Shown here: in pieces, positions 1-64,000 of the stretch
How positions within the stretch are numbered: position 1 is the stretch's first letter
How the letters are laid out: each line of letters starts with the position of its first letter
Origin: Christiangramia lutea
GTDB taxonomy: Bacteria > Bacteroidota > Bacteroidia > Flavobacteriales > Flavobacteriaceae
Direction of reading: 5' to 3'
Length of the DNA: 64,000 nt
Assembly: GCF_022489035.1 (NCBI RefSeq)
Contig: NZ_JAKVTV010000001.1
Location: 310,001-374,000 of the forward strand
Position numbers and translations under genes: made by a program
The notes under the pieces: generated by a model
The model's database searches: none
The model's input: only the letters and a program-made list of their open reading frames with translations
What the model was told of the DNA's origin: nothing

Positions 1-134
1 AGAGAAACCGGCCAGTCGGCAAAACGTTTTCCGCGGAAATCCTCTTCAGAAAATTTATATTCCTGAAGCATGGTCCCCATGGCACCATCTAATATTAATA
101 TTTTTTGTGAGAGTAACTCTTCAATTTTTGACAT
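1..134 (-). CDS. metH: Methionine synthase (MetH) N-terminus, partial at window edge
   Basis: About 44 codons are visible, starting at the ATG at 134 and running off the left edge. The motif ILDGAMGTMLQ near residue 13 is the opening signature of the homocysteine-binding S-methyltransferase domain of cobalamin-dependent methionine synthase, which makes methionine from homocysteine using methyl-tetrahydrofolate. Whether the gene is full length or the split form (Hcy domain alone) cannot be told from here. It lies directly downstream of a SAM-I riboswitch, which fits a methionine synthesis gene and makes other Hcy-methyltransferases less likely. Confidence 0.88.
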   Translation of the reverse strand, partial: MSKIEELLSQKILILDGAMGTMLQEYKFSEEDFRGKRFADWPVS

Positions 135-186
135 GATCTTGTAAATAAATCGCTATCAAAAAAGGAAGACAAAAATGAAGTCTAAT

Positions 187-286
187 GTTATCTATCCACG
201 CCAGGGCGCAGTAGAATGTAGCACCTTCTCCAAAGGAGGGTTGCTAAGGTTTCACAGGGTCTAATCCCTCAACCTTTCTTGATAAC
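187..286 (-). promoter_or_regulatory. SAM-I (S-box) riboswitch upstream of metH
   Basis: Read on the minus strand, the segment contains the S-box hallmarks in order: TTATCAAGAAAGG, then TGAGGGATTAGACCCTGTGAAACC split around the P2 kink, then TTAGCAACC and GGTGCTA. The P1 helix can close between GTTATC (281-286) and GATAAC (187-192), giving an aptamer of about 100 nt, normal for the class. A small GC-rich P4-like hairpin (CGCC/GGCG) sits near 205-212. SAM binding should reduce metH expression. I see no strong terminator between 187 and the metH start, so control may be translational or use a weak hairpin. Confidence 0.92.
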
Positions 287-314
287 GAAAGTTGTAAACA
301 ATGAACTTATTGCG

Positions 315-345
315 CAAATATAGCTATGCTGCTCCTAAATGCAAG
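315..345 (-). promoter_or_regulatory. Bacteroidetes-type promoter for the riboswitch-metH transcript
   Basis: On the minus strand the -7 element TATATTTG (315-322) matches TAnnTTTG exactly and a -33-like CTTG (342-345) lies 19 nt upstream. The predicted start, near 308, is about 20 nt before the SAM-I aptamer. Confidence 0.65.
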
Positions 346-361
346 GATTTAAGAAAAATTT

Positions 362-784
362 CTATAAAACCTTCTCCCCGTTGAGGGTGATAGAATAGCT
401 TATCTCAGCTGCTTTTTCGAGCATTTTAGAAACCGAGCAATACTTATCCATCGATAATTTTACCGCTCTTTCCACTTTGGCTGGCGGAATATCTCCTTTC
501 AGAATAAAGTCTAGGTGAATTTTCTTAAATACATTCGGAATATTGCCATCTTCACGATAACCGTCTACCTCTACCCGAAGATCTTCCAGCTCATGATTCT
601 GTTTTCTAAGAATCATCACGATATCGATGCTACTGCAACCGGCGATCCCCCGAAGCAACATATCCATAGGACTGGCCCCTTTTGGTTCCTCATCGGTTTT
701 ATTGTCTAAAAGAACAATATTCCCGCGTTCGTTTATAGTTTCAAAAAGGTAATTATCGTTGATTCTTTTAAGGCTGATCTTCAT
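362..784 (-). CDS. OsmC/Ohr-family protein
   Basis: This 140-residue protein has the two conserved OsmC cysteines: one in GCSSIDI (about residue 50) and one in KYCSVSKML (about residue 116). Members reduce organic or fatty-acid hydroperoxides with thiols in the cytoplasm. The length is normal for the YhfA-like branch rather than the Ohr branch. It is transcribed with the sulfite reduction genes upstream, or separately after the repeat at 867-949. The link with thiol metabolism is plausible but inferred. Substrate unknown. Confidence 0.88.
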   Translation of the reverse strand: MKISLKRINDNYLFETINERGNIVLLDNKTDEEPKGASPMDMLLRGIAGCSSIDIVMILRKQNHELEDLRVEVDGYREDGNIPNVFKKIHLDFILKGDIPPAKVERAVKLSMDKYCSVSKMLEKAAEISYSITLNGEKVL

Positions 785-866
785 TTTTTCAAATTTTCAT
801 CAAAGATAGAAATTCTCGCATTTCTGGCGGGTAACAAAGGTTACCCATCCGTAAATCTTTTTAAAT

Positions 867-949
867 GGTCATCCTGAACTTGTTTAACTTCGTTGAATCT
901 TCGATTTCAGCTTCTCTACTTGAGATCCTGAACCAAGTTCAGGATGACC
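867..949. repeat. Dispersed palindromic repeat, family A, copy 1
   Basis: Perfect 16-bp inverted arms GGTCATCCTGAACTTG (867-882) and CAAGTTCAGGATGACC (934-949) surround a spacer. Shorter relatives occur at 5581-5647 and 11910-11966. All copies are intergenic, so this looks like a REP-like or MITE-like dispersed element. The window contains no transposase. Confidence 0.8.
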
Positions 950-951
950 TT

Positions 952-2019
952 CTAAACACTGATACTCTGAACGACTTCTCTTTTAGCTTCTTTCTTCGTG
1001 CCGTCAAATCCTTCCACTCCGCCAACTGTAGTGTATTTCAATACATATTTCTTATCCGGATAAATTCGTTGATAAGCACTCTGACACATGATCGCCGCCT
1101 CATGAAAACCGGAAAGGATCAATTTCAGTTTTCCTTTGTAAGTATTTACGTCGCCAATCGCGTAAACCCCGGGAATGTTAGTTTGATAATCATAAGAATT
1201 ATCAACTTTAATGGCATTCTTTTCAATTTCAAGCCCCCAGCTTCCAATAGGTCCTAATTTTGGTGATAATCCAAATAGCGGAATAAAATCATCTACCTTC
1301 CTGAACTCTTCTCCGCGGGCCTTGTCTTTATGACGGATTACCAAATGCTCAAGCTCATCTTCTCCTCTTAAGCCAACTACTTCGGCATTCGTGATCATTT
1401 CAATTTTTCCAAGTTTCGCCAGTTCTGAAACTCTTTCTACGGAATCCAGCGCTCCTCGGAATTCTTCTCTTCTGTGCACCAGGGCAACTTCTGAAGCCAC
1501 ATCAGATAAATAAATAGCCCAGTCTAAAGCGGAATCTCCACCACCGGCAATAACTACTTTTCGACCGCGATACACTTCAGGATCTTTAATAAAATATGAA
1601 ACCCCTTTATCCTCAAAGTCTGAAATATTGGCAATAGGTGGTTTTCTAGGTTCAAAAGATCCAAGTCCACCGGCAATTGCTACTACAGGTGCATGATGCT
1701 GAATTCCTTTGTTGGTGGTCACAATAAAGGTCCCGTCATCAAGTTTTTCCAGAGTTTCCGCACGTTCCCCAAGAGTGAATCCGGGTTCGAAAGGCTTGAT
1801 CTGTTCCATGAGATTTTTCACCAGATCTCCCGCCAGGATCTCCGGAAAAGCCGGAATATCATAAATGGGTTTTTTTGGATAAATTTCTGAACATTGTCCA
1901 CCAGGTTGTGGAAGCGCATCTATCAAATGCGTTTTCAGCTTTAATAATCCCGCTTCAAAAACGGTAAACAATCCGGTTGGTCCGGCCCCGATTATCAGGA
2001 TATCTGTTTTAATCATCAC
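952..2019 (-). CDS. Ferredoxin-NADP reductase-like flavoprotein (type 2, YumC/TrxR-like)
   Basis: This 355-residue protein has an N-terminal FAD site (IIGAGPTG, about residues 9-16), a central NADPH site (VIAGGGDSALDWA, about 156-168) and a C-terminal FAD-contacting GVYAIGDV motif (about 285). It lacks the redox-active CxxC of thioredoxin reductase. These features fit the thioredoxin-reductase-like ferredoxin/flavodoxin-NADP+ reductases. Its start overlaps the Met8-like gene by about 11 bp, so the two are translationally linked. Inference: it supplies electrons through ferredoxin to the sulfite reductase encoded upstream. The start could be either of two adjacent ATGs. Confidence 0.88.
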   Translation of the reverse strand: MMIKTDILIIGAGPTGLFTVFEAGLLKLKTHLIDALPQPGGQCSEIYPKKPIYDIPAFPEILAGDLVKNLMEQIKPFEPGFTLGERAETLEKLDDGTFIVTTNKGIQHHAPVVAIAGGLGSFEPRKPPIANISDFEDKGVSYFIKDPEVYRGRKVVIAGGGDSALDWAIYLSDVASEVALVHRREEFRGALDSVERVSELAKLGKIEMITNAEVVGLRGEDELEHLVIRHKDKARGEEFRKVDDFIPLFGLSPKLGPIGSWGLEIEKNAIKVDNSYDYQTNIPGVYAIGDVNTYKGKLKLILSGFHEAAIMCQSAYQRIYPDKKYVLKYTTVGGVEGFDGTKKEAKREVVQSISV

Positions 2020-2602
2020 TCTCTTTTTTTACGATTAAGGATTCTGTTATTGTATTCATCTGTTCCACTTTGGCTTCAAAATCACCTTTAATGGACTTTC
2101 TATATTCATTTAAATTTTCGATCATCTGGCTCACATTCTCAGGGATCACCTCCTCGAAAAACTGCCGTAACCGCTTTGCCGTGGTTGGCGACTTCCCGTT
2201 GGTTGAAATCGCGATTTTTACATGGCCTTTATTCACAATTCCGCCCATGTAGAAATCACAGAGTTCAGGCGTATCAGCGATATTTGCCAGTAAAAAACTC
2301 TTTTTGGCGTGGCGGTGAACCCGTTTATTAAGCTTCGCATCGTTGGTTGCGGCGATCACGAAATGTTTTTTTCGCAGATATTTTCTTTTATACCTGCCTT
2401 TGATCAATTTCGCGCCGTGTTTCTTTGCCAGTTCCTCCGTTTCCGGTAAAAACCATTTTGCTACGATCTCAACCTGTGCATTCGGGCTCGATTTGAACAG
2501 AAAATGAAGTTTTTCGTGTCCCACATTTCCTCCCCCAACCACCAGAATGTTCAGTTTATTGACCTTTAGAAAAACCGGGTATAGTTCGTTTCTTTCTTCC
2601 AT
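2009..2602 (-). CDS. Precorrin-2 dehydrogenase / sirohydrochlorin ferrochelatase (Met8/CysG-N type)
   Basis: This 197-residue protein has an N-terminal Rossmann motif (VVGGGNVGHEK, about residues 21-31) and the ISTNGKSPTTAKRLR segment typical of the siroheme synthase N-terminal domain. It should oxidise precorrin-2 and perhaps insert iron, giving the siroheme cofactor of sulfite reductase. In enteric bacteria it is fused with SUMT in CysG. Here the two are separate neighbouring genes. Ferrochelatase activity is assumed from the family. Confidence 0.88.
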   Translation of the reverse strand: MEERNELYPVFLKVNKLNILVVGGGNVGHEKLHFLFKSSPNAQVEIVAKWFLPETEELAKKHGAKLIKGRYKRKYLRKKHFVIAATNDAKLNKRVHRHAKKSFLLANIADTPELCDFYMGGIVNKGHVKIAISTNGKSPTTAKRLRQFFEEVIPENVSQMIENLNEYRKSIKGDFEAKVEQMNTITESLIVKKESDD

Positions 2603-2617
2603 TTTTTTCTTGTTTCA

Positions 2618-2650
2618 AACCTGTGAGGTTTTGAAAACCTCACAGGTTTT
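2618..2650. repeat. Dispersed palindrome, family B, copy 1
   Basis: A 33-nt near-perfect palindrome has arms AAACCTGTGAGGTTT and AAACCTCACAGGTTT around a 3-nt centre. It lies between the SUMT and Met8-like genes. A second copy with the arms exchanged is at 11685-11717. No T-run follows on the minus strand, so it is unlikely to terminate this operon. Confidence 0.8.
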
Positions 2651-2652
2651 TT

Positions 2653-3444
2653 TTAAGCCGCTCCTGCATTAATAAATTTTGATTGCTTAGGAATACTTTT
2701 CACATTCTGAAAAACTTTCTGCAAAGCATTCGCTTCTTTTACCACTTCACCAATTACTATAATTGCCGGAGCTCCCAGTTGTTTTTCTGAAACGACCTTT
2801 TCAATAGATTTGATCGTTCCAAAACCTGATCTTTCATTTACGGTGGTTCCATTCTGAATAATTCCCACCGGAATATCCTGTTTCCCGAAGCCTTTAAAAA
2901 CCTCAACAATTTCAGGGAGTTTTCCCATTCCCATTAATATCACAACCGTTGCTGTAGATTGAGCCGCCAGACGAACGTCATTTGATAAATTTTTCTGAGA
3001 CGTGGTTCCTGTAATTACCCAGAAACTCTCCGAAGTTCCTCTTTGCGTAAGTGGGATGCCAACATTTGCGGGTACCGCGATCGAAGAGGTAATTCCTGAA
3101 ACTACTGCTGTCTCCAGTCCGTTCTTTCTGGCAAAGTTGATCTCTTCTGATCCTCTCCCGAAAATAAATGGATCACCACCCTTGAGTCTTACTACGTGGC
3201 CTCTTTCCAGAGCATATTTTACAATAAGCTCATTGATCTCGTCCTGCGAAAAACGATGCTTGTCCTTTCGTTTTCCGACAAAAATATGTTCCGCTTGTGG
3301 CGCATATTCCAGCAGATCCCGATTTATAAGCGCGTCATATAATACCACTTTGGCAGACTTCAAAGTATTCAAAGCCTTTACGGTGATCAATTCCGGATCG
3401 CCCGGTCCTGCTCCAACTACGCTTAATTTTGGTGAATTATACAT
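2653..3444 (-). CDS. cobA: Uroporphyrinogen-III C-methyltransferase (SUMT)
   Basis: The protein has the SUMT motifs VGAGPGDPELITVKA near the N-terminus, VRLKGGDPFIFGRG near residue 85 and the GIP..QRG segment that binds SAM. It methylates uroporphyrinogen III twice to give precorrin-2, the first committed step to siroheme. I chose the ATG at 3444 because a strong Shine-Dalgarno (AAAGGAGGT) lies just before it and the start MYNSPKL fits the family. This overlaps the sulfite reductase end by 8 bp. A longer reading to 3471 is possible but poorly supported. Confidence 0.92.
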   Translation of the reverse strand: MYNSPKLSVVGAGPGDPELITVKALNTLKSAKVVLYDALINRDLLEYAPQAEHIFVGKRKDKHRFSQDEINELIVKYALERGHVVRLKGGDPFIFGRGSEEINFARKNGLETAVVSGITSSIAVPANVGIPLTQRGTSESFWVITGTTSQKNLSNDVRLAAQSTATVVILMGMGKLPEIVEVFKGFGKQDIPVGIIQNGTTVNERSGFGTIKSIEKVVSEKQLGAPAIIVIGEVVKEANALQKVFQNVKSIPKQSKFINAGAA

Positions 3445-5530
3445 TTTGTACCTCCTTTGTTCTAAATGCATCCACCCTCTTCAGGAACAAATGCGCGTCC
3501 TCTAAATATTTATTTGAGAAAGCCTCCGTAGGCTCATTTTCGTTCAGTTGATAAGCGAATTCCTTGAAAGTAGTCGATAACTCGATCTTTCCGGTTTCTA
3601 CAAAAAGCTCATCAAATTGTGCAATGATACCAGCCTGTGTATTTGTTTTCACATCTTCTGAAAGCAGCAAAGCTTTGGCTGAGTTCACAATTGAAGTATA
3701 GGAATGATAAATACTGTCGGCCCAATCCTTTCTCTCCAGTGCAGATCTTGCATTATCGATTTTTTCTTCACTTTCGAATAAGAGCGTCGCAATCAAATCG
3801 ATCACCACTCCTGCACATTCGCCTACACCAACTGCCTTGATATATGGCGATTCATGGCCCCAGTCCACAAAATCATTCTCTCTAAGATTGGAAGTATCTG
3901 CCAGGTCTTTCAGCAAATCATAGAAATAAGTTTTTTCCTTGCGGTCGTAATATTCCGCGAATTTTTCATCTGCTTCTGAATTCGATTCAAAATCGTTCAG
4001 TAAGACTCTCAGTGCCTCAGGTCCTCTTTTACTAGGTACTTTCACTACTTTGTCTGCGAATCTTCCCTGTCCGTTTCCTATTGTTCCACCGCCAAGCAAT
4101 ACCTGAAGTGCCGGAGCCACAGTTTTTCCAACTTTGATAGACATTCCCTGGAATCCAATTTCAGCCATATTATGCTGACCGCAGGCATTCATACATCCGC
4201 TGATCTTTATAGTAATATCCTTTCCGTTCGTGAATTGCGGGTATTCTTCTTTTAAAACATCTTCCAGAACATCTGCAATTCCGGTGCTGCTGGCGATTCC
4301 AAGATTACAGGTATCGGTTCCCGGGCATGCGGTGATATCCACTGTTTTGTTATAACCGGTTTCAGCATAGCCCAGTTTTTTTAATTCCGAATAAAAGAAT
4401 GGCAGAAAATCTTCCCTTACATGTCGTATCAAAATATCCTGTCTTAGGGTTAACCTTAGTTCATTACCAGCATATTTTTTCACCAGATCTGCCAGCTTCC
4501 GGGCGCCACCGGTATAAAAATCACCTAACGGAACCCGGATTCCAATAGCATATAAACCTTCCTGCTTCTGTTCAAATACATTGGTTTGCTTCCAGGTTTC
4601 GAAATCTTTCTGATCATCGATTTCTACAGAAGGAACTTCAACGTCCTGTAATGGAGGAGCGGCTTCAAATTTCTCAATTTCGAATTTTGGCTGTTTCTGA
4701 GACAAAGCCGTTTTCTGTGCTTCCACCAGTTCCATAAAGGCATCTTTCCCGATATCCTTGATCAGGAACTTCATTCTTGCTTTTAATCGTTTTGCACGTT
4801 CGCCATGACGATCAAAAACGCGAAGTACACCTTCAATTAGCGGAATGATCTCTTCGGCTGGAAGAAAATCATAAAGCTCGTCAGCATGTCTTGGCTGGGA
4901 ACCAAGTCCACCACCAAGCATCACTTTAAAACCGCGTTTGCCATCCTTCAGTTTTGCGATAAAACCAAGATCATGGATATAGCTTAAAGCTGTATCCTCA
5001 TCTGAAGAGGAAAAAGACATTTTGAATTTCCTTCCCATTTCCTGGCAAATAGGGTTCCGTAGAAAGAATTGAAATGCAGCATGCGCATAAGGCGAAACAT
5101 CAAACGGTTCGTTTGGATCTATACCCGCGGTTGGAGAAGCGGTAATATTTCTTACCGTATTTCCGCAGGCCTCCCTAAGGGTAACATCATCTTTTTCGAG
5201 CTGTGCCCAGAGTTCAGGAGTACGGTCCAGACTCACGTAATGGATCTGTATATCCTGCCTCGTAGTGATATGCAATCGCCCTTTGGAATATTCATCAGAT
5301 ACATCGGCAATTCGATGTAGCTGTTCTGAGGTTACTTTTCCAAACGGCAGTTTTATTCGAACCATTTGAACACCCGATTGTCTTTGTCCGTAAACTCCAC
5401 GTGCAAGACGCAGGCTCCGGAATTTCTCTTCATCAGCCTTTCCTTCCCGGAACAACCTTATCTTCTTTTCTAAATCCAGAATGTCCTGTTCGACAATGGG
5501 ATTTTCAATTTCGGTTCTAAAACTTTGCAT
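3437..5530 (-). CDS. Siroheme sulfite/nitrite reductase with C-terminal HEPN-like extension
   Basis: Residues 1 to about 580 form a ferredoxin-type assimilatory sulfite/nitrite reductase with two half-domains. The [4Fe-4S]-siroheme cysteines are in CPGTDTC and GCMNACGQHN. Operon context with cysH and siroheme genes favours sulfite as substrate, reduced with six electrons to sulfide. The protein is 697 residues, about 110 longer than usual. The extra part (about 587-697) is all-helical and has the IYHSYTSIVNSAKALLL pattern of HEPN domains, but I do not see the RNase-type Rx4-6H motif. The ribosome binding region AAAGGAGAAG precedes the ATG. A candidate Cys/Met attenuator lies upstream. Confidence 0.9.
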   Translation of the reverse strand: MQSFRTEIENPIVEQDILDLEKKIRLFREGKADEEKFRSLRLARGVYGQRQSGVQMVRIKLPFGKVTSEQLHRIADVSDEYSKGRLHITTRQDIQIHYVSLDRTPELWAQLEKDDVTLREACGNTVRNITASPTAGIDPNEPFDVSPYAHAAFQFFLRNPICQEMGRKFKMSFSSSDEDTALSYIHDLGFIAKLKDGKRGFKVMLGGGLGSQPRHADELYDFLPAEEIIPLIEGVLRVFDRHGERAKRLKARMKFLIKDIGKDAFMELVEAQKTALSQKQPKFEIEKFEAAPPLQDVEVPSVEIDDQKDFETWKQTNVFEQKQEGLYAIGIRVPLGDFYTGGARKLADLVKKYAGNELRLTLRQDILIRHVREDFLPFFYSELKKLGYAETGYNKTVDITACPGTDTCNLGIASSTGIADVLEDVLKEEYPQFTNGKDITIKISGCMNACGQHNMAEIGFQGMSIKVGKTVAPALQVLLGGGTIGNGQGRFADKVVKVPSKRGPEALRVLLNDFESNSEADEKFAEYYDRKEKTYFYDLLKDLADTSNLRENDFVDWGHESPYIKAVGVGECAGVVIDLIATLLFESEEKIDNARSALERKDWADSIYHSYTSIVNSAKALLLSEDVKTNTQAGIIAQFDELFVETGKIELSTTFKEFAYQLNENEPTEAFSNKYLEDAHLFLKRVDAFRTKEVQNV

Positions 5531-5580
5531 GATCTTGTTTTTTAAATTCTTCTCCTTTAATATTTAATCTGCTTCTTATG

Positions 5581-5647
5581 AGATGCTGAAACAAGTTCAG
5601 CATGACGGCTTTTCTGGGATTTGTCACCCTGAACTTGTTTCAGGGTC
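5581..5647. repeat. Dispersed palindromic repeat, family A, copy 2
   Basis: Two hairpins sit side by side: ATGCTGAA...TTCAGCAT and ACCCTGAACTTGTTTCAGGGT. The sequence is related to the repeats at 867-949 and 11910-11966. It lies between attenuator terminator 3 and the sulfite reductase start. Confidence 0.75.
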
Positions 5648-5675
5648 TTTTCAATATTTAAAACATCTTAAATGA

Positions 5676-5713
5676 AAAAAGTCCTTTTAGGTTTACACTT
5701 AAAAGGACTTTTT
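5676..5713 (-). terminator. Intrinsic terminator of candidate Cys/Met attenuator 3
   Basis: A perfect 14-bp stem (5676-5689 with 5700-5713) and a 10-nt loop end in a U-run on the minus strand, about 145 bp before the sulfite reductase start. A leader segment (5736-5746) can pair with the loop side of the 5' arm (5695-5705) over 11 bp including one G-U pair. This would prevent the terminator from forming. A simple role as cysH terminator is the alternative. Confidence 0.8.
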
Positions 5714-5803
5714 ATAATTCAGTTTATAAAATAGGCTTCTAAGTGTGAGGCGAATAGCACATACACATATAACAAATCGTATTCATCGAAATTCGTAACA
5801 TCA
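5699..5803 (-). CDS. Candidate leader peptide 3 (Cys/Met-rich) of the sulfite reductase operon
   Basis: A 34-codon ORF starts 11 nt after the cysH stop. Residues 10-15 read CYMCMC, with codons TGT TAT ATG TGT ATG TGT. An alternative ATG at 5788 gives 29 residues. The Cys/Met run lies just upstream of the antiterminator segment 5736-5746. A short GTGTG/CACAC helix could mask that segment when no ribosome sits on the Cys codons. Unusually, the stop codon (5699-5701) falls at the top of the terminator stem. No homologue is recognised. The call rests on composition, position and RNA pairing. Confidence 0.68.
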
Positions 5804-5814
5804 GTTAATTCCGT

Positions 5815-6474
5815 TTAAGCGTGTAAACCACATTCCCTGTTGGACAAAACCTTGGTAGGGTCGAAATACTTGAATTCATTGGGCAGATCATATTTCTTCA
5901 AATAATCATCTAGTTTCTCATCTGTCCAGTGATAAAATGGACTTACTTTTAGCAATCCATCTTTGCTATAACTCAGGATATCGATACTGTCCCGGAATGC
6001 AGTCTGGCCCTTTCTTAAATTAGTAAACCATACATCAGGCTGTTGTTGAGCCATGGCTCTTTGAAAAGGTTCTAATTTCACCTGCCGGGTGAATTCCTCA
6101 TGTTGAGGACTGTTCACATCCGGAATACCTCCATTGAGCGCATCGCGATAAGCCGCGGTTTGTTTAGGGGTATACAATTTTACGTTTAGACCCAATTGCC
6201 TGATAACCGCATCGGCATGTTTGTAAGTTTGAGGAGTATTATATCCCGTATCGCACCATACCACAGTAGTATCTGGTTTCTCACTTACCACCGCATGTAA
6301 TATCGCCGCTTCATAAGGGCGGAAATTCGTGGTAATCACCGGTTTTTTGCTATTTACCAACACCCATCTTATTACTTCTGAAGGGTCTATCCCCTTTAGC
6401 TGGCTGTTTAGAGCTTTTAACTCCTTTGCTGAATACTTTCTCATAATACCTCTATTTTCCAAAGTCGCTTCCAT
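5815..6474 (-). CDS. cysH: Phosphoadenylyl-sulfate (PAPS) reductase
   Basis: This 219-residue protein ends in RECGLHA, the catalytic ECGLH motif of CysH at the usual C-terminal place, and carries a PP-loop-type fold with VVWCDTGYNTPQTYK. The paired-cysteine Fe-S ligands of APS reductases are absent, so PAPS is the more likely substrate. It reduces PAPS to sulfite, the substrate of the next gene. ATP sulfurylase and APS kinase genes are not in this window. ATG at 6474 or a later one (MRKYSAKEL) could be the start. Confidence 0.92.
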   Translation of the reverse strand: MEATLENRGIMRKYSAKELKALNSQLKGIDPSEVIRWVLVNSKKPVITTNFRPYEAAILHAVVSEKPDTTVVWCDTGYNTPQTYKHADAVIRQLGLNVKLYTPKQTAAYRDALNGGIPDVNSPQHEEFTRQVKLEPFQRAMAQQQPDVWFTNLRKGQTAFRDSIDILSYSKDGLLKVSPFYHWTDEKLDDYLKKYDLPNEFKYFDPTKVLSNRECGLHA

Positions 6475-6485
6475 AAAACTATAAT

Positions 6486-6502
6486 CCTATCGGTTTACTA
6501 GG
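6486..6502. promoter_or_regulatory. Possible operator between rrf2 and cysH
   Basis: An imperfect inverted repeat CCTA-N9-TAGG lies just before cysH, and a second ATCCTAT occurs near 6568. It is a candidate site for the adjacent Rrf2 regulator, but the motif is short and I cannot match it to a known consensus. Confidence 0.25.
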
Positions 6503-6578
6503 TTTTAAGCAAAACTAGACTTCGTGCGTTTAAACACCAATTATTTCTATAATAAAAATCCTATTTTAACACAATTGA

Positions 6579-6995
6579 CTACTGCGTAAAGGCAATATCT
6601 TCTAAAGTGTTTTCACCAAGTACATCTAGTGAAGCGTCCCTAACCTGTATCATTAGCTTATGAACTGAACAGGTCTTCTCATCTGGGCAATCATCACATT
6701 TTTCATAGTAATTAAGGCTCACACAAGGCACCATCGCAATGGGACCTTCCAGGACCCGAATCACCGCGGTCATCCTTATTTCACCAGGTTCTTTAATAAG
6801 ATAATAGCCTCCGCCCTTACCTTTTTTTGAACCGAGGAAACCCGATTTTCTCAATTCCAGCATAATGCTTTCAAGAAACTTCTGAGAAATATTCTCACTT
6901 TCAGATATTTCTGAAGCCTGGACCGGTTTCCTGTCCTTTTTCCTGGCGATATAGGCCAGTGCCTTAATTCCGTACTTGGTCTTTTTGGAAAGCAT
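6579..6995 (-). CDS. Rrf2-family transcriptional regulator
   Basis: This 138-residue protein starts with the Rrf2 winged-helix signature (KTKYGIKALAYIAR) and has the basic wing GKGGGYYL. A cluster of four cysteines follows (C-x8-C-x2-C-x5-C, about residues 92-110). Its spacing differs from the usual CxxxxxCxxxxxxxC of IscR/NsrR. It sits between the methionine genes and cysH on one strand, which suggests control of sulfur genes like CymR/CysR regulators. The cysteines could bind an Fe-S cluster or sense redox state. This is inferred. Confidence 0.88.
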   Translation of the reverse strand: MLSKKTKYGIKALAYIARKKDRKPVQASEISESENISQKFLESIMLELRKSGFLGSKKGKGGGYYLIKEPGEIRMTAVIRVLEGPIAMVPCVSLNYYEKCDDCPDEKTCSVHKLMIQVRDASLDVLGENTLEDIAFTQ

Positions 6996-7030
6996 GAGAC
7001 GAATATAAAAATATTTTGCCTTTACCTTCC

Positions 7031-8248
7031 CTAATTATTCAATGCGTTTTTTAAATCCTTAATTATATCATCAACATATTCCAGTCCTACTGAGATCCTT
7101 ACCAGTCCGTCACTAATCCCCGCTTCAAGACGCTCGTTCTCGCTCAGCTTACTATGAGTAGTAGAAGCAGGATGCGTCACAATTGTTCGGGTATCTCCCA
7201 GGTTGGCCGATCTGGAGCAAAGCTTCAGATTATCGATGAACCTGCGACCCGCTTCTATTCCACCTTTGATCTCAAAAGCAACCACATTACCCCCCAATCT
7301 CATTTGTTTTTTCGCCACTTCATATTGTGGATGCGATTTTAGGAAAGGATATTTCACATTCTGGGCCTGTTCAATTCCTTCCAGGTAATCAGCCACTTTC
7401 AGCGCATTTACGCAATGTTTTTCCAGGCGAACTGATAAAGTTTCCAGACTTTTCGAAAGTACCCAGGCGTTAAATGGGGAAAGCGCCGGCCCCGTATTTC
7501 TACTGAACAAATAAATTTCCCTTACCAGGTCTTCTCTCCCAACCGTAACACCACCAAGCACTCTTCCCTGACCGTCGATCAATTTGGTAGCCGAATGGAT
7601 TACCAGGTCAGCTCCGAATTTAATTGGATTCTGGATATAGGGTGTGGCAAAACAGTTGTCAATAATCAAAATGAGATTATGCTTTTTTGTAATTTCACCG
7701 AGATGTTCAAGGTCAAGGATATCAACTCCCGGGTTTGTTGGAGACTCCGCAAAAAGCACCTTGGTTTCAGGTTTTATATAACTTTCAATGGTTTCCGGTT
7801 CATTTACATCAAAATAGGAATGTGAAATATTCCACTTCGGAAAATATTTGGTAAACAAGCCATGCGTAGAACCAAAGACAGATCTTGCCGCGACAATATG
7901 ATCTCCACTATTTAGCAATGCTGCCAGCGTGGAAAATACCGCTGCCATTCCTGTGGCAAAGGCATACCCGGCTTCAGCACCTTCCATTTTAACGATCTTA
8001 TCAACGAATTCTGAAGTATTAGGATTGGTGAAACGGCTGTAAATATTACGCTCTTTCTCTTCGGCAAAACTCGCCCTCATATCTTCTGAATCTTCAAATA
8101 AATAACTTGAAGTTAGATACAAAGGCACCGAATGCTCCTGAAATTGCGTTCTTTCACTTTGAGTTCTCACTGCTATCGTTTCAAAATTCTCCTGATAATG
8201 ACCATTACAGTCACTTTTCTCGGTTGCTATGGCTTGTAGGTTTTCCAT
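7031..8248 (-). CDS. Cys/Met metabolism PLP enzyme, MetB/MetZ type (homocysteine formation)
   Basis: This 405-residue fold-type I PLP enzyme has the lysine motif HSATKLIDGQGRVLGG (about residues 218-233) and the family end pattern GDTRTIVTHPASTTHSKL. The sequence resembles O-succinylhomoserine sulfhydrylase (MetZ) and cystathionine gamma-synthase. In this cluster metX should provide O-acetylhomoserine, so the acyl donor is uncertain. A second, different family member (metY) starts the operon. The two may act in direct sulfhydrylation and transsulfuration respectively. It is followed by rrf2 after only 35 bp. Confidence 0.85.
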   Translation of the reverse strand: MENLQAIATEKSDCNGHYQENFETIAVRTQSERTQFQEHSVPLYLTSSYLFEDSEDMRASFAEEKERNIYSRFTNPNTSEFVDKIVKMEGAEAGYAFATGMAAVFSTLAALLNSGDHIVAARSVFGSTHGLFTKYFPKWNISHSYFDVNEPETIESYIKPETKVLFAESPTNPGVDILDLEHLGEITKKHNLILIIDNCFATPYIQNPIKFGADLVIHSATKLIDGQGRVLGGVTVGREDLVREIYLFSRNTGPALSPFNAWVLSKSLETLSVRLEKHCVNALKVADYLEGIEQAQNVKYPFLKSHPQYEVAKKQMRLGGNVVAFEIKGGIEAGRRFIDNLKLCSRSANLGDTRTIVTHPASTTHSKLSENERLEAGISDGLVRISVGLEYVDDIIKDLKNALNN

Positions 8249-8254
8249 TTTATT

Positions 8255-9328
8255 CTAGTTTAATCGTTCCGATATTTTTAAAATATCGCCAAATACTCCT
8301 CTGGCGGTTACCTCTGCTCCCGCTCCTGCACCGCGAATCACTAATGGCTGATCTTTATAGGATTCGGTATAGATTTCAAAAATATTATCGGCTCCCTCGA
8401 TCTGGCCCAGTGCAGAAGCCTTCGGTTCCCTGATCAGTTTTGCCTCCAGGCTGCCCTTTTCCACATCCAGTTCTCCAATATATCTAAGCACTTCATCTTT
8501 TAACTGTTTTGATTTATATTTTTCAAAGTGTCCATTTAATTCGGAAATCCTTGAATTGAATTCTTCCAGCGTGGTATCGCCGTTCAACTGATGGGGAATC
8601 AGCGATTCGATTTTCACTTCCTCGAATTCCTTTTTCAACTGTATTTCCCTGGCCAGGATGAGCAATTTTCTTCCCACGTCCTTTCCGCTAAGGTCGATAC
8701 GTGCATCAGGTTCAGTATAGCCAAGAACTCCGGCTTCTTCCAGGACTTTGGAAAATTCCTTTTGTTCGCTTGAAAACGTATTGAAAATATAACTTAGCGA
8801 ACCAGAGAACACCCCTCTTATCCTGGTGACCTTCTCTCCAGAAAGATGAAGATTCCTTAAGGTTTCTACTATGGGAAGACCCGCCCCCACATTGGTTTCA
8901 TAAACAAAATTCTTATTGTTCTTCTTCAACACTTTTCTCAACCTCTCATAAAACTCTAAAGACAGTGTATTTGCCACTTTATTTGCCGCGATAATATGGC
9001 TCCCGGCATTCACCAGGTCGAAATATTTATGCGGAAAATCGATGCTTGCCGTAGTGTCTATGGAAACGAGGTTTTTAAACTGATGCTTATTGAAATAATC
9101 CTCGACTTCGGAAAAAGAATATTTCTTTGAACTGCTTTTAAAATCGCTATCCCAATCAGACTTTATCCCTTTAGGATTCAAAAGCGCATGCGAAGAATCT
9201 GCCACCAGGACCAATTTCAGGATGAGGCCGGAAGATTCTTTTAAATGTTCTTCTGAAGAGGCTAGTTGTTCCAGTAATTTGCTGCCTACCTTACCCGGCC
9301 CAAACAGTGCGAGATGTATTGTTTTCAT
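8255..9328 (-). CDS. Homoserine dehydrogenase, monofunctional and lacking ACT domain
   Basis: This 357-residue protein begins with a Rossmann motif (ALFGPGKVGSKLLEQL) and contains the NKVANTLS, ETNVGAGLPIVETLR and GVFSGSLSYIFN motifs of the homoserine dehydrogenase catalytic domain as in ThrA. No aspartokinase or C-terminal ACT domain is present. It would reduce aspartate semialdehyde to homoserine dedicated to methionine synthesis. It overlaps the end of metX by 38 bp and is followed after 6 bp by the metB/Z gene, so these are one transcript. Confidence 0.9.
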   Translation of the reverse strand: MKTIHLALFGPGKVGSKLLEQLASSEEHLKESSGLILKLVLVADSSHALLNPKGIKSDWDSDFKSSSKKYSFSEVEDYFNKHQFKNLVSIDTTASIDFPHKYFDLVNAGSHIIAANKVANTLSLEFYERLRKVLKKNNKNFVYETNVGAGLPIVETLRNLHLSGEKVTRIRGVFSGSLSYIFNTFSSEQKEFSKVLEEAGVLGYTEPDARIDLSGKDVGRKLLILAREIQLKKEFEEVKIESLIPHQLNGDTTLEEFNSRISELNGHFEKYKSKQLKDEVLRYIGELDVEKGSLEAKLIREPKASALGQIEGADNIFEIYTESYKDQPLVIRGAGAGAEVTARGVFGDILKISERLN

Positions 9329-10304
9329 TTGCTTGTATAGTTGATTGAAATATTGGTTTTAAAAATCTATTTAACTGGTCTGTCTCGATTAAAAAGGCAT
9401 CATGCCCGTGAATAGACCTGATCTCATGGATGCTGATATTATTCTTTAATAAGGAAAGTTCCACGTAAGAGTTCCAGTTCTCCTCTGCCAGGAAAAACAG
9501 GTCTGAATTAACCGTGACTATATGAATATCTCCTTTGATCCTGCTGGCTGCTTCCAGGTGATTTCCTGTACCATCGCTAATATCAATAGTGGTAAGCAGG
9601 TGGTTCATCAGTTTATAAGAAGGAAGTGTGAACCTGTTCTTAAGCTTTTCCCCATGATGTAACAACCAGTTTTCCACTTCAAATGCCTGGTTTTCCCTGT
9701 TCCTTTTACCCTCGAATTTCTGTGCAAGCGATTGTGGGGTTCGGTAAAAGGTCATGGCATGCATTCTCGCATCGTGCACCGGGTTGGAGGAATTATTCAG
9801 AATATGATCCTGGATCCTGCAATTCGCCACCAGCCAGTCTGTAGATTTATAATCACAGGCGATGGGAATGATATTCTCACCCAGCTCGGGCTTCAAAACT
9901 GCCAGTTCCCAGGCCAATGCACCACCAATACTTCCGCCTATGATGGCGAAAAGTTTAGTGATATTCAGCTTTTCCAGGGCCTGTGCCTGAATCTCCGCAA
10001 TATCTCTCAGTCTGAATTCCTTATAATTTTCAAAGAACTGGTCTTCGTGACCTTTAAATCCGTTACCAGGAATATTAAAAGCCAGCACACAAAAATGGTT
10101 GATATCTATACATTTATTTTGACCAATCAGTTCCTTCCACCAGCCTTTGCTGCCAGTTACCAGGGAGTTCCCGGTTAGGGCGTGATTTACCAGGATGATG
10201 GGAGCCTCTGTAGGTTCTTTTCCGAAAAACTGGTAGCTCAGGTGAATATCCTGCACCGTTCCCGCGGAATTTTTAAAGTTCTCTATTGTAATCTCTTGAA
10301 GCAT
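9291..10304 (-). CDS. metX: Homoserine O-acetyltransferase-like alpha/beta hydrolase
   Basis: This 337-residue protein has the MetX features VNHALTGNS, the nucleophile elbow IGGSIGGALAWE (about residue 137) and the terminal GHDAFL histidine motif. Family members usually show GGSMGG, here GGSIGG. It would acetylate homoserine for the sulfhydrylases next to it. Some family members use succinyl-CoA and substrate choice cannot be read safely from sequence. It is 63 bp downstream of metY and overlaps hom. Confidence 0.9.
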   Translation of the reverse strand: MLQEITIENFKNSAGTVQDIHLSYQFFGKEPTEAPIILVNHALTGNSLVTGSKGWWKELIGQNKCIDINHFCVLAFNIPGNGFKGHEDQFFENYKEFRLRDIAEIQAQALEKLNITKLFAIIGGSIGGALAWELAVLKPELGENIIPIACDYKSTDWLVANCRIQDHILNNSSNPVHDARMHAMTFYRTPQSLAQKFEGKRNRENQAFEVENWLLHHGEKLKNRFTLPSYKLMNHLLTTIDISDGTGNHLEAASRIKGDIHIVTVNSDLFFLAEENWNSYVELSLLKNNISIHEIRSIHGHDAFLIETDQLNRFLKPIFQSTIQANENNTSRTVWAG

Positions 10305-10367
10305 TTCTTTTTGTTTAATCCGGGAAAAGCATTTTTCAACTTTCCCCGGATCGATTAAAAACCAACA

Positions 10368-11660
10368 TTAAACCAATGATCTCTTTTTAATTTGCGCGAA
10401 GGCCTCTTTCAGATCCGACTTCAGATCCTCTACATCTTCCAATCCAACCGATAACCTGATAAGATCTGGAGTAACTCCTGTTGAAGCCTGCTCCTCCTCT
10501 GTCAATTGCTGATGGGTCGTACTTGCCGGATGAATAATTAGTGACTTGGTATCGCCGATATTGGCCAGCAATGAGAAAACCTTAGCTTCATCTACCACGG
10601 TTTTCGCAGCTTCATAGCCTCCTTTTACTCCGAAGGTTACAAGTCCGCTTTGACCTTCTGGAAGATATTCCTTGGCCAGACCATAATATTTGCTGTTTTC
10701 TAGTCCCGGGTAATTCACCCATTCCACTTCTTTCTGTTCCTGAAGCCATTTGGCCAGTGTCAGTGCATTCTTACTATGTTCTTTAATTCTGATCTTTAAC
10801 GTTTCCAGTCCCTGGATGATCTGGAATGCATTGAACGGACTCAGTGCCGCACCGTGATCTCTCAATCCTTCAATTCTCACCTTGGCGATGAATGCTGCTT
10901 CTTCAAGAGCTTCGTGGTAAACCAGTCCGTGATAACCCGGAGAAGGCTCGGTGAATTCAGGGAATTTTCCATTGGCCCAGTCGAATTTACCGGCATCGAT
11001 GATAGCTCCTCCAAGCGTGGTACCATTACCGTTGATATATTTCGTTAGTGAATGCAGTACGATATCGGCGCCATGTTCAATAGGGTTTAATAGATAAGGA
11101 GTAGCAACCGTATTATCTACTATGAACGGAACTTTAAAAGCTTTTGCTTCTTTTGAAATTCCTTTTAGATCCAGTACATCCAGTTTTGGATTTCCCACAG
11201 ATTCAGCAAAGAATACTCTGGTATTTTCTTTTGCTGCTTTGGTAAAATTTGTTGGATCTGTTGGGTCTACGAAGGTGGTGGTGATTCCGAGGCGAGGTAA
11301 GGTATTCTTGAAGAGGTTGTAAGTTCCGCCGTACAGGCTATTTGAAGAAACTATGTGATCACCTGCTTTTAAAAGGGTGAGCAGCGCGGTGCTTGTGGCT
11401 GCAGTTCCAGAAGCAGTCACCACGGCTGCGATCCCGCCCTCCAGTGCTGCCAGTCGTTGTTCCAGGATATCCAGGGTTGGATTATTGATCCTGGTATAAA
11501 TAAATCCTGGCTCGGCCAGCGAGAATAGCGCAGCGGCATGATCGGAATTATTAAATACGTAAGAAGTGGACTGGTAAAGCGGTACTGCCCTGGTTCCACC
11601 ATTTTGTTTTACATCGTGCCCTGCATGTAATGCTTTTGTTGAAAAATTTTTAGTGCTCAT
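10368..11660 (-). CDS. metY: O-acetylhomoserine sulfhydrylase
   Basis: This 430-residue PLP enzyme has the MetY features FVDPTDPTNF, VDNTVATPYLLNP and lysine motif HSLTKYINGNGTTLGG (about residues 204-219). It makes homocysteine directly from O-acetylhomoserine and sulfide produced by the sulfite reductase system. It is the first structural gene of the methionine operon and lies behind two tandem Met/Cys-rich leader ORFs, each with a terminator, plus a palindrome at 11685-11717. Confidence 0.93.
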   Translation of the reverse strand: MSTKNFSTKALHAGHDVKQNGGTRAVPLYQSTSYVFNNSDHAAALFSLAEPGFIYTRINNPTLDILEQRLAALEGGIAAVVTASGTAATSTALLTLLKAGDHIVSSNSLYGGTYNLFKNTLPRLGITTTFVDPTDPTNFTKAAKENTRVFFAESVGNPKLDVLDLKGISKEAKAFKVPFIVDNTVATPYLLNPIEHGADIVLHSLTKYINGNGTTLGGAIIDAGKFDWANGKFPEFTEPSPGYHGLVYHEALEEAAFIAKVRIEGLRDHGAALSPFNAFQIIQGLETLKIRIKEHSKNALTLAKWLQEQKEVEWVNYPGLENSKYYGLAKEYLPEGQSGLVTFGVKGGYEAAKTVVDEAKVFSLLANIGDTKSLIIHPASTTHQQLTEEEQASTGVTPDLIRLSVGLEDVEDLKSDLKEAFAQIKKRSLV

Positions 11661-11684
11661 GATTTCTATTTTTTAATGTTCTTT

Positions 11685-11717
11685 AAACCTCACAGGTTTT
11701 GAAAACCTGTGAGGTTT
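11685..11717. repeat. Dispersed palindrome, family B, copy 2
   Basis: A 33-nt palindrome has the arms AAACCTCACAGGTTT and AAACCTGTGAGGTTT, the same arms as at 2618-2650 but in swapped order. It is 25 bp before the metY start codon, in the transcribed leader, and could form a strong RNA hairpin there. Confidence 0.8.
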
Positions 11718-11741
11718 TCTTTTTGAATTTTGATGAAAAAA

Positions 11742-11775
11742 AAGTCCCCCTGATATGCTATTACCAGGGGGACTT
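11742..11775 (-). terminator. Intrinsic terminator of candidate Met/Cys attenuator 1
   Basis: A perfect 11-bp stem (AAGTCCCCCTG / CAGGGGGACTT; 11742-11752 with 11765-11775) and a 12-nt loop are followed on the minus strand by eight T residues. It is about 80 bp before metY. The base of its loop and two stem positions (11757-11766) can instead pair with leader segment 11815-11824 (10 bp, one G-U). Confidence 0.88.
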
Positions 11776-11798
11776 AACGAATTGAACTTTATAACTAA

Positions 11799-11891
11799 TT
11801 AAATTCTCCAGTTTTGGCAATAGCGATTCATACGACGCATACACATCATGCACATACACATAGTCATCATTAGGTTGCCAATTGTTTTCAT
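11799..11891 (-). CDS. Candidate leader peptide 1 (Met/Cys-rich) of the methionine operon
   Basis: A 30-codon ORF begins MKTIGNLMMTMCMCMMCM, with nine Met and four Cys codons in total, and ends 23 nt before a strong terminator. Three alternative helices can be drawn, as in the trp paradigm: 11875-11881 with 11814-11820 (7 bp), 11815-11824 with 11757-11766 (10 bp, antiterminator), and the terminator. A ribosome stalled in the Met/Cys run would break the first and allow the second. The purine-rich stretch AAAAAAGGAAATG precedes the start. No homologue is recognised. Confidence 0.78.
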   Translation of the reverse strand: MKTIGNLMMTMCMCMMCMRRMNRYCQNWRI

Positions 11892-11909
11892 TAGTTCATT
11901 TCCTTTTTT

Positions 11910-11966
11910 GTCATCCTGAACTCGTTTCAGGATCTTTGAAGAAGCTGAAACAAGTTCAGCTTGACG
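11910..11966. repeat. Dispersed palindromic repeat, family A, copy 3
   Basis: GTCATCCTGAACTCGTTTCAGGAT and GCTGAAACAAGTTCAGC form adjacent hairpins related to the copies at 867-949 and 5581-5647. It lies between terminator 2 and leader ORF 1. Confidence 0.78.
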
Positions 11967-12003
11967 TTTGATTCGGGTTTCCAACTTAAAAATCATGATA
12001 TAA

Positions 12004-12034
12004 AAAAAGCCGCTGCGGTTGGCAGCGGCTTTTT
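12004..12034 (-). terminator. Intrinsic terminator of candidate Met/Cys attenuator 2
   Basis: A perfect 13-bp GC-rich stem (12004-12016 with 12022-12034) and a 5-nt loop are followed by T residues on the minus strand. There is no complete gene upstream for it to terminate, only leader ORF 2, which is a strong argument for an attenuator. The leader segment around 12069-12075 (GCAGCGC) mimics the 3' arm and can pair with the 5' arm. Confidence 0.88.
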
Positions 12035-12054
12035 GCAATTATATCTTTTCAGTT

Positions 12055-12123
12055 TTATGCAATAGAGTGCGCTGCGGAAGGCTTCCACATCATACACATC
12101 ATATTGCAAATTATACTGATCAT
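12055..12123 (-). CDS. Candidate leader peptide 2 (Met/Cys-rich) of the methionine operon
   Basis: A 22-codon ORF reads MISIICNMMCMMW at its start, with five Met and two Cys codons. It ends at 12055, about 20 nt before terminator 2. A good -7 promoter element ends 19 nt upstream of the ATG, so this is the first ORF of the transcript. The nucleotides coding residues 16-19 repeat the terminator loop and 3' arm almost exactly, giving an antiterminator of 6-7 GC-rich pairs with the terminator 5' arm. Confidence 0.74.
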   Translation of the reverse strand: MISIICNMMCMMWKPSAAHSIA

Positions 12124-12142
12124 TTTTTCGTTTTCTGAATTA

Positions 12143-12175
12143 CAAAGATATGCACGGAAATTTTTAATATCCAAG
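12143..12175 (-). promoter_or_regulatory. Promoter of the leader 2 - leader 1 - metY operon
   Basis: On the minus strand TATCTTTG (12143-12150) matches the Bacteroidetes -7 box TAnnTTTG. CTTG (12172-12175) lies 21 nt upstream as a possible -33 box. Predicted initiation near 12136 would place leader ORF 2 at the very 5' end of the RNA. Confidence 0.65.
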
Positions 12176-12275
12176 CCTTTAGCAAAAAATAAATTGGAAA
12201 AGTTTTAAAAGCTCTTGTTTTACTGGGGTTTTGAAAGCAACATTTTTTTCTTGTCCATTTATCTGAAACTGGAAA

Positions 12276-12380
12276 CCGCGTTAGGGATTGAGCGGTTGTT
12301 TGAGCTCTCCCGATTTTTAATCGGGAAGCGAGCCGCGAAAGCCCGGCCCGAGCGAGCTAAGAGCGAAGGGCAACGCCCCC
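12276..12380. repeat. GC-rich structured intergenic element
   Basis: This segment is clearly richer in GC than its AT-rich surroundings. It contains a hairpin CCCGATT/AATCGGG (12309-12325) that extends outward to GCGG/CCGC, then a second GC-rich part with GCCC/GGGC. Similar GC-rich blocks recur between genes in many flavobacterial genomes. Function is unknown. It could be a small RNA or a repeat. It lies between the divergent metY and metK promoters. An ORF across it looks spurious. Confidence 0.5.
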
Positions 12381-12426
12381 ATAAAAATTACCAGAATCGA
12401 AATTGGATAAAATGACGTTAAAAGAA

Positions 12427-12456
12427 TTTGGGATGAACTGAATTTTTATACATTTG
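12427..12456 (+). promoter_or_regulatory. Bacteroidetes-type promoter of metK
   Basis: TTTG (12427-12430), an 18-nt spacer and TACATTTG (12449-12456) match the Bacteroidetes primary sigma factor consensus almost perfectly. Initiation near 12463 would start the RNA immediately before the riboswitch candidate. Confidence 0.75.
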
Positions 12457-12470
12457 TAGCCAAGTTATTG

Positions 12471-12531
12471 AAAGGGATAGATTTGACTGATTGCAACCCT
12501 TATACTTCTAAAGTATAGCAAATGCTAAAGC
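12471..12531 (+). promoter_or_regulatory. Candidate SAM-II-class (long-loop) riboswitch upstream of metK
   Basis: P1 can form between AAGGG (12472-12476) and CCCTT (12497-12501). The enclosed loop, GATTTGACTGATTGCA, closely resembles the SAM-II L1 consensus. A 6-7 bp hairpin (ATACTT/AAGTAT, 12502-12516) is inserted in the next loop, followed by AAATGCTAAAG, which resembles the conserved 3' strand with GCTAAA. This is the layout of the SAM-II long-loop variants. I could not confirm the pseudoknot base by base. metK, which makes SAM, is the natural target. Confidence 0.66.
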
Positions 12532-12603
12532 AGAATGTAGACACACCTCTCTTAGCTCTTCACGTCAAGTTTTTCCATTCGTATTAATTAAAAAAGAAAT
12601 TGA

Positions 12604-13866
12604 ATGGCTTATTTATTTACTTCAGAAAGTGTTTCTGAAGGGCACCCAGATAAGATTGCAGACCAGATTAGTGACACTCTTTTAGACAATTTTCTAGCCT
12701 TTGACGAAGAATCGAAGGTAGCCTGCGAAACGCTGGTAACTACCGGACAGGTGGTATTGGCAGGTGAAGTGAGAAGTAATACCTACCTTGACGTTCAGAA
12801 CATCGCCCGAGACGTGATCAACGATATTGGTTACACCAAAGGCGCCTATAAATTCAGCGGGGATTCCTGCGGGGTGATCTCTCTAATTCACGAGCAGTCC
12901 CAGGATATTTACCAGGGGGTGGACCGTGGTAAAAAAGATGAACAGGGAGCTGGCGACCAGGGAATGATGTTTGGCTACGCGACCAATGAGACTGAGAACT
13001 ACATGCCACTGGCGCTGGATATCTCACACAAGATCCTGATCGAACTCGCGAAACTTCGCCGTGAAGGAAAGGAAATCGATTATTTAAGACCTGATTCCAA
13101 GAGTCAGGTAACGATAGAATACAGCGACGATAATGTACCGCAACGTATCGTGGCCATCGTAGTTTCTACACAGCATGATGATTTTGACAAGGACGATGAG
13201 GCCATGCTAAAAAAAATAAAAAAGGATATCATCGAGATCCTAATTCCAAGGGTGAAGGAACAACTTCCGGAATATGTTCAGAAACTGTTCAATGACAATA
13301 TCGTTTACCATATCAATCCAACCGGGAAGTTCGTGATCGGCGGGCCGCATGGTGATGCCGGGTTAACTGGACGAAAGATCATCGTGGATACCTATGGTGG
13401 AAAAGGTGCCCACGGAGGTGGTGCTTTCTCGGGGAAAGATCCTTCGAAAGTTGACCGTTCCGCAGCTTATGCTTCAAGGCATATCGCCAAGAACCTGGTA
13501 GCAGCTGGGGTAGCTCCGGAAATTCTGGTTCAGGTTTCCTATGCTATTGGAGTGGTTGAACCTACTTCCATTTCGGTTTATACTTATGGAAAGAAAAACG
13601 TTGAGCTTACCGATGGACAGATCGCGGAAAAAGTTCGCGAGATCTTCGACATGAGGCCGGCGGCTATTGAAGACAGATTGAAGCTTAGAAATCCTATCTA
13701 CCGCGAAACTGCGGCTTACGGACATATGGGGAAAGAACCTCGTATTGAAACCAAGGTTTTCGAGAGCCCGTATAACGGAAAGATCACCAAGGAAGTAGAA
13801 CTATTCACCTGGGAGAAACTGGATTATTTAGATAAGGTGAAAGAAGCGATTACTATCAAAAATTAA
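12604..13866 (+). CDS. metK: S-adenosylmethionine synthetase
   Basis: This 420-residue protein opens with FTSESVSEGHPDKIADQISD and has the MetK signatures GAGDQGMMFGYA and GGGAFSGKDPSKVDRS. It makes SAM from methionine and ATP in the cytoplasm. The length is a little above the usual 380-400 residues. The gene has its own promoter, a candidate SAM-sensing leader and a terminator (13891), so it is monocistronic and divergent from the methionine operon. Confidence 0.97.
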   Translation: MAYLFTSESVSEGHPDKIADQISDTLLDNFLAFDEESKVACETLVTTGQVVLAGEVRSNTYLDVQNIARDVINDIGYTKGAYKFSGDSCGVISLIHEQSQDIYQGVDRGKKDEQGAGDQGMMFGYATNETENYMPLALDISHKILIELAKLRREGKEIDYLRPDSKSQVTIEYSDDNVPQRIVAIVVSTQHDDFDKDDEAMLKKIKKDIIEILIPRVKEQLPEYVQKLFNDNIVYHINPTGKFVIGGPHGDAGLTGRKIIVDTYGGKGAHGGGAFSGKDPSKVDRSAAYASRHIAKNLVAAGVAPEILVQVSYAIGVVEPTSISVYTYGKKNVELTDGQIAEKVREIFDMRPAAIEDRLKLRNPIYRETAAYGHMGKEPRIETKVFESPYNGKITKEVELFTWEKLDYLDKVKEAITIKN

Positions 13867-13890
13867 TCAGAAATCATATTAAAAATTATT

Positions 13891-13915
13891 AAGCTGCCTC
13901 CGGGCAGCTTTTTTT
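13891..13915 (+). terminator. Intrinsic terminator after metK
   Basis: AAGCTGCC / GGCAGCTT with a TCCG loop is followed by a T-run, 25 bp after the metK stop. Confidence 0.88.
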
Positions 13916-14017
13916 ATTCTCCATAATTAATCCTGAGTTTTATCATTTCTTCGGAAAACCTTAACAGCGGGGAGCTCTTTTAATTCCTAATTTTAAAACT
14001 CACCAAGAGGGAATCCT

Positions 14018-15382
14018 ATGTCTTTGTTTAAAAAAGTTAGAAACACGATCAACCTATTAAAGTCGGTTGACGTGGATCAATTAGCCCAGATCAACAAAAA
14101 AATAGATCTGGCTGAAGCCATGCAAACTTTAGGAAAATTAGACGACCGTCAGCTGGCCGGATTGATGAAAATGTTAAAAACTAAACGAAAAAAAGGCCAG
14201 CATGACCTCCCTCCCATCGACGGAGATTTTTACAATTTGGATCTCCGATTAACCGAAGAGCAACGGGAAATTCAGCTAAAGGTTCGCAATTTCATGGAAG
14301 ATGAGATCAAGCCTTTAGTGAATGAATACTGGAAAAAGGACCAGTTTCCATTCGAGGTGATCGAGAAATTCAGCAAACTGAATATTGTAGGGGTTCCTTA
14401 TGAAGGATATGGCTGCCCTAACCTTCCATTTTTGATGGAAGGGATCATTGCGCAGGAAATTGCCCGGGTTGATGTTTCCATATCTACATTCTTCGGGGTT
14501 CATAGCGGCTTAGCCATGGGCTCTATTTATCTCTGTGGAAGCGAAGAACAGAAACAGGAATGGCTTCCGAAAATGCAGAAAATGGAAAAGATTGGTGCTT
14601 TCGGGCTTACCGAACCGAACGTAGGTTCAGGTGTAGCCGGCGGACTCGAAACCACTTGTAAATTCGATGGTGAAAACTGGGTTTTAAATGGTCAGAAAAA
14701 ATGGATAGGAAACGCCACTTTTTCTGATGTCACGGTGATCTGGGCCAGAGATGTGGATTCCAACCAGGTGAAAGGATTTTTGGTAAGGAAGGAAAATCCG
14801 GGCTTCGAAACTGAGAAGATCAGGGATAAAATGGCATTGAGAATCGTTCAGAATGCTATTATCACATTAACCGATTGTAAAGTGCCGGAAAGTGATCGCC
14901 TGCAAAATGCCAATTCCTTTAAAGATACAGCCAATGTTTTACGTATGACCCGAGCCGGAGTAGCCTGGCAGGCGGTAGGATGTGCAAGAGGAGCCTACGA
15001 AAGCGCTTTGAAGTACACAAAAAAGAGGGAACAGTTCGGCAGGCCAATCGCATCTTTCCAGCTAATACAGAATCACCTGGTAGAAATGCTTTCGAACCTA
15101 ACTTCGATGCAAACCCTTTGTTTCAGATTATCTGAATTACAGGACCAGGATCTACTTAAAGATGAACATGCCAGTCTTGCCAAGGTCTATTGTAGCATGC
15201 GGATGAGAGATGTGGTGAGCCAGGCACGTGAGGTACTTGGTGGAAATGGAATTTTGTTAGAATATGATGTAGCTCGTTTTGTGGCAGATGCCGAAGCCAT
15301 CTACAGTTACGAAGGAACTAAAGAAATTAATTCATTAATAGTAGGGCGTGCCATAACAGGCTACAGCGCCTTTGTTAGCTAA
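14018..15382 (+). CDS. Acyl-CoA dehydrogenase, glutaryl-CoA dehydrogenase-like
   Basis: Residues from about 75 form an acyl-CoA dehydrogenase. FAD/substrate motifs GAFGLTEPNVGS and QKKWIGNATF are present, and the C-terminal YEGTKEINSLIVGRAITG carries the catalytic glutamate at the position typical of the glutaryl-CoA dehydrogenase subgroup. The first 70 residues are an additional basic helical region not usual in the family. It would oxidise an acyl-CoA and pass electrons to ETF, whose genes are at 34959-36725. A reductase and a Usp gene follow closely on the same strand. Substrate unproven. Confidence 0.9.
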   Translation: MSLFKKVRNTINLLKSVDVDQLAQINKKIDLAEAMQTLGKLDDRQLAGLMKMLKTKRKKGQHDLPPIDGDFYNLDLRLTEEQREIQLKVRNFMEDEIKPLVNEYWKKDQFPFEVIEKFSKLNIVGVPYEGYGCPNLPFLMEGIIAQEIARVDVSISTFFGVHSGLAMGSIYLCGSEEQKQEWLPKMQKMEKIGAFGLTEPNVGSGVAGGLETTCKFDGENWVLNGQKKWIGNATFSDVTVIWARDVDSNQVKGFLVRKENPGFETEKIRDKMALRIVQNAIITLTDCKVPESDRLQNANSFKDTANVLRMTRAGVAWQAVGCARGAYESALKYTKKREQFGRPIASFQLIQNHLVEMLSNLTSMQTLCFRLSELQDQDLLKDEHASLAKVYCSMRMRDVVSQAREVLGGNGILLEYDVARFVADAEAIYSYEGTKEINSLIVGRAITGYSAFVS

Positions 15383-15399
15383 AAGGAAAAGAAAAATTT

Positions 15400-16329
15400 A
15401 TGTCAGTATTGATTGTAAGTCCGGGAAGAGATCCGGAGAAATGGAAAAAAGCACTTGAAAATCAGCATCCAGGAATGAACATTTATGTTTACCCGGAAGA
15501 CCATGATAGTGAAGAAGTAGAATTTGCCTTAACCTGGAACCATCCTCGTGGATTGTTTAAAAATTACCCAAACCTTAAAGTAATTGCCAGTATGGGCGCG
15601 GGAGTAGATCATATTTTAAGCGATAATGCTCTACCAGACGGTGTAAAGGTTACCAAGGTTGTGGATGAAACCCTTACCGAGGACATGGGAGATTTCGTTT
15701 TAAGCCAGGTTATGAACCATATTCGAGGATTGCATCATTATGCCAGAACTCAAGACAAAAAGGAATGGGACCAATTTCAATATAAAAGGCCTCAGAATAC
15801 AAATGTAGGTATCATGGGACTTGGAGTACTTGGTAATGCAGTTGCCGGCAAATTAAATAAAAACTTTTTTAATGTTTATGCCTGGTCTAGAACTGAAAAG
15901 AATTGCGAAGATGTTACCTGTTTCCATGGAAAAGAACAGCTGGAAGAATTTCTTCAAAATTCAGAAATTCTGGTATGTCTATTACCTTTAACAGAAGACA
16001 CTGAAAATATACTGAATGCCGACCTTTTCGACATGCTTCCTGAAGGAGCTTATCTTATAAATGTGGCGCGAGGAGAGCACTTAGTGGAACATGACCTTAT
16101 GAAAATGATAGATAACGGTCATCTGTCCGGAGCTTCACTGGATGTTTTCAGGGAAGAACCATTGCCAGAAGATCATCCATTCTGGGAACACCCCAAAATC
16201 AACATTACGCCCCATATTGCCAGTGTAACCAAACCTGAATCTGTGGTTCCACAGATTGCTGATAATTATGATCATATGAAAGAAGGTGAACCTCTCAAAA
16301 ATAAAGTAGAGATGGATAAAGGTTATTGA
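15400..16329 (+). CDS. ghrA: Glyoxylate/hydroxypyruvate reductase A-like D-2-hydroxyacid dehydrogenase
   Basis: This 309-residue protein has the NAD(P) motif GIMGLGVLGNAVAGKL (about residues 134-149), SMGAGVDHIL, the active-site INVARGEHLVE arginine segment and the ITPHIASVT histidine segment. The pattern is closest to GhrA, which reduces glyoxylate and hydroxypyruvate. It starts 17 bp after the acyl-CoA dehydrogenase and lies in the same operon. Confidence 0.85.
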   Translation: MSVLIVSPGRDPEKWKKALENQHPGMNIYVYPEDHDSEEVEFALTWNHPRGLFKNYPNLKVIASMGAGVDHILSDNALPDGVKVTKVVDETLTEDMGDFVLSQVMNHIRGLHHYARTQDKKEWDQFQYKRPQNTNVGIMGLGVLGNAVAGKLNKNFFNVYAWSRTEKNCEDVTCFHGKEQLEEFLQNSEILVCLLPLTEDTENILNADLFDMLPEGAYLINVARGEHLVEHDLMKMIDNGHLSGASLDVFREEPLPEDHPFWEHPKINITPHIASVTKPESVVPQIADNYDHMKEGEPLKNKVEMDKGY

Positions 16330-16348
16330 TAACTAAAATCTTTTGCAG

Positions 16349-16795
16349 ATGGATACGCTAAAAAATATCATGGTGGCTGTCGATTTTAATGACAGTATAG
16401 GTGAGTTAATGGTCTATGCCGATAGCCTGGCACAGAAATTCAATTCAAAAGTATGGATTCTCCATGTAGCTGAACCTGAACCGGATTTCGTAGGTTACGA
16501 ACCGGGACCTCAATATATACGTGATATCAAAGCTGAGGAGTTTCGTGAGGAACATCGAAATCTTCAGGAAATTTGCAAAAACTTTTTAAGTGAGGACATA
16601 GAAGGTGAAGCCTTATTAATTCAAGGTTCCACCGTAGAAACAGTACTAAGTGAAGCTCAAAAATTAAATATTGATCTTCTTATCGTTGGTACCCACAAAC
16701 ATAGTTTTCTGCATAACCTGTTGCAGGAAAGTGTTTCCATGGAACTTATCAAGAAGGCGGAAATTCCCATGCTCACCATCCCAATAGATGACTAA
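16349..16795 (+). CDS. Universal stress protein (UspA family)
   Basis: This 148-residue single Usp domain starts NIMVAVDFND and ends with the nucleotide-binding pattern LIVGTHKHSFLHNLLQESVS. The ATG at 16349 is preferred over a TTG at 16343. It is the last gene of the three-gene operon and is followed by a palindromic terminator at 16805. Confidence 0.9.
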   Translation: MDTLKNIMVAVDFNDSIGELMVYADSLAQKFNSKVWILHVAEPEPDFVGYEPGPQYIRDIKAEEFREEHRNLQEICKNFLSEDIEGEALLIQGSTVETVLSEAQKLNIDLLIVGTHKHSFLHNLLQESVSMELIKKAEIPMLTIPIDD

Positions 16796-16804
16796 AGATC
16801 CATT

Positions 16805-16834
16805 AAAAAATCCCTGAAATTTCAGGGATTTTTT
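16805..16834. terminator. Intrinsic terminator (palindromic)
   Basis: A perfect 30-nt palindrome centred on TCCCTGAAATTTCAGGGA with A- and T-runs on either side ends the upstream operon. Confidence 0.88.
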
Positions 16835-16849
16835 ATTTTCACTCTAAAC

Positions 16850-17800
16850 TTGAAGATTTTGGAAATAGGAAAGACTCAACTAAAGACAGTTTTAGAAAGA
16901 ATAAAGCCACACATTCATCGCACACCCGTGCTTACCTCCAGTCTTATCAATGAGATCGCAGGTACTAACCTTTACTTCAAATGTGAAAATTTTCAGAAGA
17001 TGGGTGCCTTTAAAATGAGGGGAGCAACGAATGCGATTTTAAGTCTTCCAGAAGAAAAACGATCTAAAGGCGTAGTTACCCATTCATCCGGAAATTTTGC
17101 CCAGGCACTCTCTTTAGCTGCTAAAAGTCTGAAAGTTCCTGCCTATATCGTGATGCCAGAATCTGCTCCTGAAGTTAAAAAAGCAGCGGTAAGGACCTAT
17201 CAAGGAATAATAACCGAATGTCCCTCCACCCTGAAAGACCGTGAGGAAACGGCTAAAAGAATTCAGGAGGAAACCGGGGCAACTTTCGTTCACCCTTCCA
17301 ACGATATTGATGTGATCCTTGGCCAGGGAACGGCAGCGATCGAATTACTGGAAGACCATCCAGAATTGGATATTATTGTAAGCCCTGTAGGCGGCGGTGG
17401 ACTGATTGCAGGTTCTGCCCTTGCCGTAAAGCATTTCGGAAATAATTGCATCTGTATTGGAGGGGAACCCTTAGAAGCCGATGACGCCTGGCGATCCCTG
17501 AAGTCAGGAAAAATCGAGAGCAACGAATCGGCTAATACGATCGCCGACGGATTGAAAACCCAGCTTGGCAACCAGAATTTTCCAATAATTCTGAATCATG
17601 TTCAGGAAATAATCAGGGTTTCAGAAGATGAGATCAAATCAGCTTTAAGGCTGATCTGGGAACGGATGAAGATCATCGTGGAACCATCCAGTGCCGTGGC
17701 CCTGGCCGCTGTGATCAAAGAAAAAAATCGTTTCCAAAATAAAAATATCGGTATCATCATCTCTGGTGGAAACGTGGACCTGAGTAATCTTCCATTCTAG
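16850..17800 (+). CDS. Threonine/serine dehydratase, PLP fold-type II
   Basis: This 316-residue enzyme has the PLP lysine in GAFKMRGATNA (about residue 52), the phosphate-binding SPVGGGGLIAGSALA and GIIISGGNVDL. It has no C-terminal ACT regulatory domain, so it is of the catabolic threonine ammonia-lyase or serine racemase type. The best start is TTG at 16850. No in-frame ATG precedes the conserved IKPHIHRTPVLTS segment, so start confidence is moderate. Confidence 0.9.
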   Translation: MKILEIGKTQLKTVLERIKPHIHRTPVLTSSLINEIAGTNLYFKCENFQKMGAFKMRGATNAILSLPEEKRSKGVVTHSSGNFAQALSLAAKSLKVPAYIVMPESAPEVKKAAVRTYQGIITECPSTLKDREETAKRIQEETGATFVHPSNDIDVILGQGTAAIELLEDHPELDIIVSPVGGGGLIAGSALAVKHFGNNCICIGGEPLEADDAWRSLKSGKIESNESANTIADGLKTQLGNQNFPIILNHVQEIIRVSEDEIKSALRLIWERMKIIVEPSSAVALAAVIKEKNRFQNKNIGIIISGGNVDLSNLPF

Positions 17801-17891
17801 GCAAAACAACAGTGGTTTAACATTTTAGAGAACAGCACCTTTCAGTAAATAGAAAGTTACTGTATATTTAAGAGGTATAAACTACTCAATC

Positions 17892-20800
17892 ATGTATAGA
17901 TCTCTCAAGGTATTATTCCTTTTACTTTTAATTACAAATTTCAACCTTGTACTTGCCCAGGAAGACGAAAAAAAAGAGGACAAATGGGATGTTTCAGATC
18001 CCTACCCAGATGACTGGGGTTTCAAGACCTTAGATCTGGAAACAGACGAAGGAACCTGGATGAACCTTGATGTGAGCCCAGATGGAAAAACCATTGTTTT
18101 CGATCTTCTGGGAGACATATATAAAATTCCTGTAAGTGGCGGGAAAGCTACTATTCTAAGGTCAGGTATACCATATGAACTCCAGCCAAGATTCAGCCCA
18201 GATGGTTCAAAAATTTCCTTTACCAGTGATGCCGGGGGCGGAGATAATATCTGGGTGATGGACACTAATGGTAAAAATGCTGAACAGATCACGGAAGAAA
18301 AATTCAGACTTTTAAATAACGCCGTCTGGACTCCCGACGGGCATTCCATCATTGCCCGAAAGCATTTCACTTCAGGCCGGTCTCTTGGCGCGGGGGAAAT
18401 GTGGCAGTATCATATTGCAGCTAAAGAAGGCATTCAACTAACGAAACGAAAGAACGATCAGCAGGATGTGAACGAACCCAGTTTATCACCGGATGGAAAA
18501 TATCTTTTTTATAGTGAGGACATGTATCCCGGTGGTAATTTTCAGTATAACAAAGACCCGAATAAGCAGATATACGTCATAAAAAGGTACAATTTTGAAA
18601 CAGGTGAAACTATAACCGTTACCGGAGGTCCTGGCGGGGCTGCGAGACCGGAGATCTCACCTGACGGAACCAAGCTTGCTTTTGTAAAGCGCATCAGGAC
18701 GAAATCTGTACTTTTTATTCATGATCTTGAAACTGGTGAAGAATGGCCGGTTTTCGACAAACTGAGCAAGGACCAGCAGGAAGCCTGGGCAATTTTCGGA
18801 GTTTATCCTAATTTCAGCTGGATGCCAAACAATAAGGACCTTGTATTTTGGGCGAATGGAAAGATCAATAAGGTGAATATTGAGAATTACGAAGTTTCCG
18901 AAATTCCCTTCCAGGTTTCCAATAAGATCAGGATCGCCGAAACCCTTCAAACCGATCATCAGGTTTTTTCAGAAAAATTCAACCCAAAAGTCATTCGACA
19001 TGCGGTAACTTCTCCAAACGGAAAAACATTGGTTTTCAACGCAGTTGGCTACTTGTGGAAAAAATCGCTTCCAAATGGCAAACCTCAGCGAATCACAGAT
19101 TCTGAAGATTTCGAATTTGAACCTTCTTTTTCGCCTAATGGAAACCATATTATCTATGTAAGCTGGGACGATGAGGACCTGGGAGCGATCAGAAAAGTAT
19201 CACTTTCAGGAGGAAATTCAGAAAAGATCACCACTGAAAAAGGGATCTACCGTAATCCGTCTTATTCCAGCGATGGTAAAATGATCGCATTTTCCAAGGA
19301 GAGTGGAAATTCAGACCAGGGTCAAACCTATACCAAGGAACCTGGCATTTATATCATGACCGCTAATGGAGAAAATCTGAAGCGAATCGCAAAGGAAGGA
19401 AATTTCCCTGTTTTCAATCTAGACGACACAAGGATTTTCTACCAGGCCGGAGGTTACTTTTTTGGTAATATCACCAAAACTCTGAAATCTGTTGATCTAA
19501 ATGGAAAAGACGAAAAGACTCATATAAAATCTAAATACGCGAACAGAATCTTACCAAGTCCGGATAATAAATGGATCCTTTTCAGCAATTTACATAAGGC
19601 CTATGTTGCTCCTTTTGTAATGACCGGCCAGGAAGTTGAATTAACTCCAGATTCTAAAACGATCCCGGTTACCCAGGTCACAAAAGATGCCGGAATCAAT
19701 CTGCACTGGTCCAATAATAGTAAAAATATCCACTGGACTTTAGGAGATGAATATTTTACCAATGATATCGAACAGAGATTTACCTTTCTGAAGAATTCTC
19801 CAGACTCCATTCCTCCAATAACCGAAAAGGGGACCAAGGTTGGACTTGAAATAGAAACCGATGTTCCGGAAGGAATCATTGCCTTCACAAACGCAAGGAT
19901 CATTACCATGAACGATGATGTCGTCATTGAAAACGGAAGTATTGTAATCAAGGGAAATAAGATTGAAGCCATTGGTAATACCGAAGAAGTGAATATTCCA
20001 AATTCAGCAAAAATTTATGACGTTTCCGGCAAGACCATTATGCCCGGACTCATAGATTCCCACGCGCACATGGGCGCGTTCAGATACGGACTTACGCCAA
20101 AGAAACACTGGCCATCCTATGCCAATCTCGCATTCGGGGTTACCACCGCTCATGATCCTTCGGCCCTTAGTGAAACTGTATTTGGTATTTCTGAACTTAT
20201 TAAAAGTGGTGAAATGGTTGGGCCAAGATTATACTCTACAGGGATCATTCTCTACGGAGCCGATGGAGATTTCAAAGCGGAGATCAATAGTATTGACGAT
20301 GCCAGGTCGGCCATTAGAAGAACGAAAGCTTTCGGAGCGACTTCTGTTAAAAGTTACAACCAGCCAAGACGTGAACAAAGGCAACAGGTGCTGCTGGCAG
20401 CAAAAGAGCTTAATATGAATGTGGTACCTGAAGGAGGATCTACCTTTTTCCATAATATGAATATGATCGTGGATGGGCATACGGGAATTGAACATAATAT
20501 CCCGGTGGCTCCGGTTTACAAAGACGTGCTCAGCCTTTGGGGAACTTCCAGTACAGGCTACACTCCTACCCTCATCGTAAATTACGGTGGCATCAATGGT
20601 GAATATTTTTTCTATGATAAATCAAATGTCTGGGAGAATGAGCGTTTATTGACATTTACACCTAGAGAGTTGGTAGATTCAAGATCCAGGCACAGAACTA
20701 AATTACCAGAAGAAGAGTATGAGAATGGTCCCATCCTGGTTTCAGAAACTGCTAAAGCCCTTGCAGATGAAGGTGTAAAAGTAAATATGGGCGCTCATGG

Positions 20801-21194
20801 CCAGTTACAGGGACTTGGAGCACACTGGGAATTATGGCTACTGCAAATGGGAGGATTATCGAATATGGAGGCTTTAAAAACTGCTACGATCAATGGAGCC
20901 CAGTATATTGGAATGGACAAAGAAATAGGATCCTTAGAAAAAGGAAAACTAGCAGATTTGATAGTCCTGGAGGAGAATCCATTAGACGATATTAGAAATA
21001 CGGAGACCGTTCTTTACACCATGGTTAACGGAAGATTATTTGACGCCAAGACCATGAACCAGATAGGAAATGAACCAAAAGAAAGAACCAATTTCTACTG
21101 GGAAAATAATAAATATAACTCGGCCTTTAAATGGCACGAAAGCACCCAAAGTTTTATGAGGCCTAATTGTGTTTGCCATGGCACCAGAAATTAA
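17892..21194 (+). CDS. Exported TolB-type beta-propeller fused to amidohydrolase
   Basis: A Sec signal peptide (residues 1 to about 22) is followed by WD40-like/PD40 repeats (about 45-600) with repeated SPDGxxIxF motifs. A metal-dependent amidohydrolase domain follows (about 640-1070) with DSHAHMGA (about 720), the SVKSYNQP lysine segment and DGHTGIEHNI. The C-terminus is RPNCVCHGTRN. At 1100 residues it belongs to the large TolB-amidohydrolase fusions frequent in Bacteroidetes. It is probably periplasmic and may act on peptides or cyclic amides, which is inferred from the family. Confidence 0.9.
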   Translation: MYRSLKVLFLLLLITNFNLVLAQEDEKKEDKWDVSDPYPDDWGFKTLDLETDEGTWMNLDVSPDGKTIVFDLLGDIYKIPVSGGKATILRSGIPYELQPRFSPDGSKISFTSDAGGGDNIWVMDTNGKNAEQITEEKFRLLNNAVWTPDGHSIIARKHFTSGRSLGAGEMWQYHIAAKEGIQLTKRKNDQQDVNEPSLSPDGKYLFYSEDMYPGGNFQYNKDPNKQIYVIKRYNFETGETITVTGGPGGAARPEISPDGTKLAFVKRIRTKSVLFIHDLETGEEWPVFDKLSKDQQEAWAIFGVYPNFSWMPNNKDLVFWANGKINKVNIENYEVSEIPFQVSNKIRIAETLQTDHQVFSEKFNPKVIRHAVTSPNGKTLVFNAVGYLWKKSLPNGKPQRITDSEDFEFEPSFSPNGNHIIYVSWDDEDLGAIRKVSLSGGNSEKITTEKGIYRNPSYSSDGKMIAFSKESGNSDQGQTYTKEPGIYIMTANGENLKRIAKEGNFPVFNLDDTRIFYQAGGYFFGNITKTLKSVDLNGKDEKTHIKSKYANRILPSPDNKWILFSNLHKAYVAPFVMTGQEVELTPDSKTIPVTQVTKDAGINLHWSNNSKNIHWTLGDEYFTNDIEQRFTFLKNSPDSIPPITEKGTKVGLEIETDVPEGIIAFTNARIITMNDDVVIENGSIVIKGNKIEAIGNTEEVNIPNSAKIYDVSGKTIMPGLIDSHAHMGAFRYGLTPKKHWPSYANLAFGVTTAHDPSALSETVFGISELIKSGEMVGPRLYSTGIILYGADGDFKAEINSIDDARSAIRRTKAFGATSVKSYNQPRREQRQQVLLAAKELNMNVVPEGGSTFFHNMNMIVDGHTGIEHNIPVAPVYKDVLSLWGTSSTGYTPTLIVNYGGINGEYFFYDKSNVWENERLLTFTPRELVDSRSRHRTKLPEEEYENGPILVSETAKALADEGVKVNMGAHGQLQGLGAHWELWLLQMGGLSNMEALKTATINGAQYIGMDKEIGSLEKGKLADLIVLEENPLDDIRNTETVLYTMVNGRLFDAKTMNQIGNEPKERTNFYWENNKYNSAFKWHESTQSFMRPNCVCHGTRN

Positions 21195-21222
21195 TGTATA
21201 GCATGAAATAATACCATATAGT

Positions 21223-23028
21223 ATGGAATTGTATCTTACCGTAGCGATAATCATAATTGGGATCATTCTCTTTGTGCGCGATTATTTTTCCATAGACACC
21301 ACCTCCATACTTATCATGGCTCTGTTTATAGTTTCTGGGGTATTGAGTCCTGAGGAAGGATTCTCAGGTTTCAATCATCCTGCGACCATTACCCTGGGTT
21401 GTATGTTCGTGGTTAGTGCAGCGGTATTCAAATCGGGTATTATAGATGGTCTTAGTGCGAAACTCATAAAAATCGCCCGAATAAATTACTTCCTAGCACT
21501 GGTTTCACTGTGCGCAACTTCAGCGGTATTATCTGCATTTATTAATGACTCTGCCGTCGTTGCTATTTTGATCCCGGTAGCTTTACTCGTTTGCAGGGAA
21601 GCGAATATTAGTCCGGCCAGGTTGCTAATCCCTATTTCCTTTTCAGCCTTATTCGGAGGCACCTGTACCCTAATTGGAACTTCAACCAATATCCTTGTAA
21701 GCAGTTATGCCGAAAAACTTGGATCTGAAGCTTTTGGAATGTTCGAATTTTCCCTGGCGGCTATCTGTCTTCTGGCCATAGGGTTGACTTATATTTTTAT
21801 TGTAGGGCCAATCGTCTTACCCAAAAGAGACCTCCCCGATACTGCCGGATTAAAAAAAGAGGCAGAAAAATATATGGCCGAAATTGAATTGCACGAAGAA
21901 AGCGATGATGTAGACCGGTCTATTTCAGATTCCCAACTGGTCAATGATTATAAAGTCCAGATTTTACGAATTAAAAGAAAACATTACCGGGTCTATGAAA
22001 TAAACGGGGAAACCGTTCTTAGAGAAAATGACCTTATCAGAATACTGGTGGACCCGGTTAATCTGGCCAGGTTAAAAGTAAAAAAAGGCCTTTCAGTTAG
22101 AGGTGACAAAGAGAATGTACAAGTCGCTCAGCCTAATGATAAACTGGCGGTAAAACCGGGAACTCAAAAAGAAGAAAAAAAGATCTACGAGGTTATGATC
22201 CCCTACGGATCTGAAATTGCCGGAAGATCCATAAAACACCTCAATTTCAGAAGCACTTATTATGCTTCTGTACTTGCGATTAGACATAGAAAAGAAACCA
22301 TTACCGAAGATGTTTCTAACGTGGTGCTGAGGGAGGGTGATATGATGCTATTATTTGCTTCCGAGAAAGCGATCTCATTGCTTACTTCCGAAAAACTTAT
22401 CGTCACTCTTTCAGAATACCAGGGAAGAAGAGTTGATTATAAAAAAGCCATTCCGGCATTGCTTATAGTAATTGGAGTAGTGAGCGCTGCTGCATTCAAT
22501 ATCACTTCTATCTTAATCAGTGCCATGATTGGAAGCTTATTGCTGGTGACTTTAACCATTTTAAAACCGCAGGAGGCTTACGAGGCCATTGAATGGAAGG
22601 TGATATTCATGATCGCCGGAGTATTATCTATGGGAAAAGCCCTGGAGAAGACGGGAGGTTCTGAGATCATATCCCAATGGATCTATGAATCCCTGGGTGG
22701 ATTAGACCCCCGGTGGACCCTAAGCCTTATTTTCCTTTTCACCTTTCTATCTACAAACGTGCTTTCAAGTAAGGCTGCTGCCGCCCTGATGACTCCAATA
22801 GTAATTAGCCTGGCAGCCGCCATGCAGGTAAGTGAAAAACCATTTTTGATAGGAGTTATGTTCGCCTGTTCCCTAACTTTTATGACTCCGGTGAGTTATC
22901 CGGTGAACACTATGGTCTATGCACCCGGAAATTATAGGTTCAGGGATTTTTTAAAGTTCGGAACTCCTCTTAACTTTATAATCTGGATCGCAGCATCATT
23001 TATAATTCCAATATTTTTTCCTTTTTAA
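21223..23028 (+). CDS. SLC13-family permease with two TrkA-C domains
   Basis: This 601-residue membrane protein has hydrophobic helices at both ends and two cytoplasmic TrkA-C (RCK_C) domains in the middle (about residues 215-290 and 310-395). The helices include AFINDSAVVAILIPVALLV and GTCTLIGTSTNILVSSYA, typical of the divalent anion:Na+ symporter family. Substrates of this family include sulfate and dicarboxylates, so transport of an anion is likely but not resolved. The next gene follows directly (1 bp gap). Confidence 0.88.
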   Translation: MELYLTVAIIIIGIILFVRDYFSIDTTSILIMALFIVSGVLSPEEGFSGFNHPATITLGCMFVVSAAVFKSGIIDGLSAKLIKIARINYFLALVSLCATSAVLSAFINDSAVVAILIPVALLVCREANISPARLLIPISFSALFGGTCTLIGTSTNILVSSYAEKLGSEAFGMFEFSLAAICLLAIGLTYIFIVGPIVLPKRDLPDTAGLKKEAEKYMAEIELHEESDDVDRSISDSQLVNDYKVQILRIKRKHYRVYEINGETVLRENDLIRILVDPVNLARLKVKKGLSVRGDKENVQVAQPNDKLAVKPGTQKEEKKIYEVMIPYGSEIAGRSIKHLNFRSTYYASVLAIRHRKETITEDVSNVVLREGDMMLLFASEKAISLLTSEKLIVTLSEYQGRRVDYKKAIPALLIVIGVVSAAAFNITSILISAMIGSLLLVTLTILKPQEAYEAIEWKVIFMIAGVLSMGKALEKTGGSEIISQWIYESLGGLDPRWTLSLIFLFTFLSTNVLSSKAAAALMTPIVISLAAAMQVSEKPFLIGVMFACSLTFMTPVSYPVNTMVYAPGNYRFRDFLKFGTPLNFIIWIAASFIIPIFFPF

Positions 23029-23029
23029 T

Positions 23030-23374
23030 ATGAGAAGAGTAAAACTCCACAACCCTTTTAAAACAAGAATAATAGATGAAAAACTGGTTCGTGAGCATCT
23101 TGCACTGGAAAGAACAAAACTTGCGAACGAAAGGACTCTGCTATCTTATATCAGGGCTTCTATCTATCTTTTGATAAGTGGACTTGCTTTATTACAGATA
23201 AAGGAATATCAAGGTATTAGCTTAATGTGGGTGGGCTACCTGTCACTCTTCATTTGTATACTGTTTTTGATAGTTGGGGTTTCTCGGTATATTGCCCTGG
23301 AAAGAAAGCTGAACAAACTATTGCAGCCCGATGAAGACGACCAAAATAATAGAGAACTGGACAATAATAACTAA
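23030..23374 (+). CDS. DUF202 (YidH-like) membrane protein
   Basis: This 114-residue protein has the DUF202 signature LANERTLLSYIRAS followed by two transmembrane helices (about 45-60 and 68-90) and a polar tail. Function is not known. It is translationally close to the permease upstream. Confidence 0.88.
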   Translation: MRRVKLHNPFKTRIIDEKLVREHLALERTKLANERTLLSYIRASIYLLISGLALLQIKEYQGISLMWVGYLSLFICILFLIVGVSRYIALERKLNKLLQPDEDDQNNRELDNNN

Positions 23375-23383
23375 GTCGCCCCT

Positions 23384-23734
23384 TTGCAACAAATAGTACA
23401 TTACTCCCTTCACCTTCTGGCCATTGGCGGAATTGCCTACTTTTATGATCGTAAAAACTGGCTTAAATACTGGCTTATCCTGGCTGCCACCATGCTGGTA
23501 GACCTGGATCATTTGCTGGCCGTTCCCATGTTCGATCCGGATAGATGCAGTATCGGTTTTCATCCCTTACATTCTGAACTCGCCATAACCGTATACGTTT
23601 TGGGAATGATCTTTATCAAACACAAGATCATCAGGTTGATCTTTATAGGGCTTTTCTTCCATATGTTCACAGATTTTATCGATTGTCTCTGGACCTACGC
23701 CAAATGTGCTACCTGTTTACAGGATATTTTTTAA
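23384..23734 (+). CDS. DUF6122-like membrane protein
   Basis: This 116-residue protein starts with TTG at 23384. It has histidine and aspartate motifs in and near its helices (IVHYSLHLLA, MLVDLDHLLA, GFHPLHS, FFHMFTDFIDC) as in the flavobacterial DUF6122 family, distantly like the membrane-bound hydrolase YdjM. Function unknown. Its end overlaps the convergent DUF302 gene by 4 bp. Confidence 0.75.
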   Translation: MQQIVHYSLHLLAIGGIAYFYDRKNWLKYWLILAATMLVDLDHLLAVPMFDPDRCSIGFHPLHSELAITVYVLGMIFIKHKIIRLIFIGLFFHMFTDFIDCLWTYAKCATCLQDIF

Positions 23735-24207
23735 TTTCCGGTCGCGATATTGGTAAGTTTATCAAGTGCTTCGGAAATTTTTTCTAAAACCTCAGCATTA
23801 TTTTCAATCGAGTGTCTTTCTGCTATAAAATACGGGTTGTTATATGAAACAAATACATCCCCCTCTGAATTTTCCCAAACCAGGATTTTCTGAGGCAGGT
23901 CTATCGCGATACTCTGATTTTCCTGCATCATTGGTGTTCCCATTTTTGGGTTTCCGAATATGATTAATCTGGTAGGCCGTAAATCCAATCCAGATGCCTT
24001 AGCATTCTTTTGATGATCTACTTCGGCCATGATACTTATCGCGGGATTCTGAGTTAAGGTATTCTTTAATGTATGATAGGTTTCCTCGAAAGCCATATCA
24101 CTTTCCTTCATAATGATCCCATTATTCATATTTTTTCCTTCATTCCCGGTCTGGGCTATTGCCATGGATCCGATTAATAGGCAGCAGTAAAAAATTAACT
24201 TTTTCAT
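23731..24207 (-). CDS. Exported DUF302 protein
   Basis: A signal peptide (MKKLIFYCCLLIGSMAIAQ) is followed by a DUF302 domain with the typical RLIIFGNPKMGTPMM and IAIDLPQKILVWE segments. I chose the ATG at 24207 because it starts the signal peptide. Upstream codons to 24231 are probably not translated. The domain is small and of unknown function, possibly periplasmic. Confidence 0.88.
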   Translation of the reverse strand: MKKLIFYCCLLIGSMAIAQTGNEGKNMNNGIIMKESDMAFEETYHTLKNTLTQNPAISIMAEVDHQKNAKASGLDLRPTRLIIFGNPKMGTPMMQENQSIAIDLPQKILVWENSEGDVFVSYNNPYFIAERHSIENNAEVLEKISEALDKLTNIATGN

Positions 24208-24385
24208 CTTTTCGAATTTTATAAAAAACAACCTTTTAAATATATCATTTTCAGCAATTTAATACTCTTAAATTTAGCGTGCTTCAAAGGCTGAAAAAAA
24301 ACTCTCTACTCATAAAGCCAGAAGCTTTATATTAATTCAATTATTTTATCTTTACACTCCTTAATTCAGCCTAAGAGATCAAAAT

Positions 24386-25000
24386 ATGCATGTAGCCATC
24401 GCCGGAAATATTGGTGCAGGAAAAACCACGCTAACCAAATTACTCGCAAAACATTATAATTGGGAACCGCAATTTGAAGATGTCCTTGAAAACCCATATC
24501 TGGAAGACTTTTACAACAAAATGGAACGCTGGTCGTTTAATCTTCAGATCTATTTTTTGAATAGCAGGTTCAGACAGATTTTGCAATTCAGGGAAAGTGG
24601 AAAGAAGATCATCCAGGACAGAACGATCTATGAAGATGCTCACATTTTTGCTCCTAACCTTCACGCGATGGGCTTAATGACCAACAGGGATTTTGAAAAT
24701 TATAAATCTCTCTTTGATCTTATGGAAAGTGTAGTGCAGGGGCCGGACTTACTGATCTATCTTAGAAGCAGCATTCCTAATCTGGTGGCACAAATTCATA
24801 GTCGAGGAAGGGATTATGAAAATACTATTTCCATAGATTATCTAAGCAGACTGAATGAGCGATATGAAGCATGGGTTCATAATTACGATAAAGGCAACCT
24901 ATTAATAATTGACGTAGATAATATTAACTTCGTGGAAAATCCTGAGGATCTCGGTGACATCATTAACCGGATAGATGGAGAATTACACGGACTTTTTTAA
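24386..25000 (+). CDS. Deoxynucleoside kinase
   Basis: This 204-residue protein has the P-loop IAGNIGAGKTT (residues 4-14), the DRTIYEDAHIFA motif equivalent to the DRS motif, and the arginine-rich lid RSRGRDYE region. It phosphorylates deoxynucleosides for salvage of dNTP precursors. Purine or pyrimidine preference is not clear. The gene is immediately followed (0 bp) by the hydroxylase-like gene. Confidence 0.92.
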   Translation: MHVAIAGNIGAGKTTLTKLLAKHYNWEPQFEDVLENPYLEDFYNKMERWSFNLQIYFLNSRFRQILQFRESGKKIIQDRTIYEDAHIFAPNLHAMGLMTNRDFENYKSLFDLMESVVQGPDLLIYLRSSIPNLVAQIHSRGRDYENTISIDYLSRLNERYEAWVHNYDKGNLLIIDVDNINFVENPEDLGDIINRIDGELHGLF

Positions 25001-25681
25001 ATGAATGCAAATATGGAATCGACAAAATTAAAAAGACCAAAGCATAAGGGGTCACCTAAGTTATTCAACAATCCTATCCTGGAGAAACTTACGCATACCC
25101 ATATATCAATTCCCCTGATCATTTTCGCAGTGATCGCTGCGGCTTTGATTTATTACGGAATTATTGAAAAAGGATTTGAAGCTCCGGCAATGGTTGGACT
25201 ATTCGTGGCAGGACTTTTCTTTTTCACGTTTATAGAATATGTGATGCACAGATATCTTTATCATATTCCTGCAACTTCTCCAAGAAAGCAGAAAATTTCC
25301 TATACCATGCACGGTGTTCATCATGATTATCCAAAAGACAAATCCAGGCTGGCGATGCCGCCGGTACTTAGTCTGGTAATCGCAACCGTACTTTTTATTA
25401 TTTATCGCGCCGTACTTGGAGATTACGTCTTTGGATTTCTGGCAGGTTTCCTAATTGGATATGCCGGTTACCTGGCGGTTCACTATTCTGTGCATGCTTT
25501 TAAGGTACCGAATAACTTTTTAAAGATCTTATGGCACCACCATAGTATTCACCATTATCGTGAGCCAGACAGAGCATTTGGAGTATCTTCTCCATTATGG
25601 GATCATATTTTTAGAACTATGCCCAGAAAAGCACCTAATAGTCAGCGTGCTGCCGTAGGAACGAGTATCGATCCCAGTTAA
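25001..25681 (+). CDS. Fatty acid hydroxylase / sterol desaturase family membrane protein
   Basis: This 226-residue protein has the di-iron histidine motifs HRYLYH, HGVHHD, HYSVH and HHHSIHHY with hydrophobic helices between them. The pattern resembles fatty acid 2-hydroxylases. A product with 2-hydroxy fatty acids or sphingolipids in the envelope is an inference. The second ATG at 25013 could also be the start. Confidence 0.88.
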   Translation: MNANMESTKLKRPKHKGSPKLFNNPILEKLTHTHISIPLIIFAVIAAALIYYGIIEKGFEAPAMVGLFVAGLFFFTFIEYVMHRYLYHIPATSPRKQKISYTMHGVHHDYPKDKSRLAMPPVLSLVIATVLFIIYRAVLGDYVFGFLAGFLIGYAGYLAVHYSVHAFKVPNNFLKILWHHHSIHHYREPDRAFGVSSPLWDHIFRTMPRKAPNSQRAAVGTSIDPS

Positions 25682-25700
25682 GATCTCTGCAATATCAAAC

Positions 25701-25732
25701 AAAAAAGATCCCGGAATTCCGGGATCTTTTTT
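25701..25732. terminator. Bidirectional intrinsic terminator
   Basis: A perfect 32-nt palindrome, centred on GATCCCGGAATTCCGGGATC with A6/T6 flanks, lies between the convergent hydroxylase-like and APP1-like genes and can serve both. Confidence 0.92.
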
Positions 25733-25750
25733 GTTTAACCTAATTACTTG

Positions 25751-26788
25751 TTATTGAATAAACCCATTTTCACGAGCATGTTTTTCGGCTTCATTGGAAT
25801 CTCCTGCCAGAAGAACCGGAACTGTATCAAAATCATCAATAAGGCTTTTCACTTTTTCCATTCTTCTTTTATGGGTAACACTTCTAAGGTAAATTGCCAG
25901 GATCCTGTCTGAATACTGCGCAGCGATATCGGTATAAATACTGGCGTCATGTTCACCGCTATCCCCAATTAGAATGAATTTTAGATCTGGGTAGGTTTTC
26001 AGGATATTGGTGATCTCTTTTTGTTTATGAGGCTTCTCTGGTTTTAGGGTACTTTCAAACGGAGTTCTTAAGTCTCTAAGCAAGATTGGTCCTTTAGGAA
26101 ACTTATTGTAGTCCAGGAAAAGTTTCAGGTATTCATACATATTCCACGGACTGTTGCTCAGGTAGAACATCGGATTCTTGTTCTTTCCACTTTTTCCTTT
26201 ATGAAGTTTCTGGTATAGATCTGGAGCATCTTTAAGTGGAATTCGCTTATAAGCATTGGTAAGCAGTGAATTCTTTAACAATCTCCATTTTAAAAATGAG
26301 GTTACCCCGGTATGCAAAATGGTATCGTCTATATCGCTTATCAAGCCAAACTCAGCATCTAACTGCGGTACTAAAAATTCACCTCTTGCCGGGTTGGCGA
26401 TCATTTCTGTATTTGGCTCAACTTCGTTTCGGTAATAAACCTCATATTCTACCCAGCCTTCTTCTGATGCATGTTCAGATAAGTTCTCTTGAATGGTTTT
26501 ATCGAAAAGGAAATAGCCTTCATCGTTCGAGGTGGTCCCAAGGTTAATTTTATCTGGAACAATAAGTTCCATTTCGGCATCAGGGATTTCAAAGCTGTCG
26601 AATTGTTTCCAGGTATTTTTAATAGTTCTGTATACCGATTGGTCTTTTACTATTTTCAAGGGTTCATTATCCAGCACGCGGCCTTTAACGTATAAATGTG
26701 AATAAGTGCCATAACTTCTATAGGGAACTACATACACCTGTTCAAGATTCCGGTATCTTCCAATGAGTTTCTTAAAGCGTTTGATCAT
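25751..26788 (-). CDS. APP1-type phosphatidate phosphatase domain protein (DUF2183)
   Basis: This 345-residue protein has the HAD-like catalytic motif SDIDDTILHTGVTSF (about residue 180) and the later FILIGDSGEHDASIYTDIA motif (about 275) that define the APP1 catalytic domain. Yeast App1 is a phosphatidate phosphatase. The bacterial substrate is not known. An N-terminal beta-rich domain of about 150 residues precedes it. No signal peptide is seen. Confidence 0.88.
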   Translation of the reverse strand: MIKRFKKLIGRYRNLEQVYVVPYRSYGTYSHLYVKGRVLDNEPLKIVKDQSVYRTIKNTWKQFDSFEIPDAEMELIVPDKINLGTTSNDEGYFLFDKTIQENLSEHASEEGWVEYEVYYRNEVEPNTEMIANPARGEFLVPQLDAEFGLISDIDDTILHTGVTSFLKWRLLKNSLLTNAYKRIPLKDAPDLYQKLHKGKSGKNKNPMFYLSNSPWNMYEYLKLFLDYNKFPKGPILLRDLRTPFESTLKPEKPHKQKEITNILKTYPDLKFILIGDSGEHDASIYTDIAAQYSDRILAIYLRSVTHKRRMEKVKSLIDDFDTVPVLLAGDSNEAEKHARENGFIQ

Positions 26789-26904
26789 TAAAATTGAAGG
26801 TTTCTTCCAAGATAGTTTTTCTTGCGGCTATCCTTTGTGATAGCCCTTAGATTTATAAAAGATTTAATACTCAAATTATACTAACCCCGCACTACTACAT
26901 CAGT

Positions 26905-27153
26905 TTAATGATTTCTCAAGGCTTCAATCAATTCCTCTTTGGTCATTTCACTTCTTCCCTCAATCCCTATTTCTTTTGCTTTCTCATACAATTCTTCTTT
27001 AGTGCGTTCTTCGTATTTTTCAGCTTTTCCACCTTTTTTTCCCGAATCAGGATCGTTTGCGATACGAGCAGCCTTTTCCTTACTCATGCCCTGGTTCAGC
27101 AATTCTTCGTATTGTTCATCATTCTTGATACTTGGTCCGTGATCTTTAGCCAT
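26905..27153 (-). CDS. Small basic/acidic protein with Rho-N/SAP-like C-terminus
   Basis: This 82-residue hydrophilic protein has a C-terminal TKEELYEKAKEIGIEGRS/MTKEELIEALR helix pair, typical of the Rho termination factor N-terminal (SAP-like) fold that binds nucleic acids. The N-terminal half carries AARIANDPDSGKKGGK. Such proteins are frequently annotated as Rho-N or DUF7218 proteins. The cellular role is not known. Confidence 0.75.
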   Translation of the reverse strand: MAKDHGPSIKNDEQYEELLNQGMSKEKAARIANDPDSGKKGGKAEKYEERTKEELYEKAKEIGIEGRSEMTKEELIEALRNH

Positions 27154-27471
27154 ATCTTTTAATTTAAAACTGAATTAAAAATATTACTTACAACTTCAAA
27201 AACCGATAATCTCCTCCTGATTAACCCGAGTTTAACGTGGCTTTTTAACAAGTCTAAACAATTATTAAGAATATGTTAATATTTTGATTTTCAGAATACC
27301 CCGAATTCTCTGCAATTCAATTTTAAAGAATTTCCGGCATCTTCGATTTATGATAACACCAAGTTAATTTGGTTAAAAAACTAGATAAGCTAAGCGCCGA
27401 ATTTTAAATTTAGGTAACCAATTTAAAAATCAGATTACCTAACAATAATCTTAATCGAGGGAGGATGAATT
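27154..27471. other. Intergenic region, 318 bp, between divergent small genes
   Basis: The stretch is AT-rich. No ORF, repeat or stable hairpin is evident. GGGAGGATG just before the ATG at 27472 is a clear ribosome binding site. Promoters for the two flanking genes must lie here, but I find no full TAnnTTTG match. Confidence 0.5.
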
Positions 27472-27939
27472 ATGCATTATGCAGAAAAGAAGAAGACGAT
27501 TGAACTATTGGAGAAACTAAGGATCCTGAATAATAAAAGCGCATATATCTACAATATCATTTCAGGAAGAGAAAGCAGGTTAATATTAAAGAATTTTTAC
27601 CATAAGCTCTACCGTCAGAAAATTGAATTTTTAGAGGAAATAGAAGGAAAAATCGAACAGATAAAACGAGAGATATCGCCTATAAGGGATAAAAAATTAC
27701 TTTCCTTCTATAAAAGGAAAAAATGCGCTTTATCTGAGCACTATTTAAGATATAAACTGAAACAAAACCATGCTGACATTAAAAAGAGGGAAGAAAAAAG
27801 TTATAAGAAATACGATAAATACCTGTCCAAAACCAGCCATTGTGATGTAAGGGAGGTATTTCTTAAGCATAAACATATTATAAAGGAAAACCTGAAACAA
27901 ATCAACAGCATGGGTATCATGAAATACGCTATGGTATAA
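27472..27939 (+). CDS. Hypothetical basic helical protein
   Basis: This 155-residue, strongly basic protein is predicted to be almost fully helical, with heptad-like segments. The first 70 residues (KTIELLEKLRILNNKSAYIY and what follows) vaguely resemble the DUF2383 four-helix bundle, but the match is weak. A strong Shine-Dalgarno and a following terminator support a real, single-gene unit. Function unknown. Confidence 0.7.
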   Translation: MHYAEKKKTIELLEKLRILNNKSAYIYNIISGRESRLILKNFYHKLYRQKIEFLEEIEGKIEQIKREISPIRDKKLLSFYKRKKCALSEHYLRYKLKQNHADIKKREEKSYKKYDKYLSKTSHCDVREVFLKHKHIIKENLKQINSMGIMKYAMV

Positions 27940-27967
27940 AAAAACTCCACTAGAAAGTGGAGTTTTT
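27940..27967. terminator. Intrinsic terminator between convergent genes
   Basis: AAAACTCCACT / AGTGGAGTTTT with an AGAA loop and flanking A/T runs. It can serve both the helical protein gene and hppA. Confidence 0.88.
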
Positions 27968-27989
27968 AATCTATAGTTGAATTAATTTT

Positions 27990-30407
27990 TTATTTGATCT
28001 CACCTACCTTTTCTCTTACTTCAGCTTCAGTTCCTTCAAATTCGAAAGATTCAACCACTTCTTCACCGTTATCAGATCTAACTACCGTAACATAGGCCGT
28101 TACAAAATCAGCATCAGTTTTTTTCTCCATTTTCACCTCCTTAGAAATTATATCATCTGAAGATTGAGCAGTAGAAATAACTGCGGTTTCATCGAGATTA
28201 GGAATATCACCTTCGGTATGTCCTCCTAAAATTGGAGCGATCACCAAACCAATTAAACATGTAAGCTTTATCAAGATATTCATCGATGGCCCGGAAGTAT
28301 CTTTAAAAGGATCACCTACTGTATCACCGGTTACGGCAGCTTTATGCGCGTCAGATCCCTTATAGGTCATCTCACCGTTGATCATAACTCCAGCCTCAAA
28401 AGATTTCTTGGCATTGTCCCATGCACCACCGGCATTATTCTGGAATATCGCCCAAAGTACACCACTAACCGTTACCCCGGCCATGTATCCACCAAGCATT
28501 TCGGCAATAAGTACGTTTTCATATCCAAATATCATGGGAAGGAACGCGATGAGGATTGGGAACCCGATAGTGATCACCCCGGGTAATAACATTTCTCTTA
28601 AAGCAGCTTCCGTCGAGATAGCCACACATTTATCATATTCAGGCTTACCGGTACCTTCCATGATCCCGGGAATGTCCTTGAACTGTCTTCTTACCTCTCT
28701 AACCATTTGCATGGCAGCTTTACCTACTGAACTCATTGCAAGTGCAGAGATAACTACTGGCACCATTCCACCAACGAAAAGCATGGCTAGAACGGGAGCC
28801 TTGAAAATATTAATTCCGTCAATTCCAGTAAAGGTTACATAAGCTGCAAAAAGCGCTAATGAGGTCAATGCTGCTGAAGCGATGGCAAATCCTTTTCCGG
28901 TTGCGGCAGTTGTATTCCCTACGGAATCAAGTATATCTGTTCTTTCGCGCACCTCTGAAGGCAATTCACTCATTTCAGCAATTCCTCCGGCATTATCGGC
29001 AATTGGTCCAAAGGCATCAATGGCCAGTTGCATTGCTGTTGTGGCCATCATGGCTGAAGCTGCTAAAGCAACTCCATAGAAACCTGCAAAGGCATAGGAT
29101 GCCCAGATCGCAACAGCGAATAATAAGATTGAAAAGAATGTCGAGATCATTCCGGTTGAAAGTCCGGCGATTATATTCGTAGCCGCTCCAGTACTGGAAT
29201 TCTGAACGATTGCCAGAACCGGCTTTTTACCAAGACCGGTATAATATTCAGTCACTGCAGAGATCACTCCACCTACAATGATCCCTACCAGTGAAGCGTA
29301 AAAAACATTCAGGGAGCTTATAGATCTCATCTCAAATCCTTCCTGGCCACCCACAAAGAATCCCATCGTTATAGATTCTGAAGGCAACATCCAGGTTACT
29401 AAGAAATAACTGGCAATTGCTACAAGTAGAATGGAAACCCAGTTACCGATATTAAGAGCTTTCTGAACCTCAGCTTCTTTTGCATCATTGGATGAAATTC
29501 TCACAAGTAAAGTACCAATGATCGAAATAATAATTCCCGCACCAGCGATTGCCATTGGTAAAAGGATTGGCCCAATTCCACCGAACCCTTCAGCAGTGAT
29601 ATCGCCGCCCATATCTTTGATGATATAGTTTCCAAGCACCATTGCCGCAAGAACCGTGGCTACATAACTACCAAAAAGATCGGCACCCATCCCGGCTACA
29701 TCTCCAACATTATCTCCAACGTTATCTGCGATAGTTGCCGGGTTACGCGGATCATCTTCAGGAATACCAGCTTCTACTTTACCAACAAGATCGGCTCCAA
29801 CATCGGCAGCTTTAGTATAAATACCTCCACCTACACGAGCGAAAAGTGCGATAGATTCAGCTCCCAAAGAGAACCCGGCCAGAGTTTCAAGAACCACCGT
29901 CATTTGTTCGGTATTGGTCCATTCTCCTCCCATGAAATAATGGAAAAAGAGAATAAAGAAACCGGTAAGACCTAAAACAGCCAGACCGGCAACACCAAGT
30001 CCCATAACCGTTCCTCCTCCAAATGAAATATTCAGAGCTTTTGGAAGACTGGTTCTTGCGGCCTGAGTAGTTCTCACATTTGTTTGAGTTGCGATCTTCA
30101 TCCCCATATTACCGGCAAGGGCAGAAAAGAAGGCTCCGAAGATAAAGGCTACAATAATTAAATAATGCGTGGTGGGAACAAAGTAAGCGATAGCCGCCAA
30201 AGCTATACTGGCACCTATCACGAAAAGAGTCAATAATTTATATTCTGCTTTTAGGAAGGCGAGGGCGCCTTCATAGATGTGAGATGAAATGTCTTTCATT
30301 TTTCCGTCACCGGCATCCTGTTTCATCACCCAGGATCTTTTGACCCACATATACACGAGTCCGATTATCGCCAGCACAGCAGGCATATAAATCATTATTG
30401 CTTCCAT
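27990..30407 (-). CDS. hppA: Membrane-bound ion-pumping pyrophosphatase
   Basis: This 805-residue multi-spanning protein has the catalytic loop [20 protein letters not shown] with [12 protein letters not shown] and a second DNAGG motif. The segment [10 protein letters not shown] has Ala where K+-independent enzymes have Lys, which marks the K+-dependent subfamily. It couples PPi hydrolysis to H+ and/or Na+ export. The ion cannot be fixed by eye. The final 60 residues form a polar extension. A terminator at 30477 separates it from ppa. Confidence 0.95.
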
Positions 30408-30476
30408 AAATTAGCTAGGTTAATTTGTTAATTATTTATTAATGCTCGCTAATGTAGTAAATTCAGCAATAATTAA

Positions 30477-30508
30477 AAAAGCAATAACTTTTTAAGGTTA
30501 TTGCTTTT
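30477..30508 (-). terminator. Intrinsic terminator after ppa
   Basis: AAAAGCAATAAC / GTTATTGCTTTT pairs over 12 bp with a T-rich tail on the minus strand, between ppa and hppA. It suggests that the two pyrophosphatase genes are separate units. Confidence 0.82.
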
Positions 30509-30540
30509 AATATCTCAATATAAATGGAAAATATTTGGGA

Positions 30541-31053
30541 TTATATACCGAAGCGTGATTTATCACCTTCATAATTCTCAAATCTTTCTACACATTGCCT
30601 AATGATCTCACGTGCTTCTGCAGCATCGCCGAAGTCACCGGTATCAACCTTTTTCTTTTCAAGGTCTTTATATACTTTAAAGAAATGCTCGATCTCCTTT
30701 ATCATATGACCGTTCAATTCTTTAAGATCATTAAGTCTATTCCAGATAGGATCTGAAACCGGTACACAGATGATCTTCTCATCAGGTCCTTTTTCATCGG
30801 CCATATGGAATACACCAATTGGCTTCACTTCCATAACAATTCCAGGGAAAGTAGGCTCAGTAACCAATACAAGCACATCCAGTGGATCCTCATCAAGCGC
30901 TAAAGTGTTTGGTATAAAACCGTAATCTGCAGGATACATCATCGATGAGAAGATCATCCTGTCATAACGAACTTTTTTCAGTTCAAAATCATATTCGTAT
31001 TTGTTTCTACTCCCTTTAGGGATCTCGATCAATACATCAAAAGTATTAGACAT
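30541..31053 (-). CDS. ppa: Soluble inorganic pyrophosphatase, family I
   Basis: This 170-residue protein has the family I metal site DEDPLDVLVL (about residues 55-64), and YPADYGFIPNT. It hydrolyses PPi in the cytoplasm. It is next to the membrane pyrophosphatase gene, so the cell keeps both energy-conserving and dissipating enzymes for PPi. Confidence 0.93.
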   Translation of the reverse strand: MSNTFDVLIEIPKGSRNKYEYDFELKKVRYDRMIFSSMMYPADYGFIPNTLALDEDPLDVLVLVTEPTFPGIVMEVKPIGVFHMADEKGPDEKIICVPVSDPIWNRLNDLKELNGHMIKEIEHFFKVYKDLEKKKVDTGDFGDAAEAREIIRQCVERFENYEGDKSRFGI

Positions 31054-31121
31054 TTTTCTTTATTTTCTTCATTAAAATTAAGGGGTGCAAATATAGTTAA
31101 TTCTGATATTTAAATCATTAA

Positions 31122-33614
31122 CTAAAAGTGAAATCCGAAATCAATTGTAAATGCCATAGATCTGGCATCTGGATTCTCAAAATAATTTCCTCTGAAATGC
31201 ACATCGAACCTCATCACCTTCAGTATGTTACCTATTCCAAAACTATATTCGTAGAATGGATCGGAATTAGGAGCAATAAGGGGAAGACCTGAGGCATCGA
31301 TATTTTTACTTTCCTGAGATATATCGCCGTAGACTGCCCTAAAGCCCACAATTTCTCTCAGATTTAATTCTCTAAAAAGCGGAATTCTGGAAAATAATCT
31401 ACCATTGAAATTATGCTCCAAGTGAATTGCAGAATAAGTATCGGTTACAAATTCATAGAAGTCCAGGGTAGGAAAAGTATTATAAAGCGCGAAATAAGTC
31501 TGATTTCCTGGTACCACGCTCAACAACCCTAACGGAACCGCCCCGAAAGTCTTTCCTGTTTCAAAACTAACATTAGAACGTCCCAGCCCGCCGATCAATA
31601 ATGGCTGATTATAAAAGAACTGTACTTTTTTATAATCGAAGTCACTATTGAAAACATCCTTTACTCCTAAACTATAATTAAGGAACAGGGTTGGAAAGTC
31701 TTCTTCGTTAACCACATTTCGTTCCACCCCATAACCTGAGACTTTTCTACCTGGCATCCAGGTGAAAATGGTGGAAAATTCTGTCTGGTTGATCTCTGAA
31801 TCAATAATTGTTCTATCCTCATCTACATAATAATCTAGGCTGAACCCCGGAGAAGCAGGTTTAAGCTCACGATAATTCGCCCCTACTCTTACGGTGAAAT
31901 TCTTTAAAGGTTCCATTTCTACCGCAAAAACACTCAAATTTATCGAGCTTAATTTATCATTATCACCAACATTCAATAAAGCCGAAGAAGCAAGACTTCT
32001 TCCCAGGACATCGGTAGAATTGGTAAGACTGGCGCCTAACTGTTCAACATCCCTTCGGTTTCCTCCACCTACAATTAGCCTGGATTTAGGATCCAGCAGA
32101 AATTTTGCTGCGACACCATACTTGAATTTCTGGTCTTTAAATCCATAGGCTCCATAAGCCTCTATACGCCAGGGGTCATTTTGGCCAAAATAGGTTCGTC
32201 CTCCAAATCTTGTCCTTACACCCTCTACATCATTAAATCCAAAAGTAGAATAAACCGGACCGTAGTCCCAACCATCAAATTCAACATAACCAGACTGGGC
32301 TATGGTAGCCAGGTCATATAACCTGTTGAAGGCCCTGGTTTTGGTAAGACTATCAAGCATAACATAGATACCCTTCTCGTCTTTATTAAGTTCCTCCAGG
32401 CGATTCTGCTCCCAGAATTCATCACTTCTATCATATGCATGAGACTGAGGGTTGTACACCGGTTGGGAATAAAATGAGGCAGGCTTCTTATTATCGAATT
32501 CATATTCGTCAAAAAGCAATGTACGTTTTGCATAAACCCCGCGGGAACTTTTCTTCTTATTCAACCCGAAATCAGCCATAAAAAAGTCCCGGGTAATAAG
32601 GAAAATCGAATCGTTCAGAACTTTAAAATCCTGCTCTATATATACCTGTTTTATCCAGTTGATATTAACATCCCTGGTTGTTTCCAGGTTAATATTTTTC
32701 ACCGCCCAGGTAGTATCGTTCACCCAGAAATCACCCTTAAAGGTGAGTTCATTTTCTCGTCTGGGATAATAGACGATATTATAACACCATTTATTATCTA
32801 TATAGGCACTATCTGACAATACATAATTATAGGTATCTATCCCGGTTGTAGAAATAGGACTAACAAAACTCTTGTCGAAGAACTTGATATAATTCTTATA
32901 AATATCGTAGTCGTCATAAACATCCTTTACGAAATCTATCAGGTTCCTGTTCTGGTTAAACCCGGAATTCTTATTTCCAAGTAACACTTCCTTTTCCTCA
33001 TTCAATACATTATCACCATAAACTTTATTTACAGATTCATTAATGAACATAGGCAGGTAAGTTTTGCCGGTCACGCTGTTGGTATCGGCATAATCAAAAA
33101 TAAATTCCATTCCATTAAAAATCCTGCTTTCTATAAGGGTACTATCAATGGTATTTATATCGAACTCCAGCTTTTCATATTCTTTATAAGAATACTGTTT
33201 AAATGCATTAACCCCATTTGTGCGTCGATTTTCCCATACCTTTCTAAGAATATCGATAGCAGGGTTATTTTTTTTGGAAGTCTTCCCCCTGTAGATGACC
33301 ACTTCATCCAAACTGGCGGCCTCCTGTTCCAAAGTTATCTCCATATCAAGATTTACAGAGGAATTAAGCGGAACTTTTAGCGTTTTATATCCCAGAAATG
33401 AGATCACCAGCGTATCAAAATTTTCCTCTGCCTGAAGATAAAACTCACCTTCCTCATTGGTTGTGGTTCCAGAGGTTGAATTCGCAAAAACTACGTTTGC
33501 AAATGGAACTGTTGCTCCGGTTCCATCGTTAACCACACCTCCCACCTTCGTTTGGGATTGAAGAAAGTTGACACCGAAAATTATCAGGAAAAGTAAGTAG
33601 GCTTGTTTGTTCAT
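31122..33614 (-). CDS. Exported CarboxypepD_reg / DUF5686 outer-membrane-associated protein
   Basis: A signal peptide (to about residue 21) is followed by a carboxypeptidase regulatory-like beta domain (about 24-105) with GTTTNEEGEFYL and DTLVISFLGYKT. A long DUF5686 region then ends in beta-strand pairs and the terminal aromatic pattern FTIDFGFHF, typical for outer membrane barrels. At 830 residues it is normal for this Bacteroidetes family. Function is unknown. No SusD partner is adjacent. Confidence 0.88.
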   Translation of the reverse strand: MNKQAYLLFLIIFGVNFLQSQTKVGGVVNDGTGATVPFANVVFANSTSGTTTNEEGEFYLQAEENFDTLVISFLGYKTLKVPLNSSVNLDMEITLEQEAASLDEVVIYRGKTSKKNNPAIDILRKVWENRRTNGVNAFKQYSYKEYEKLEFDINTIDSTLIESRIFNGMEFIFDYADTNSVTGKTYLPMFINESVNKVYGDNVLNEEKEVLLGNKNSGFNQNRNLIDFVKDVYDDYDIYKNYIKFFDKSFVSPISTTGIDTYNYVLSDSAYIDNKWCYNIVYYPRRENELTFKGDFWVNDTTWAVKNINLETTRDVNINWIKQVYIEQDFKVLNDSIFLITRDFFMADFGLNKKKSSRGVYAKRTLLFDEYEFDNKKPASFYSQPVYNPQSHAYDRSDEFWEQNRLEELNKDEKGIYVMLDSLTKTRAFNRLYDLATIAQSGYVEFDGWDYGPVYSTFGFNDVEGVRTRFGGRTYFGQNDPWRIEAYGAYGFKDQKFKYGVAAKFLLDPKSRLIVGGGNRRDVEQLGASLTNSTDVLGRSLASSALLNVGDNDKLSSINLSVFAVEMEPLKNFTVRVGANYRELKPASPGFSLDYYVDEDRTIIDSEINQTEFSTIFTWMPGRKVSGYGVERNVVNEEDFPTLFLNYSLGVKDVFNSDFDYKKVQFFYNQPLLIGGLGRSNVSFETGKTFGAVPLGLLSVVPGNQTYFALYNTFPTLDFYEFVTDTYSAIHLEHNFNGRLFSRIPLFRELNLREIVGFRAVYGDISQESKNIDASGLPLIAPNSDPFYEYSFGIGNILKVMRFDVHFRGNYFENPDARSMAFTIDFGFHF

Positions 33615-33621
33615 TTCTGGA

Positions 33622-33653
33622 TAAAAAAAAACTCCATCCTAAAGATGAAGTTT
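33622..33653 (-). terminator. Intrinsic terminator after the pdhB gene
   Basis: On the minus strand ACTTCATC pairs with GATGGAGT (one G-U) and is followed by nine T residues. Confidence 0.75.
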
Positions 33654-33673
33654 CAAATATAGGTTGAATAAGG

Positions 33674-34651
33674 TTACTTATACATGACCTTTTTCACAGC
33701 TTTAACAACATCGTCGCTATTAGGCAACCATTCCTTTAAAAGACCTGGTGAATAAGGCGCCGGTGTATCGGCTGTATTAAGTTTTACAATTGGTGCATCA
33801 AGGTAATCGAATGCTTTAGACTGTACCTGGTAAGTAATTTCAGTAGCAACATTTCCAAAAGGCCATGCTTCCTCAAGTATCACTAACCTGTTTGTCTTTT
33901 TCACAGACTCAAGAATAGCATCATGATCCATAGGACGAACCGTTCTAAGATCGATGATCTCACAAGAAATATCTTCTTTCTCCAGTTCTTCGGCAGCTTT
34001 ATAAGCCTCCTTTATTATTTTTCCGAAAGAGACGATGGTAACATCACTTCCTTCCCTTTTAATATCAGCTTTACCAATTTCAATAACGTATTCGTCTTCC
34101 GGCACTTCTCCTTTATCACCATACATCTGCTCGCTTTCCATGAAGATCACCGGATCGTCATCCCGAATCGCTGCCTTAAGTAGACCTTTTGCATCATATG
34201 GGTTTGAAGGAACGATCACTTTAAGTCCGGGAGTATTTGCATACCAGCTCTCAAAAGCCTGGGAGTGGGTAGCACCCAACTGACCTGCAGATCCTGTTGG
34301 CCCACGGAATACGATTGGGATATTGAATTGTCCACCGCTCATCTGTCTCATCTTAGCGGCGTTATTTATGATCTGGTCAATTCCAACAAGAGAAAAGTTG
34401 AAGGTCATGAATTCAATGATTGGCCTGTTACCATTCATAGCAGAACCAACACCTATACCAGCAAATCCAAGTTCTGAGATAGGAGTATCGATCACCCTTT
34501 CCGGACCAAATTCATCAAGCATTCCTTTGGAAGCCTTATAAGCTCCATTATACTCGGCAACTTCTTCTCCCATTAAATAGATGCTGTCGTCGCGACGCAT
34601 TTCCTCGCTCATCGCCTCGGCAACGGCTTCTCTAAATTGAATTGTCCTCAT
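33674..34651 (-). CDS. pdhB: Pyruvate dehydrogenase E1 component, beta subunit
   Basis: This 325-residue protein has the E1-beta patterns MREAV-type start, YLMGEEVAEYNGAYK, DTPISELGFAGIGVG and VFRGPTGSAGQLGATHSQ. With E1-alpha it decarboxylates pyruvate for acetyl-CoA formation. The alpha and E2/E3 genes are not in the window, as is common in Flavobacteriaceae where beta stands apart. Related branched-chain oxoacid E1-beta subunits are less likely. Confidence 0.92.
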   Translation of the reverse strand: MRTIQFREAVAEAMSEEMRRDDSIYLMGEEVAEYNGAYKASKGMLDEFGPERVIDTPISELGFAGIGVGSAMNGNRPIIEFMTFNFSLVGIDQIINNAAKMRQMSGGQFNIPIVFRGPTGSAGQLGATHSQAFESWYANTPGLKVIVPSNPYDAKGLLKAAIRDDDPVIFMESEQMYGDKGEVPEDEYVIEIGKADIKREGSDVTIVSFGKIIKEAYKAAEELEKEDISCEIIDLRTVRPMDHDAILESVKKTNRLVILEEAWPFGNVATEITYQVQSKAFDYLDAPIVKLNTADTPAPYSPGLLKEWLPNSDDVVKAVKKVMYK

Positions 34652-34958
34652 TATATAAAATCTTATTTTTTATTCCTGCACAGCAAAAATAGTAATTCAT
34701 AAAGGTATATACCATATTTGCCGATTAAAATTTTATATGCTTCCTCATTATTAAAAGGCCGCAGTGGTCTTCTATTAAAAATCTCAAATTTTGGCAGGGT
34801 ATTATGAACTTTTGAAACAATAACACCCAAAACATTAAATATAACTTAAAATGAAGGTAAAATTTTTAGTCAATTTTATTATGCATGCATAGCATTTTTC
34901 GAATTAAAATACTTATCTTCGTCAGCGAAAACGTTTTATTAAAAAAAGAACTTTATAT
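34652..34958. other. Divergent promoter region between pdhB and etfB
   Basis: This 307-bp AT-rich region holds promoters for both directions: TATTTTTG on the minus strand (34684-34691) for pdhB and TATCTTCG (34914-34921), a one-mismatch -7 box, on the plus strand for etfB. ATGCATGCAT at 34881-34890 is a small palindrome of unknown role. No ORF is seen. Confidence 0.55.
34684..34691 (-). promoter_or_regulatory. -7 promoter element of pdhB
   Basis: TATTTTTG on the minus strand fits TAnnTTTG. The expected -33 position about 19 nt upstream is poor (TGGT). The distance to the pdhB start is about 33 nt. Confidence 0.45.
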
Positions 34959-35705
34959 ATGAAAATCTTAGTATGTATTAGTCATGTACCTGACACTACA
35001 TCGAAAATCAATTTCACAGAAGGAGATACTAAATTCGACACTAATGGTGTTCAATTTGTAATTAACCCAAATGATGAATTTGGTCTTACCAGAGCGATGT
35101 GGTTCAAAGAAAAACAAGGTGCAAGTGTTGATGTTGTAAATGTTGGAGGAGCTGAAACCGAACCTACTCTAAGAAAAGCCCTTGCCATTGGTGCAGATAG
35201 CGCCATTCGTGTGAACACACCGGCAACAGACGGTTATCAGGTAGCTAAGGAACTGGCTAAAGTTGTACAGGATGGTGGTTATGATCTTGTGATCGCCGGA
35301 AGAGAATCTATTGATTATAATGGTGGAATGGTACCTGGAATGTTAGCACAGTTAATCAAAGCTAATTTCGTAAATAACTGTATTAGTCTTGAAGTTGATG
35401 GTGATAATGCTAAGGCTATTCGTGAGATCGACGGTGGTAAGGAGACCTTAACGGCTTCACTTCCATTAGTAATTGGTGGTCAAAAAGGACTTGTAGAGGA
35501 AAGCGATCTTCGAATTCCAAATATGAGAGGAATCATGCAGGCTCGTAAAAAGCCTTTAAATGTTGTAGAATCAGCAGACACCAATACCAAGACAGAAGCT
35601 GTGAAATTTGAAAAACCAGCTCCAAAAGGAGATGTTAAACTGGTAGATCCTGAAAATCTTGACGAATTGATCGACCTGCTTCACAACGAAGCCAAGGCCA
35701 TCTAA
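34959..35705 (+). CDS. etfB: Electron transfer flavoprotein, beta subunit
   Basis: This 248-residue protein has the EtfB patterns CISHVPDTTSKI, FVINPNDEFGLTRA and VIAGRESIDYNGGMVPGMLAQ. With EtfA it accepts electrons from acyl-CoA dehydrogenases such as the one at 14018. It has its own promoter region and forms an operon with etfA 51 bp downstream. Confidence 0.95.
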   Translation: MKILVCISHVPDTTSKINFTEGDTKFDTNGVQFVINPNDEFGLTRAMWFKEKQGASVDVVNVGGAETEPTLRKALAIGADSAIRVNTPATDGYQVAKELAKVVQDGGYDLVIAGRESIDYNGGMVPGMLAQLIKANFVNNCISLEVDGDNAKAIREIDGGKETLTASLPLVIGGQKGLVEESDLRIPNMRGIMQARKKPLNVVESADTNTKTEAVKFEKPAPKGDVKLVDPENLDELIDLLHNEAKAI

Positions 35706-35756
35706 TTTTAAGAGAAACGGATCAGAAAGAATTTCAAAATTTAAAATCAGAAGAAA

Positions 35757-36725
35757 ATGTCAGTTTTAGTATATATAGAATCAGAAGAAGGAAAATTTAA
35801 AAAAGCTTCCTATGAGGTTGCTTCTTATGCAAAAGCCATAGCAGAAAAGATGGGAACATCTGTAACTGCTATTGCCTTTAATGCAGGAGAGGTTTCAGAA
35901 TTAGGAAAGTATGGAGTTGATAAAGTACTTAAAGTAAATAACGACAAGCTAAATAATTTTAATGCCGAAGCATATTCAGATGCGATCAAACAGGCTGCTG
36001 AAAAAGAAGGTAGTAAAGTTGTTGTGCTAAGCCAGAGCGCCAACAGTAAATACCTTGCTCCACTTCTAGCCGTTCAGCTTGAAGCAGGATATGCATCAAA
36101 TGTTGTTGCTCTTCCGGAAAGCACCGATCCTTTTACCGTTAAAAGAACTGCTTTTACAAATAAAGCATTCAACTTCACCAAAATAAGTACAGACGTGAAG
36201 GTAATAGGTCTTTCCAAAAATGCTTTCGGACTAAAAGAATCTCAGGCAGATGCTGCTGCTGAAGATTTCAGCCCAAGCCTTTCAGATGAAGATTTTTCAG
36301 TAAACGTAGAATCTGTAGATAAAGCCACAGATAAGGTTACTATTGCAGATGCCGAAGTAGTTGTATCTGGAGGTCGAGGATTAAAAGGCCCTGAAAACTG
36401 GACAATGATCGAAGAAATGGCTGATATCCTTGGAGCTGCTACAGCTTGTTCAAAACCTGTAAGTGATATGGGATGGAGACCACATAGTGAGCACGTGGGG
36501 CAAACTGGGAAACCGGTAGCTTCCAATCTTTACATAGCCGTAGGTATTTCTGGAGCTATCCAGCACCTTGCAGGTATTAACGCAGCAAAAACCAAGGTTG
36601 TTATTAACAACGATCCCGAAGCACCATTTTTCAAGGCTGCCGATTATGGAGTGGTTGGAGATGCCTTTGAAGTTGTGCCGAAGCTAAATGAAAAATTGAA
36701 GGAATTTAAAGAGAAAAACGCATAA
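35757..36725 (+). CDS. etfA: Electron transfer flavoprotein, alpha subunit
   Basis: This 322-residue protein has the C-terminal FAD-binding patterns [34 protein letters not shown] and [13 protein letters not shown] that define EtfA. It follows etfB and is ended by a terminator at 36750. Confidence 0.95.
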
Positions 36726-36749
36726 TTTTCATAAATTGCGACCCATAAA

Positions 36750-36796
36750 GGGGCTGTCTAAATATGGTAAATGTCCTTATTTTAGACAGCCTTTTT
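36750..36796 (+). terminator. Intrinsic terminator after etfA
   Basis: GGCTGTCTAAA (36752-36762) pairs with TTTAGACAGCC (36781-36791), followed by TTTTTAA. Confidence 0.85.
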
Positions 36797-36810
36797 AATT
36801 TTACGGATGT

Positions 36811-37434
36811 ATGAGTTTAGTGCGACTTAATATTAAGGGAATATCTTATAGTCAAACACAAAACGGAGCTTACGCATTAATCCTCAACGAAGTTGGGGGT
36901 GAGCGTAAATTGCCTATTGTGATCGGGGCATTTGAAGCCCAGTCAATTGCAATTGCTCTGGAAAAGGAGATTAAACCCCCCAGACCTCTTACCCATGATC
37001 TTTTTAAAAACTTTGCAGACAGGTTTGAGATCGTGGTAAAACAGGTAATTATTCATAAATTGGTAGATGGTGTATTTTATTCCAGTCTCATTTGTGAGCG
37101 GGATGGAATAGAAGAAATCATCGATGCCCGTACGAGTGATGCCATCGCTTTAGCACTAAGATTCGAAGCACCTATTTTCACCTATAAAAACATTCTGGAC
37201 AAAGCCGGTATTTATCTTAAAGCCGAGGAAAAACAGCGTGATCAGGAAGAAAAGGAAGAAGAGATCATTGAAGATGAACTTCTAAAGGAGGAGATAGATC
37301 TACCATCTGAGGATACTACAGATTATAAGAAAATGTCTCTTGAAGAATTAAAGGAACTTCTTTCCCAGGCTGTTAGCCATGAAGACTATGAAAAAGCGGC
37401 CCGCATCAGGGACGAAATTTCCAAAAGAAAATAA
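36811..37434 (+). CDS. Bifunctional nuclease-family protein with UVR domain
   Basis: The first 140 residues form a DUF151/BFN domain (LPIVIGAFEAQSIAIALE, DARTSDAIALALR). An acidic linker follows, and residues about 173-205 are a UvrB/UvrC (UVR) motif ending in YEKAARIRDEISKRK. Plant and bacterial members show nuclease activity in some reports, but the role in this organism is not known. The next gene starts 7 bp after the stop. Confidence 0.9.
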   Translation: MSLVRLNIKGISYSQTQNGAYALILNEVGGERKLPIVIGAFEAQSIAIALEKEIKPPRPLTHDLFKNFADRFEIVVKQVIIHKLVDGVFYSSLICERDGIEEIIDARTSDAIALALRFEAPIFTYKNILDKAGIYLKAEEKQRDQEEKEEEIIEDELLKEEIDLPSEDTTDYKKMSLEELKELLSQAVSHEDYEKAARIRDEISKRK

Positions 37435-37441
37435 ACCTGAA

Positions 37442-39148
37442 ATGAACAAAATCTGGTGTTGCCTATTCCTGATTGTAATTTCTATTACGTCAGCCAATGC
37501 ACAAACCATTTCTAAAAACTGGCAAGTTGATAGCTCTAAAGATCAAAGCAGTCAGGAAAATTTCTTTGGAAATGCTACAGAACTAAATTTTAAAGAAGGC
37601 AGGTTTGAATTTATAGACTCTAAAAATAAAGACACCCTGGCTTCAGGTGACTATCTATACCAGAACAAATTACTGGTTTTATTTTATAACACTCCTAAGG
37701 ATACTATTCAAAATTTAAGGGTAACTGCACTTACCGACTCCACTCTTTCCTTGAATTCGAAAGGATCTTTAATAGATCTAAAAGCCATGGATCAAACCGC
37801 GGAAGAAGTTATCCCTGCAGAGACTGCCAAGGAAATGATCCCAAGTGCCGGCATAAGCACTTCCAGCCTTATTCGAGGATTCATCGGGATGATGGTTTTA
37901 CTCATCATCGCATTTATATTTAGCAGTAACCGAAAGGCAGTTAACTGGCGTACAGTTGGACTTGGCCTGGTTGCTCAATTGGTACTTGCCATTGGAGTTT
38001 TGAAGATCACCATTGTACAGAAAGTATTTGAATTCGTAGGGAATATTTTCGTCCTAATTCTTGATTTTACTGCCGCAGGAAGCGAATTCCTTTTAGGCGG
38101 AATGATGGATGTAGACAGTTTTGGGTTCATATTTCTATTCCAGGTACTACCTACTATCATTTTCTTTTCGGCCTTAACTTCTGTACTTTTTTACCTTGGA
38201 GTTATACAAATCGTAGTAAAAGGATTGGCTTGGGTGCTAACCAAATTACTAGGAATCTCGGGACCTGAAAGTTTAAGTGTTGCCGGAAATATTTTCCTGG
38301 GTCAAACCGAAGCCCCATTAATGATCAAAGCTTACCTTGAAAGAATGACCAGGTCTGAAATACTTCTGGTTATGGTTGGAGGTATGGCCACGGTTGCCGG
38401 AGGAGTTCTCGCAGCTTATATCGGTTTCCTTGGAGGTGATGACCCAGCCCTTAGATTACAATTCGCCAAACACTTACTGGCAGCATCTGTAATGGCCGCA
38501 CCTGGTGCGATCGTAGTATCAAAAATATTATTCCCACAGCAGGAATCTGTAAATACAGATGTAGAAGTTTCTTCTGAAAAGATTGGATCGAATATACTTG
38601 ATGCCATTGCCAATGGTACTACTGAAGGTTTAAAACTAGCAGCGAACGTGGCAGCAATGCTCTTGGTTTTTATCGCTTTTATCGCCATGATCAACTATAT
38701 CCTGGGATATATTGGCGGTTTAACCAGTCTTAATGCACTCATGGCTGAACATACTCCTTATTCGAAATTCTCACTGGAATCTATTCTGGGAATCATTTTC
38801 GCACCGCTCATGTGGGTGATTGGAGTCGCTAAGGAAGATATGATGCTAATGGGACAACTATTAGGTATTAAGCTTGCCGCCAGTGAATTCGTTGGATATG
38901 TACAGCTTGCTGATCTTAAAAACCCGGCAAACGCCCTTAGCCTTAATTACGAGAAATCTGTGATCATGGCTACCTACATGCTTTGTGGATTTGCAAATTT
39001 CGCTTCGATCGGAATTCAAATTGGAGGAATTGGATCACTCGCTCCCGGCCAGAGAAAGACCCTTTCTGAATTTGGAATGAAAGCACTTATTGGAGGTACA
39101 CTCGCTTCGTTGCTTTCTGCTACTATCGCCGGAATGATCATTGGTTAA
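37442..39148 (+). CDS. NupC-family nucleoside transporter with exported N-terminal domain
   Basis: The preferred ATG at 37442 starts a signal peptide (MNKIWCCLFLIVISITSANA). A soluble domain of about 110 residues follows (lipocalin-like strands; GNATELNFKEGRFEF). After about residue 140 comes a complete NupC concentrative nucleoside transporter with GNIFLGQTEAPLMIKAYL and GFANFASIGIQIGGIGSLAP. It imports nucleosides with H+ or Na+. The N-terminal domain is extra compared with enterobacterial NupC (about 400 residues) and should be in the periplasm. Confidence 0.9.
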   Translation: MNKIWCCLFLIVISITSANAQTISKNWQVDSSKDQSSQENFFGNATELNFKEGRFEFIDSKNKDTLASGDYLYQNKLLVLFYNTPKDTIQNLRVTALTDSTLSLNSKGSLIDLKAMDQTAEEVIPAETAKEMIPSAGISTSSLIRGFIGMMVLLIIAFIFSSNRKAVNWRTVGLGLVAQLVLAIGVLKITIVQKVFEFVGNIFVLILDFTAAGSEFLLGGMMDVDSFGFIFLFQVLPTIIFFSALTSVLFYLGVIQIVVKGLAWVLTKLLGISGPESLSVAGNIFLGQTEAPLMIKAYLERMTRSEILLVMVGGMATVAGGVLAAYIGFLGGDDPALRLQFAKHLLAASVMAAPGAIVVSKILFPQQESVNTDVEVSSEKIGSNILDAIANGTTEGLKLAANVAAMLLVFIAFIAMINYILGYIGGLTSLNALMAEHTPYSKFSLESILGIIFAPLMWVIGVAKEDMMLMGQLLGIKLAASEFVGYVQLADLKNPANALSLNYEKSVIMATYMLCGFANFASIGIQIGGIGSLAPGQRKTLSEFGMKALIGGTLASLLSATIAGMIIG

Positions 39149-39267
39149 TTCAGATTACTTTTAGAAAACTTTCATATTTCATTTTCTTAAAGGTTACAGA
39201 TAACAAGTAAATTGCCTGTTCCCTCTATCTCGGGAAAACTGAAACAAATGGTCTGTAATTTTTTTGA

Positions 39268-40242
39268 ATGAATCAAAATAAAAAAAGTGAATCGATATAC
39301 CGTGGTGAAGAAGCTCAATGGCCTCACCAGATCCCACTTAAAGGATGGATAGATATTGGCAAGCGCGTTTGGCATGAGATGAAAATAGACCATGTCCAGA
39401 TCGTTTCTGCAGGAGTGGGATTTTATTTCTTCCTTTCCATCTTCCCAACGATTGTTGCAGCCATTTCTATTTACAGTTTAGTTCTGGATCCAGAGCAGAT
39501 CCGGGAGCAAGTGTCAAGGCTGAATCTCTTTATGCCCGACCAGGCATTTGGAATGATCACTGATTTTTTAAGGCCCATCCTGGAACAATCCAAAAATGAA
39601 ATTGGCTGGAGTCTTTTCATTAGTATTCTAGTAAGTATCTGGAGTGCCAATAAAGGCACCAGCGCTCTATTTCAGGGTATTAATATAGCCTACGATGAGA
39701 TAGATACCCGTGGCATCATAAAAAAGAATTTACTTACACTTCTTTTTACTCTTGCCGGTCTGGTCATCGGGCTTTTAAGTCTGCTTATCGTGATATTTTT
39801 CCCACTTTTGATTGAAAATATTGGATTGCCTTCTCAAATTGAAGATATGTTTACCTGGCTCCGCTGGGTCATACTGGGATTTATCCTGATTTTCACTTTG
39901 AGTGTGGTTTACAAGATCGCCCCGAACAGACGTAGCCCCAGGTTTAGATGGGTAAGTTGGGGAGCAATTATTGGAACTGCTCTCTGGCTGGCAGGTTCCA
40001 TGCTATTTTCATGGTATGTAGGTAATTTTGGAAGCTATGCTGACCTCTACGGAAGTTTCGCTGCGGTAGCCATTTTATTGCTTTGGCTTTTCCTTACCGC
40101 CTTTATCATACTTATTGGTGCAGAGATCAATTCTGAAATGGAGCATCAAACCAGGAAGGACACCACTATTGGAGTAGAAATGCCCATGGGGCAACGCAAT
40201 GCCTGGCATGCCGATCATTGCGCAATAGATGAAGAGGAATAG
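39268..40242 (+). CDS. YihY/BrkB-family membrane protein
   Basis: This 324-residue protein has six predicted membrane helices. GVGFYFFLSIFPTIVAAISIY and GSYADLYGSFAAVAILLLWLF are typical of the YihY/BrkB family. It is not ribonuclease BN, despite older names. Function unknown. The C-terminus is histidine-rich (NAWHADHCAIDEEE). Confidence 0.9.
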   Translation: MNQNKKSESIYRGEEAQWPHQIPLKGWIDIGKRVWHEMKIDHVQIVSAGVGFYFFLSIFPTIVAAISIYSLVLDPEQIREQVSRLNLFMPDQAFGMITDFLRPILEQSKNEIGWSLFISILVSIWSANKGTSALFQGINIAYDEIDTRGIIKKNLLTLLFTLAGLVIGLLSLLIVIFFPLLIENIGLPSQIEDMFTWLRWVILGFILIFTLSVVYKIAPNRRSPRFRWVSWGAIIGTALWLAGSMLFSWYVGNFGSYADLYGSFAAVAILLLWLFLTAFIILIGAEINSEMEHQTRKDTTIGVEMPMGQRNAWHADHCAIDEEE

Positions 40243-40360
40243 TTGAAATAAAGTTGATAACTCTTTTCTTTTCAGAAGGATTATAACCGTAATAATCTCC
40301 TTGTTTTATTATTTTTATGGGAATTTAATCTGAAGTTTTTCCTTATAAAAGTGCCTGAAA

Positions 40361-41185
40361 ATGAAACAATACCACGACCTGCTTAAACATGTTTTGGAAC
40401 ACGGAGCTGAAAAGGGTGACCGAACCGGTACCGGCACCAAAAGTGTGTTTGGATACCAGATGAGATTTAACCTTAGTGAAGGATTTCCTATGGTCACAAC
40501 TAAGAAATTACATTTAAAGTCCATCATTCATGAACTTCTATGGTTTCTTAAAGGCGATACCAATATCGAATATCTTAAAGAAAACGGAGTAAGAATTTGG
40601 AATGAATGGGCAGATGAAAATGGAGATCTGGGTCCTGTTTACGGCCACCAGTGGAGAAACTGGAATTCTGAAGATATAGACCAGATCAAAGAGATCGTTG
40701 ATACTTTAAAAACAAGCCCAAATAGTAGAAGGATGCTGGTTTCTGCATGGAATCCTTCTGTTTTACCAGATACCTCAGTTTCATTTTCAGAAAATGTGGC
40801 TAATGGAAAGGCTGCGCTTCCACCCTGCCATGCCTTCTTTCAATTTTATGTAGCCGATGGAAAATTATCCTGCCAGCTTTACCAAAGAAGTGCAGATATA
40901 TTCCTGGGAGTCCCATTTAATATCGCCTCTTATGCTTTATTAACCATGATGATGGCGCAGGTATGTGGCTATGAGGCCGGAGACTTTATTCACACATTTG
41001 GAGATGCCCATATTTACAGCAACCATATGGAGCAGGTAGAACTTCAGTTAAGCAGGGAACCAAGAGCCCTACCAACCATGAGATTAAATCCAGAGATCAA
41101 AGATATTTTTGATTTTAAGTTTGAAGATTTTATTTTAGAGGATTACGATCCCTATCCGGGCATAAAGGCCAGGGTAGCGATTTAG
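40361..41185 (+). CDS. thyA: Thymidylate synthase
   Basis: This 274-residue protein has the ThyA patterns [19 protein letters not shown], the catalytic cysteine in [12 protein letters not shown] and [18 protein letters not shown]. It methylates dUMP using methylene-tetrahydrofolate, which links to folA at 46689. The length is near the usual 264. Confidence 0.97.
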
Positions 41186-41211
41186 TTAAACCTTTAAAAT
41201 TTAAATATCTT

Positions 41212-41589
41212 ATGAAGAAGTTAGTAGTTATTGCATGTTTTTTATTTGGAGGAATTGCTCTCTCAAATGCACAGCAAACCTCTCCGGTATGGCCTGGCTG
41301 CGAGAACAGTGAAGACATAAAAAAATGTTTTAATCAGAAACTTTCTCAACATGTGAGTGAGAATTACGAGTATCCTCAGAATGAAGCCGGAGAATATGTG
41401 AGAGGAAAAGTTACCATTTCCTTCAACATCAATGAAAAAGGGGAAGTAGTTGTAAATTCTATTGAAGGAGATAAACCTGAAGTAAAAAAGGCGGCCAGGG
41501 AAATGATCATGAAGATCCCAGATATGGAACCGGGAACACTTAATGGCGAACCAGATTCAAGAACCTTTACTGTTCCATTCAATTTCTAA
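41212..41589 (+). CDS. Exported TonB-C-like protein, copy 1
   Basis: A signal peptide (to about residue 21) is followed by about 100 residues. The core (GKVTISFNINEKGEVVVNSI, ending PDSRTFTVPFNF) resembles the TonB C-terminal domain. Two cysteines (WPGCENSEDIKKCF) probably form a disulfide. There is no membrane anchor or proline-rich stalk, so it is not a classical energy transducer. It is 23 bp before a paralogue with about half its residues identical. Confidence 0.8.
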   Translation: MKKLVVIACFLFGGIALSNAQQTSPVWPGCENSEDIKKCFNQKLSQHVSENYEYPQNEAGEYVRGKVTISFNINEKGEVVVNSIEGDKPEVKKAAREMIMKIPDMEPGTLNGEPDSRTFTVPFNF

Positions 41590-41611
41590 TAGACCAAAAC
41601 TGAAATAAACC

Positions 41612-42022
41612 ATGAAAAAATTATTGATTTTCGCACTTATGCTGGCCGGATTCACTTCTATGGCTCAGGATGATGTTGAAGTAAAAGGGAATAAAGTCAC
41701 TATGAAAGAAACCGCACCAGTATGGAATGGTTGCGAAGACAGTGGTGATAAAAAAGCCTGCTTTAACAAAATGCTTATGCAGCATATCAAGGAGAATATA
41801 AAATATACTAAAAACGATAAAGGGGAATGGATTCGCGGTAAAGCTACTGTTTCTATGGAGGTAAATGAAGAGGGAAAGGTTGTAGTTCATTCTGTAGAGA
41901 GTAATTCTCCTGAATTAAAAAAGGAAGCAAAAAGACTGATGGAATCTATTCCCACTATGACCCCGGGTAAGCTGGCGGGCAAACCAAAAGCCATTAAATA
42001 TACTATCCCACTCACCTTTTAG
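41612..42022 (+). CDS. Exported TonB-C-like protein, copy 2
   Basis: A paralogue of the previous gene, with the same signal peptide type, the same paired cysteines (VWNGCEDSGDKKACFNK) and the same core (RGKATVSMEVNEEGKVVVHSVE). Probably a tandem duplication. Periplasmic, role unknown. A terminator at 42088 ends the pair. Confidence 0.8.
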   Translation: MKKLLIFALMLAGFTSMAQDDVEVKGNKVTMKETAPVWNGCEDSGDKKACFNKMLMQHIKENIKYTKNDKGEWIRGKATVSMEVNEEGKVVVHSVESNSPELKKEAKRLMESIPTMTPGKLAGKPKAIKYTIPLTF

Positions 42023-42087
42023 AGCCATATATTTAACTCGACCTTAACGAGTGATTGACCCGGTCGTTTTTAAAAAATTGTAAATTT

Positions 42088-42118
42088 GAGTGATACCATA
42101 AACGTATCACTCTTTTTT
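42088..42118 (+). terminator. Intrinsic terminator after the TonB-C-like pair
   Basis: GAGTGATAC / GTATCACTC with a 7-nt loop, followed by TTTTTTA. The egtB start codon begins right after it. Confidence 0.82.
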
Positions 42119-43282
42119 ATGCTTTCACAGAAGGAATTAATTCAACTTTTTAAAGAAACCAGAGCCGATTCAGAAAAGATATGTTCATTTCTTGAAACTG
42201 AAGATTATGTGGTTCAGCCAATCGTGGAGGTATCTCCACCGAAATGGCATCTTGGGCACACCACCTGGTTCTTTGAAGAATTCGTTCTTAAGAAATATGC
42301 CGATGCTCATAAATTATATGACGAGAATACGGCCTACGTTTTTAATAGTTATTACGAAAGTGTAGGCGAAAAAGTGATACGTACCAACCGCGGTAATTTA
42401 TCGAGACCTACCGTGGCCTGGATCTACAAATTCAGAGAATACATTACTAATGAAATGATAGACCTCATGACTAAAAAAGATCTTGACGAAGGAGCTCTTT
42501 CGGTTATTGAGATTGGCTGTCATCATGAAAAGCAACACCAGGAATTATTATATACAGACATCAAATATATTCTAGGGAACAACCCTCTCCTGCCGAAGTA
42601 TAATGATGAGTTCGAAGAAAATAGAATTCAGGATTTTAAAAGAGATTGGATAGACATTAAGGAAGGAGTTTATGAGATTGGGCATACTTCAGATGATTTC
42701 TGTTACGACAATGAAAAAGGCGCTCACAAAACCTATCTCTGTGATTTCAGCATATCCAATAAACTGGTAACGAATAAGGAATTCATCGAATTTATTGATG
42801 CTGGCGGTTATAAGGATGTATTATTGTGGCATGCAGAAGCCTGGGACTGGATTAACGAAAACCATGTAAATTCACCTGAATACTGGCATAAAATTGATTC
42901 CACCTGGCACCAGTACACCCTAAACGGACTAAAGAAGTTAGATCCTGAAGCTCCGGTTACCCATATTTCATATTACGAAGCTTTCGCATTTGCCCAGTGG
43001 AAAGGAATGAGATTGCCAACAGAAGAGGAATGGGAAACGGCCCAGGAATATTTCGATTGGGGCAGTAGATGGGAGTGGACAGAAAGCGCCTATTCGCCCT
43101 ATCCAGATTACAAAAAACCTGAGGGTGCCTTAGGAGAGTATAATGGTAAATTCATGGTAAACCAAAAAGTACTGAGAGGAGGTTCTGTAGCCACTTCCAG
43201 AAACCATACAAGACCAACTTACAGAAACTTTTTTCACCCCCAGCTAAGATGGCAGTTTACTGGCTTCAGACTGGTAAAATAA
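42119..43282 (+). CDS. egtB: Ergothioneine biosynthesis protein EgtB-like (DinB/FGE-sulfatase)
   Basis: This 387-residue protein has an N-terminal DinB_2 domain with the iron ligands in GHTTWFFEE and CHHEKQHQE. A C-terminal formylglycine-generating-enzyme-like domain has LRGGSVATSRNHTRPTYRNF. EgtB joins a sulfur donor to hercynine using O2. I chose the ATG at 42119. A TTG at 42086 would lie in the terminator. Linked to egtD 12 bp downstream. Confidence 0.88.
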   Translation: MLSQKELIQLFKETRADSEKICSFLETEDYVVQPIVEVSPPKWHLGHTTWFFEEFVLKKYADAHKLYDENTAYVFNSYYESVGEKVIRTNRGNLSRPTVAWIYKFREYITNEMIDLMTKKDLDEGALSVIEIGCHHEKQHQELLYTDIKYILGNNPLLPKYNDEFEENRIQDFKRDWIDIKEGVYEIGHTSDDFCYDNEKGAHKTYLCDFSISNKLVTNKEFIEFIDAGGYKDVLLWHAEAWDWINENHVNSPEYWHKIDSTWHQYTLNGLKKLDPEAPVTHISYYEAFAFAQWKGMRLPTEEEWETAQEYFDWGSRWEWTESAYSPYPDYKKPEGALGEYNGKFMVNQKVLRGGSVATSRNHTRPTYRNFFHPQLRWQFTGFRLVK

Positions 43283-43294
43283 GCAAAGTAATTC

Positions 43295-44278
43295 ATGAAA
43301 AATCAACCGGAAATTACATTTAAATCGGCTTTTGCTGAGGATACATATAAGGGCTTAAAAAACTACCCAAAGTTCTTGCTTTCCAAATATATATACGATA
43401 AAAAAGGCGATAAGCTCTTCCAGAAGATCATGGAAATGCCTGAATATTATCTTACTTCCTGCGAATTTGATATCCTTAAACTCAATGCCGAAGATATTGC
43501 CAACGCATTCAGTAGTAAAAATGGAATCGATCTTATAGAATTGGGTGCCGGCGATGGGAAGAAGACTAAGATTCTACTAAGAGAAATGGTGGATAAAAAA
43601 TATAAATTCGATTATCTGCCAATCGATATTAGCCAGAATGTACTGGATGAACTGGAAGAATCACTAAAAAATGAAATCCCTGAAGCGAGTGTAAAGGTTC
43701 AACAGGGAACTTATTTTAAAACCCTGGAGAAACTTGCTGAATATAACAACAGGAAGAAAGTGATCCTGGTACTGGGAAGTAATATTGGAAATCTGTCCCA
43801 TAAAGAAGCGGTAGAATTTCTGTCAAATATTGCCAATGCGATGAGAGCGGAGGATATGTTATTTATGGGATTCGACCAGAAAAAAGATCCGCAGAAAATT
43901 CTTGATGCTTATAACGATCCGGCTGGCATAACTGAAGAATTCAATAAGAATTTGCTGGTAAGGATAAATTCTGAACTTGGAGGAAATTTCGACCCGGACA
44001 GTTTCCTGCATTGGGAAACCTATAATCCCGAAACAGGTACGGCCAGAAGTTTCCTGGTAAGCAAAAAAGCTCAAAAGGTTCATATAGAAAAATTAGATCT
44101 TAAAGTAGAATTTGAAGCCTGGGAAAGCATCCACACAGAAATATCCCAAAAATATGATGATTCAGTGGTTAGATGGCTTGCAGATGAAGCCGGGCTTCAT
44201 GTTGAAAAGATTTTTGGTGACCGGGAAAACTGCTATAAAAATTATATCTTTAGGAGAAAGACAGACCCCGCTAATTAA
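43295..44278 (+). CDS. egtD: L-histidine N-alpha-methyltransferase (EgtD-like)
   Basis: This 327-residue SAM-dependent methyltransferase shows YYLTSCEFDIL, the SAM site LIELGAGDGKKTKILL and VLGSNIGNLSHKEA typical of EgtD/DUF2260 proteins. It trimethylates histidine to hercynine, the EgtB substrate. The length is close to the family norm of about 320. Confidence 0.9.
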   Translation: MKNQPEITFKSAFAEDTYKGLKNYPKFLLSKYIYDKKGDKLFQKIMEMPEYYLTSCEFDILKLNAEDIANAFSSKNGIDLIELGAGDGKKTKILLREMVDKKYKFDYLPIDISQNVLDELEESLKNEIPEASVKVQQGTYFKTLEKLAEYNNRKKVILVLGSNIGNLSHKEAVEFLSNIANAMRAEDMLFMGFDQKKDPQKILDAYNDPAGITEEFNKNLLVRINSELGGNFDPDSFLHWETYNPETGTARSFLVSKKAQKVHIEKLDLKVEFEAWESIHTEISQKYDDSVVRWLADEAGLHVEKIFGDRENCYKNYIFRRKTDPAN

Positions 44279-44281
44279 GAA

Positions 44282-44566
44282 ATGATGAGAGCTATTTGGA
44301 AAGACACTGTAATTGCTGAGAGTTCTAATACCCGAATCGTGGAAAACAATCATTATTTCCCACGAGAGGATATAAAGGAGGAATATTTTAAACCCAGTGA
44401 TTCCCACTCCCGTTGTCCATGGAAAGGCAAGGCTTCATACTTTCATATAGAAGTGGATGGCGAAATCAATGAAGATGCCGCCTGGTACTATCCGGAAGCC
44501 AGTTATGCTGCGAAACCTATAGAAAATTTCGTAGCCTTCTGGAATGGCGTGAAAATCACTGAGTAA
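44282..44566 (+). CDS. DUF427 protein
   Basis: This 94-residue protein has the DUF427 patterns VVE/NNHYFPREDI, SDSHSRCPWKGKASYFH and AAWYYPEASYAAKPIENFVAFW. It starts 3 bp after the egtD stop, so it belongs to the operon. Function is unknown. Two adjacent ATGs are possible starts. Confidence 0.9.
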   Translation: MMRAIWKDTVIAESSNTRIVENNHYFPREDIKEEYFKPSDSHSRCPWKGKASYFHIEVDGEINEDAAWYYPEASYAAKPIENFVAFWNGVKITE

Positions 44567-44593
44567 AAAATTCTGAAACTTTAAGAATGCTAA

Positions 44594-44884
44594 TTATACT
44601 GCCAGAACACTATTCTCGGCAGCGGCAAAATCATTCCACTGGTAAGAATCGGCTTCAGTTTCATTTACCCATTCTCCATCCACGATATATCTGAACTGAT
44701 ATTCTTTATCTACAGGCAGATTGAGCTGACCTTTAAAATTTCCGTTTTTATACTTTTTAAGTGAAGAAGATTTCCAGTTATTAAAATCTCCGGCTACTTC
44801 TACTTTTTCAGCATCTTTCGCGGGCACTACAAATGTAATCTTACATTCTGGCTTAGACTTTAGGTATTGTTTTTTTATTGGCAT
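44594..44884 (-). CDS. CBM48/AMPK-type glycogen-binding domain protein
   Basis: This 96-residue single domain shows VEVAGDFNNWKSSSLKKYKNG, YQFRYIVDGEWVNE and a C-terminal extension, which fit the early-set glycan-binding domain (CBM48/AMPK beta). No enzyme domain is attached. It probably binds glycogen or another alpha-glucan. Convergent with the DUF427 gene. Confidence 0.85.
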   Translation of the reverse strand: MPIKKQYLKSKPECKITFVVPAKDAEKVEVAGDFNNWKSSSLKKYKNGNFKGQLNLPVDKEYQFRYIVDGEWVNETEADSYQWNDFAAAENSVLAV

Positions 44885-45084
44885 GACAATTCTTTTTTAA
44901 TGATTCATGCTCCAAAATAAATTAATAAAATATTATAAAACAATAACTATCAGAACGTTATGATGATTTTTTCGAATATAGAAAAGAATTGAATATTTTA
45001 AAGAGAACTTAAAAATACGAAAACGTTATTCTTTAATTATAATGCAAAAAACTGAGAATATAACCTATCATATAAAATTAAGCA

Positions 45085-46161
45085 TCAAATATTTAAAGCT
45101 TTGAAAAGCTTACTTAGGTCTTCTTCAGTATTAAAATAATGCATACTTACCCGAATCCCATCTCCTCTAAGAGAAGTTATAATTCCTTGACCCTTCAGGC
45201 GGTTGAATAGGTCTTCGTCACCTTTAATATTAAAAATAGGAGCAAAGTTTTCTCTTTTTAAAGTCCATTCTTCCAGCAAGCCTGCCTTGGCAAACCTATT
45301 CCTCGCAATTTCTTTAAGATGGTTGATCTTTTCTGAAATAACCTCAATCCCAATATTATCGATGAGCTCTATAGCAGATTTTAGACTTCCGAAATTAAGC
45401 GTATCATAATGCCCCGGTTCAAACTTACCAATAAAGTTTCCTTCTTGTGCCTTATATTTCCCTTGAAGTGATCCAAATCCAAGATGTTTTGGAGCTATCC
45501 TGCCCTGTACGCTTTCATTGAAAAGCATAAAACCATTGCCATAACCGGCATTCATCCATTTATATGAGCTTCCAATAGCAATGTCAATACCCGAATCATC
45601 AAAATCGAATTTTTCAGTGCCGAAATATTGTGTTCCATCTGCGATAAGAATAAGATCTGGGAATTCAGATTTTATTTTTTTCAGGAAATCTATGCTCAGT
45701 TTAACTCCATTGATCCATTGAACTATGCTGAATGCAAAAAATTCAGGTTTCTCTTTTTTGATCTTTTCAATAATATTCTCTTCCAGATCTTCATTGATGT
45801 CAGCAAATATTACCTCGAAATTCCTGGATTCCACAGCCCAGTTGATCGAAGGATAATCGTTTTTCAGTAAAAGGACTTTCGCAGGTTTTTCAATACTTTC
45901 AAGCACACTGTTAAAGCCATAGGAGAAATTAGGTATTAATGCTACCCTGTTTGACTCGCAATTAAAAAACTCTCCCACACATTCCCTAACGCCGGTAAGC
46001 ATCTCCCCCATTTTTTCCTTAAGGAGACTGGCTTTAAGAAAGAAATCCATATCGTGATCTTGCCTGAACTCCCATACTTTTTCCGGCAACAACCCTGAAG
46101 CCGCAGTATTTAGGTAAGTGTATTGCTCAAGTACGGGGAAGCCTTTTCTTAAATTATCCAT
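45085..46161 (-). CDS. Class V aminotransferase-fold PLP enzyme
   Basis: This 358-residue protein has the aminotransferase class V layout: FPVLEQYTYLNTAASGLLP at the start, LILIADGTQYFG for the PLP aspartate and AIGSSYKWMNAGYGNGFML with the PLP lysine. The family includes cysteine desulfurases, isopenicillin-N-epimerase-like proteins and EgtE C-S lyases. Near egtBD a role as an EgtE-like lyase is possible, but the strand differs and the assignment is open. Confidence 0.85.
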   Translation of the reverse strand: MDNLRKGFPVLEQYTYLNTAASGLLPEKVWEFRQDHDMDFFLKASLLKEKMGEMLTGVRECVGEFFNCESNRVALIPNFSYGFNSVLESIEKPAKVLLLKNDYPSINWAVESRNFEVIFADINEDLEENIIEKIKKEKPEFFAFSIVQWINGVKLSIDFLKKIKSEFPDLILIADGTQYFGTEKFDFDDSGIDIAIGSSYKWMNAGYGNGFMLFNESVQGRIAPKHLGFGSLQGKYKAQEGNFIGKFEPGHYDTLNFGSLKSAIELIDNIGIEVISEKINHLKEIARNRFAKAGLLEEWTLKRENFAPIFNIKGDEDLFNRLKGQGIITSLRGDGIRVSMHYFNTEEDLSKLFKALNI

Positions 46162-46224
46162 AAGCGTTAGGAAGTTCTTTTGATAAAAATGTAAATTTGA
46201 TACTATACTAATGTAATTGTTATT

Positions 46225-46683
46225 ATGTTTTCTAAAAAGAAAAACACTTCCAAAATAGATTACGAACAGCGCGAACTATATGAGAATGCACGAAAAAGGA
46301 CCAAGCAGAAAAAGAGGCTTTTTCAGCATTTTGTGGTCTTTCTTGCCGGAGCCATTTTTGTGATCGTTCTTAACGTGATCATCGGTTACCGTGAAGATCT
46401 TAAACCACTTGGATATAATTGGTTTGTATGGGTGGTACTATTATGGGCCATAATTTTCCTTGCCCATTTCCTTAATGTGATGGTTGTAAACAGCCTGATG
46501 GGGAAAGACTGGGAAGACAAACAGATAGACCGGCTGGTAAAGAAGCAAAAAGAGCGAATAGCAAAATTACAGGAAAAAGTAGAAAGAGAACATCCGGTAC
46601 CATCATCAACAAAGAACCTGGAAACTGGATCTACAAATAAAAGTATTAGGCCGGAAGACCCGGACTCACCCATAAACAGCTAA
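46225..46683 (+). CDS. 2TM-domain membrane protein
   Basis: This 152-residue protein has two transmembrane helices (about residues 34-53 and 68-88) within the 2TM domain, preceded by YENARKRTKQKKRLFQHFVV and followed by a basic coiled-coil. Frequently found as part of flavobacterial membrane sensors. Function unknown. folA starts 5 bp after its stop. Confidence 0.85.
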   Translation: MFSKKKNTSKIDYEQRELYENARKRTKQKKRLFQHFVVFLAGAIFVIVLNVIIGYREDLKPLGYNWFVWVVLLWAIIFLAHFLNVMVVNSLMGKDWEDKQIDRLVKKQKERIAKLQEKVEREHPVPSSTKNLETGSTNKSIRPEDPDSPINS

Positions 46684-46688
46684 CATTA

Positions 46689-47171
46689 ATGATTACAATG
46701 ATTGCCGCCGCGGCAGAAAATAATGCCCTGGGAAAAGACAATGACCTGGTATGGCATTTACCAGATGATTTTAAAAGATTCAAAAGGTTAACCTCCGGAC
46801 ATTATATCATTATGGGAAGAAAGACCTTCGAATCTTTCCCGAAACTATTGCCAGACCGCACCCACGTAATTATCACCCGAAAGGATGATTATAAACCTGA
46901 AGGTACCATCGTGGTGAACTCACTTGATGAAGCCTTAAGGGTATCAAAAATTGACGAGCAGCCCTTTATCATAGGTGGTGGTGAGATCTATAAAATGGGA
47001 ATGGAAAAGGCAGACAGAATTGAACTTACCCGCGTACATGCAGACTTCGATGCTGATACTTTTTTTCCGGAAATTGATACCGACCATTGGGAACTTGTAA
47101 AAGAACAGTTTCATGAAAAAGATGAAAAACATGATCACTCTTTTACCTATCTAACTTATGATAGAAAGTAA
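46689..47171 (+). CDS. folA: Dihydrofolate reductase
   Basis: This 160-residue protein has the DHFR patterns AAENNALGKDNDLVWHLPDD, IIMGRKTFESF and FIIGGGEIYK. It regenerates tetrahydrofolate. The end overlaps the next gene by 14 bp. Confidence 0.95.
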   Translation: MITMIAAAAENNALGKDNDLVWHLPDDFKRFKRLTSGHYIIMGRKTFESFPKLLPDRTHVIITRKDDYKPEGTIVVNSLDEALRVSKIDEQPFIIGGGEIYKMGMEKADRIELTRVHADFDADTFFPEIDTDHWELVKEQFHEKDEKHDHSFTYLTYDRK

Positions 47172-48018
47172 TCTTTCAAATGTACTTCATAGAATAGCAG
47201 AAGAATTTGAGATAGAATTGTCGAATGCCTCTACCCTAACCGGCGGAGATATAAATGAGGTTTTCCTGCTTGAAGGCAAAGCCGGTAAATTTGTAGTAAA
47301 GCTGAATGATGCTGAACAATACCCCGGCATGTTCGAAGCTGAGAAATCTGGTTTGGAAGAACTTCGTGCTCCTGGAGTTATAGACGTTCCTTCGCCTATG
47401 AAAACCGGGCAGGTTGACTCCTACTCCTACCTGATATTAGAACATAAACCATCAGCGCCAAAAAGACCTGACTTCTGGGAGATATTTGGGGAACAATTGG
47501 CACATCTGCATAAGCAAAGAGCCGGTTCCTTCGGGTTTGAAACAAACAATTATATTGGAAGCTTACCCCAGTATAATGACCATCGTGATTCTGCTTCCCG
47601 TTTTTATTTAGAAATGCGCCTTGAACCCCAGATAAGAATGGCTGAGGAAAAAGGATTTCAACTAAATGTTTCTAATACCTTCTATGAAAATTGTCAGCAG
47701 ATGATCCCTGATGAACCTCCTGCCCTTATTCATGGAGATCTCTGGAACGGGAATTTCTTAGTGAATTCAGATGGACGTCCTTGCTTGATAGATCCAGCAG
47801 TGGCATATGCACCCAGAGAAATGGACCTTGGAATGATGAAACTTTTCGGTGGCTTTCATGAAGATCTATTTAAAATTTACGATCAAACTTTTCCCCTGGA
47901 AGCAGGCTGGAAGGATCGGGTAGACCTTTGGCAATTATATTACCTGCTGGTACATTTAAATATCTTCGGGGCAGGATACAGATCTAAGGTCCTTTCGATT
48001 ATCAATAAATATGGCTAA
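47158..48018 (+). CDS. Fructosamine kinase-family protein
   Basis: This 286-residue protein has the aminoglycoside-phosphotransferase-like motifs ALIHGDLWNGNFL and CLIDPAVAYAPREMDLGMM (catalytic and metal aspartates). It probably phosphorylates ketosamines to repair glycated amines in the cytoplasm. Overlapping translation with folA indicates a single transcript. Confidence 0.88.
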   Translation: MIESNLSNVLHRIAEEFEIELSNASTLTGGDINEVFLLEGKAGKFVVKLNDAEQYPGMFEAEKSGLEELRAPGVIDVPSPMKTGQVDSYSYLILEHKPSAPKRPDFWEIFGEQLAHLHKQRAGSFGFETNNYIGSLPQYNDHRDSASRFYLEMRLEPQIRMAEEKGFQLNVSNTFYENCQQMIPDEPPALIHGDLWNGNFLVNSDGRPCLIDPAVAYAPREMDLGMMKLFGGFHEDLFKIYDQTFPLEAGWKDRVDLWQLYYLLVHLNIFGAGYRSKVLSIINKYG

Positions 48019-48118
48019 TTTTACAATTCTTAACATCGGCAGGTTCATTTTTAGCAGTTCATTAGCGCAAAAAGCCTAGTCACTAAAGTATCTTCAGCTC
48101 AAACAAAAAAAATTGATT

Positions 48119-48619
48119 ATGAGTACGAAGAATTTATATGATGACAAGGCAAGAGCAAAAATTAAAGAACTGGCTGAAGATGTAGATTTCTGCATGCTGG
48201 TTACAAATATGGATGAAAAACCATTGAGTGCTGTTCCAATGAGCACCAAACAGGTAGACGACCATGGAGCTGTATGGTTCCTGAGTAAAAAGACCAGCGA
48301 GCACAACCGCAACATCGAAAAGGATAGTGACGTACAATTACTGTACAGCGGAACTTCAGATATGGAATTCCTTAGTATGTACGGAGAAGCTTTTATTGAA
48401 ACCAATAGAGAGGTTATCAAAGAACTTTATTCCAAAGCAGATAATGCCTGGTTTGAAGGAGATGATGACCCAGAGATCACTGCAATTAAAGTTAATCCTA
48501 AGGAAGCTTATTACTGGGATAATAAAGACAACAAAATGGTCACGCTGTTTAAATTAGGAATGGCCGCAGTTACTGGGGATGATCAGGATATTGGTGAAAA
48601 AGGAAAATTAAACATATAG
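48119..48619 (+). CDS. Pyridoxamine 5'-phosphate oxidase-like flavin protein
   Basis: This 166-residue protein has the split-barrel FMN fold pattern CMLVTNMDEKPLSAVPMS and GAVWFLSKKTSEHNRNIE. It is of the general stress protein 26 kind. The ATG at 48119 is preferred over an upstream TTG. Substrate unknown. A terminator lies at 48639. Confidence 0.85.
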   Translation: MSTKNLYDDKARAKIKELAEDVDFCMLVTNMDEKPLSAVPMSTKQVDDHGAVWFLSKKTSEHNRNIEKDSDVQLLYSGTSDMEFLSMYGEAFIETNREVIKELYSKADNAWFEGDDDPEITAIKVNPKEAYYWDNKDNKMVTLFKLGMAAVTGDDQDIGEKGKLNI

Positions 48620-48638
48620 ACAATTTGTATTTGTCGGT

Positions 48639-48678
48639 GAAGACCTCATGGCGAATCTTCGTTATGAGGTCTTTTTAA
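48639..48678 (+). terminator. Intrinsic terminator
   Basis: AAGACCTCAT (48640-48649) pairs with ATGAGGTCTT (48664-48673) and is followed by T residues. Confidence 0.85.
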
Positions 48679-48712
48679 TTATACCTATTTTTGTGAACCT
48701 AAACCAACATTT

Positions 48713-49597
48713 ATGAAAGCATATGTATTTCCAGGTCAGGGAGCCCAGTATTCTGGGATGGGACTTGACCTTTTTGAGAAGTCAGCCGAAGCGCAGGACC
48801 TTTTCCATAAAGCCAATGACATACTGGATTTTCCAATAACCGATATAATGTTCGAGGGATCTGCAGAAGACCTAAAACAAACCAAAGTTACTCAGCCTGC
48901 AGTTTTTCTTCATTCAGTGATCCTGAGCAAGGTTTTAGGTGAAAGTTTTAAACCAGATATGGTAGCAGGACATTCACTTGGTGAATTATCTGCCCTGGTT
49001 GCCAATAAATCCTTAAGTTTTGAAGATGGATTAAAACTGGTTTTTAAAAGAGCACTTGCTATGCAAAAAGCCTGTGAACTAGAACCTTCTACCATGGCTG
49101 CTGTTTTAGGCCTGGAAGATGAAATGGTAGAATCTGTTTGTGCAGAAACGGAAGGCGTAGTGGTAGCTGCAAATTATAATTGTCCCGGGCAATTAGTGAT
49201 CTCCGGAGCATATGATGCTGTGGAAAGAGCCTGTGAGAATTTGAAAGAAAGAGGAGCCAGAAGAGCAATGATCCTTCCGGTTGGAGGTGCATTCCACTCT
49301 CCGTTAATGGAACCCGCACGAAAAGATCTCGCCGAAGCAATTGAAAATACACATTTCAGCGATCCCATTTGCCCCATATACCAGAATGTGAGCACTTTCG
49401 CGGTTACCGATCCTGAGGAGATCAAGAAAAATCTCGTTTTTCAATTAACTGCTCCGGTAAAATGGACCCAATCTGTTCAGAATATGGTCCAGGATGGAGC
49501 TGCAGAATTTATAGAAGTAGGTCCAGGAAAAGTTTTACAGGGATTGGTTAAGAAAATTGATAGAGGAATGCAGACTTCTTCTGCGTTGATCGAATAA
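48713..49597 (+). CDS. fabD: Malonyl-CoA:ACP transacylase
   Basis: This 294-residue protein has the FabD motifs FPGQGAQYSGMG, the nucleophile GHSLGELSALV and the histidine in GGAFHSPLMEPA. It loads malonyl groups onto ACP for fatty acid synthesis. Standing alone with terminators on both sides. Confidence 0.95.
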   Translation: MKAYVFPGQGAQYSGMGLDLFEKSAEAQDLFHKANDILDFPITDIMFEGSAEDLKQTKVTQPAVFLHSVILSKVLGESFKPDMVAGHSLGELSALVANKSLSFEDGLKLVFKRALAMQKACELEPSTMAAVLGLEDEMVESVCAETEGVVVAANYNCPGQLVISGAYDAVERACENLKERGARRAMILPVGGAFHSPLMEPARKDLAEAIENTHFSDPICPIYQNVSTFAVTDPEEIKKNLVFQLTAPVKWTQSVQNMVQDGAAEFIEVGPGKVLQGLVKKIDRGMQTSSALIE

Positions 49598-49618
49598 CAA
49601 TCATTTTCAATAAAAATC

Positions 49619-49651
49619 TAAAAGCCTTCGCATATTAGCGAGGGCTTTTTT
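49619..49651 (+). terminator. Intrinsic terminator after fabD
   Basis: AAAGCCTTCGC (49621-49631) pairs with GCGAGGGCTTT (49638-49648, one mismatch/G-U) and is followed by T residues. Confidence 0.85.
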
Positions 49652-49719
49652 ATAATTCATCTTTATTTCGGTCAATCTGAATTTGATCCAAAATCCTTTA
49701 TTTGAATTTTGAGAAATAA

Positions 49720-51003
49720 TTAATCATTTTTGTAAACCTCGCCTTCCTTCATAACGAACTTTACTTCTTTAAGTATTTCGATATTTTCTGTTGGGTCTTC
49801 ATCTACCGCAATGATATCTGCATAGAAACCTTCGGCAAGCTGACCGGTTTCCTTTTCCATCTTCAGAATCTTTGCCGGCTCTATGGTTGCTGATTGAATA
49901 GCTACCATTTCAGGCATTCCGGCTTCTACCATATAAACGAACTCCCTTGCGTTTTCACCATGTTTGAAGACACCTGCATCGGTACCAAAAACTATAGGCA
50001 CTCCCCTTTTATAGGCCTTTGAAAATGTATTCTGGATCTTAGGCCCAATTTCCCTGGCTTTCGGAACCACCAACTCCGGGTAATAATTTTCGATCTCAGC
50101 TTTCTCGGTTACTTCTTTTCCGGCAGTGATGGTAGGAACCAGATATGCATTATATTCCTTCATCAAATCCATGGTTTCCTCGCTCATCAAGGTGCCATGT
50201 TCTATGGTTTTAACTCCTGCTTTTACTGCTCTTTGCATACCTTCATCTCCATGCGCATGAGCGGCAACATGAAAACCATAATCATTCGCTGTTTTTACGA
50301 TCTCTTTAATTTCTTCTTCAAAGAATTGCGGATTGGAACTGCTTTTTGCAACGCTTAAAACCCCGCCGGTCGCAGTGATCTTGATTAGATCTGCACCATT
50401 TTTATATCGTTGCCTTACCGCTTTCCTGGCATCCTCGAGGCTATTAACGACCCCGTCTTTAGGACCGGGATCACCTACAAGTGAATTCTTCATACCGTTG
50501 GTAGGATCGGCATGCCCTCCTGTGGTAGCCAAAGATTTGCCTGCCGTAAAAATCCGCGGCCCGGCAACCTTTCCTTTAGCAATGGCGTCACGAAGAGAAA
50601 TATTAACTCCCGAACCTCCCAGATCTCTAACAGTAGTAAAACCGGCCATAAGCGTATTTTCAGCAAAGGCTATGGAGTTAAAAGCATCATCTGCAGGATT
50701 ATTGGTAAACCTTTGCAGGTACTTACTAGGGTTAGTTTCACTTTCAATATGAACATGCATATCTGTAAATCCAGGTAAAACGGTTTTGTCTTTTAAATCG
50801 ATCAAACTATCCCTTGAAGAGGCAGGATCTATAAAGCCTTTTTCAACACTTTTTATCCTCTTTCCTGAAACGATTATCGTATGCTCTTTAAGAACTTTTC
50901 CGTTTTTGGTATCTACCAGTTTTCCGGCGTGAATGTAAATTTCCTGGGCCCATAGATTAGAGCAAATAAATATAGCCGCGAAAATCGTTATCAGTTTTTT
51001 CAT
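49720..51003 (-). CDS. Exported amidohydrolase (imidazolonepropionase / dipeptidase-like)
   Basis: A signal peptide (MKKLITIFAAIFICSNLWA) is followed by a metal-dependent amidohydrolase with DMHVHIESE, the bridging lysine in LIKITATGG, AAHAHGDEG, EHGTLM and FGTDAGVF. It resembles the Xaa-Pro dipeptidase/prolidase branch of the superfamily. It is probably periplasmic. Alone on its strand segment. Confidence 0.9.
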   Translation of the reverse strand: MKKLITIFAAIFICSNLWAQEIYIHAGKLVDTKNGKVLKEHTIIVSGKRIKSVEKGFIDPASSRDSLIDLKDKTVLPGFTDMHVHIESETNPSKYLQRFTNNPADDAFNSIAFAENTLMAGFTTVRDLGGSGVNISLRDAIAKGKVAGPRIFTAGKSLATTGGHADPTNGMKNSLVGDPGPKDGVVNSLEDARKAVRQRYKNGADLIKITATGGVLSVAKSSSNPQFFEEEIKEIVKTANDYGFHVAAHAHGDEGMQRAVKAGVKTIEHGTLMSEETMDLMKEYNAYLVPTITAGKEVTEKAEIENYYPELVVPKAREIGPKIQNTFSKAYKRGVPIVFGTDAGVFKHGENAREFVYMVEAGMPEMVAIQSATIEPAKILKMEKETGQLAEGFYADIIAVDEDPTENIEILKEVKFVMKEGEVYKND

Positions 51004-51066
51004 AAGATAGATTTGAGATTAAATTCGATTTCGAAAGAGGTATTAAAAGATTTTTTTGAGAGTTAT

Positions 51067-52200
51067 CTAGGCATTTACAAAATCGTTGATCGTTTTGGCG
51101 ATATACTTGATCTGCTCCTCTTCCAGTTCTGTATGCATAGGCAGGGAGATCACTTCTTCCACCAGTTTATTTGTCACTGAAAAGTTCTTTTCCTGGTACC
51201 TTTCATCAAGATATGCTTTCTGGCGGTGCAATGGAATGGGATAATAAATTCCGAAAGGGATTCCTTTTTCCTGCAGGTGTTTAGCCAAAGCATCTCTCTT
51301 ACCATTTTTGATTTTCAGAGTATACTGGTGGTAAACATGAGTATCACAATCACCGCTTCTAACCGGGGTAACGATATGTTCATTTTCTTTAAATGCTTCT
51401 GAATAACTTATTGCAGCCTTTTTCCTGGCTTCATTGTAGATATCCAGCCTCTTTAATTTAGCCCTAAGCACTGCTGCCTGAAAACTATCCAGCCTGGAAT
51501 TCACTCCAACCACATCATGATGATATCTCTCATACATTCCATGGTTTACGATCCCTCTAATGGTATGGGCCAGCTCATCATTATTTGTGAAAATGGCTCC
51601 ACCATCGCCATAGCAACCAAGGTTTTTGGAAGGGAAAAATGAAGTTGCAGCGACGTCTCCTATAGTCCCGGCCTTTTGAGTTTTCCCGTCTTTAGAATGA
51701 TAATTGGCTCCGATAGCCTGGGCATTATCCTCGATCACAAAAAGATCGTGTTCCCTGGCAATTTCCATGATCTCGTCCATATTGGAAGTCTGACCGAAAA
51801 GATGAACGGGAACGATGGCCTTAGTATTCGGGGTGATAGCCTTTTTTATTTCTTCAGGGTCTATATTGAAGGTTTCAGGATCTACATCAACGAGAACAGG
51901 TGTTAATTGTAATAGGGCGATCACCTCTACCGTAGCGGCAAAAGTGAAGTCGGCTGTAATTACCTCATCTCCCGGTTTTAGCCGCAGTCCCATCATGGCG
52001 ATCTGGAGAGCATCGGTTCCATTGGCACAAGGAATTACATTTCTAACTCCCAGATATTCCTCTAGTTCCTTTTGAAATGCATATACATGAGGACCATTAA
52101 TAAAAGAGGTTTCCTCTAGAATTTCCTGCATTCCTTGATTTACTTCATTTTTTATACCTTCATATTGACCTTTTAGGTCAACCATTTGAATCTTTTTCAT
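51067..52200 (-). CDS. DegT/DnrJ/EryC1/StrS-family sugar aminotransferase
   Basis: This 377-residue protein has ANGTDALQIAMMGL, VDVDPETFNIDPE, the PLP lysine in FFPSKNLGCYGDGGAIF and VNHGMYERYHHDVVGVNSR. It transfers an amino group to a keto-sugar nucleotide for surface polysaccharides. It is divergent from waaA (98 bp), suggesting envelope glycan biosynthesis. Confidence 0.9.
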   Translation of the reverse strand: MKKIQMVDLKGQYEGIKNEVNQGMQEILEETSFINGPHVYAFQKELEEYLGVRNVIPCANGTDALQIAMMGLRLKPGDEVITADFTFAATVEVIALLQLTPVLVDVDPETFNIDPEEIKKAITPNTKAIVPVHLFGQTSNMDEIMEIAREHDLFVIEDNAQAIGANYHSKDGKTQKAGTIGDVAATSFFPSKNLGCYGDGGAIFTNNDELAHTIRGIVNHGMYERYHHDVVGVNSRLDSFQAAVLRAKLKRLDIYNEARKKAAISYSEAFKENEHIVTPVRSGDCDTHVYHQYTLKIKNGKRDALAKHLQEKGIPFGIYYPIPLHRQKAYLDERYQEKNFSVTNKLVEEVISLPMHTELEEEQIKYIAKTINDFVNA

Positions 52201-52298
52201 CTACAATATTTTTCAGGTTTACGAAAATACGAAATATAGGTCCTTCTAACAATGCATTTATTGGGAAAGGCCTATTTTAGCAAACTCAAGTTTTAAGT

Positions 52299-53522
52299 GT
52301 GCAGGGAATTTACAACGTACTGGTAAAACTAAGCGGAGTCGTTCTGAAATCGGCGGGTAAATTTAGTCCGAAACTCAAAGATTTTACCGAGGGCAGAAAA
52401 GACCTCTTTTCAAATCTGGAAAATAAGATCGACCCTAATTACGATCATTTCTGGATTCATGCTGCTTCCCTTGGTGAATTCGAAATGGCAGTACCGGTCC
52501 TTAAAATGCTAAAAGACAAATATCCCGATACAAGGACCGTAGTGAGCTTCTTTTCACCTTCGGGTTTCAAGAATAAAAAAAAGCATGACCTCGTTGATCT
52601 ATTTACTTACCTACCACTGGACACCACTGAAAATGCAGAGAGGTTCCTGGATATCATCCAGCCGAAAATGGCATTTTTCATTAAATATGATTTCTGGCCT
52701 AACCTTCTAAATGAATTAAGAAATAGAGAAATAAGGACTTTTCTGGTTTCCGGAGTTTTTCGGAGAGACCAGGCATTTTTTAAGTCCTATGGCAAATGGA
52801 TGCGGGAATCATTAAAGGCCTTCGAGCATTTTTTTGTTCAGAATAAGGATTCTAAAGAATTACTGAATAATAATGGATTTAATAACGTAACTGTAAGTGG
52901 AGATACCAGGTTCGATCGTGTAGCCGCTCAACTGGAAACGGATAATCGTATTGATTTTATTGAAGAATTCAAAAACGATAAAATGCTTGTGGTATGCGGA
53001 AGTACCTGGCCTGAAGACGAATACCTTATCGTTAATTTCATCAATTCATCGGTAAAGATCAAATTCATTATTGCTCCCCACGAGATCAAAGAATCCAAGA
53101 TTAATAAGCTGGAAGAAAAATTAAACTTACCCACGGTAAAATATTCCGAAAAGGAAGGAAAAGATCTAAGTTCCTCTTCGGTTTTAATACTCGACACTAT
53201 TGGGTTACTGGGCAGAGCTTACAGTTATGCAGATATTGCCTACGTTGGTGGAGCTGCAGGAACCACTGGATTGCATAATATCCTGGAACCGGCAACTTTT
53301 GGAATTCCTATCATCATAGGTGAGAATTTTAGCAAATTTCCCGAGGCTAAAAAATTAAGAAGCCTGGCAGGCCTGTTTTCTGTTAAAAATTCAGAGGAAT
53401 TTTCTGCAATAATGACCAAATTATACACAAATTCTGATTTCAGGGAAAAGACGGGAATGATCGCAGGACACTTTATAAGTAGCAATACCGGTGCAACAAG
53501 AAGCCTGGAGGAATACCTGTAA
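52299..53522 (+). CDS. waaA: 3-deoxy-D-manno-octulosonic acid (KDO) transferase
   Basis: This 407-residue protein has the WaaA patterns FWIHAASLGEFEMAVPVL, FIKYDFWPNLLNEL and YVGGAAGTTGLHNILEPA. It adds KDO to lipid A precursor at the inner membrane, which supports a Gram-negative host. The start is GTG at 52299. The typical N-terminal membrane segment is reduced. Confidence 0.92.
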   Translation: MQGIYNVLVKLSGVVLKSAGKFSPKLKDFTEGRKDLFSNLENKIDPNYDHFWIHAASLGEFEMAVPVLKMLKDKYPDTRTVVSFFSPSGFKNKKKHDLVDLFTYLPLDTTENAERFLDIIQPKMAFFIKYDFWPNLLNELRNREIRTFLVSGVFRRDQAFFKSYGKWMRESLKAFEHFFVQNKDSKELLNNNGFNNVTVSGDTRFDRVAAQLETDNRIDFIEEFKNDKMLVVCGSTWPEDEYLIVNFINSSVKIKFIIAPHEIKESKINKLEEKLNLPTVKYSEKEGKDLSSSSVLILDTIGLLGRAYSYADIAYVGGAAGTTGLHNILEPATFGIPIIIGENFSKFPEAKKLRSLAGLFSVKNSEEFSAIMTKLYTNSDFREKTGMIAGHFISSNTGATRSLEEYL

Positions 53523-53632
53523 AAATCAAAATCTTTCACCTTAACATTCTCTGCTAAAAAAACCTAAAATTAAATCCGGGAATAGGTTTTTAGTGTAATT
53601 TCGATCTCTATAACCAATAAACTATTTTAAAA

Positions 53633-53872
53633 ATGAAACGTTTATCAATTCTGGCAAGTGCCCTGTTTTTGATCTCATCGGTAACAATTTCCTGTAGAGA
53701 CACATCAGATAAGGAAACTATTGTGAGAGAGGTTGAAGTAGAAAAAGAAGTAAAAACTCCCGAGGAGGCTGAAGAAAAAGAAGGAATCCTGGAGAGAACC
53801 GCTAAAGAAGTGGATAAAGAAATTAATAAGGAGATCGACGAAGAGATCGATAAAATTGGAGATGACAACTAA
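53633..53872 (+). CDS. Small lipoprotein, charged
   Basis: This 79-residue protein has a signal peptide with lipobox-like VTISC (cysteine about residue 22). A charged, glutamate- and lysine-rich helical tail follows (EVEKEVKTPEEAEEKEG and KEVDKEINKEIDEEIDKI). Function unknown. It starts the mature part with CRDT, as does the next gene, indicating common ancestry. Confidence 0.75.
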   Translation: MKRLSILASALFLISSVTISCRDTSDKETIVREVEVEKEVKTPEEAEEKEGILERTAKEVDKEINKEIDEEIDKIGDDN

Positions 53873-53937
53873 ATATTCGTTTTTTTTACGACCTTGTATA
53901 TCAGAAACATTATTAAACCACTCCAAAATTTAAAAAG

Positions 53938-54399
53938 ATGAAAAAACCAATTTTAATGCTGGCATTCATACTGTCTTTGGGAGTTCTATTTACTTCCTGC
54001 AGGGATACAGCTAAAGAAAAGGAAAGTGAAGAGACAGAAATGTCTGAAGATATGGATGAAGTCGATGAGGTAGAAGACATGGATGATGACCTTAACGACG
54101 ATATGAATAGCGTTGAAAGTGACATCGAACAGGCTGCCGATGATGCCGGTGATGCTGTTAATAACGCGACAAGAGAGACTGGAGATGCCATCGATAAAGC
54201 AGGAAACGAAGTTGAAGGTGCAGCAAAAAAGACAGGTGATGCTATTAGCAAGGCTTATAAGGACACCGAAAGCGGGATTGAAAAAGCCGCTAAAAAGACA
54301 GGTGACGCTATTAATAAAACTGCAAATGATGTAGGAGATGCAGTTAACAAGGCCGCCGATGATGTGAAAAACGAGGTTAATAATACTGACGATAATTAA
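53938..54399 (+). CDS. LEA-like repeat lipoprotein
   Basis: This 153-residue lipoprotein (lipobox LFTSC) has an acidic stretch rich in Asp and Met (residues about 30-60), followed by repeated 11-residue-type motifs such as KKTGDAISKAYKD, KKTGDAINKTANDV and AVNKAADDV. The repeats resemble group 3 LEA and YtxH-like proteins, which protect against desiccation or osmotic stress. Function here is inferred. Confidence 0.78.
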   Translation: MKKPILMLAFILSLGVLFTSCRDTAKEKESEETEMSEDMDEVDEVEDMDDDLNDDMNSVESDIEQAADDAGDAVNNATRETGDAIDKAGNEVEGAAKKTGDAISKAYKDTESGIEKAAKKTGDAINKTANDVGDAVNKAADDVKNEVNNTDDN

Positions 54400-54423
54400 C
54401 CTCTGATTAAATAATATATTCTA

Positions 54424-54452
54424 AGCCCTTTTCTTCTGGAGAAGGGTTTTAA
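54424..54452. terminator. Intrinsic terminator between convergent genes
   Basis: CCCTTTTC / GAGAAGGG-type hairpin followed by TTTT. It ends the lipoprotein gene and may serve the XRE gene in reverse. Confidence 0.7.
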
Positions 54453-55216
54453 CTTTTAAAGGATTTCAGTTCTCGCTTTAATTCCTCCATAGATTGTTGT
54501 AATTCCTGGAAAAGTCCGCTATTGGAAGGATTATCCAGGTTGAATGTAAGTTTTGAATTTACCTGCCAGATTTCCTGGATATCATGCACATTGATTTCTA
54601 GCGGTAAATATTCCTCATTTAAGGAGATCAATAACACCTTGGAAGAATCGGGCATCTTCTGAAGTTTCTTTACCAGGACAGAATCATACATCACGATCAC
54701 ATAAACCCTGTTATTACTCGCCTCCTCAATACTGGAAACTGCCTTACCCATAACCCATTCACCAGGACGGTAATCTGGCAGCATACTATCTCCTTCTATC
54801 TGAAACCCACGGTAAGTTGCATTTCTAAATTCGGGAAGGGGAATATCAAAAGCTGGTAGTTGACTATACCATTCCACATCCTGGACGTTATGCGGGTAAC
54901 CTGCAGCCGCCTTTTGATTTACCAATATTATATTTTCGTTGTCGGCATTATCTACGGTTACTACTTTCGGGCTTACGTCACCTTTGGAGACTTTCAAATA
55001 TTTCTGCCCACTTTCACCAAATAACCACAGAGGATTAATTGCAAATTGCCGAAGTAGTTCGGCTACAATCTTTCCAGATAGTTTTGTTCGCCCCCTCTCA
55101 ATATCTGCCGTAGAATTCTTTATACCAAGTAACGCGGCGAATTCCGTCTGAGTGAAATTATTTTCTTCACGTACTTCTTTAAAATGCTTGATTTCAATAG
55201 ATCCAGGTGTGCCCAT
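54449..55216 (-). CDS. XRE-family regulator with LexA/S24-type peptidase domain
   Basis: An N-terminal helix-turn-helix (NFTQTEFAALLGIKNSTA, about residues 16-33) is joined to an S24 domain: a putative autocleavage Ala-Gly in QKAAAGY (about 100), the catalytic Ser in EGDSMLPDYRPG (about 150) and Lys in VLVKKLQK. A repressor that self-cleaves under DNA damage is expected. No prophage lies near it, so targets are unknown. Confidence 0.88.
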   Translation of the reverse strand: MGTPGSIEIKHFKEVREENNFTQTEFAALLGIKNSTADIERGRTKLSGKIVAELLRQFAINPLWLFGESGQKYLKVSKGDVSPKVVTVDNADNENIILVNQKAAAGYPHNVQDVEWYSQLPAFDIPLPEFRNATYRGFQIEGDSMLPDYRPGEWVMGKAVSSIEEASNNRVYVIVMYDSVLVKKLQKMPDSSKVLLISLNEEYLPLEINVHDIQEIWQVNSKLTFNLDNPSNSGLFQELQQSMEELKRELKSFKS

Positions 55217-55298
55217 AAATTAAATATTAGGAATATTTCCAAAATTTACTCAAAAATATTGGATTTAATCCTATTTAACTAAAAAAGCTGAAAAAATT

Positions 55299-57287
55299 TT
55301 AAAAATTGCTATACCTATCCTTAAAACCTAGCAGCCTCAAGGCATTCAATACTACCACGATCGTGGAACCCTCATGAAATACAACGGCAATTCCAATATT
55401 GGCCCAACCAAGAATTGTTGCAGGAAGTAAAAGAGCTACTACTCCTAAACTGATCCACAAATTCTGTTTAACGATTTGCTGGGCTTTACGGCTCAGAGCG
55501 ATAGCAAAAGGCAGTATTTCCAGTTTGTCTGCCATTAGGGCGATATCAGCGGTTTCCAGGGCAACATCACTTCCTGCCGCGCCCATTGCTATACCAACTG
55601 TACTGTTAGCCATAGCGGGCGCATCATTCACCCCATCGCCAACCATCGCGATCTTATTTTCCTCTTTTTTCAGCTGCTGAATACGTTTCACTTTTTCTTC
55701 AGGCAATAAACTTCCATAAGCATCAGTAAGTCCAATTTCTGAAGCTACTGCATCGGCAACTTCCTGGTTATCGCCAGTTAGCATGATCATTTTCCGGATG
55801 CCTATCTTTTTCAATTTAGCCAGGGTAAATTTGGCAGAACTCCTTGGAGTATCCATCAATCCAAGAATACCACTGAACTGATCATTATGTTGAATAAGCA
55901 TTACCGTTTTGCCATCCCTTTCTAGTTTTTTAACCTTTTCACGTACATCTGTAGGAACACCGCCTGACTCCTCATATAATTCAAGGTTCCCAATTTTTAT
56001 GAGATCGCCGTTGACCTTCCCTTGAATTCCCTTTCCCTGTATTGCTTCGGATTGAGTGGCTTCAGGAATACCATTCAACTCCTGCATTTTCTTTTTTCCA
56101 TCCCTTACCACAGCTTTAGCCAATGGATGATTACTGGAGCTTTCCAGGGCAATCACTTTTCTCAAAAACTCATCATTAGATAACCCATTCAATAGAATTA
56201 GATCGGTAAGTTTAGGTTTTCCTTCAGTAAGAGTTCCGGTTTTATCAAAGGCAAGTGCTCGCAAGGTCCCCAGATCTTCCAGAGGTTTTCCTCCTTTAAT
56301 TAGCACTCCTCCTTTCGCTGCCCGGGCGATACCACTTAATACAGCAGATGGAGTAGAAATAGCGAGAGCACAAGGACTTGCAGCTACAAGTGCAGCCATA
56401 GAACGATAAAAACTATCCTGCCAGGATTCATCTATCACCAGAAAAGAAAAATTCAGCAGAACGATCAGGATCAGGACTGCCGGCACGTAATATTTTTCAA
56501 ATTTATCGGCTAGCAACTGAGTAGGAGATTTTTTCTCCTGAGCCTCCTGTACCATCGTGATCAAACGGTTAAGGGTAGAATCATGAGATTCCTTGATCAC
56601 CCTCACCTCTATACTATTGTTTCCATTGATAGTTCCTGCATACACCCTGCTTTTCGCTGGAATCTGATCGTCTGAAATATAATCTGTCTTAGGGTCATTT
56701 ACAGGCACCTTATCTACCGGAATACTCTCCCCGGTAATAGGAGCCTGATTGATACTTGTTTTACCGTGGATTAGAACCCCGTCTGCACTTACCGAAGAAT
56801 TAGGTTTCACCCTAATGATATCACCAATCTTCAGATCTTTTATATCCACTTCAATATAATCTGCTCCCTCCTTTTTAAGCGCTTTACCAGGTGATAATTT
56901 GGTGAGAGATTCAATAGATTTTGTTGCCCTGTCCATGGCTAGATGCTCCAAAGCATGCCCCAGGCTAAAAAGGAACAAAAGTAAGGCTCCTTCCGCCCAT
57001 TTATCAAGAAATGCGGCACCAATTGCAGCCACAAGCATCAAAAAATCTATTTCAAAACGGCCTTTGGAAATTTCGGTGATCGCCTCTTTTAAAGTGTAAT
57101 ATCCTCCGAAGCCATAGGAGATAAGGAAAGAAATTACCACATACAGGTATGTAAGGCTCGAAAATCGATCTAAAATAAACCCGGTTACGAGAAATATACC
57201 GCTGAGAACGGCAAAGATCAATTCTGTTCTCTCCCCGAAAATTCCACCATGATGAGGTTTACAGCAACCGTGATTATGAATAGACAT
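55299..57287 (-). CDS. P1B-4-type heavy metal-transporting ATPase
   Basis: This 662-residue P-type ATPase has the SPC motif in TM4 (SPCALAISTPSAV, about residue 304), the phosphorylation site DKTGTLTEG (about 347), GDGVNDAPAMA and a C-terminal HEGST (about 637). SPC with HEG(S/G)T marks the P1B-4 group that exports Co2+, Zn2+ or Fe2+. The short N-terminus HNHGCCKPHHGG is His/Cys rich and may bind metal. A Fur-family gene lies upstream. Confidence 0.92.
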   Translation of the reverse strand: MSIHNHGCCKPHHGGIFGERTELIFAVLSGIFLVTGFILDRFSSLTYLYVVISFLISYGFGGYYTLKEAITEISKGRFEIDFLMLVAAIGAAFLDKWAEGALLLFLFSLGHALEHLAMDRATKSIESLTKLSPGKALKKEGADYIEVDIKDLKIGDIIRVKPNSSVSADGVLIHGKTSINQAPITGESIPVDKVPVNDPKTDYISDDQIPAKSRVYAGTINGNNSIEVRVIKESHDSTLNRLITMVQEAQEKKSPTQLLADKFEKYYVPAVLILIVLLNFSFLVIDESWQDSFYRSMAALVAASPCALAISTPSAVLSGIARAAKGGVLIKGGKPLEDLGTLRALAFDKTGTLTEGKPKLTDLILLNGLSNDEFLRKVIALESSSNHPLAKAVVRDGKKKMQELNGIPEATQSEAIQGKGIQGKVNGDLIKIGNLELYEESGGVPTDVREKVKKLERDGKTVMLIQHNDQFSGILGLMDTPRSSAKFTLAKLKKIGIRKMIMLTGDNQEVADAVASEIGLTDAYGSLLPEEKVKRIQQLKKEENKIAMVGDGVNDAPAMANSTVGIAMGAAGSDVALETADIALMADKLEILPFAIALSRKAQQIVKQNLWISLGVVALLLPATILGWANIGIAVVFHEGSTIVVVLNALRLLGFKDRYSNF

Positions 57288-57489
57288 TATCTATATTTTT
57301 ATATTCCAGAATAATTTTTAGATACATATTTCAGTTCATTGATTTCAATGGAAAAAAACAGTAACCAACGAGAAGAACCTCTACACAATACTTTATTCCG
57401 CCAACATTTAATAGCGTCGTGCATATACATATTTATACTTATTTAGATTCCCGACTAAGATATGCTGAAAAACATGCAATTGAAGTGCA

Positions 57490-57909
57490 TTATTCCAGAT
57501 TGGAACATTTGTCACAAATCCCTTTTATTACAAGATTGATATCCTTGCTTACAAAGCCTGGCGGTAAACTGATATGAGGGATCTTATGATCTGTCAAACA
57601 AACGGTCTCCTGACAGGTATCGCAATGGAAGTGCAGATGAAGATCTTGTGGCTGTCCAGATTCAGCGACTTTATCGTCCAAAGCATATTTTGAAACCCCT
57701 GTGCCGTCGTCGATCTGGTGCACCAGCCCATTTTTTTCAAAAGTCTTAATGGTGCGATATAAGGTAGTGCGTTCAGACCTGTCGAAATCTGCCTCCAGGT
57801 CATTAAGAGTTACGGCAACCTCCCTCTTTCGAAGAAATTTGTAAACAAGGATTCTTATGGCCGTTGGCCTGATTTGATGCTTTTTTAAAACAGATTCTAT
57901 TTCGCTCAT
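57490..57909 (-). CDS. Fur-family metal-responsive regulator
   Basis: This 139-residue protein has the winged-helix part (RTTLYRTIKTFEKNGLVHQI) and the metal sites HLHFHCDTC (about residues 92-100) and a C-terminal CDKC pair. The structural CxxC pairs suggest zinc binding. It could be Zur, Fur or PerR. The adjacent P-type ATPase suggests control of metal export. Confidence 0.9.
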   Translation of the reverse strand: MSEIESVLKKHQIRPTAIRILVYKFLRKREVAVTLNDLEADFDRSERTTLYRTIKTFEKNGLVHQIDDGTGVSKYALDDKVAESGQPQDLHLHFHCDTCQETVCLTDHKIPHISLPPGFVSKDINLVIKGICDKCSNLE

Positions 57910-57990
57910 TTTTAAAAGCCTTGAGCAAATTTAGTGCGAAATGAATTAATCAGGTAATAAAAATAGATTGAAAAATAACAGGATTATTTC

Positions 57991-58209
57991 CTAATTCTCG
58001 GAAAATACATTCTGATCAACACAGCAGCTACAGATCTTAGCATTTGTAAGCTGAAACTTCTCCCTTACAGAGGCAAGAGCAAGATTACCATTGGGAAAAA
58101 TCCCAAGGTAAATTCTTCCCAATACATCGGGAAGATCTTTACAGTTTTCGGCATGAACCTTAACTATCCCCAGGGCATTAGGTTTCTTGCTAGAATAATA
58201 ATATTGCAT
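57991..58209 (-). CDS. Small CxCC hypothetical protein
   Basis: This 72-residue protein has NAKICSCCVDQN near its C-terminus and otherwise no known domain. The thiols could bind metal. It lies directly upstream of fur on the same strand (81 bp). Function unknown, coding potential moderate. Confidence 0.55.
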   Translation of the reverse strand: MQYYYSSKKPNALGIVKVHAENCKDLPDVLGRIYLGIFPNGNLALASVREKFQLTNAKICSCCVDQNVFSEN

Positions 58210-58426
58210 CCCGCAATTTATTCTGATTTTAAATTGGGAAATATTCTTTTTAAAGTTTTTTTTAACGTTTTTAATAAAGGAATGTTAAAAAATAAAGCGG
58301 AAAAATAGCCTGTTCATTAATCAAAAAAATAAAAAAAAGTTTCGGAAAAAATGACCATAAAACCACTCCAGAATGGGATAAGCGTAAATTAATTAAAATG
58401 GACCGCTCATTTCAAGCCAGTTAAAA

Positions 58427-58765
58427 CTATAGCCCTTTTAACTCCAGTACCCAGAACCCGATTATTAGAATAAGAGAAATAAACATTCCCCCAAAAACCA
58501 TAAAAAGTCCGCGATTTTCTACTTTAATATTCTGGATCTCTTCTTCTAACATCTGTCTTTCAATATTTTCCAGCCTCAAATAATTCTTAACCCCAAGTTT
58601 AGAGGCTATCTTCCCTTTTGGGGTAAGCCTGATCTCTCCTCGGCGATTGATAGTAATTAACTCGTTTTGTCGTAGGGTATTAATAAAATTTATGGAAGTA
58701 TTCTGCCTCAGTTCAGACACCATCATACCCTCACGAAACTCAGCACTTTTCATCTGTGTTCCCAT
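58427..58765 (-). CDS. Hypothetical winged-helix-like protein with C-terminal membrane helix
   Basis: This 112-residue protein has an N-terminal part rich in helix and strand (FINTLRQNELITINRRGEIRLTPKGKI), which resembles a winged helix, then a charged helix and a C-terminal transmembrane segment (GGMFISLILIIGFWVLELKG). It may be a tail-anchored protein. No family recognised. Confidence 0.6.
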   Translation of the reverse strand: MGTQMKSAEFREGMMVSELRQNTSINFINTLRQNELITINRRGEIRLTPKGKIASKLGVKNYLRLENIERQMLEEEIQNIKVENRGLFMVFGGMFISLILIIGFWVLELKGL

Positions 58766-58987
58766 ATTAGTATTTCATTAACTTTTGATATTTCTAATTA
58801 ACGAAAATTAACTTAATATTCAATATTTGCTACCTCTCCTATTATCAACATATTATCAACCAAGGTTATTAACATATAGGTAATTCAGGCAATACTAACG
58901 CAGATCATATTCTAAAATCGCTGTCGTTCCTGATTTTACAGGAATCAATTTAAACTGATCATTTCGTTTAACTTAAAACTCTAGGTC

Positions 58988-59851
58988 ATGATCAATATTT
59001 TAATAGCAACCGACTTTTCGAGAGAAGCCTATTGCGCTCTTTATTATACGACTCGTTTGTTTAAACATCAGGTTTCAAAATTTCATATCGTCAACTTTTA
59101 CGGAAATAAAATTCATAATACTATATATAGCCTTATTAACGAGGAGGAGTCCCTCAAAATACCGGAGTTAAAAAAGGAATCTGAGATCGATTCCCGGGAA
59201 ACCCTCTACCATATCATCAGGGACACCGGAATTGAAAGAGACAGGTTCGAGATAATATGTTCTGAAAAGAAATTACCTAACGGAATCCCTGAACTCGTTA
59301 GGACAAAAGAAATAGACCTGGTGGTAATGGGTACGAAAAATCATGGCGGCACCTTAAAAACGATCACAGGAACCAATACCACACGCATCATAGACGGTGC
59401 ACTACCTGTTCCGTTAATGATCATTCCGAGGGAACTTGATTTCCAGCCCCCGATTCATATTGGATTCGCCAGTGAACTTATTTTTGAATTTAATTTTGAG
59501 GCTCTGAAACTGCTAAAGAGCATCGCAAAAACTTTCAAATCAAATATTACTTTGATCCATGATGGTAGAGAAACTGAAATGTCACAGCGACAGTGGAAAA
59601 ATTACAATGCTTTTAAAAACTTTTTCGAAGATGTGAAAGTAGATCTGAAATTTTCTTCCACCCATTTTGAGGTGTCAAGATCTATTGCCGATTTCGTAAA
59701 GAACAATCATATCGAAATGCTATGTATGAGTTATTACAAGCATTCGTTACCCGGAAAAATTTTCAGGGAACCGGTTGTTGAAAATCTTGATCGACATCTT
59801 TCATTTCCCTTCCTGATCTTACCAGATAAAGCAGTCAATAATATGAATTAG
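58988..59851 (+). CDS. Tandem universal stress protein
   Basis: This 287-residue protein contains two Usp domains. The first ends with LVVMGTKNHGGTLKTITGTNTT, a good nucleotide-binding site. The second (about residues 155-280) is less conserved. It is likely a stress or growth-arrest protein of the cytoplasm. Confidence 0.88.
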   Translation: MINILIATDFSREAYCALYYTTRLFKHQVSKFHIVNFYGNKIHNTIYSLINEEESLKIPELKKESEIDSRETLYHIIRDTGIERDRFEIICSEKKLPNGIPELVRTKEIDLVVMGTKNHGGTLKTITGTNTTRIIDGALPVPLMIIPRELDFQPPIHIGFASELIFEFNFEALKLLKSIAKTFKSNITLIHDGRETEMSQRQWKNYNAFKNFFEDVKVDLKFSSTHFEVSRSIADFVKNNHIEMLCMSYYKHSLPGKIFREPVVENLDRHLSFPFLILPDKAVNNMN

Positions 59852-59873
59852 CATCATACAGATTTTAAACGAA

Positions 59874-59906
59874 AAGCGGTCGCCTGAAATCATCAAACGA
59901 CCGCTT
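59874..59906 (-). terminator. Probable terminator after the metalloprotease gene
   Basis: AAGCGGTCG (59874-59882) pairs with CGACCGCTT (59898-59906). On the minus strand TTTTCGTTT follows, so it is better placed for the metalloprotease gene than for the Usp gene. Confidence 0.65.
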
Positions 59907-59926
59907 CGAAATACTTTATTATTTAA

Positions 59927-62365
59927 TCAGATTTCGTTCAGAGTGGCTGCATCTATTCGAGCCAGCAAGTCATTCCAGTGAAACCTGGTAAGTTGATGAT
60001 CTACGCGGTTCTTCCTTCGGTTAATGTCAGCTTTCAATTGCTCCATTTCTCCTCTCATTAGTGCCATGATATCAGACTTAAGCACCTCATCATTCTCACG
60101 TTCTTTAAGTTCCTTCAGGTAAGCTGAAGCAATATCTACATAGGAGCGCTGGAGATTTCTCCGGTAGGCATCGGTCTTCCTGGAATTATACAATTCACTG
60201 AATATTCCTTTACGAACATCCTCCATCATTTCAACGCTGGAATAGGCTTTTTTGGCATTCACTTCCTCATTGGTTATCATTCTCTTTAAACGATCTTTTT
60301 TCAGAAGCCTCTCCAAAGTCCAGGTTTGAATAGACTGTATTCTATCTATTGCTTCGGAAGCCTCTATCCTTCCAAGTAAATCCTGGTTCAGCATCCAATT
60401 GGGTGTTGTAAATGCTTCTTCATTCAGAAATTTCACGGCATTTTTCTGAATATCTGAAGGCACCGGTTCATAGACAACTCCGGCCTGATCTGAAGTCTTT
60501 CTGGTTTCATAGACACCACCAATATTGGTCACAACATGTGAGAGATAGCCTCGCCACATATAACCAAGTTCTCTGTAAACTTCCGCCAGTTCACCATATC
60601 CATAACCATCTTTTGAGGTCCAATCTACCAGGTTAGGAACTACCTTCTTTAAGTTGGCGATTCCATATTCACTGGCTTTAATCTGATCGGCACCCAGACT
60701 CTCACGCTGTGACTGAGGATCTGCCCCGGAATATCCATTGCCAAATTCATAAACCGGATCTCCAGCCTTCTCCAGGATCCATTTATCTAATGTGGCTTTT
60801 TCTTCCTTAGCCGAATCTGCTTCCGGAAGGAAACGATATCCCCAGTTTATAGCATAAAGATCATAAGGACCTAACATTCTAATATATCTCACATCCTCAT
60901 CTCCCGGCTGAGCGACATAATTTACCCTGGCATAATCCATAATGGAAGGCGTTAGACCATATTTTTGGGTGAATTCTGCAGATCTTAGGGAATCTGTAGG
61001 GTAGGCAGAACTAGCTTTCATATTATGCGGCAGACCCAAAGCATGACCAACCTCGTGGGCGATCACCATTCGCATCATTTCTCCTATTTCCTCTTCAGGA
61101 GTGTTCAAGGTTCTGGCTTTGGGGTTCTGAGCCCCTGCTTCGATCATAAATCTATTTCGGTAAGATCTAAGATGATTATGATACCAGATAATGTCGCTTT
61201 CAATTATCTCTCCCGTGCGAGGATCAGACACAGATGGTCCCATTGCATTCCTGGTGGTACTGGCCACATAACGCACTACAGAATATCGAACATCTTCGGG
61301 GCTGAATCCAGGATCTTCCTCCTTACTTGGAGGATCCTTTGCGATAATGGCATTTTTAAATCCGGCCTTTTCGAATGCCACATTCCAGTCTTCGATACCC
61401 TGCTTAAAGTACGGCCTCCATTTTTCAGGTGTAGCCGGATCCAGATAATAAACGATAGGCTCAACAGGCTCCACAAGCTCTCCCCTCTTATAAGCTTCAA
61501 TATCCTTCGGAACCAGTTTCCAGCGACGAATGATCTCATAATCATCAGCCTTCAGCTCCTCAGAATCATAATCATATTTGTCTATGGTGAACCAGCCCAC
61601 CCTGTCATTGGCAAGTCTTGGCCGCATTTTATCTTCAGGAAGAAGAATCATAGACTGATTCAGCAGCATGGAAATAGTTCCAGCCTGATCACGATCGGGA
61701 GGAGTTTCAGCTTCATAGGTCATCACATGCTTAACTTCGATATTTTTCGGGTAGGCATGAGCAGATTCAATATAAGACCTGCTATTGTCCAGTTTCTTAA
61801 CCTTGTATCTTTTTCGAAGGCTGGAGGAAATTCCGTTAATGGCATCCACCTCTTTCTCAAAAAGTCCGCTAGCATCTATGACCACACTTGTAGAATCATT
61901 GTTCCATGTTTCAATTTTCGAACTGAAAAGAATAGGAAAGAAATTATTTGCCTGTACCGACTTGTAAATAGGAGACTCTTCATCACTCTGGTTTTCGAAA
62001 CTTATCACTTTCATATCCACATTTCCATCGCGCTTTACCCAACGAACTACCTGCTCATTCACTTTGGAACCAGCATTCACGTATCCGCCTCCAAATCTAG
62101 AAGGAACTCCCGCGATCCTGCTAACCAACAGCATATCCTTTTCAAAAAGTTCAGTGGGGATCTCGAAATATAATTTATCGTCTACAAAATGCGTTGTAAA
62201 AAGGCCTTCATCAGATTTTGCTTTTGCAGTAATCACTTGAGAATACTCCTTTAAATCTGATTCTTTCTTCTCGGATTTTGATGATTCCTGGGTAACCGCT
62301 TTTGGCGATTTACAGCCAAGGCCAAGGGTTGCGAACATACCCAGCAATAGTATTTTTTTGATCAT
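59927..62365 (-). CDS. Zinc-dependent metalloprotease lipoprotein (DUF5117/DUF5118)
   Basis: This 812-residue protein has a lipoprotein signal (LGLGC, cysteine about residue 18) and the metzincin site IAHEVGHALGLPHN (about residue 440) followed by the Met-turn region SIMDYARVNY. The flanking DUF5117/5118-type regions match large Bacteroidetes proteases. It is probably anchored in the outer membrane or periplasm. Substrate not known. Confidence 0.9.
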   Translation of the reverse strand: MIKKILLLGMFATLGLGCKSPKAVTQESSKSEKKESDLKEYSQVITAKAKSDEGLFTTHFVDDKLYFEIPTELFEKDMLLVSRIAGVPSRFGGGYVNAGSKVNEQVVRWVKRDGNVDMKVISFENQSDEESPIYKSVQANNFFPILFSSKIETWNNDSTSVVIDASGLFEKEVDAINGISSSLRKRYKVKKLDNSRSYIESAHAYPKNIEVKHVMTYEAETPPDRDQAGTISMLLNQSMILLPEDKMRPRLANDRVGWFTIDKYDYDSEELKADDYEIIRRWKLVPKDIEAYKRGELVEPVEPIVYYLDPATPEKWRPYFKQGIEDWNVAFEKAGFKNAIIAKDPPSKEEDPGFSPEDVRYSVVRYVASTTRNAMGPSVSDPRTGEIIESDIIWYHNHLRSYRNRFMIEAGAQNPKARTLNTPEEEIGEMMRMVIAHEVGHALGLPHNMKASSAYPTDSLRSAEFTQKYGLTPSIMDYARVNYVAQPGDEDVRYIRMLGPYDLYAINWGYRFLPEADSAKEEKATLDKWILEKAGDPVYEFGNGYSGADPQSQRESLGADQIKASEYGIANLKKVVPNLVDWTSKDGYGYGELAEVYRELGYMWRGYLSHVVTNIGGVYETRKTSDQAGVVYEPVPSDIQKNAVKFLNEEAFTTPNWMLNQDLLGRIEASEAIDRIQSIQTWTLERLLKKDRLKRMITNEEVNAKKAYSSVEMMEDVRKGIFSELYNSRKTDAYRRNLQRSYVDIASAYLKELKERENDEVLKSDIMALMRGEMEQLKADINRRKNRVDHQLTRFHWNDLLARIDAATLNEI

Positions 62366-62458
62366 GAATAAAATTTTGCTTTCGAAGATAGGGAAAGCTA
62401 TAAAATCATGGAAAGTTTGGATGGATATATAGAAAATTCAAAATAAAAATAAAATGAA

Positions 62459-62486
62459 AACCCCCAAAATTTACATCCTGAGGGTT
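62459..62486 (-). terminator. Probable terminator after the 62507 lipoprotein gene
   Basis: AACCCTC pairs with GGGGGTT (one G-U) and is followed on the minus strand by TTTCATTTTATTTTT, 20 bp after the stop. Confidence 0.7.
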
Positions 62487-62506
62487 CTGAACAATATTTT
62501 TTTTGA

Positions 62507-63718
62507 TTATGGTTTAGCTCCTCCTATACAGCTCATGATTACATCTTTTTCCTCTCCAGTGATAAGACCAGCTTTTTTCCAATCGTTTAGCAATTTTGTA
62601 GAATTTCGGGAAAATTCTCCATTACTGGTTGAGTTTTCCCTAATTTCATTTATGAAATCTTTGATCGTACCACCATTGGTAATGATTCTATTTTCAACTC
62701 CAGAATCACAATCATCTATAACAAAGGTTTCACTGAGATCAGAATTATCAAAATCATCGTCATCATCTAAAACTCCATCATTATCATCATCTTCGTCACA
62801 GGCATCGCCTTCTCCATCCCCATCAAAATCGATTTGATCCGCATTTGGTGCTACTGGACAATTATCATTTTCATTTAAAACATCATCTCCATCGAGGTCA
62901 TCATCGCAAACATCACCTATCCCGTCTGCATCTAAATCCGCTTGATCTGAGTTTCCATTATAAGGACAGTTATCATCAATATTATTTACACCGTCATCAT
63001 CTATATCACAAGAACCTCTAAGAGTTATCCTTGACCAGTCAATAGCAAACATATCTCCATTGCCGTAAACTTCAACTTCAATTAGACCATCATTGGCAAA
63101 TTCAGCATCCTTCCCAAAAAATTCAAATATTTGTTCTTTAGGAGAAATGCCAGATCCTCCATTAGGAATCAAGCTATATTCCTGTCCATCAAAATATATT
63201 TTACCTTCAGAGTCAGGTTCAGTACCAATTTCTCGAACTATGATTTCCAAATAAGTTGCCTTGTATCCCTCACATGGATTAATTTTTCCACTTAAATTAA
63301 GACGCCAAGATGCATTTTCAATAGTTTTATCAAAAAAGATGGACTCTTCATCTGGCTCTGTCATATCAAACTCTCCATTAGGAACTGGACTATTTCCGAA
63401 ACCAAAATTATCTTTATCTCCCTTCAAGGTAACAAACCTCTCACTCATCTTTTCTATATCTAATAACATGCTCTCTGAGTAAGAGACAGCATATTTTTCA
63501 TTTGGTATGTTTAAATAATAATATCCATCAATTATACCTTCATTATTAAAGGTAGGTAAAATTTTACCTTTATTGCTTGACAAAGGAAAAGACTCCTCTG
63601 CATTATCGACTAACTGAACTACTTCCATTTCAGGGTCTGACACTTCTTCTTTGGAGCAGCTAACAAAGATTATCAAAAACAACGTTAGTACCCCTGAAAA
63701 ACTTTTTAGAGTTTTCAT
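62507..63718 (-). CDS. Lipoprotein with thrombospondin type-3 repeats
   Basis: A lipobox (FVSC, cysteine about residue 21) is followed by a beta-rich region (about 40-240). Calcium-binding type-3 repeats come next ([40 protein letters not shown], about 240-330) and a 70-residue C-terminal domain with two cysteines. It is likely exposed at the cell surface. Function unknown. Confidence 0.85.
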
Positions 63719-63781
63719 AATAATGAATTTTCGTTAATATTTTATTGAAAAAAATCGGATGGGGCACAACGATCAATTAAT

Positions 63782-63789
63782 CAAATATA
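63782..63789 (-). promoter_or_regulatory. -7 promoter element of the TSP3 lipoprotein gene
   Basis: TATATTTG on the minus strand exactly fits TAnnTTTG, about 64 nt before the start codon. The -33 element is not clear. The remaining sequence to 64000 is AT-rich and I see no gene in it. Confidence 0.5.
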
Positions 63790-64000
63790 ACAACTAAAAA
63801 AAGATTTCCCATACCCGCAAATGGGTATAATTACCTATTGCACAGTTTTTTAGATGAATATCATATTTTTACCGATGAATGAAAGTGATATAACGATTTG
63901 AGTTGAAAAAATCCTCAATTAAAGATAATATCAACACCTTTTTTGTACTAATTTATATTAAGCAGAGTCTAGAAGGATATAATCTGATTTAAATTTCTAA

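Follow-up and report, generated by a model that had tools for sequence, protein, structure and literature searches.

Leaders rich in methionine and cysteine codons before metY of Christiangramia lutea: probable trp-type attenuators in series, exchanged with SAM riboswitches in relatives

The metY operon and its leaders

The window, that is, the whole 64,000-nt stretch of Christiangramia lutea DNA that was analysed, carries on its minus strand a group of methionine and sulfur-assimilation genes headed by metY, with two short open reading frames (ORFs) rich in Met and Cys codons before metY and a third inside the group. The features, in the direction of transcription, are as follows.

12150-12143, minus: Bacteroidota-type −7 box, TATCTTTG, 27 nt before the leader 2 ATG
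12123-12055, minus: leader 2 ORF, MISIICNMMCMMWKPSAAHSIA, candidate upstream attenuator of the tandem
12108-12102, minus: leader 2 segment 1, TGCAATA, which pairs with 12064-12058
12075-12070, minus: leader 2 segment 2, antiterminator arm, GCAGCG within the ORF, which pairs with 12027-12022
12064-12058, minus: leader 2 segment 2, part facing segment 1, used in the column count of the 1:2 helix
12033-12005, minus: leader 2 intrinsic terminator, with a U-run to 12002
11891-11799, minus: leader 1 ORF, encoding MKTIGNLMMTMCMCMMCMRRMNRYCQNWRI, 30 codons, with nine Met including the start and four Cys
11881-11875, minus: leader 1 segment 1, with 7 standard pairs to 11820-11814, in a register that is not conserved
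11824-11814, minus: leader 1 segment 2, GCTATTGCCAA, which codes for YCQ
11775-11742, minus: leader 1 intrinsic terminator (3:4), with a U-run to 11736
11766-11757, minus: leader 1 segment 3, TGGTAATAGC, the antiterminator partner in the terminator arm and loop
11660-10368, minus: metY (O-acetylhomoserine sulfhydrylase; TIGR01326 above cut-off), the first gene that would be controlled
10304-3437, minus: downstream genes, namely a metX-like gene, homoserine dehydrogenase, a second Cys/Met PLP enzyme, an Rrf2 regulator, a cysH-like gene, leader 3 and a sulfite/nitrite reductase family gene
5801-5739, minus: leader 3 ORF, MLRISMNTICYMCMCYSPHT, after the cysH-like gene and before the sulfite reductase gene
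5712-5677, minus: leader 3 terminator, found in 23 of 23 same-genus loci

The metX-like and cysH-like genes score below the NCBIfam cut-offs. The shared orientation of metY and the downstream genes suggests that they are co-transcribed. The Rrf2-family regulator (6995-6579, minus strand), for which the best equivalog is CymR (84.5 bits against a cut-off of 195), could possibly provide a second layer of cysteine control.

For leader 1, the sequence-only reading had described a Met/Cys-rich ORF, a terminator and two competing helices, and all of these lie where it had placed them, with standard pairs. The ORF stop codon stands 23 nt before the terminator. The terminator stem, which had been described as 11 bp, is 13-14 bp with a 6-nt loop by folding and by terminator scan; the antiterminator (2:3) helix, formed by 11824-11815 with 11766-11757, has 10 pairs, one of them G-U. 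Because the longer terminator stem extends into the loop sequence, the antiterminator covers about 5 nt of the terminator 5' arm, not 2, and because it takes these bases the two helices are mutually exclusive there. The 1:2 helix proposed between 11875-11881 and 11814-11820 is present in the window with its 7 bp, but its exact register is not conserved in relatives. The codon content described for the ORF, nine Met and four Cys in 30 codons, is borne out, and its density is far above that of shuffled sequence: the 480 nt before metY reach 12 Met/Cys codons per 20, compared with a maximum of 7 in 2000 dinucleotide shuffles, and a density of at least 8 per 20 occurs in 1 of 362 tiles of the window. 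The fold of leader 1, compared with shuffles, gives z = −3.8.

Two further elements lie beside the leaders. Just before metY, at 11717-11685 on the minus strand, is a 15-bp hairpin with a 3-nt loop and no U-run on that strand. At about 11965-11910 and 5655-5580 (minus), adjoining leader 1 and leader 3, there is similar sequence near CTGAACTTGTTTCAGC and CTGAAACRAGTTCAGGRTGACA, which is probably a dispersed repeat.

The single attenuator before metY that had been proposed thus stands in an amended form: leader 1 is one of two leaders in tandem, and a third lies within the operon. Leader 2 of C. lutea scores 122.9 bits with covariance model R1, a model that includes the window sequence. Leader 3 is detected in the same genome by the leader 1 covariance model (R2) with an E value of 0.0035. 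Of the 23 same-genus loci, 18 have a flagged leader 3 Met/Cys ORF, and none of the seven sulfite reductase loci from other genera or families (L153-L159) has leader 3. Among the own-genome model matches that were opened, L100 alone is real, being leader 3 itself, and there is no other convincing copy beyond leaders 1-3. The remaining matches are without a Met/Cys-rich ORF (L099, L104), are ends of other genes (L091, L092) or of an unrelated gene (L090), are terminators without a Met/Cys leader (L101, L102), or are weaker and show nothing leader-like (L093, L095, L103).

Conservation and RNA pairing in relatives

As relatives we took the best 80 of at least 554 metY matches, nearly all of them labelled Flavobacteriaceae or its genera, which together with the window gave 81 loci. 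A Met/Cys-rich leader ORF (at least 5 Met/Cys per 20 codons) precedes metY in 72 of the 81 loci, compared with 31 of 2430 shuffles, a control that ignores phylogeny. Anatomical search for pairs of ORF and terminator found leader 1 in 62 loci, leader 2 in 47 and both in 38, the window included; in these counts leader classes were set by hand for L013, L014 and L024, which were assigned to leader 1, and for L023, which was taken out of leader 2 and in which the model later matched leader 2. Model searches, run on part of the loci, extended leader 1 to L005 and leader 2 to a further 19 loci, with E < 1e-6; 14 of the 19 are of Flavobacterium type, with leader 2 approximately 3 kb upstream of leader 1. 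The genus labels of the conserved loci are Christiangramia, Salegentibacter, Gillisia, Salinimicrobium, Kordia and Flavobacterium. The distance from stop codon to terminator is confined to 20-36 nt for leader 1 (62 loci) and 18-37 nt for leader 2. In alignment A1, gaps are multiples of three in 16 of 19 cases inside the ORF and in 6 of 22 cases after it; in alignment A3, this holds for 1 of 3 ORF gaps. The sequence-only reading had exposed itself to a lack of conservation in relatives; instead, the ORF, the terminator and the 2:3 pairing are conserved in several genera.

These results bear on the explanation that the leaders are ordinary intergenic terminators next to a chance ORF, with no regulation. 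Strong terminators are common between genes, which counts for that explanation; against it stand the 70 of 81 loci that reach at least 7 Met/Cys per 20 codons, compared with 0 of 2430 shuffles, the conservation in six genera, and the coevolution of the paired segments described below. We regard its probability as next to nil.

Several matches and loci were set aside. Matches of model R1 at the level of phylum or order (L160, L162, L163, L165, L166, L168) have no convincing Met/Cys leader before a sulfur gene, and L169, with two weak ORFs, was not used. One locus with a Flavobacteriaceae-like metY region, L027, is on a contig labelled as a Bifidobacterium breve MAG, and the contig is probably mislabelled or contaminated.

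The −7 box consensus, TAnnTTTG, is given in passages of PMC9723704. Of the 47 loci with leader 2, 36 have a match within 90 nt before the leader 2 ATG, which in 26 cases is 26-29 nt away, and 11 lack a box; mononucleotide shuffles give a match in 7%. In the stretch that separates the two leaders, 2 of 38 loci have one. Since the box is common before leader 2 and rare between the leaders, one promoter probably serves both, in which case the transcript would have to pass two terminators to reach metY. In the window, where the box lies 27 nt from the leader 2 ATG, the predicted start would give a short 5' UTR. The tandem layout varies among relatives. Eight loci (L044, L050, L058, L062, L065, L067, L074, L079) have an intact leader 2 and, in place of leader 1, a short MKIAIYNPRRCCRMCS-like ORF near metY with no recognised terminator. 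L129, which was opened as an example, has a TonB-dependent receptor gene (837-4162) between leader 2 and leader 1, an arrangement that suggests a transporter under the same control.

The pairing segments are matched to one another within each locus. When ORF ends and terminators were swapped among loci, the native 2:3 combination was better in 10,000 of 10,000 swaps, both for leader 1 (60 distinct pairs) and for leader 2 (44), and swapping of the 1:2 segments gave the same result, 10,000 of 10,000, for both tandem leaders; such swaps ignore phylogeny and competing folds. The sequence-only reading had called for covariation in all three helices, and this is borne out for the terminators and the leader 2 arms; in leader 1, the 2:3 helix shows few changes and the 1:2 helix has no common register over all loci. 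The leader 1 terminator has 97% of cells paired (43 loci) and double changes in 7 of 11 pairs; the leader 2 terminator has 98% of cells paired and many compensatory changes. At one leader 2 position, the ORF arm and both terminator arms change together, reading C/G/C in 25, A/T/A in 20 and G/T/A in 2 of 47 loci, with none unpaired. A column count for the leader 2 antiterminator gives 93% paired and 5 of 6 pairs doubly changed; four of these five depend on a single sequence each and may be alignment errors, and the alignment is off by one base in five loci. By alignment-free count, the leader 2 antiterminator has one robust covarying position. The leader 2 1:2 helix is 93% paired, with double changes in 3 of 7 pairs.

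For leader 1, the antiterminator is 81% paired over all loci, with two doubly changed pairs and a score reached by 149 of 500 shuffles; in Flavobacterium it has no double change. The Flavobacterium leader 1 1:2 helix is 91% paired and has double changes in 6 of 10 pairs. Over all loci, the leader 1 1:2 helix is 60.9% paired, with a score reached by 232 of 500 shuffles, and in the window's clade its score is reached by 26 of 500 shuffles, a weak result. An alignment-wide 1:2 helix of leader 1 failed over all loci as well as in the window's clade and is not claimed. Several relatives form 1:2 in another register, and in L004, L013 and L071 it is weak (−4.9, −4.3 and −5.9 kcal/mol, respectively). 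Segment 1 duplicates segment 3 (GTAATAGC) in several relatives, whereas the window strain has TTGGCAA there.

The same data bear on a second explanation, according to which a nascent peptide rich in Met and Cys arrests the ribosome on a ligand, for example a metal or SAM, and acts through the same downstream RNA switch. Clusters of Met and Cys resemble copper-binding motifs, and YCQ-like residues recur at the C-terminus of the leader 1 peptide. However, the recurring residues coincide with the antiterminator arm, and the leader 2 arm occupies one reading frame in 36 loci and a different one in 11, which indicates that RNA, not peptide, is kept there. In addition, the peptide around the clusters is variable, whereas the high Met/Cys count is kept.

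Folding of leader 1 depends on how much of the transcript is present. The full leader folds into 1:2 plus the terminator. A transcript that ends before the terminator 3' arm folds into 2:3, which beats 1:2 even when the transcript includes segment 1. Once the 5' part is taken away, the minimum-energy fold is the terminator, not the antiterminator. Because 2:3 wins before the 3' arm is made and the terminator wins afterwards, both switches must work by timing. Attenuation in trp is likewise decided by timing.

Codon content and exchange with SAM riboswitches

The nine loci without a leader (L026, L028, L032, L041, L042, L048, L077, L078, L080) all carry a SAM riboswitch in sense orientation, no more than 285 nt before metY: eight have an S-box and one has SAM-II. 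Conversely, none of the other 72 loci has an S-box in the 900 nt before metY (searched with a profile from ten S-boxes of these genomes; three loci have shorter upstream sequence), and the leader models give no match in the nine riboswitch loci. The exclusion extends in part to other families, in which, as in the 81-locus set, related loci share ancestry and the counts are therefore not independent. Family f5 yielded 23 loci from 80 genomes: 18 have an S-box without a flagged leader, three (L171, L172, L173) have a leader without an S-box, one (L174) has neither, and one (L193) is cut inside the gene. In family f31, which is classified outside the window's class by the search tool (30 loci taken, 57 genomes), 23 loci have an S-box; six of the seven without it have two tandem leaders, and the seventh, L208, with only 252 nt before metY, falls outside the count. 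Five f31 loci (L194, L201, L213, L219, L222) combine one flagged leader with an S-box, and in L194, L201 and L219 a leader terminator is seen. Exclusion between leader and SAM riboswitch is thus complete in the 81-locus set and incomplete in f31, in which both occur in series.

In the window itself, SAM riboswitch matches comprise an S-box at 185-288 (minus), close to the edge, and SAM-II at 12467-12538 (plus), before the divergent metK, with none at the leaders. S-box, SAM-II and Met/Cys leaders, three kinds of sensing of sulfur amino-acid supply, therefore lie within about 12 kb.

That SAM riboswitches hold the same position in relatives might suggest that the leaders are themselves an undescribed riboswitch or a T-box. 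At the leaders, however, every Rfam family stays below its gathering score, and alignments A1-A4 conserve the ORF and the exclusive helices, with no visible aptamer-like core. For the T-box in particular, there is no match in the window at gathering score, and none is listed at E up to 5 in 11600-12640. We consider this explanation highly improbable.

On the whole, the codon content of the leaders fits the pathway of the genes behind them. In a scan of all 20 amino acids for the best 15-codon run before the 72 riboswitch-free metY genes, Met ranks first (5.8, compared with 0.9 in shuffles) and Cys second (4.0, compared with 1.1). For the nine metY genes with a SAM riboswitch, both fall outside the top five. 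Upstream of 29 sulfite reductase genes from the class, Cys ranks first; 20 of these 29 loci have no flagged leader ORF, and one of the nine flagged, L228, resembles a frame inside a gene. Leader 3 is contrary to a simple rule, since before the same-genus sulfite reductase gene Met exceeds Cys (2.7 and 2.0). Leaders of this kind are also present in three further families; those before metY are rich in Met, and those before sulfite reductase genes are rich in Cys. The mean Cys share of Met plus Cys is 0.64 in ten sulfate-reduction leaders (hand-picked from the flagged ORFs of L161, L237, L245, L246, L248, L249, L250 and L252, leaving out L228, L229 and the first L249 ORF), 0.20 in 16 metY leaders of f5 and f31 (hand-picked from the loci without S-box L171, L173, L198, L202, L210, L215, L221 and L223, leaving out L172 and leaders beside an S-box), and 0.37 in 109 metY leaders of the 81-locus set. 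L161, of family f13, has two Cys-rich leaders upstream of a cysH-type gene and a sulfite reductase gene, and L127 has a Met/Cys leader ahead of the genes for a PALP-family (cysteine-synthase type) enzyme and a sulfite reductase. That sulfite reductase genes in other families have Cys-rich leaders, as seen in a hand-picked set, also argues against arrest by a nascent peptide, which we consider quite unlikely.

Proposed mechanism and comparison with known systems

Leader 1 combines clustered codons for the pathway product, an intrinsic terminator, and an exclusive 2:3 helix with one arm in the ORF. We conclude that leader 1 is very probably a trp-type ribosome-mediated attenuator that reads charged Met-tRNA and Cys-tRNA, the second of two in series that probably share one promoter. 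The features behind this conclusion, namely the sequence, its conservation, the compensatory changes, the pathway-fitting codons and the replacement by SAM riboswitches, are seen directly. The attenuation proposed in the sequence-only reading thereby gains support from the conserved ORF, terminator and 2:3 helix, from the swaps, from the enrichment of Met and Cys above all other amino acids, and from the SAM riboswitch in all nine leaderless loci.

From this reading we infer stalling, readthrough and the direction of the response. With Met and Cys plentiful, the ribosome would run to the stop codon and cover segment 2, the terminator (3:4) would form, and transcription would end before metY. 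With Met or Cys short, the ribosome would stall over segment 1, within the Met/Cys run, and leave segment 2 free to pair with segment 3; the terminator would not form, and RNA polymerase would read into the methionine and sulfur-assimilation genes. In an untranslated leader, 1:2 would form and termination would be expected as well.

According to a further explanation, the leader senses initiation or fMet-tRNA, that is, the general state of translation, and not elongation through Met and Cys codons. Met shortage should lower initiation on the leader too, a complication for the attenuation model, and the 1:2 pairing would terminate an untranslated leader. Sensing of initiation, however, needs neither the internal Met/Cys runs nor a Cys/Met ratio that depends on the pathway, and we think it very unlikely. 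For trp-type attenuation, the same complication raises the question of how elongation can measure Met when Met shortage also hits initiation. Methionine is the initiator amino acid, and no established attenuator of the ribosome-mediated kind is known to read it.

We lean, with moderate confidence, towards a more general proposal: a Bacteroidota-wide regulon of leaders that are Met-rich before met genes or Cys-rich before sulfate-reduction genes, often two in series as a multiplicative gate, that have repeatedly replaced SAM riboswitches and in one lineage act in series with them, so that either charged tRNA or cofactor would be sensed for the same gene. The tandem layout poses the question whether serial attenuators sharpen or widen a response.

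The closest known systems are the trpL, hisL and thrL leaders of Proteobacteria, which have a short ORF with product codons, an intrinsic terminator, and 1:2, 2:3 and 3:4 helices. The leaders described here share the ORF with product codons, the terminator and the 2:3 helix, have a candidate 1:2 helix, and differ in having Met and Cys codons, in often standing two in series with a third inside the operon, and in belonging to Bacteroidota. All Rfam leader families remain below their gathering scores at these sites (Thr_leader has 25.5 bits, compared with 55 required, at leader 2).

For cysteine, polycysteine short-ORF attenuators are described in mycobacteria (Canestrari et al. 2020, as cited in PMC13236596), and passages of PMC1262725 report Cys leaders in Actinobacteria, without a conserved terminator hairpin in Mycobacterium, and no conserved RNA structure upstream of actinobacterial methionine operons. 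The likeness is a short ORF with Cys codons ahead of cysteine genes; in contrast, the leaders described here have intrinsic terminators, and Met is the main codon before metY. They do not match the mycobacterial type as it appears from title and passages, a leaderless Cys ORF without an intrinsic terminator. The Corynebacterium ilvB attenuator, as described in passages of PMC11109978, likewise has a uORF with pathway codons, a terminator and an antiterminator, but its codons are for Ile, Leu and Val and it is found in one genus.

Within the phylum, passages of PMC7366714 liken short ORFs in Bacteroides 5' UTRs to leader peptides. Nearest to the window species, and in the same family, are the structured 5' regions of F. 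psychrophilum, for which PMC9723704 (2021) reports strong clues to leader-peptide attenuation before amino-acid biosynthesis operons. The section concerned lists pheA and hisG as examples of conserved 5' elements, and gives neither the operons with leader-peptide clues nor Met/Cys; the F. psychrophilum metY leader (L020) may be listed in Table S7 of that paper. Our literature search, which included a survey of attenuation known from citation (Lopatovskaya 2010) and had the supplement of PMC9723704 outside its scope, recognised no description of a Met/Cys leader in Bacteroidota. With a search of this extent, novelty is likely, not certain: the mechanism is known, and the Met/Cys specificity, the tandem layout and the exchange with SAM riboswitches are likely to be new. 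According to the abstract of PMC6847099, Bacteroidota mRNAs are naturally without Shine-Dalgarno sequences, and the reading proposed here, if true, would extend trp-type attenuation in a phylum of this kind. The main text of PMC6847099, the source of ribosome-profiling data for F. johnsoniae, contains none of six terms for leaders or uORFs.

The S-box (SAM-I) and SAM-II riboswitches share with the Met/Cys leaders the pathway and, in relatives, the position before metY, and differ in that their covariance models give no match at the Met/Cys leaders. Both riboswitches sense SAM directly and need no ribosome. If the attenuation reading is true, the two arrangements would offer a natural comparison between tRNA sensing and SAM sensing for one orthologous gene.
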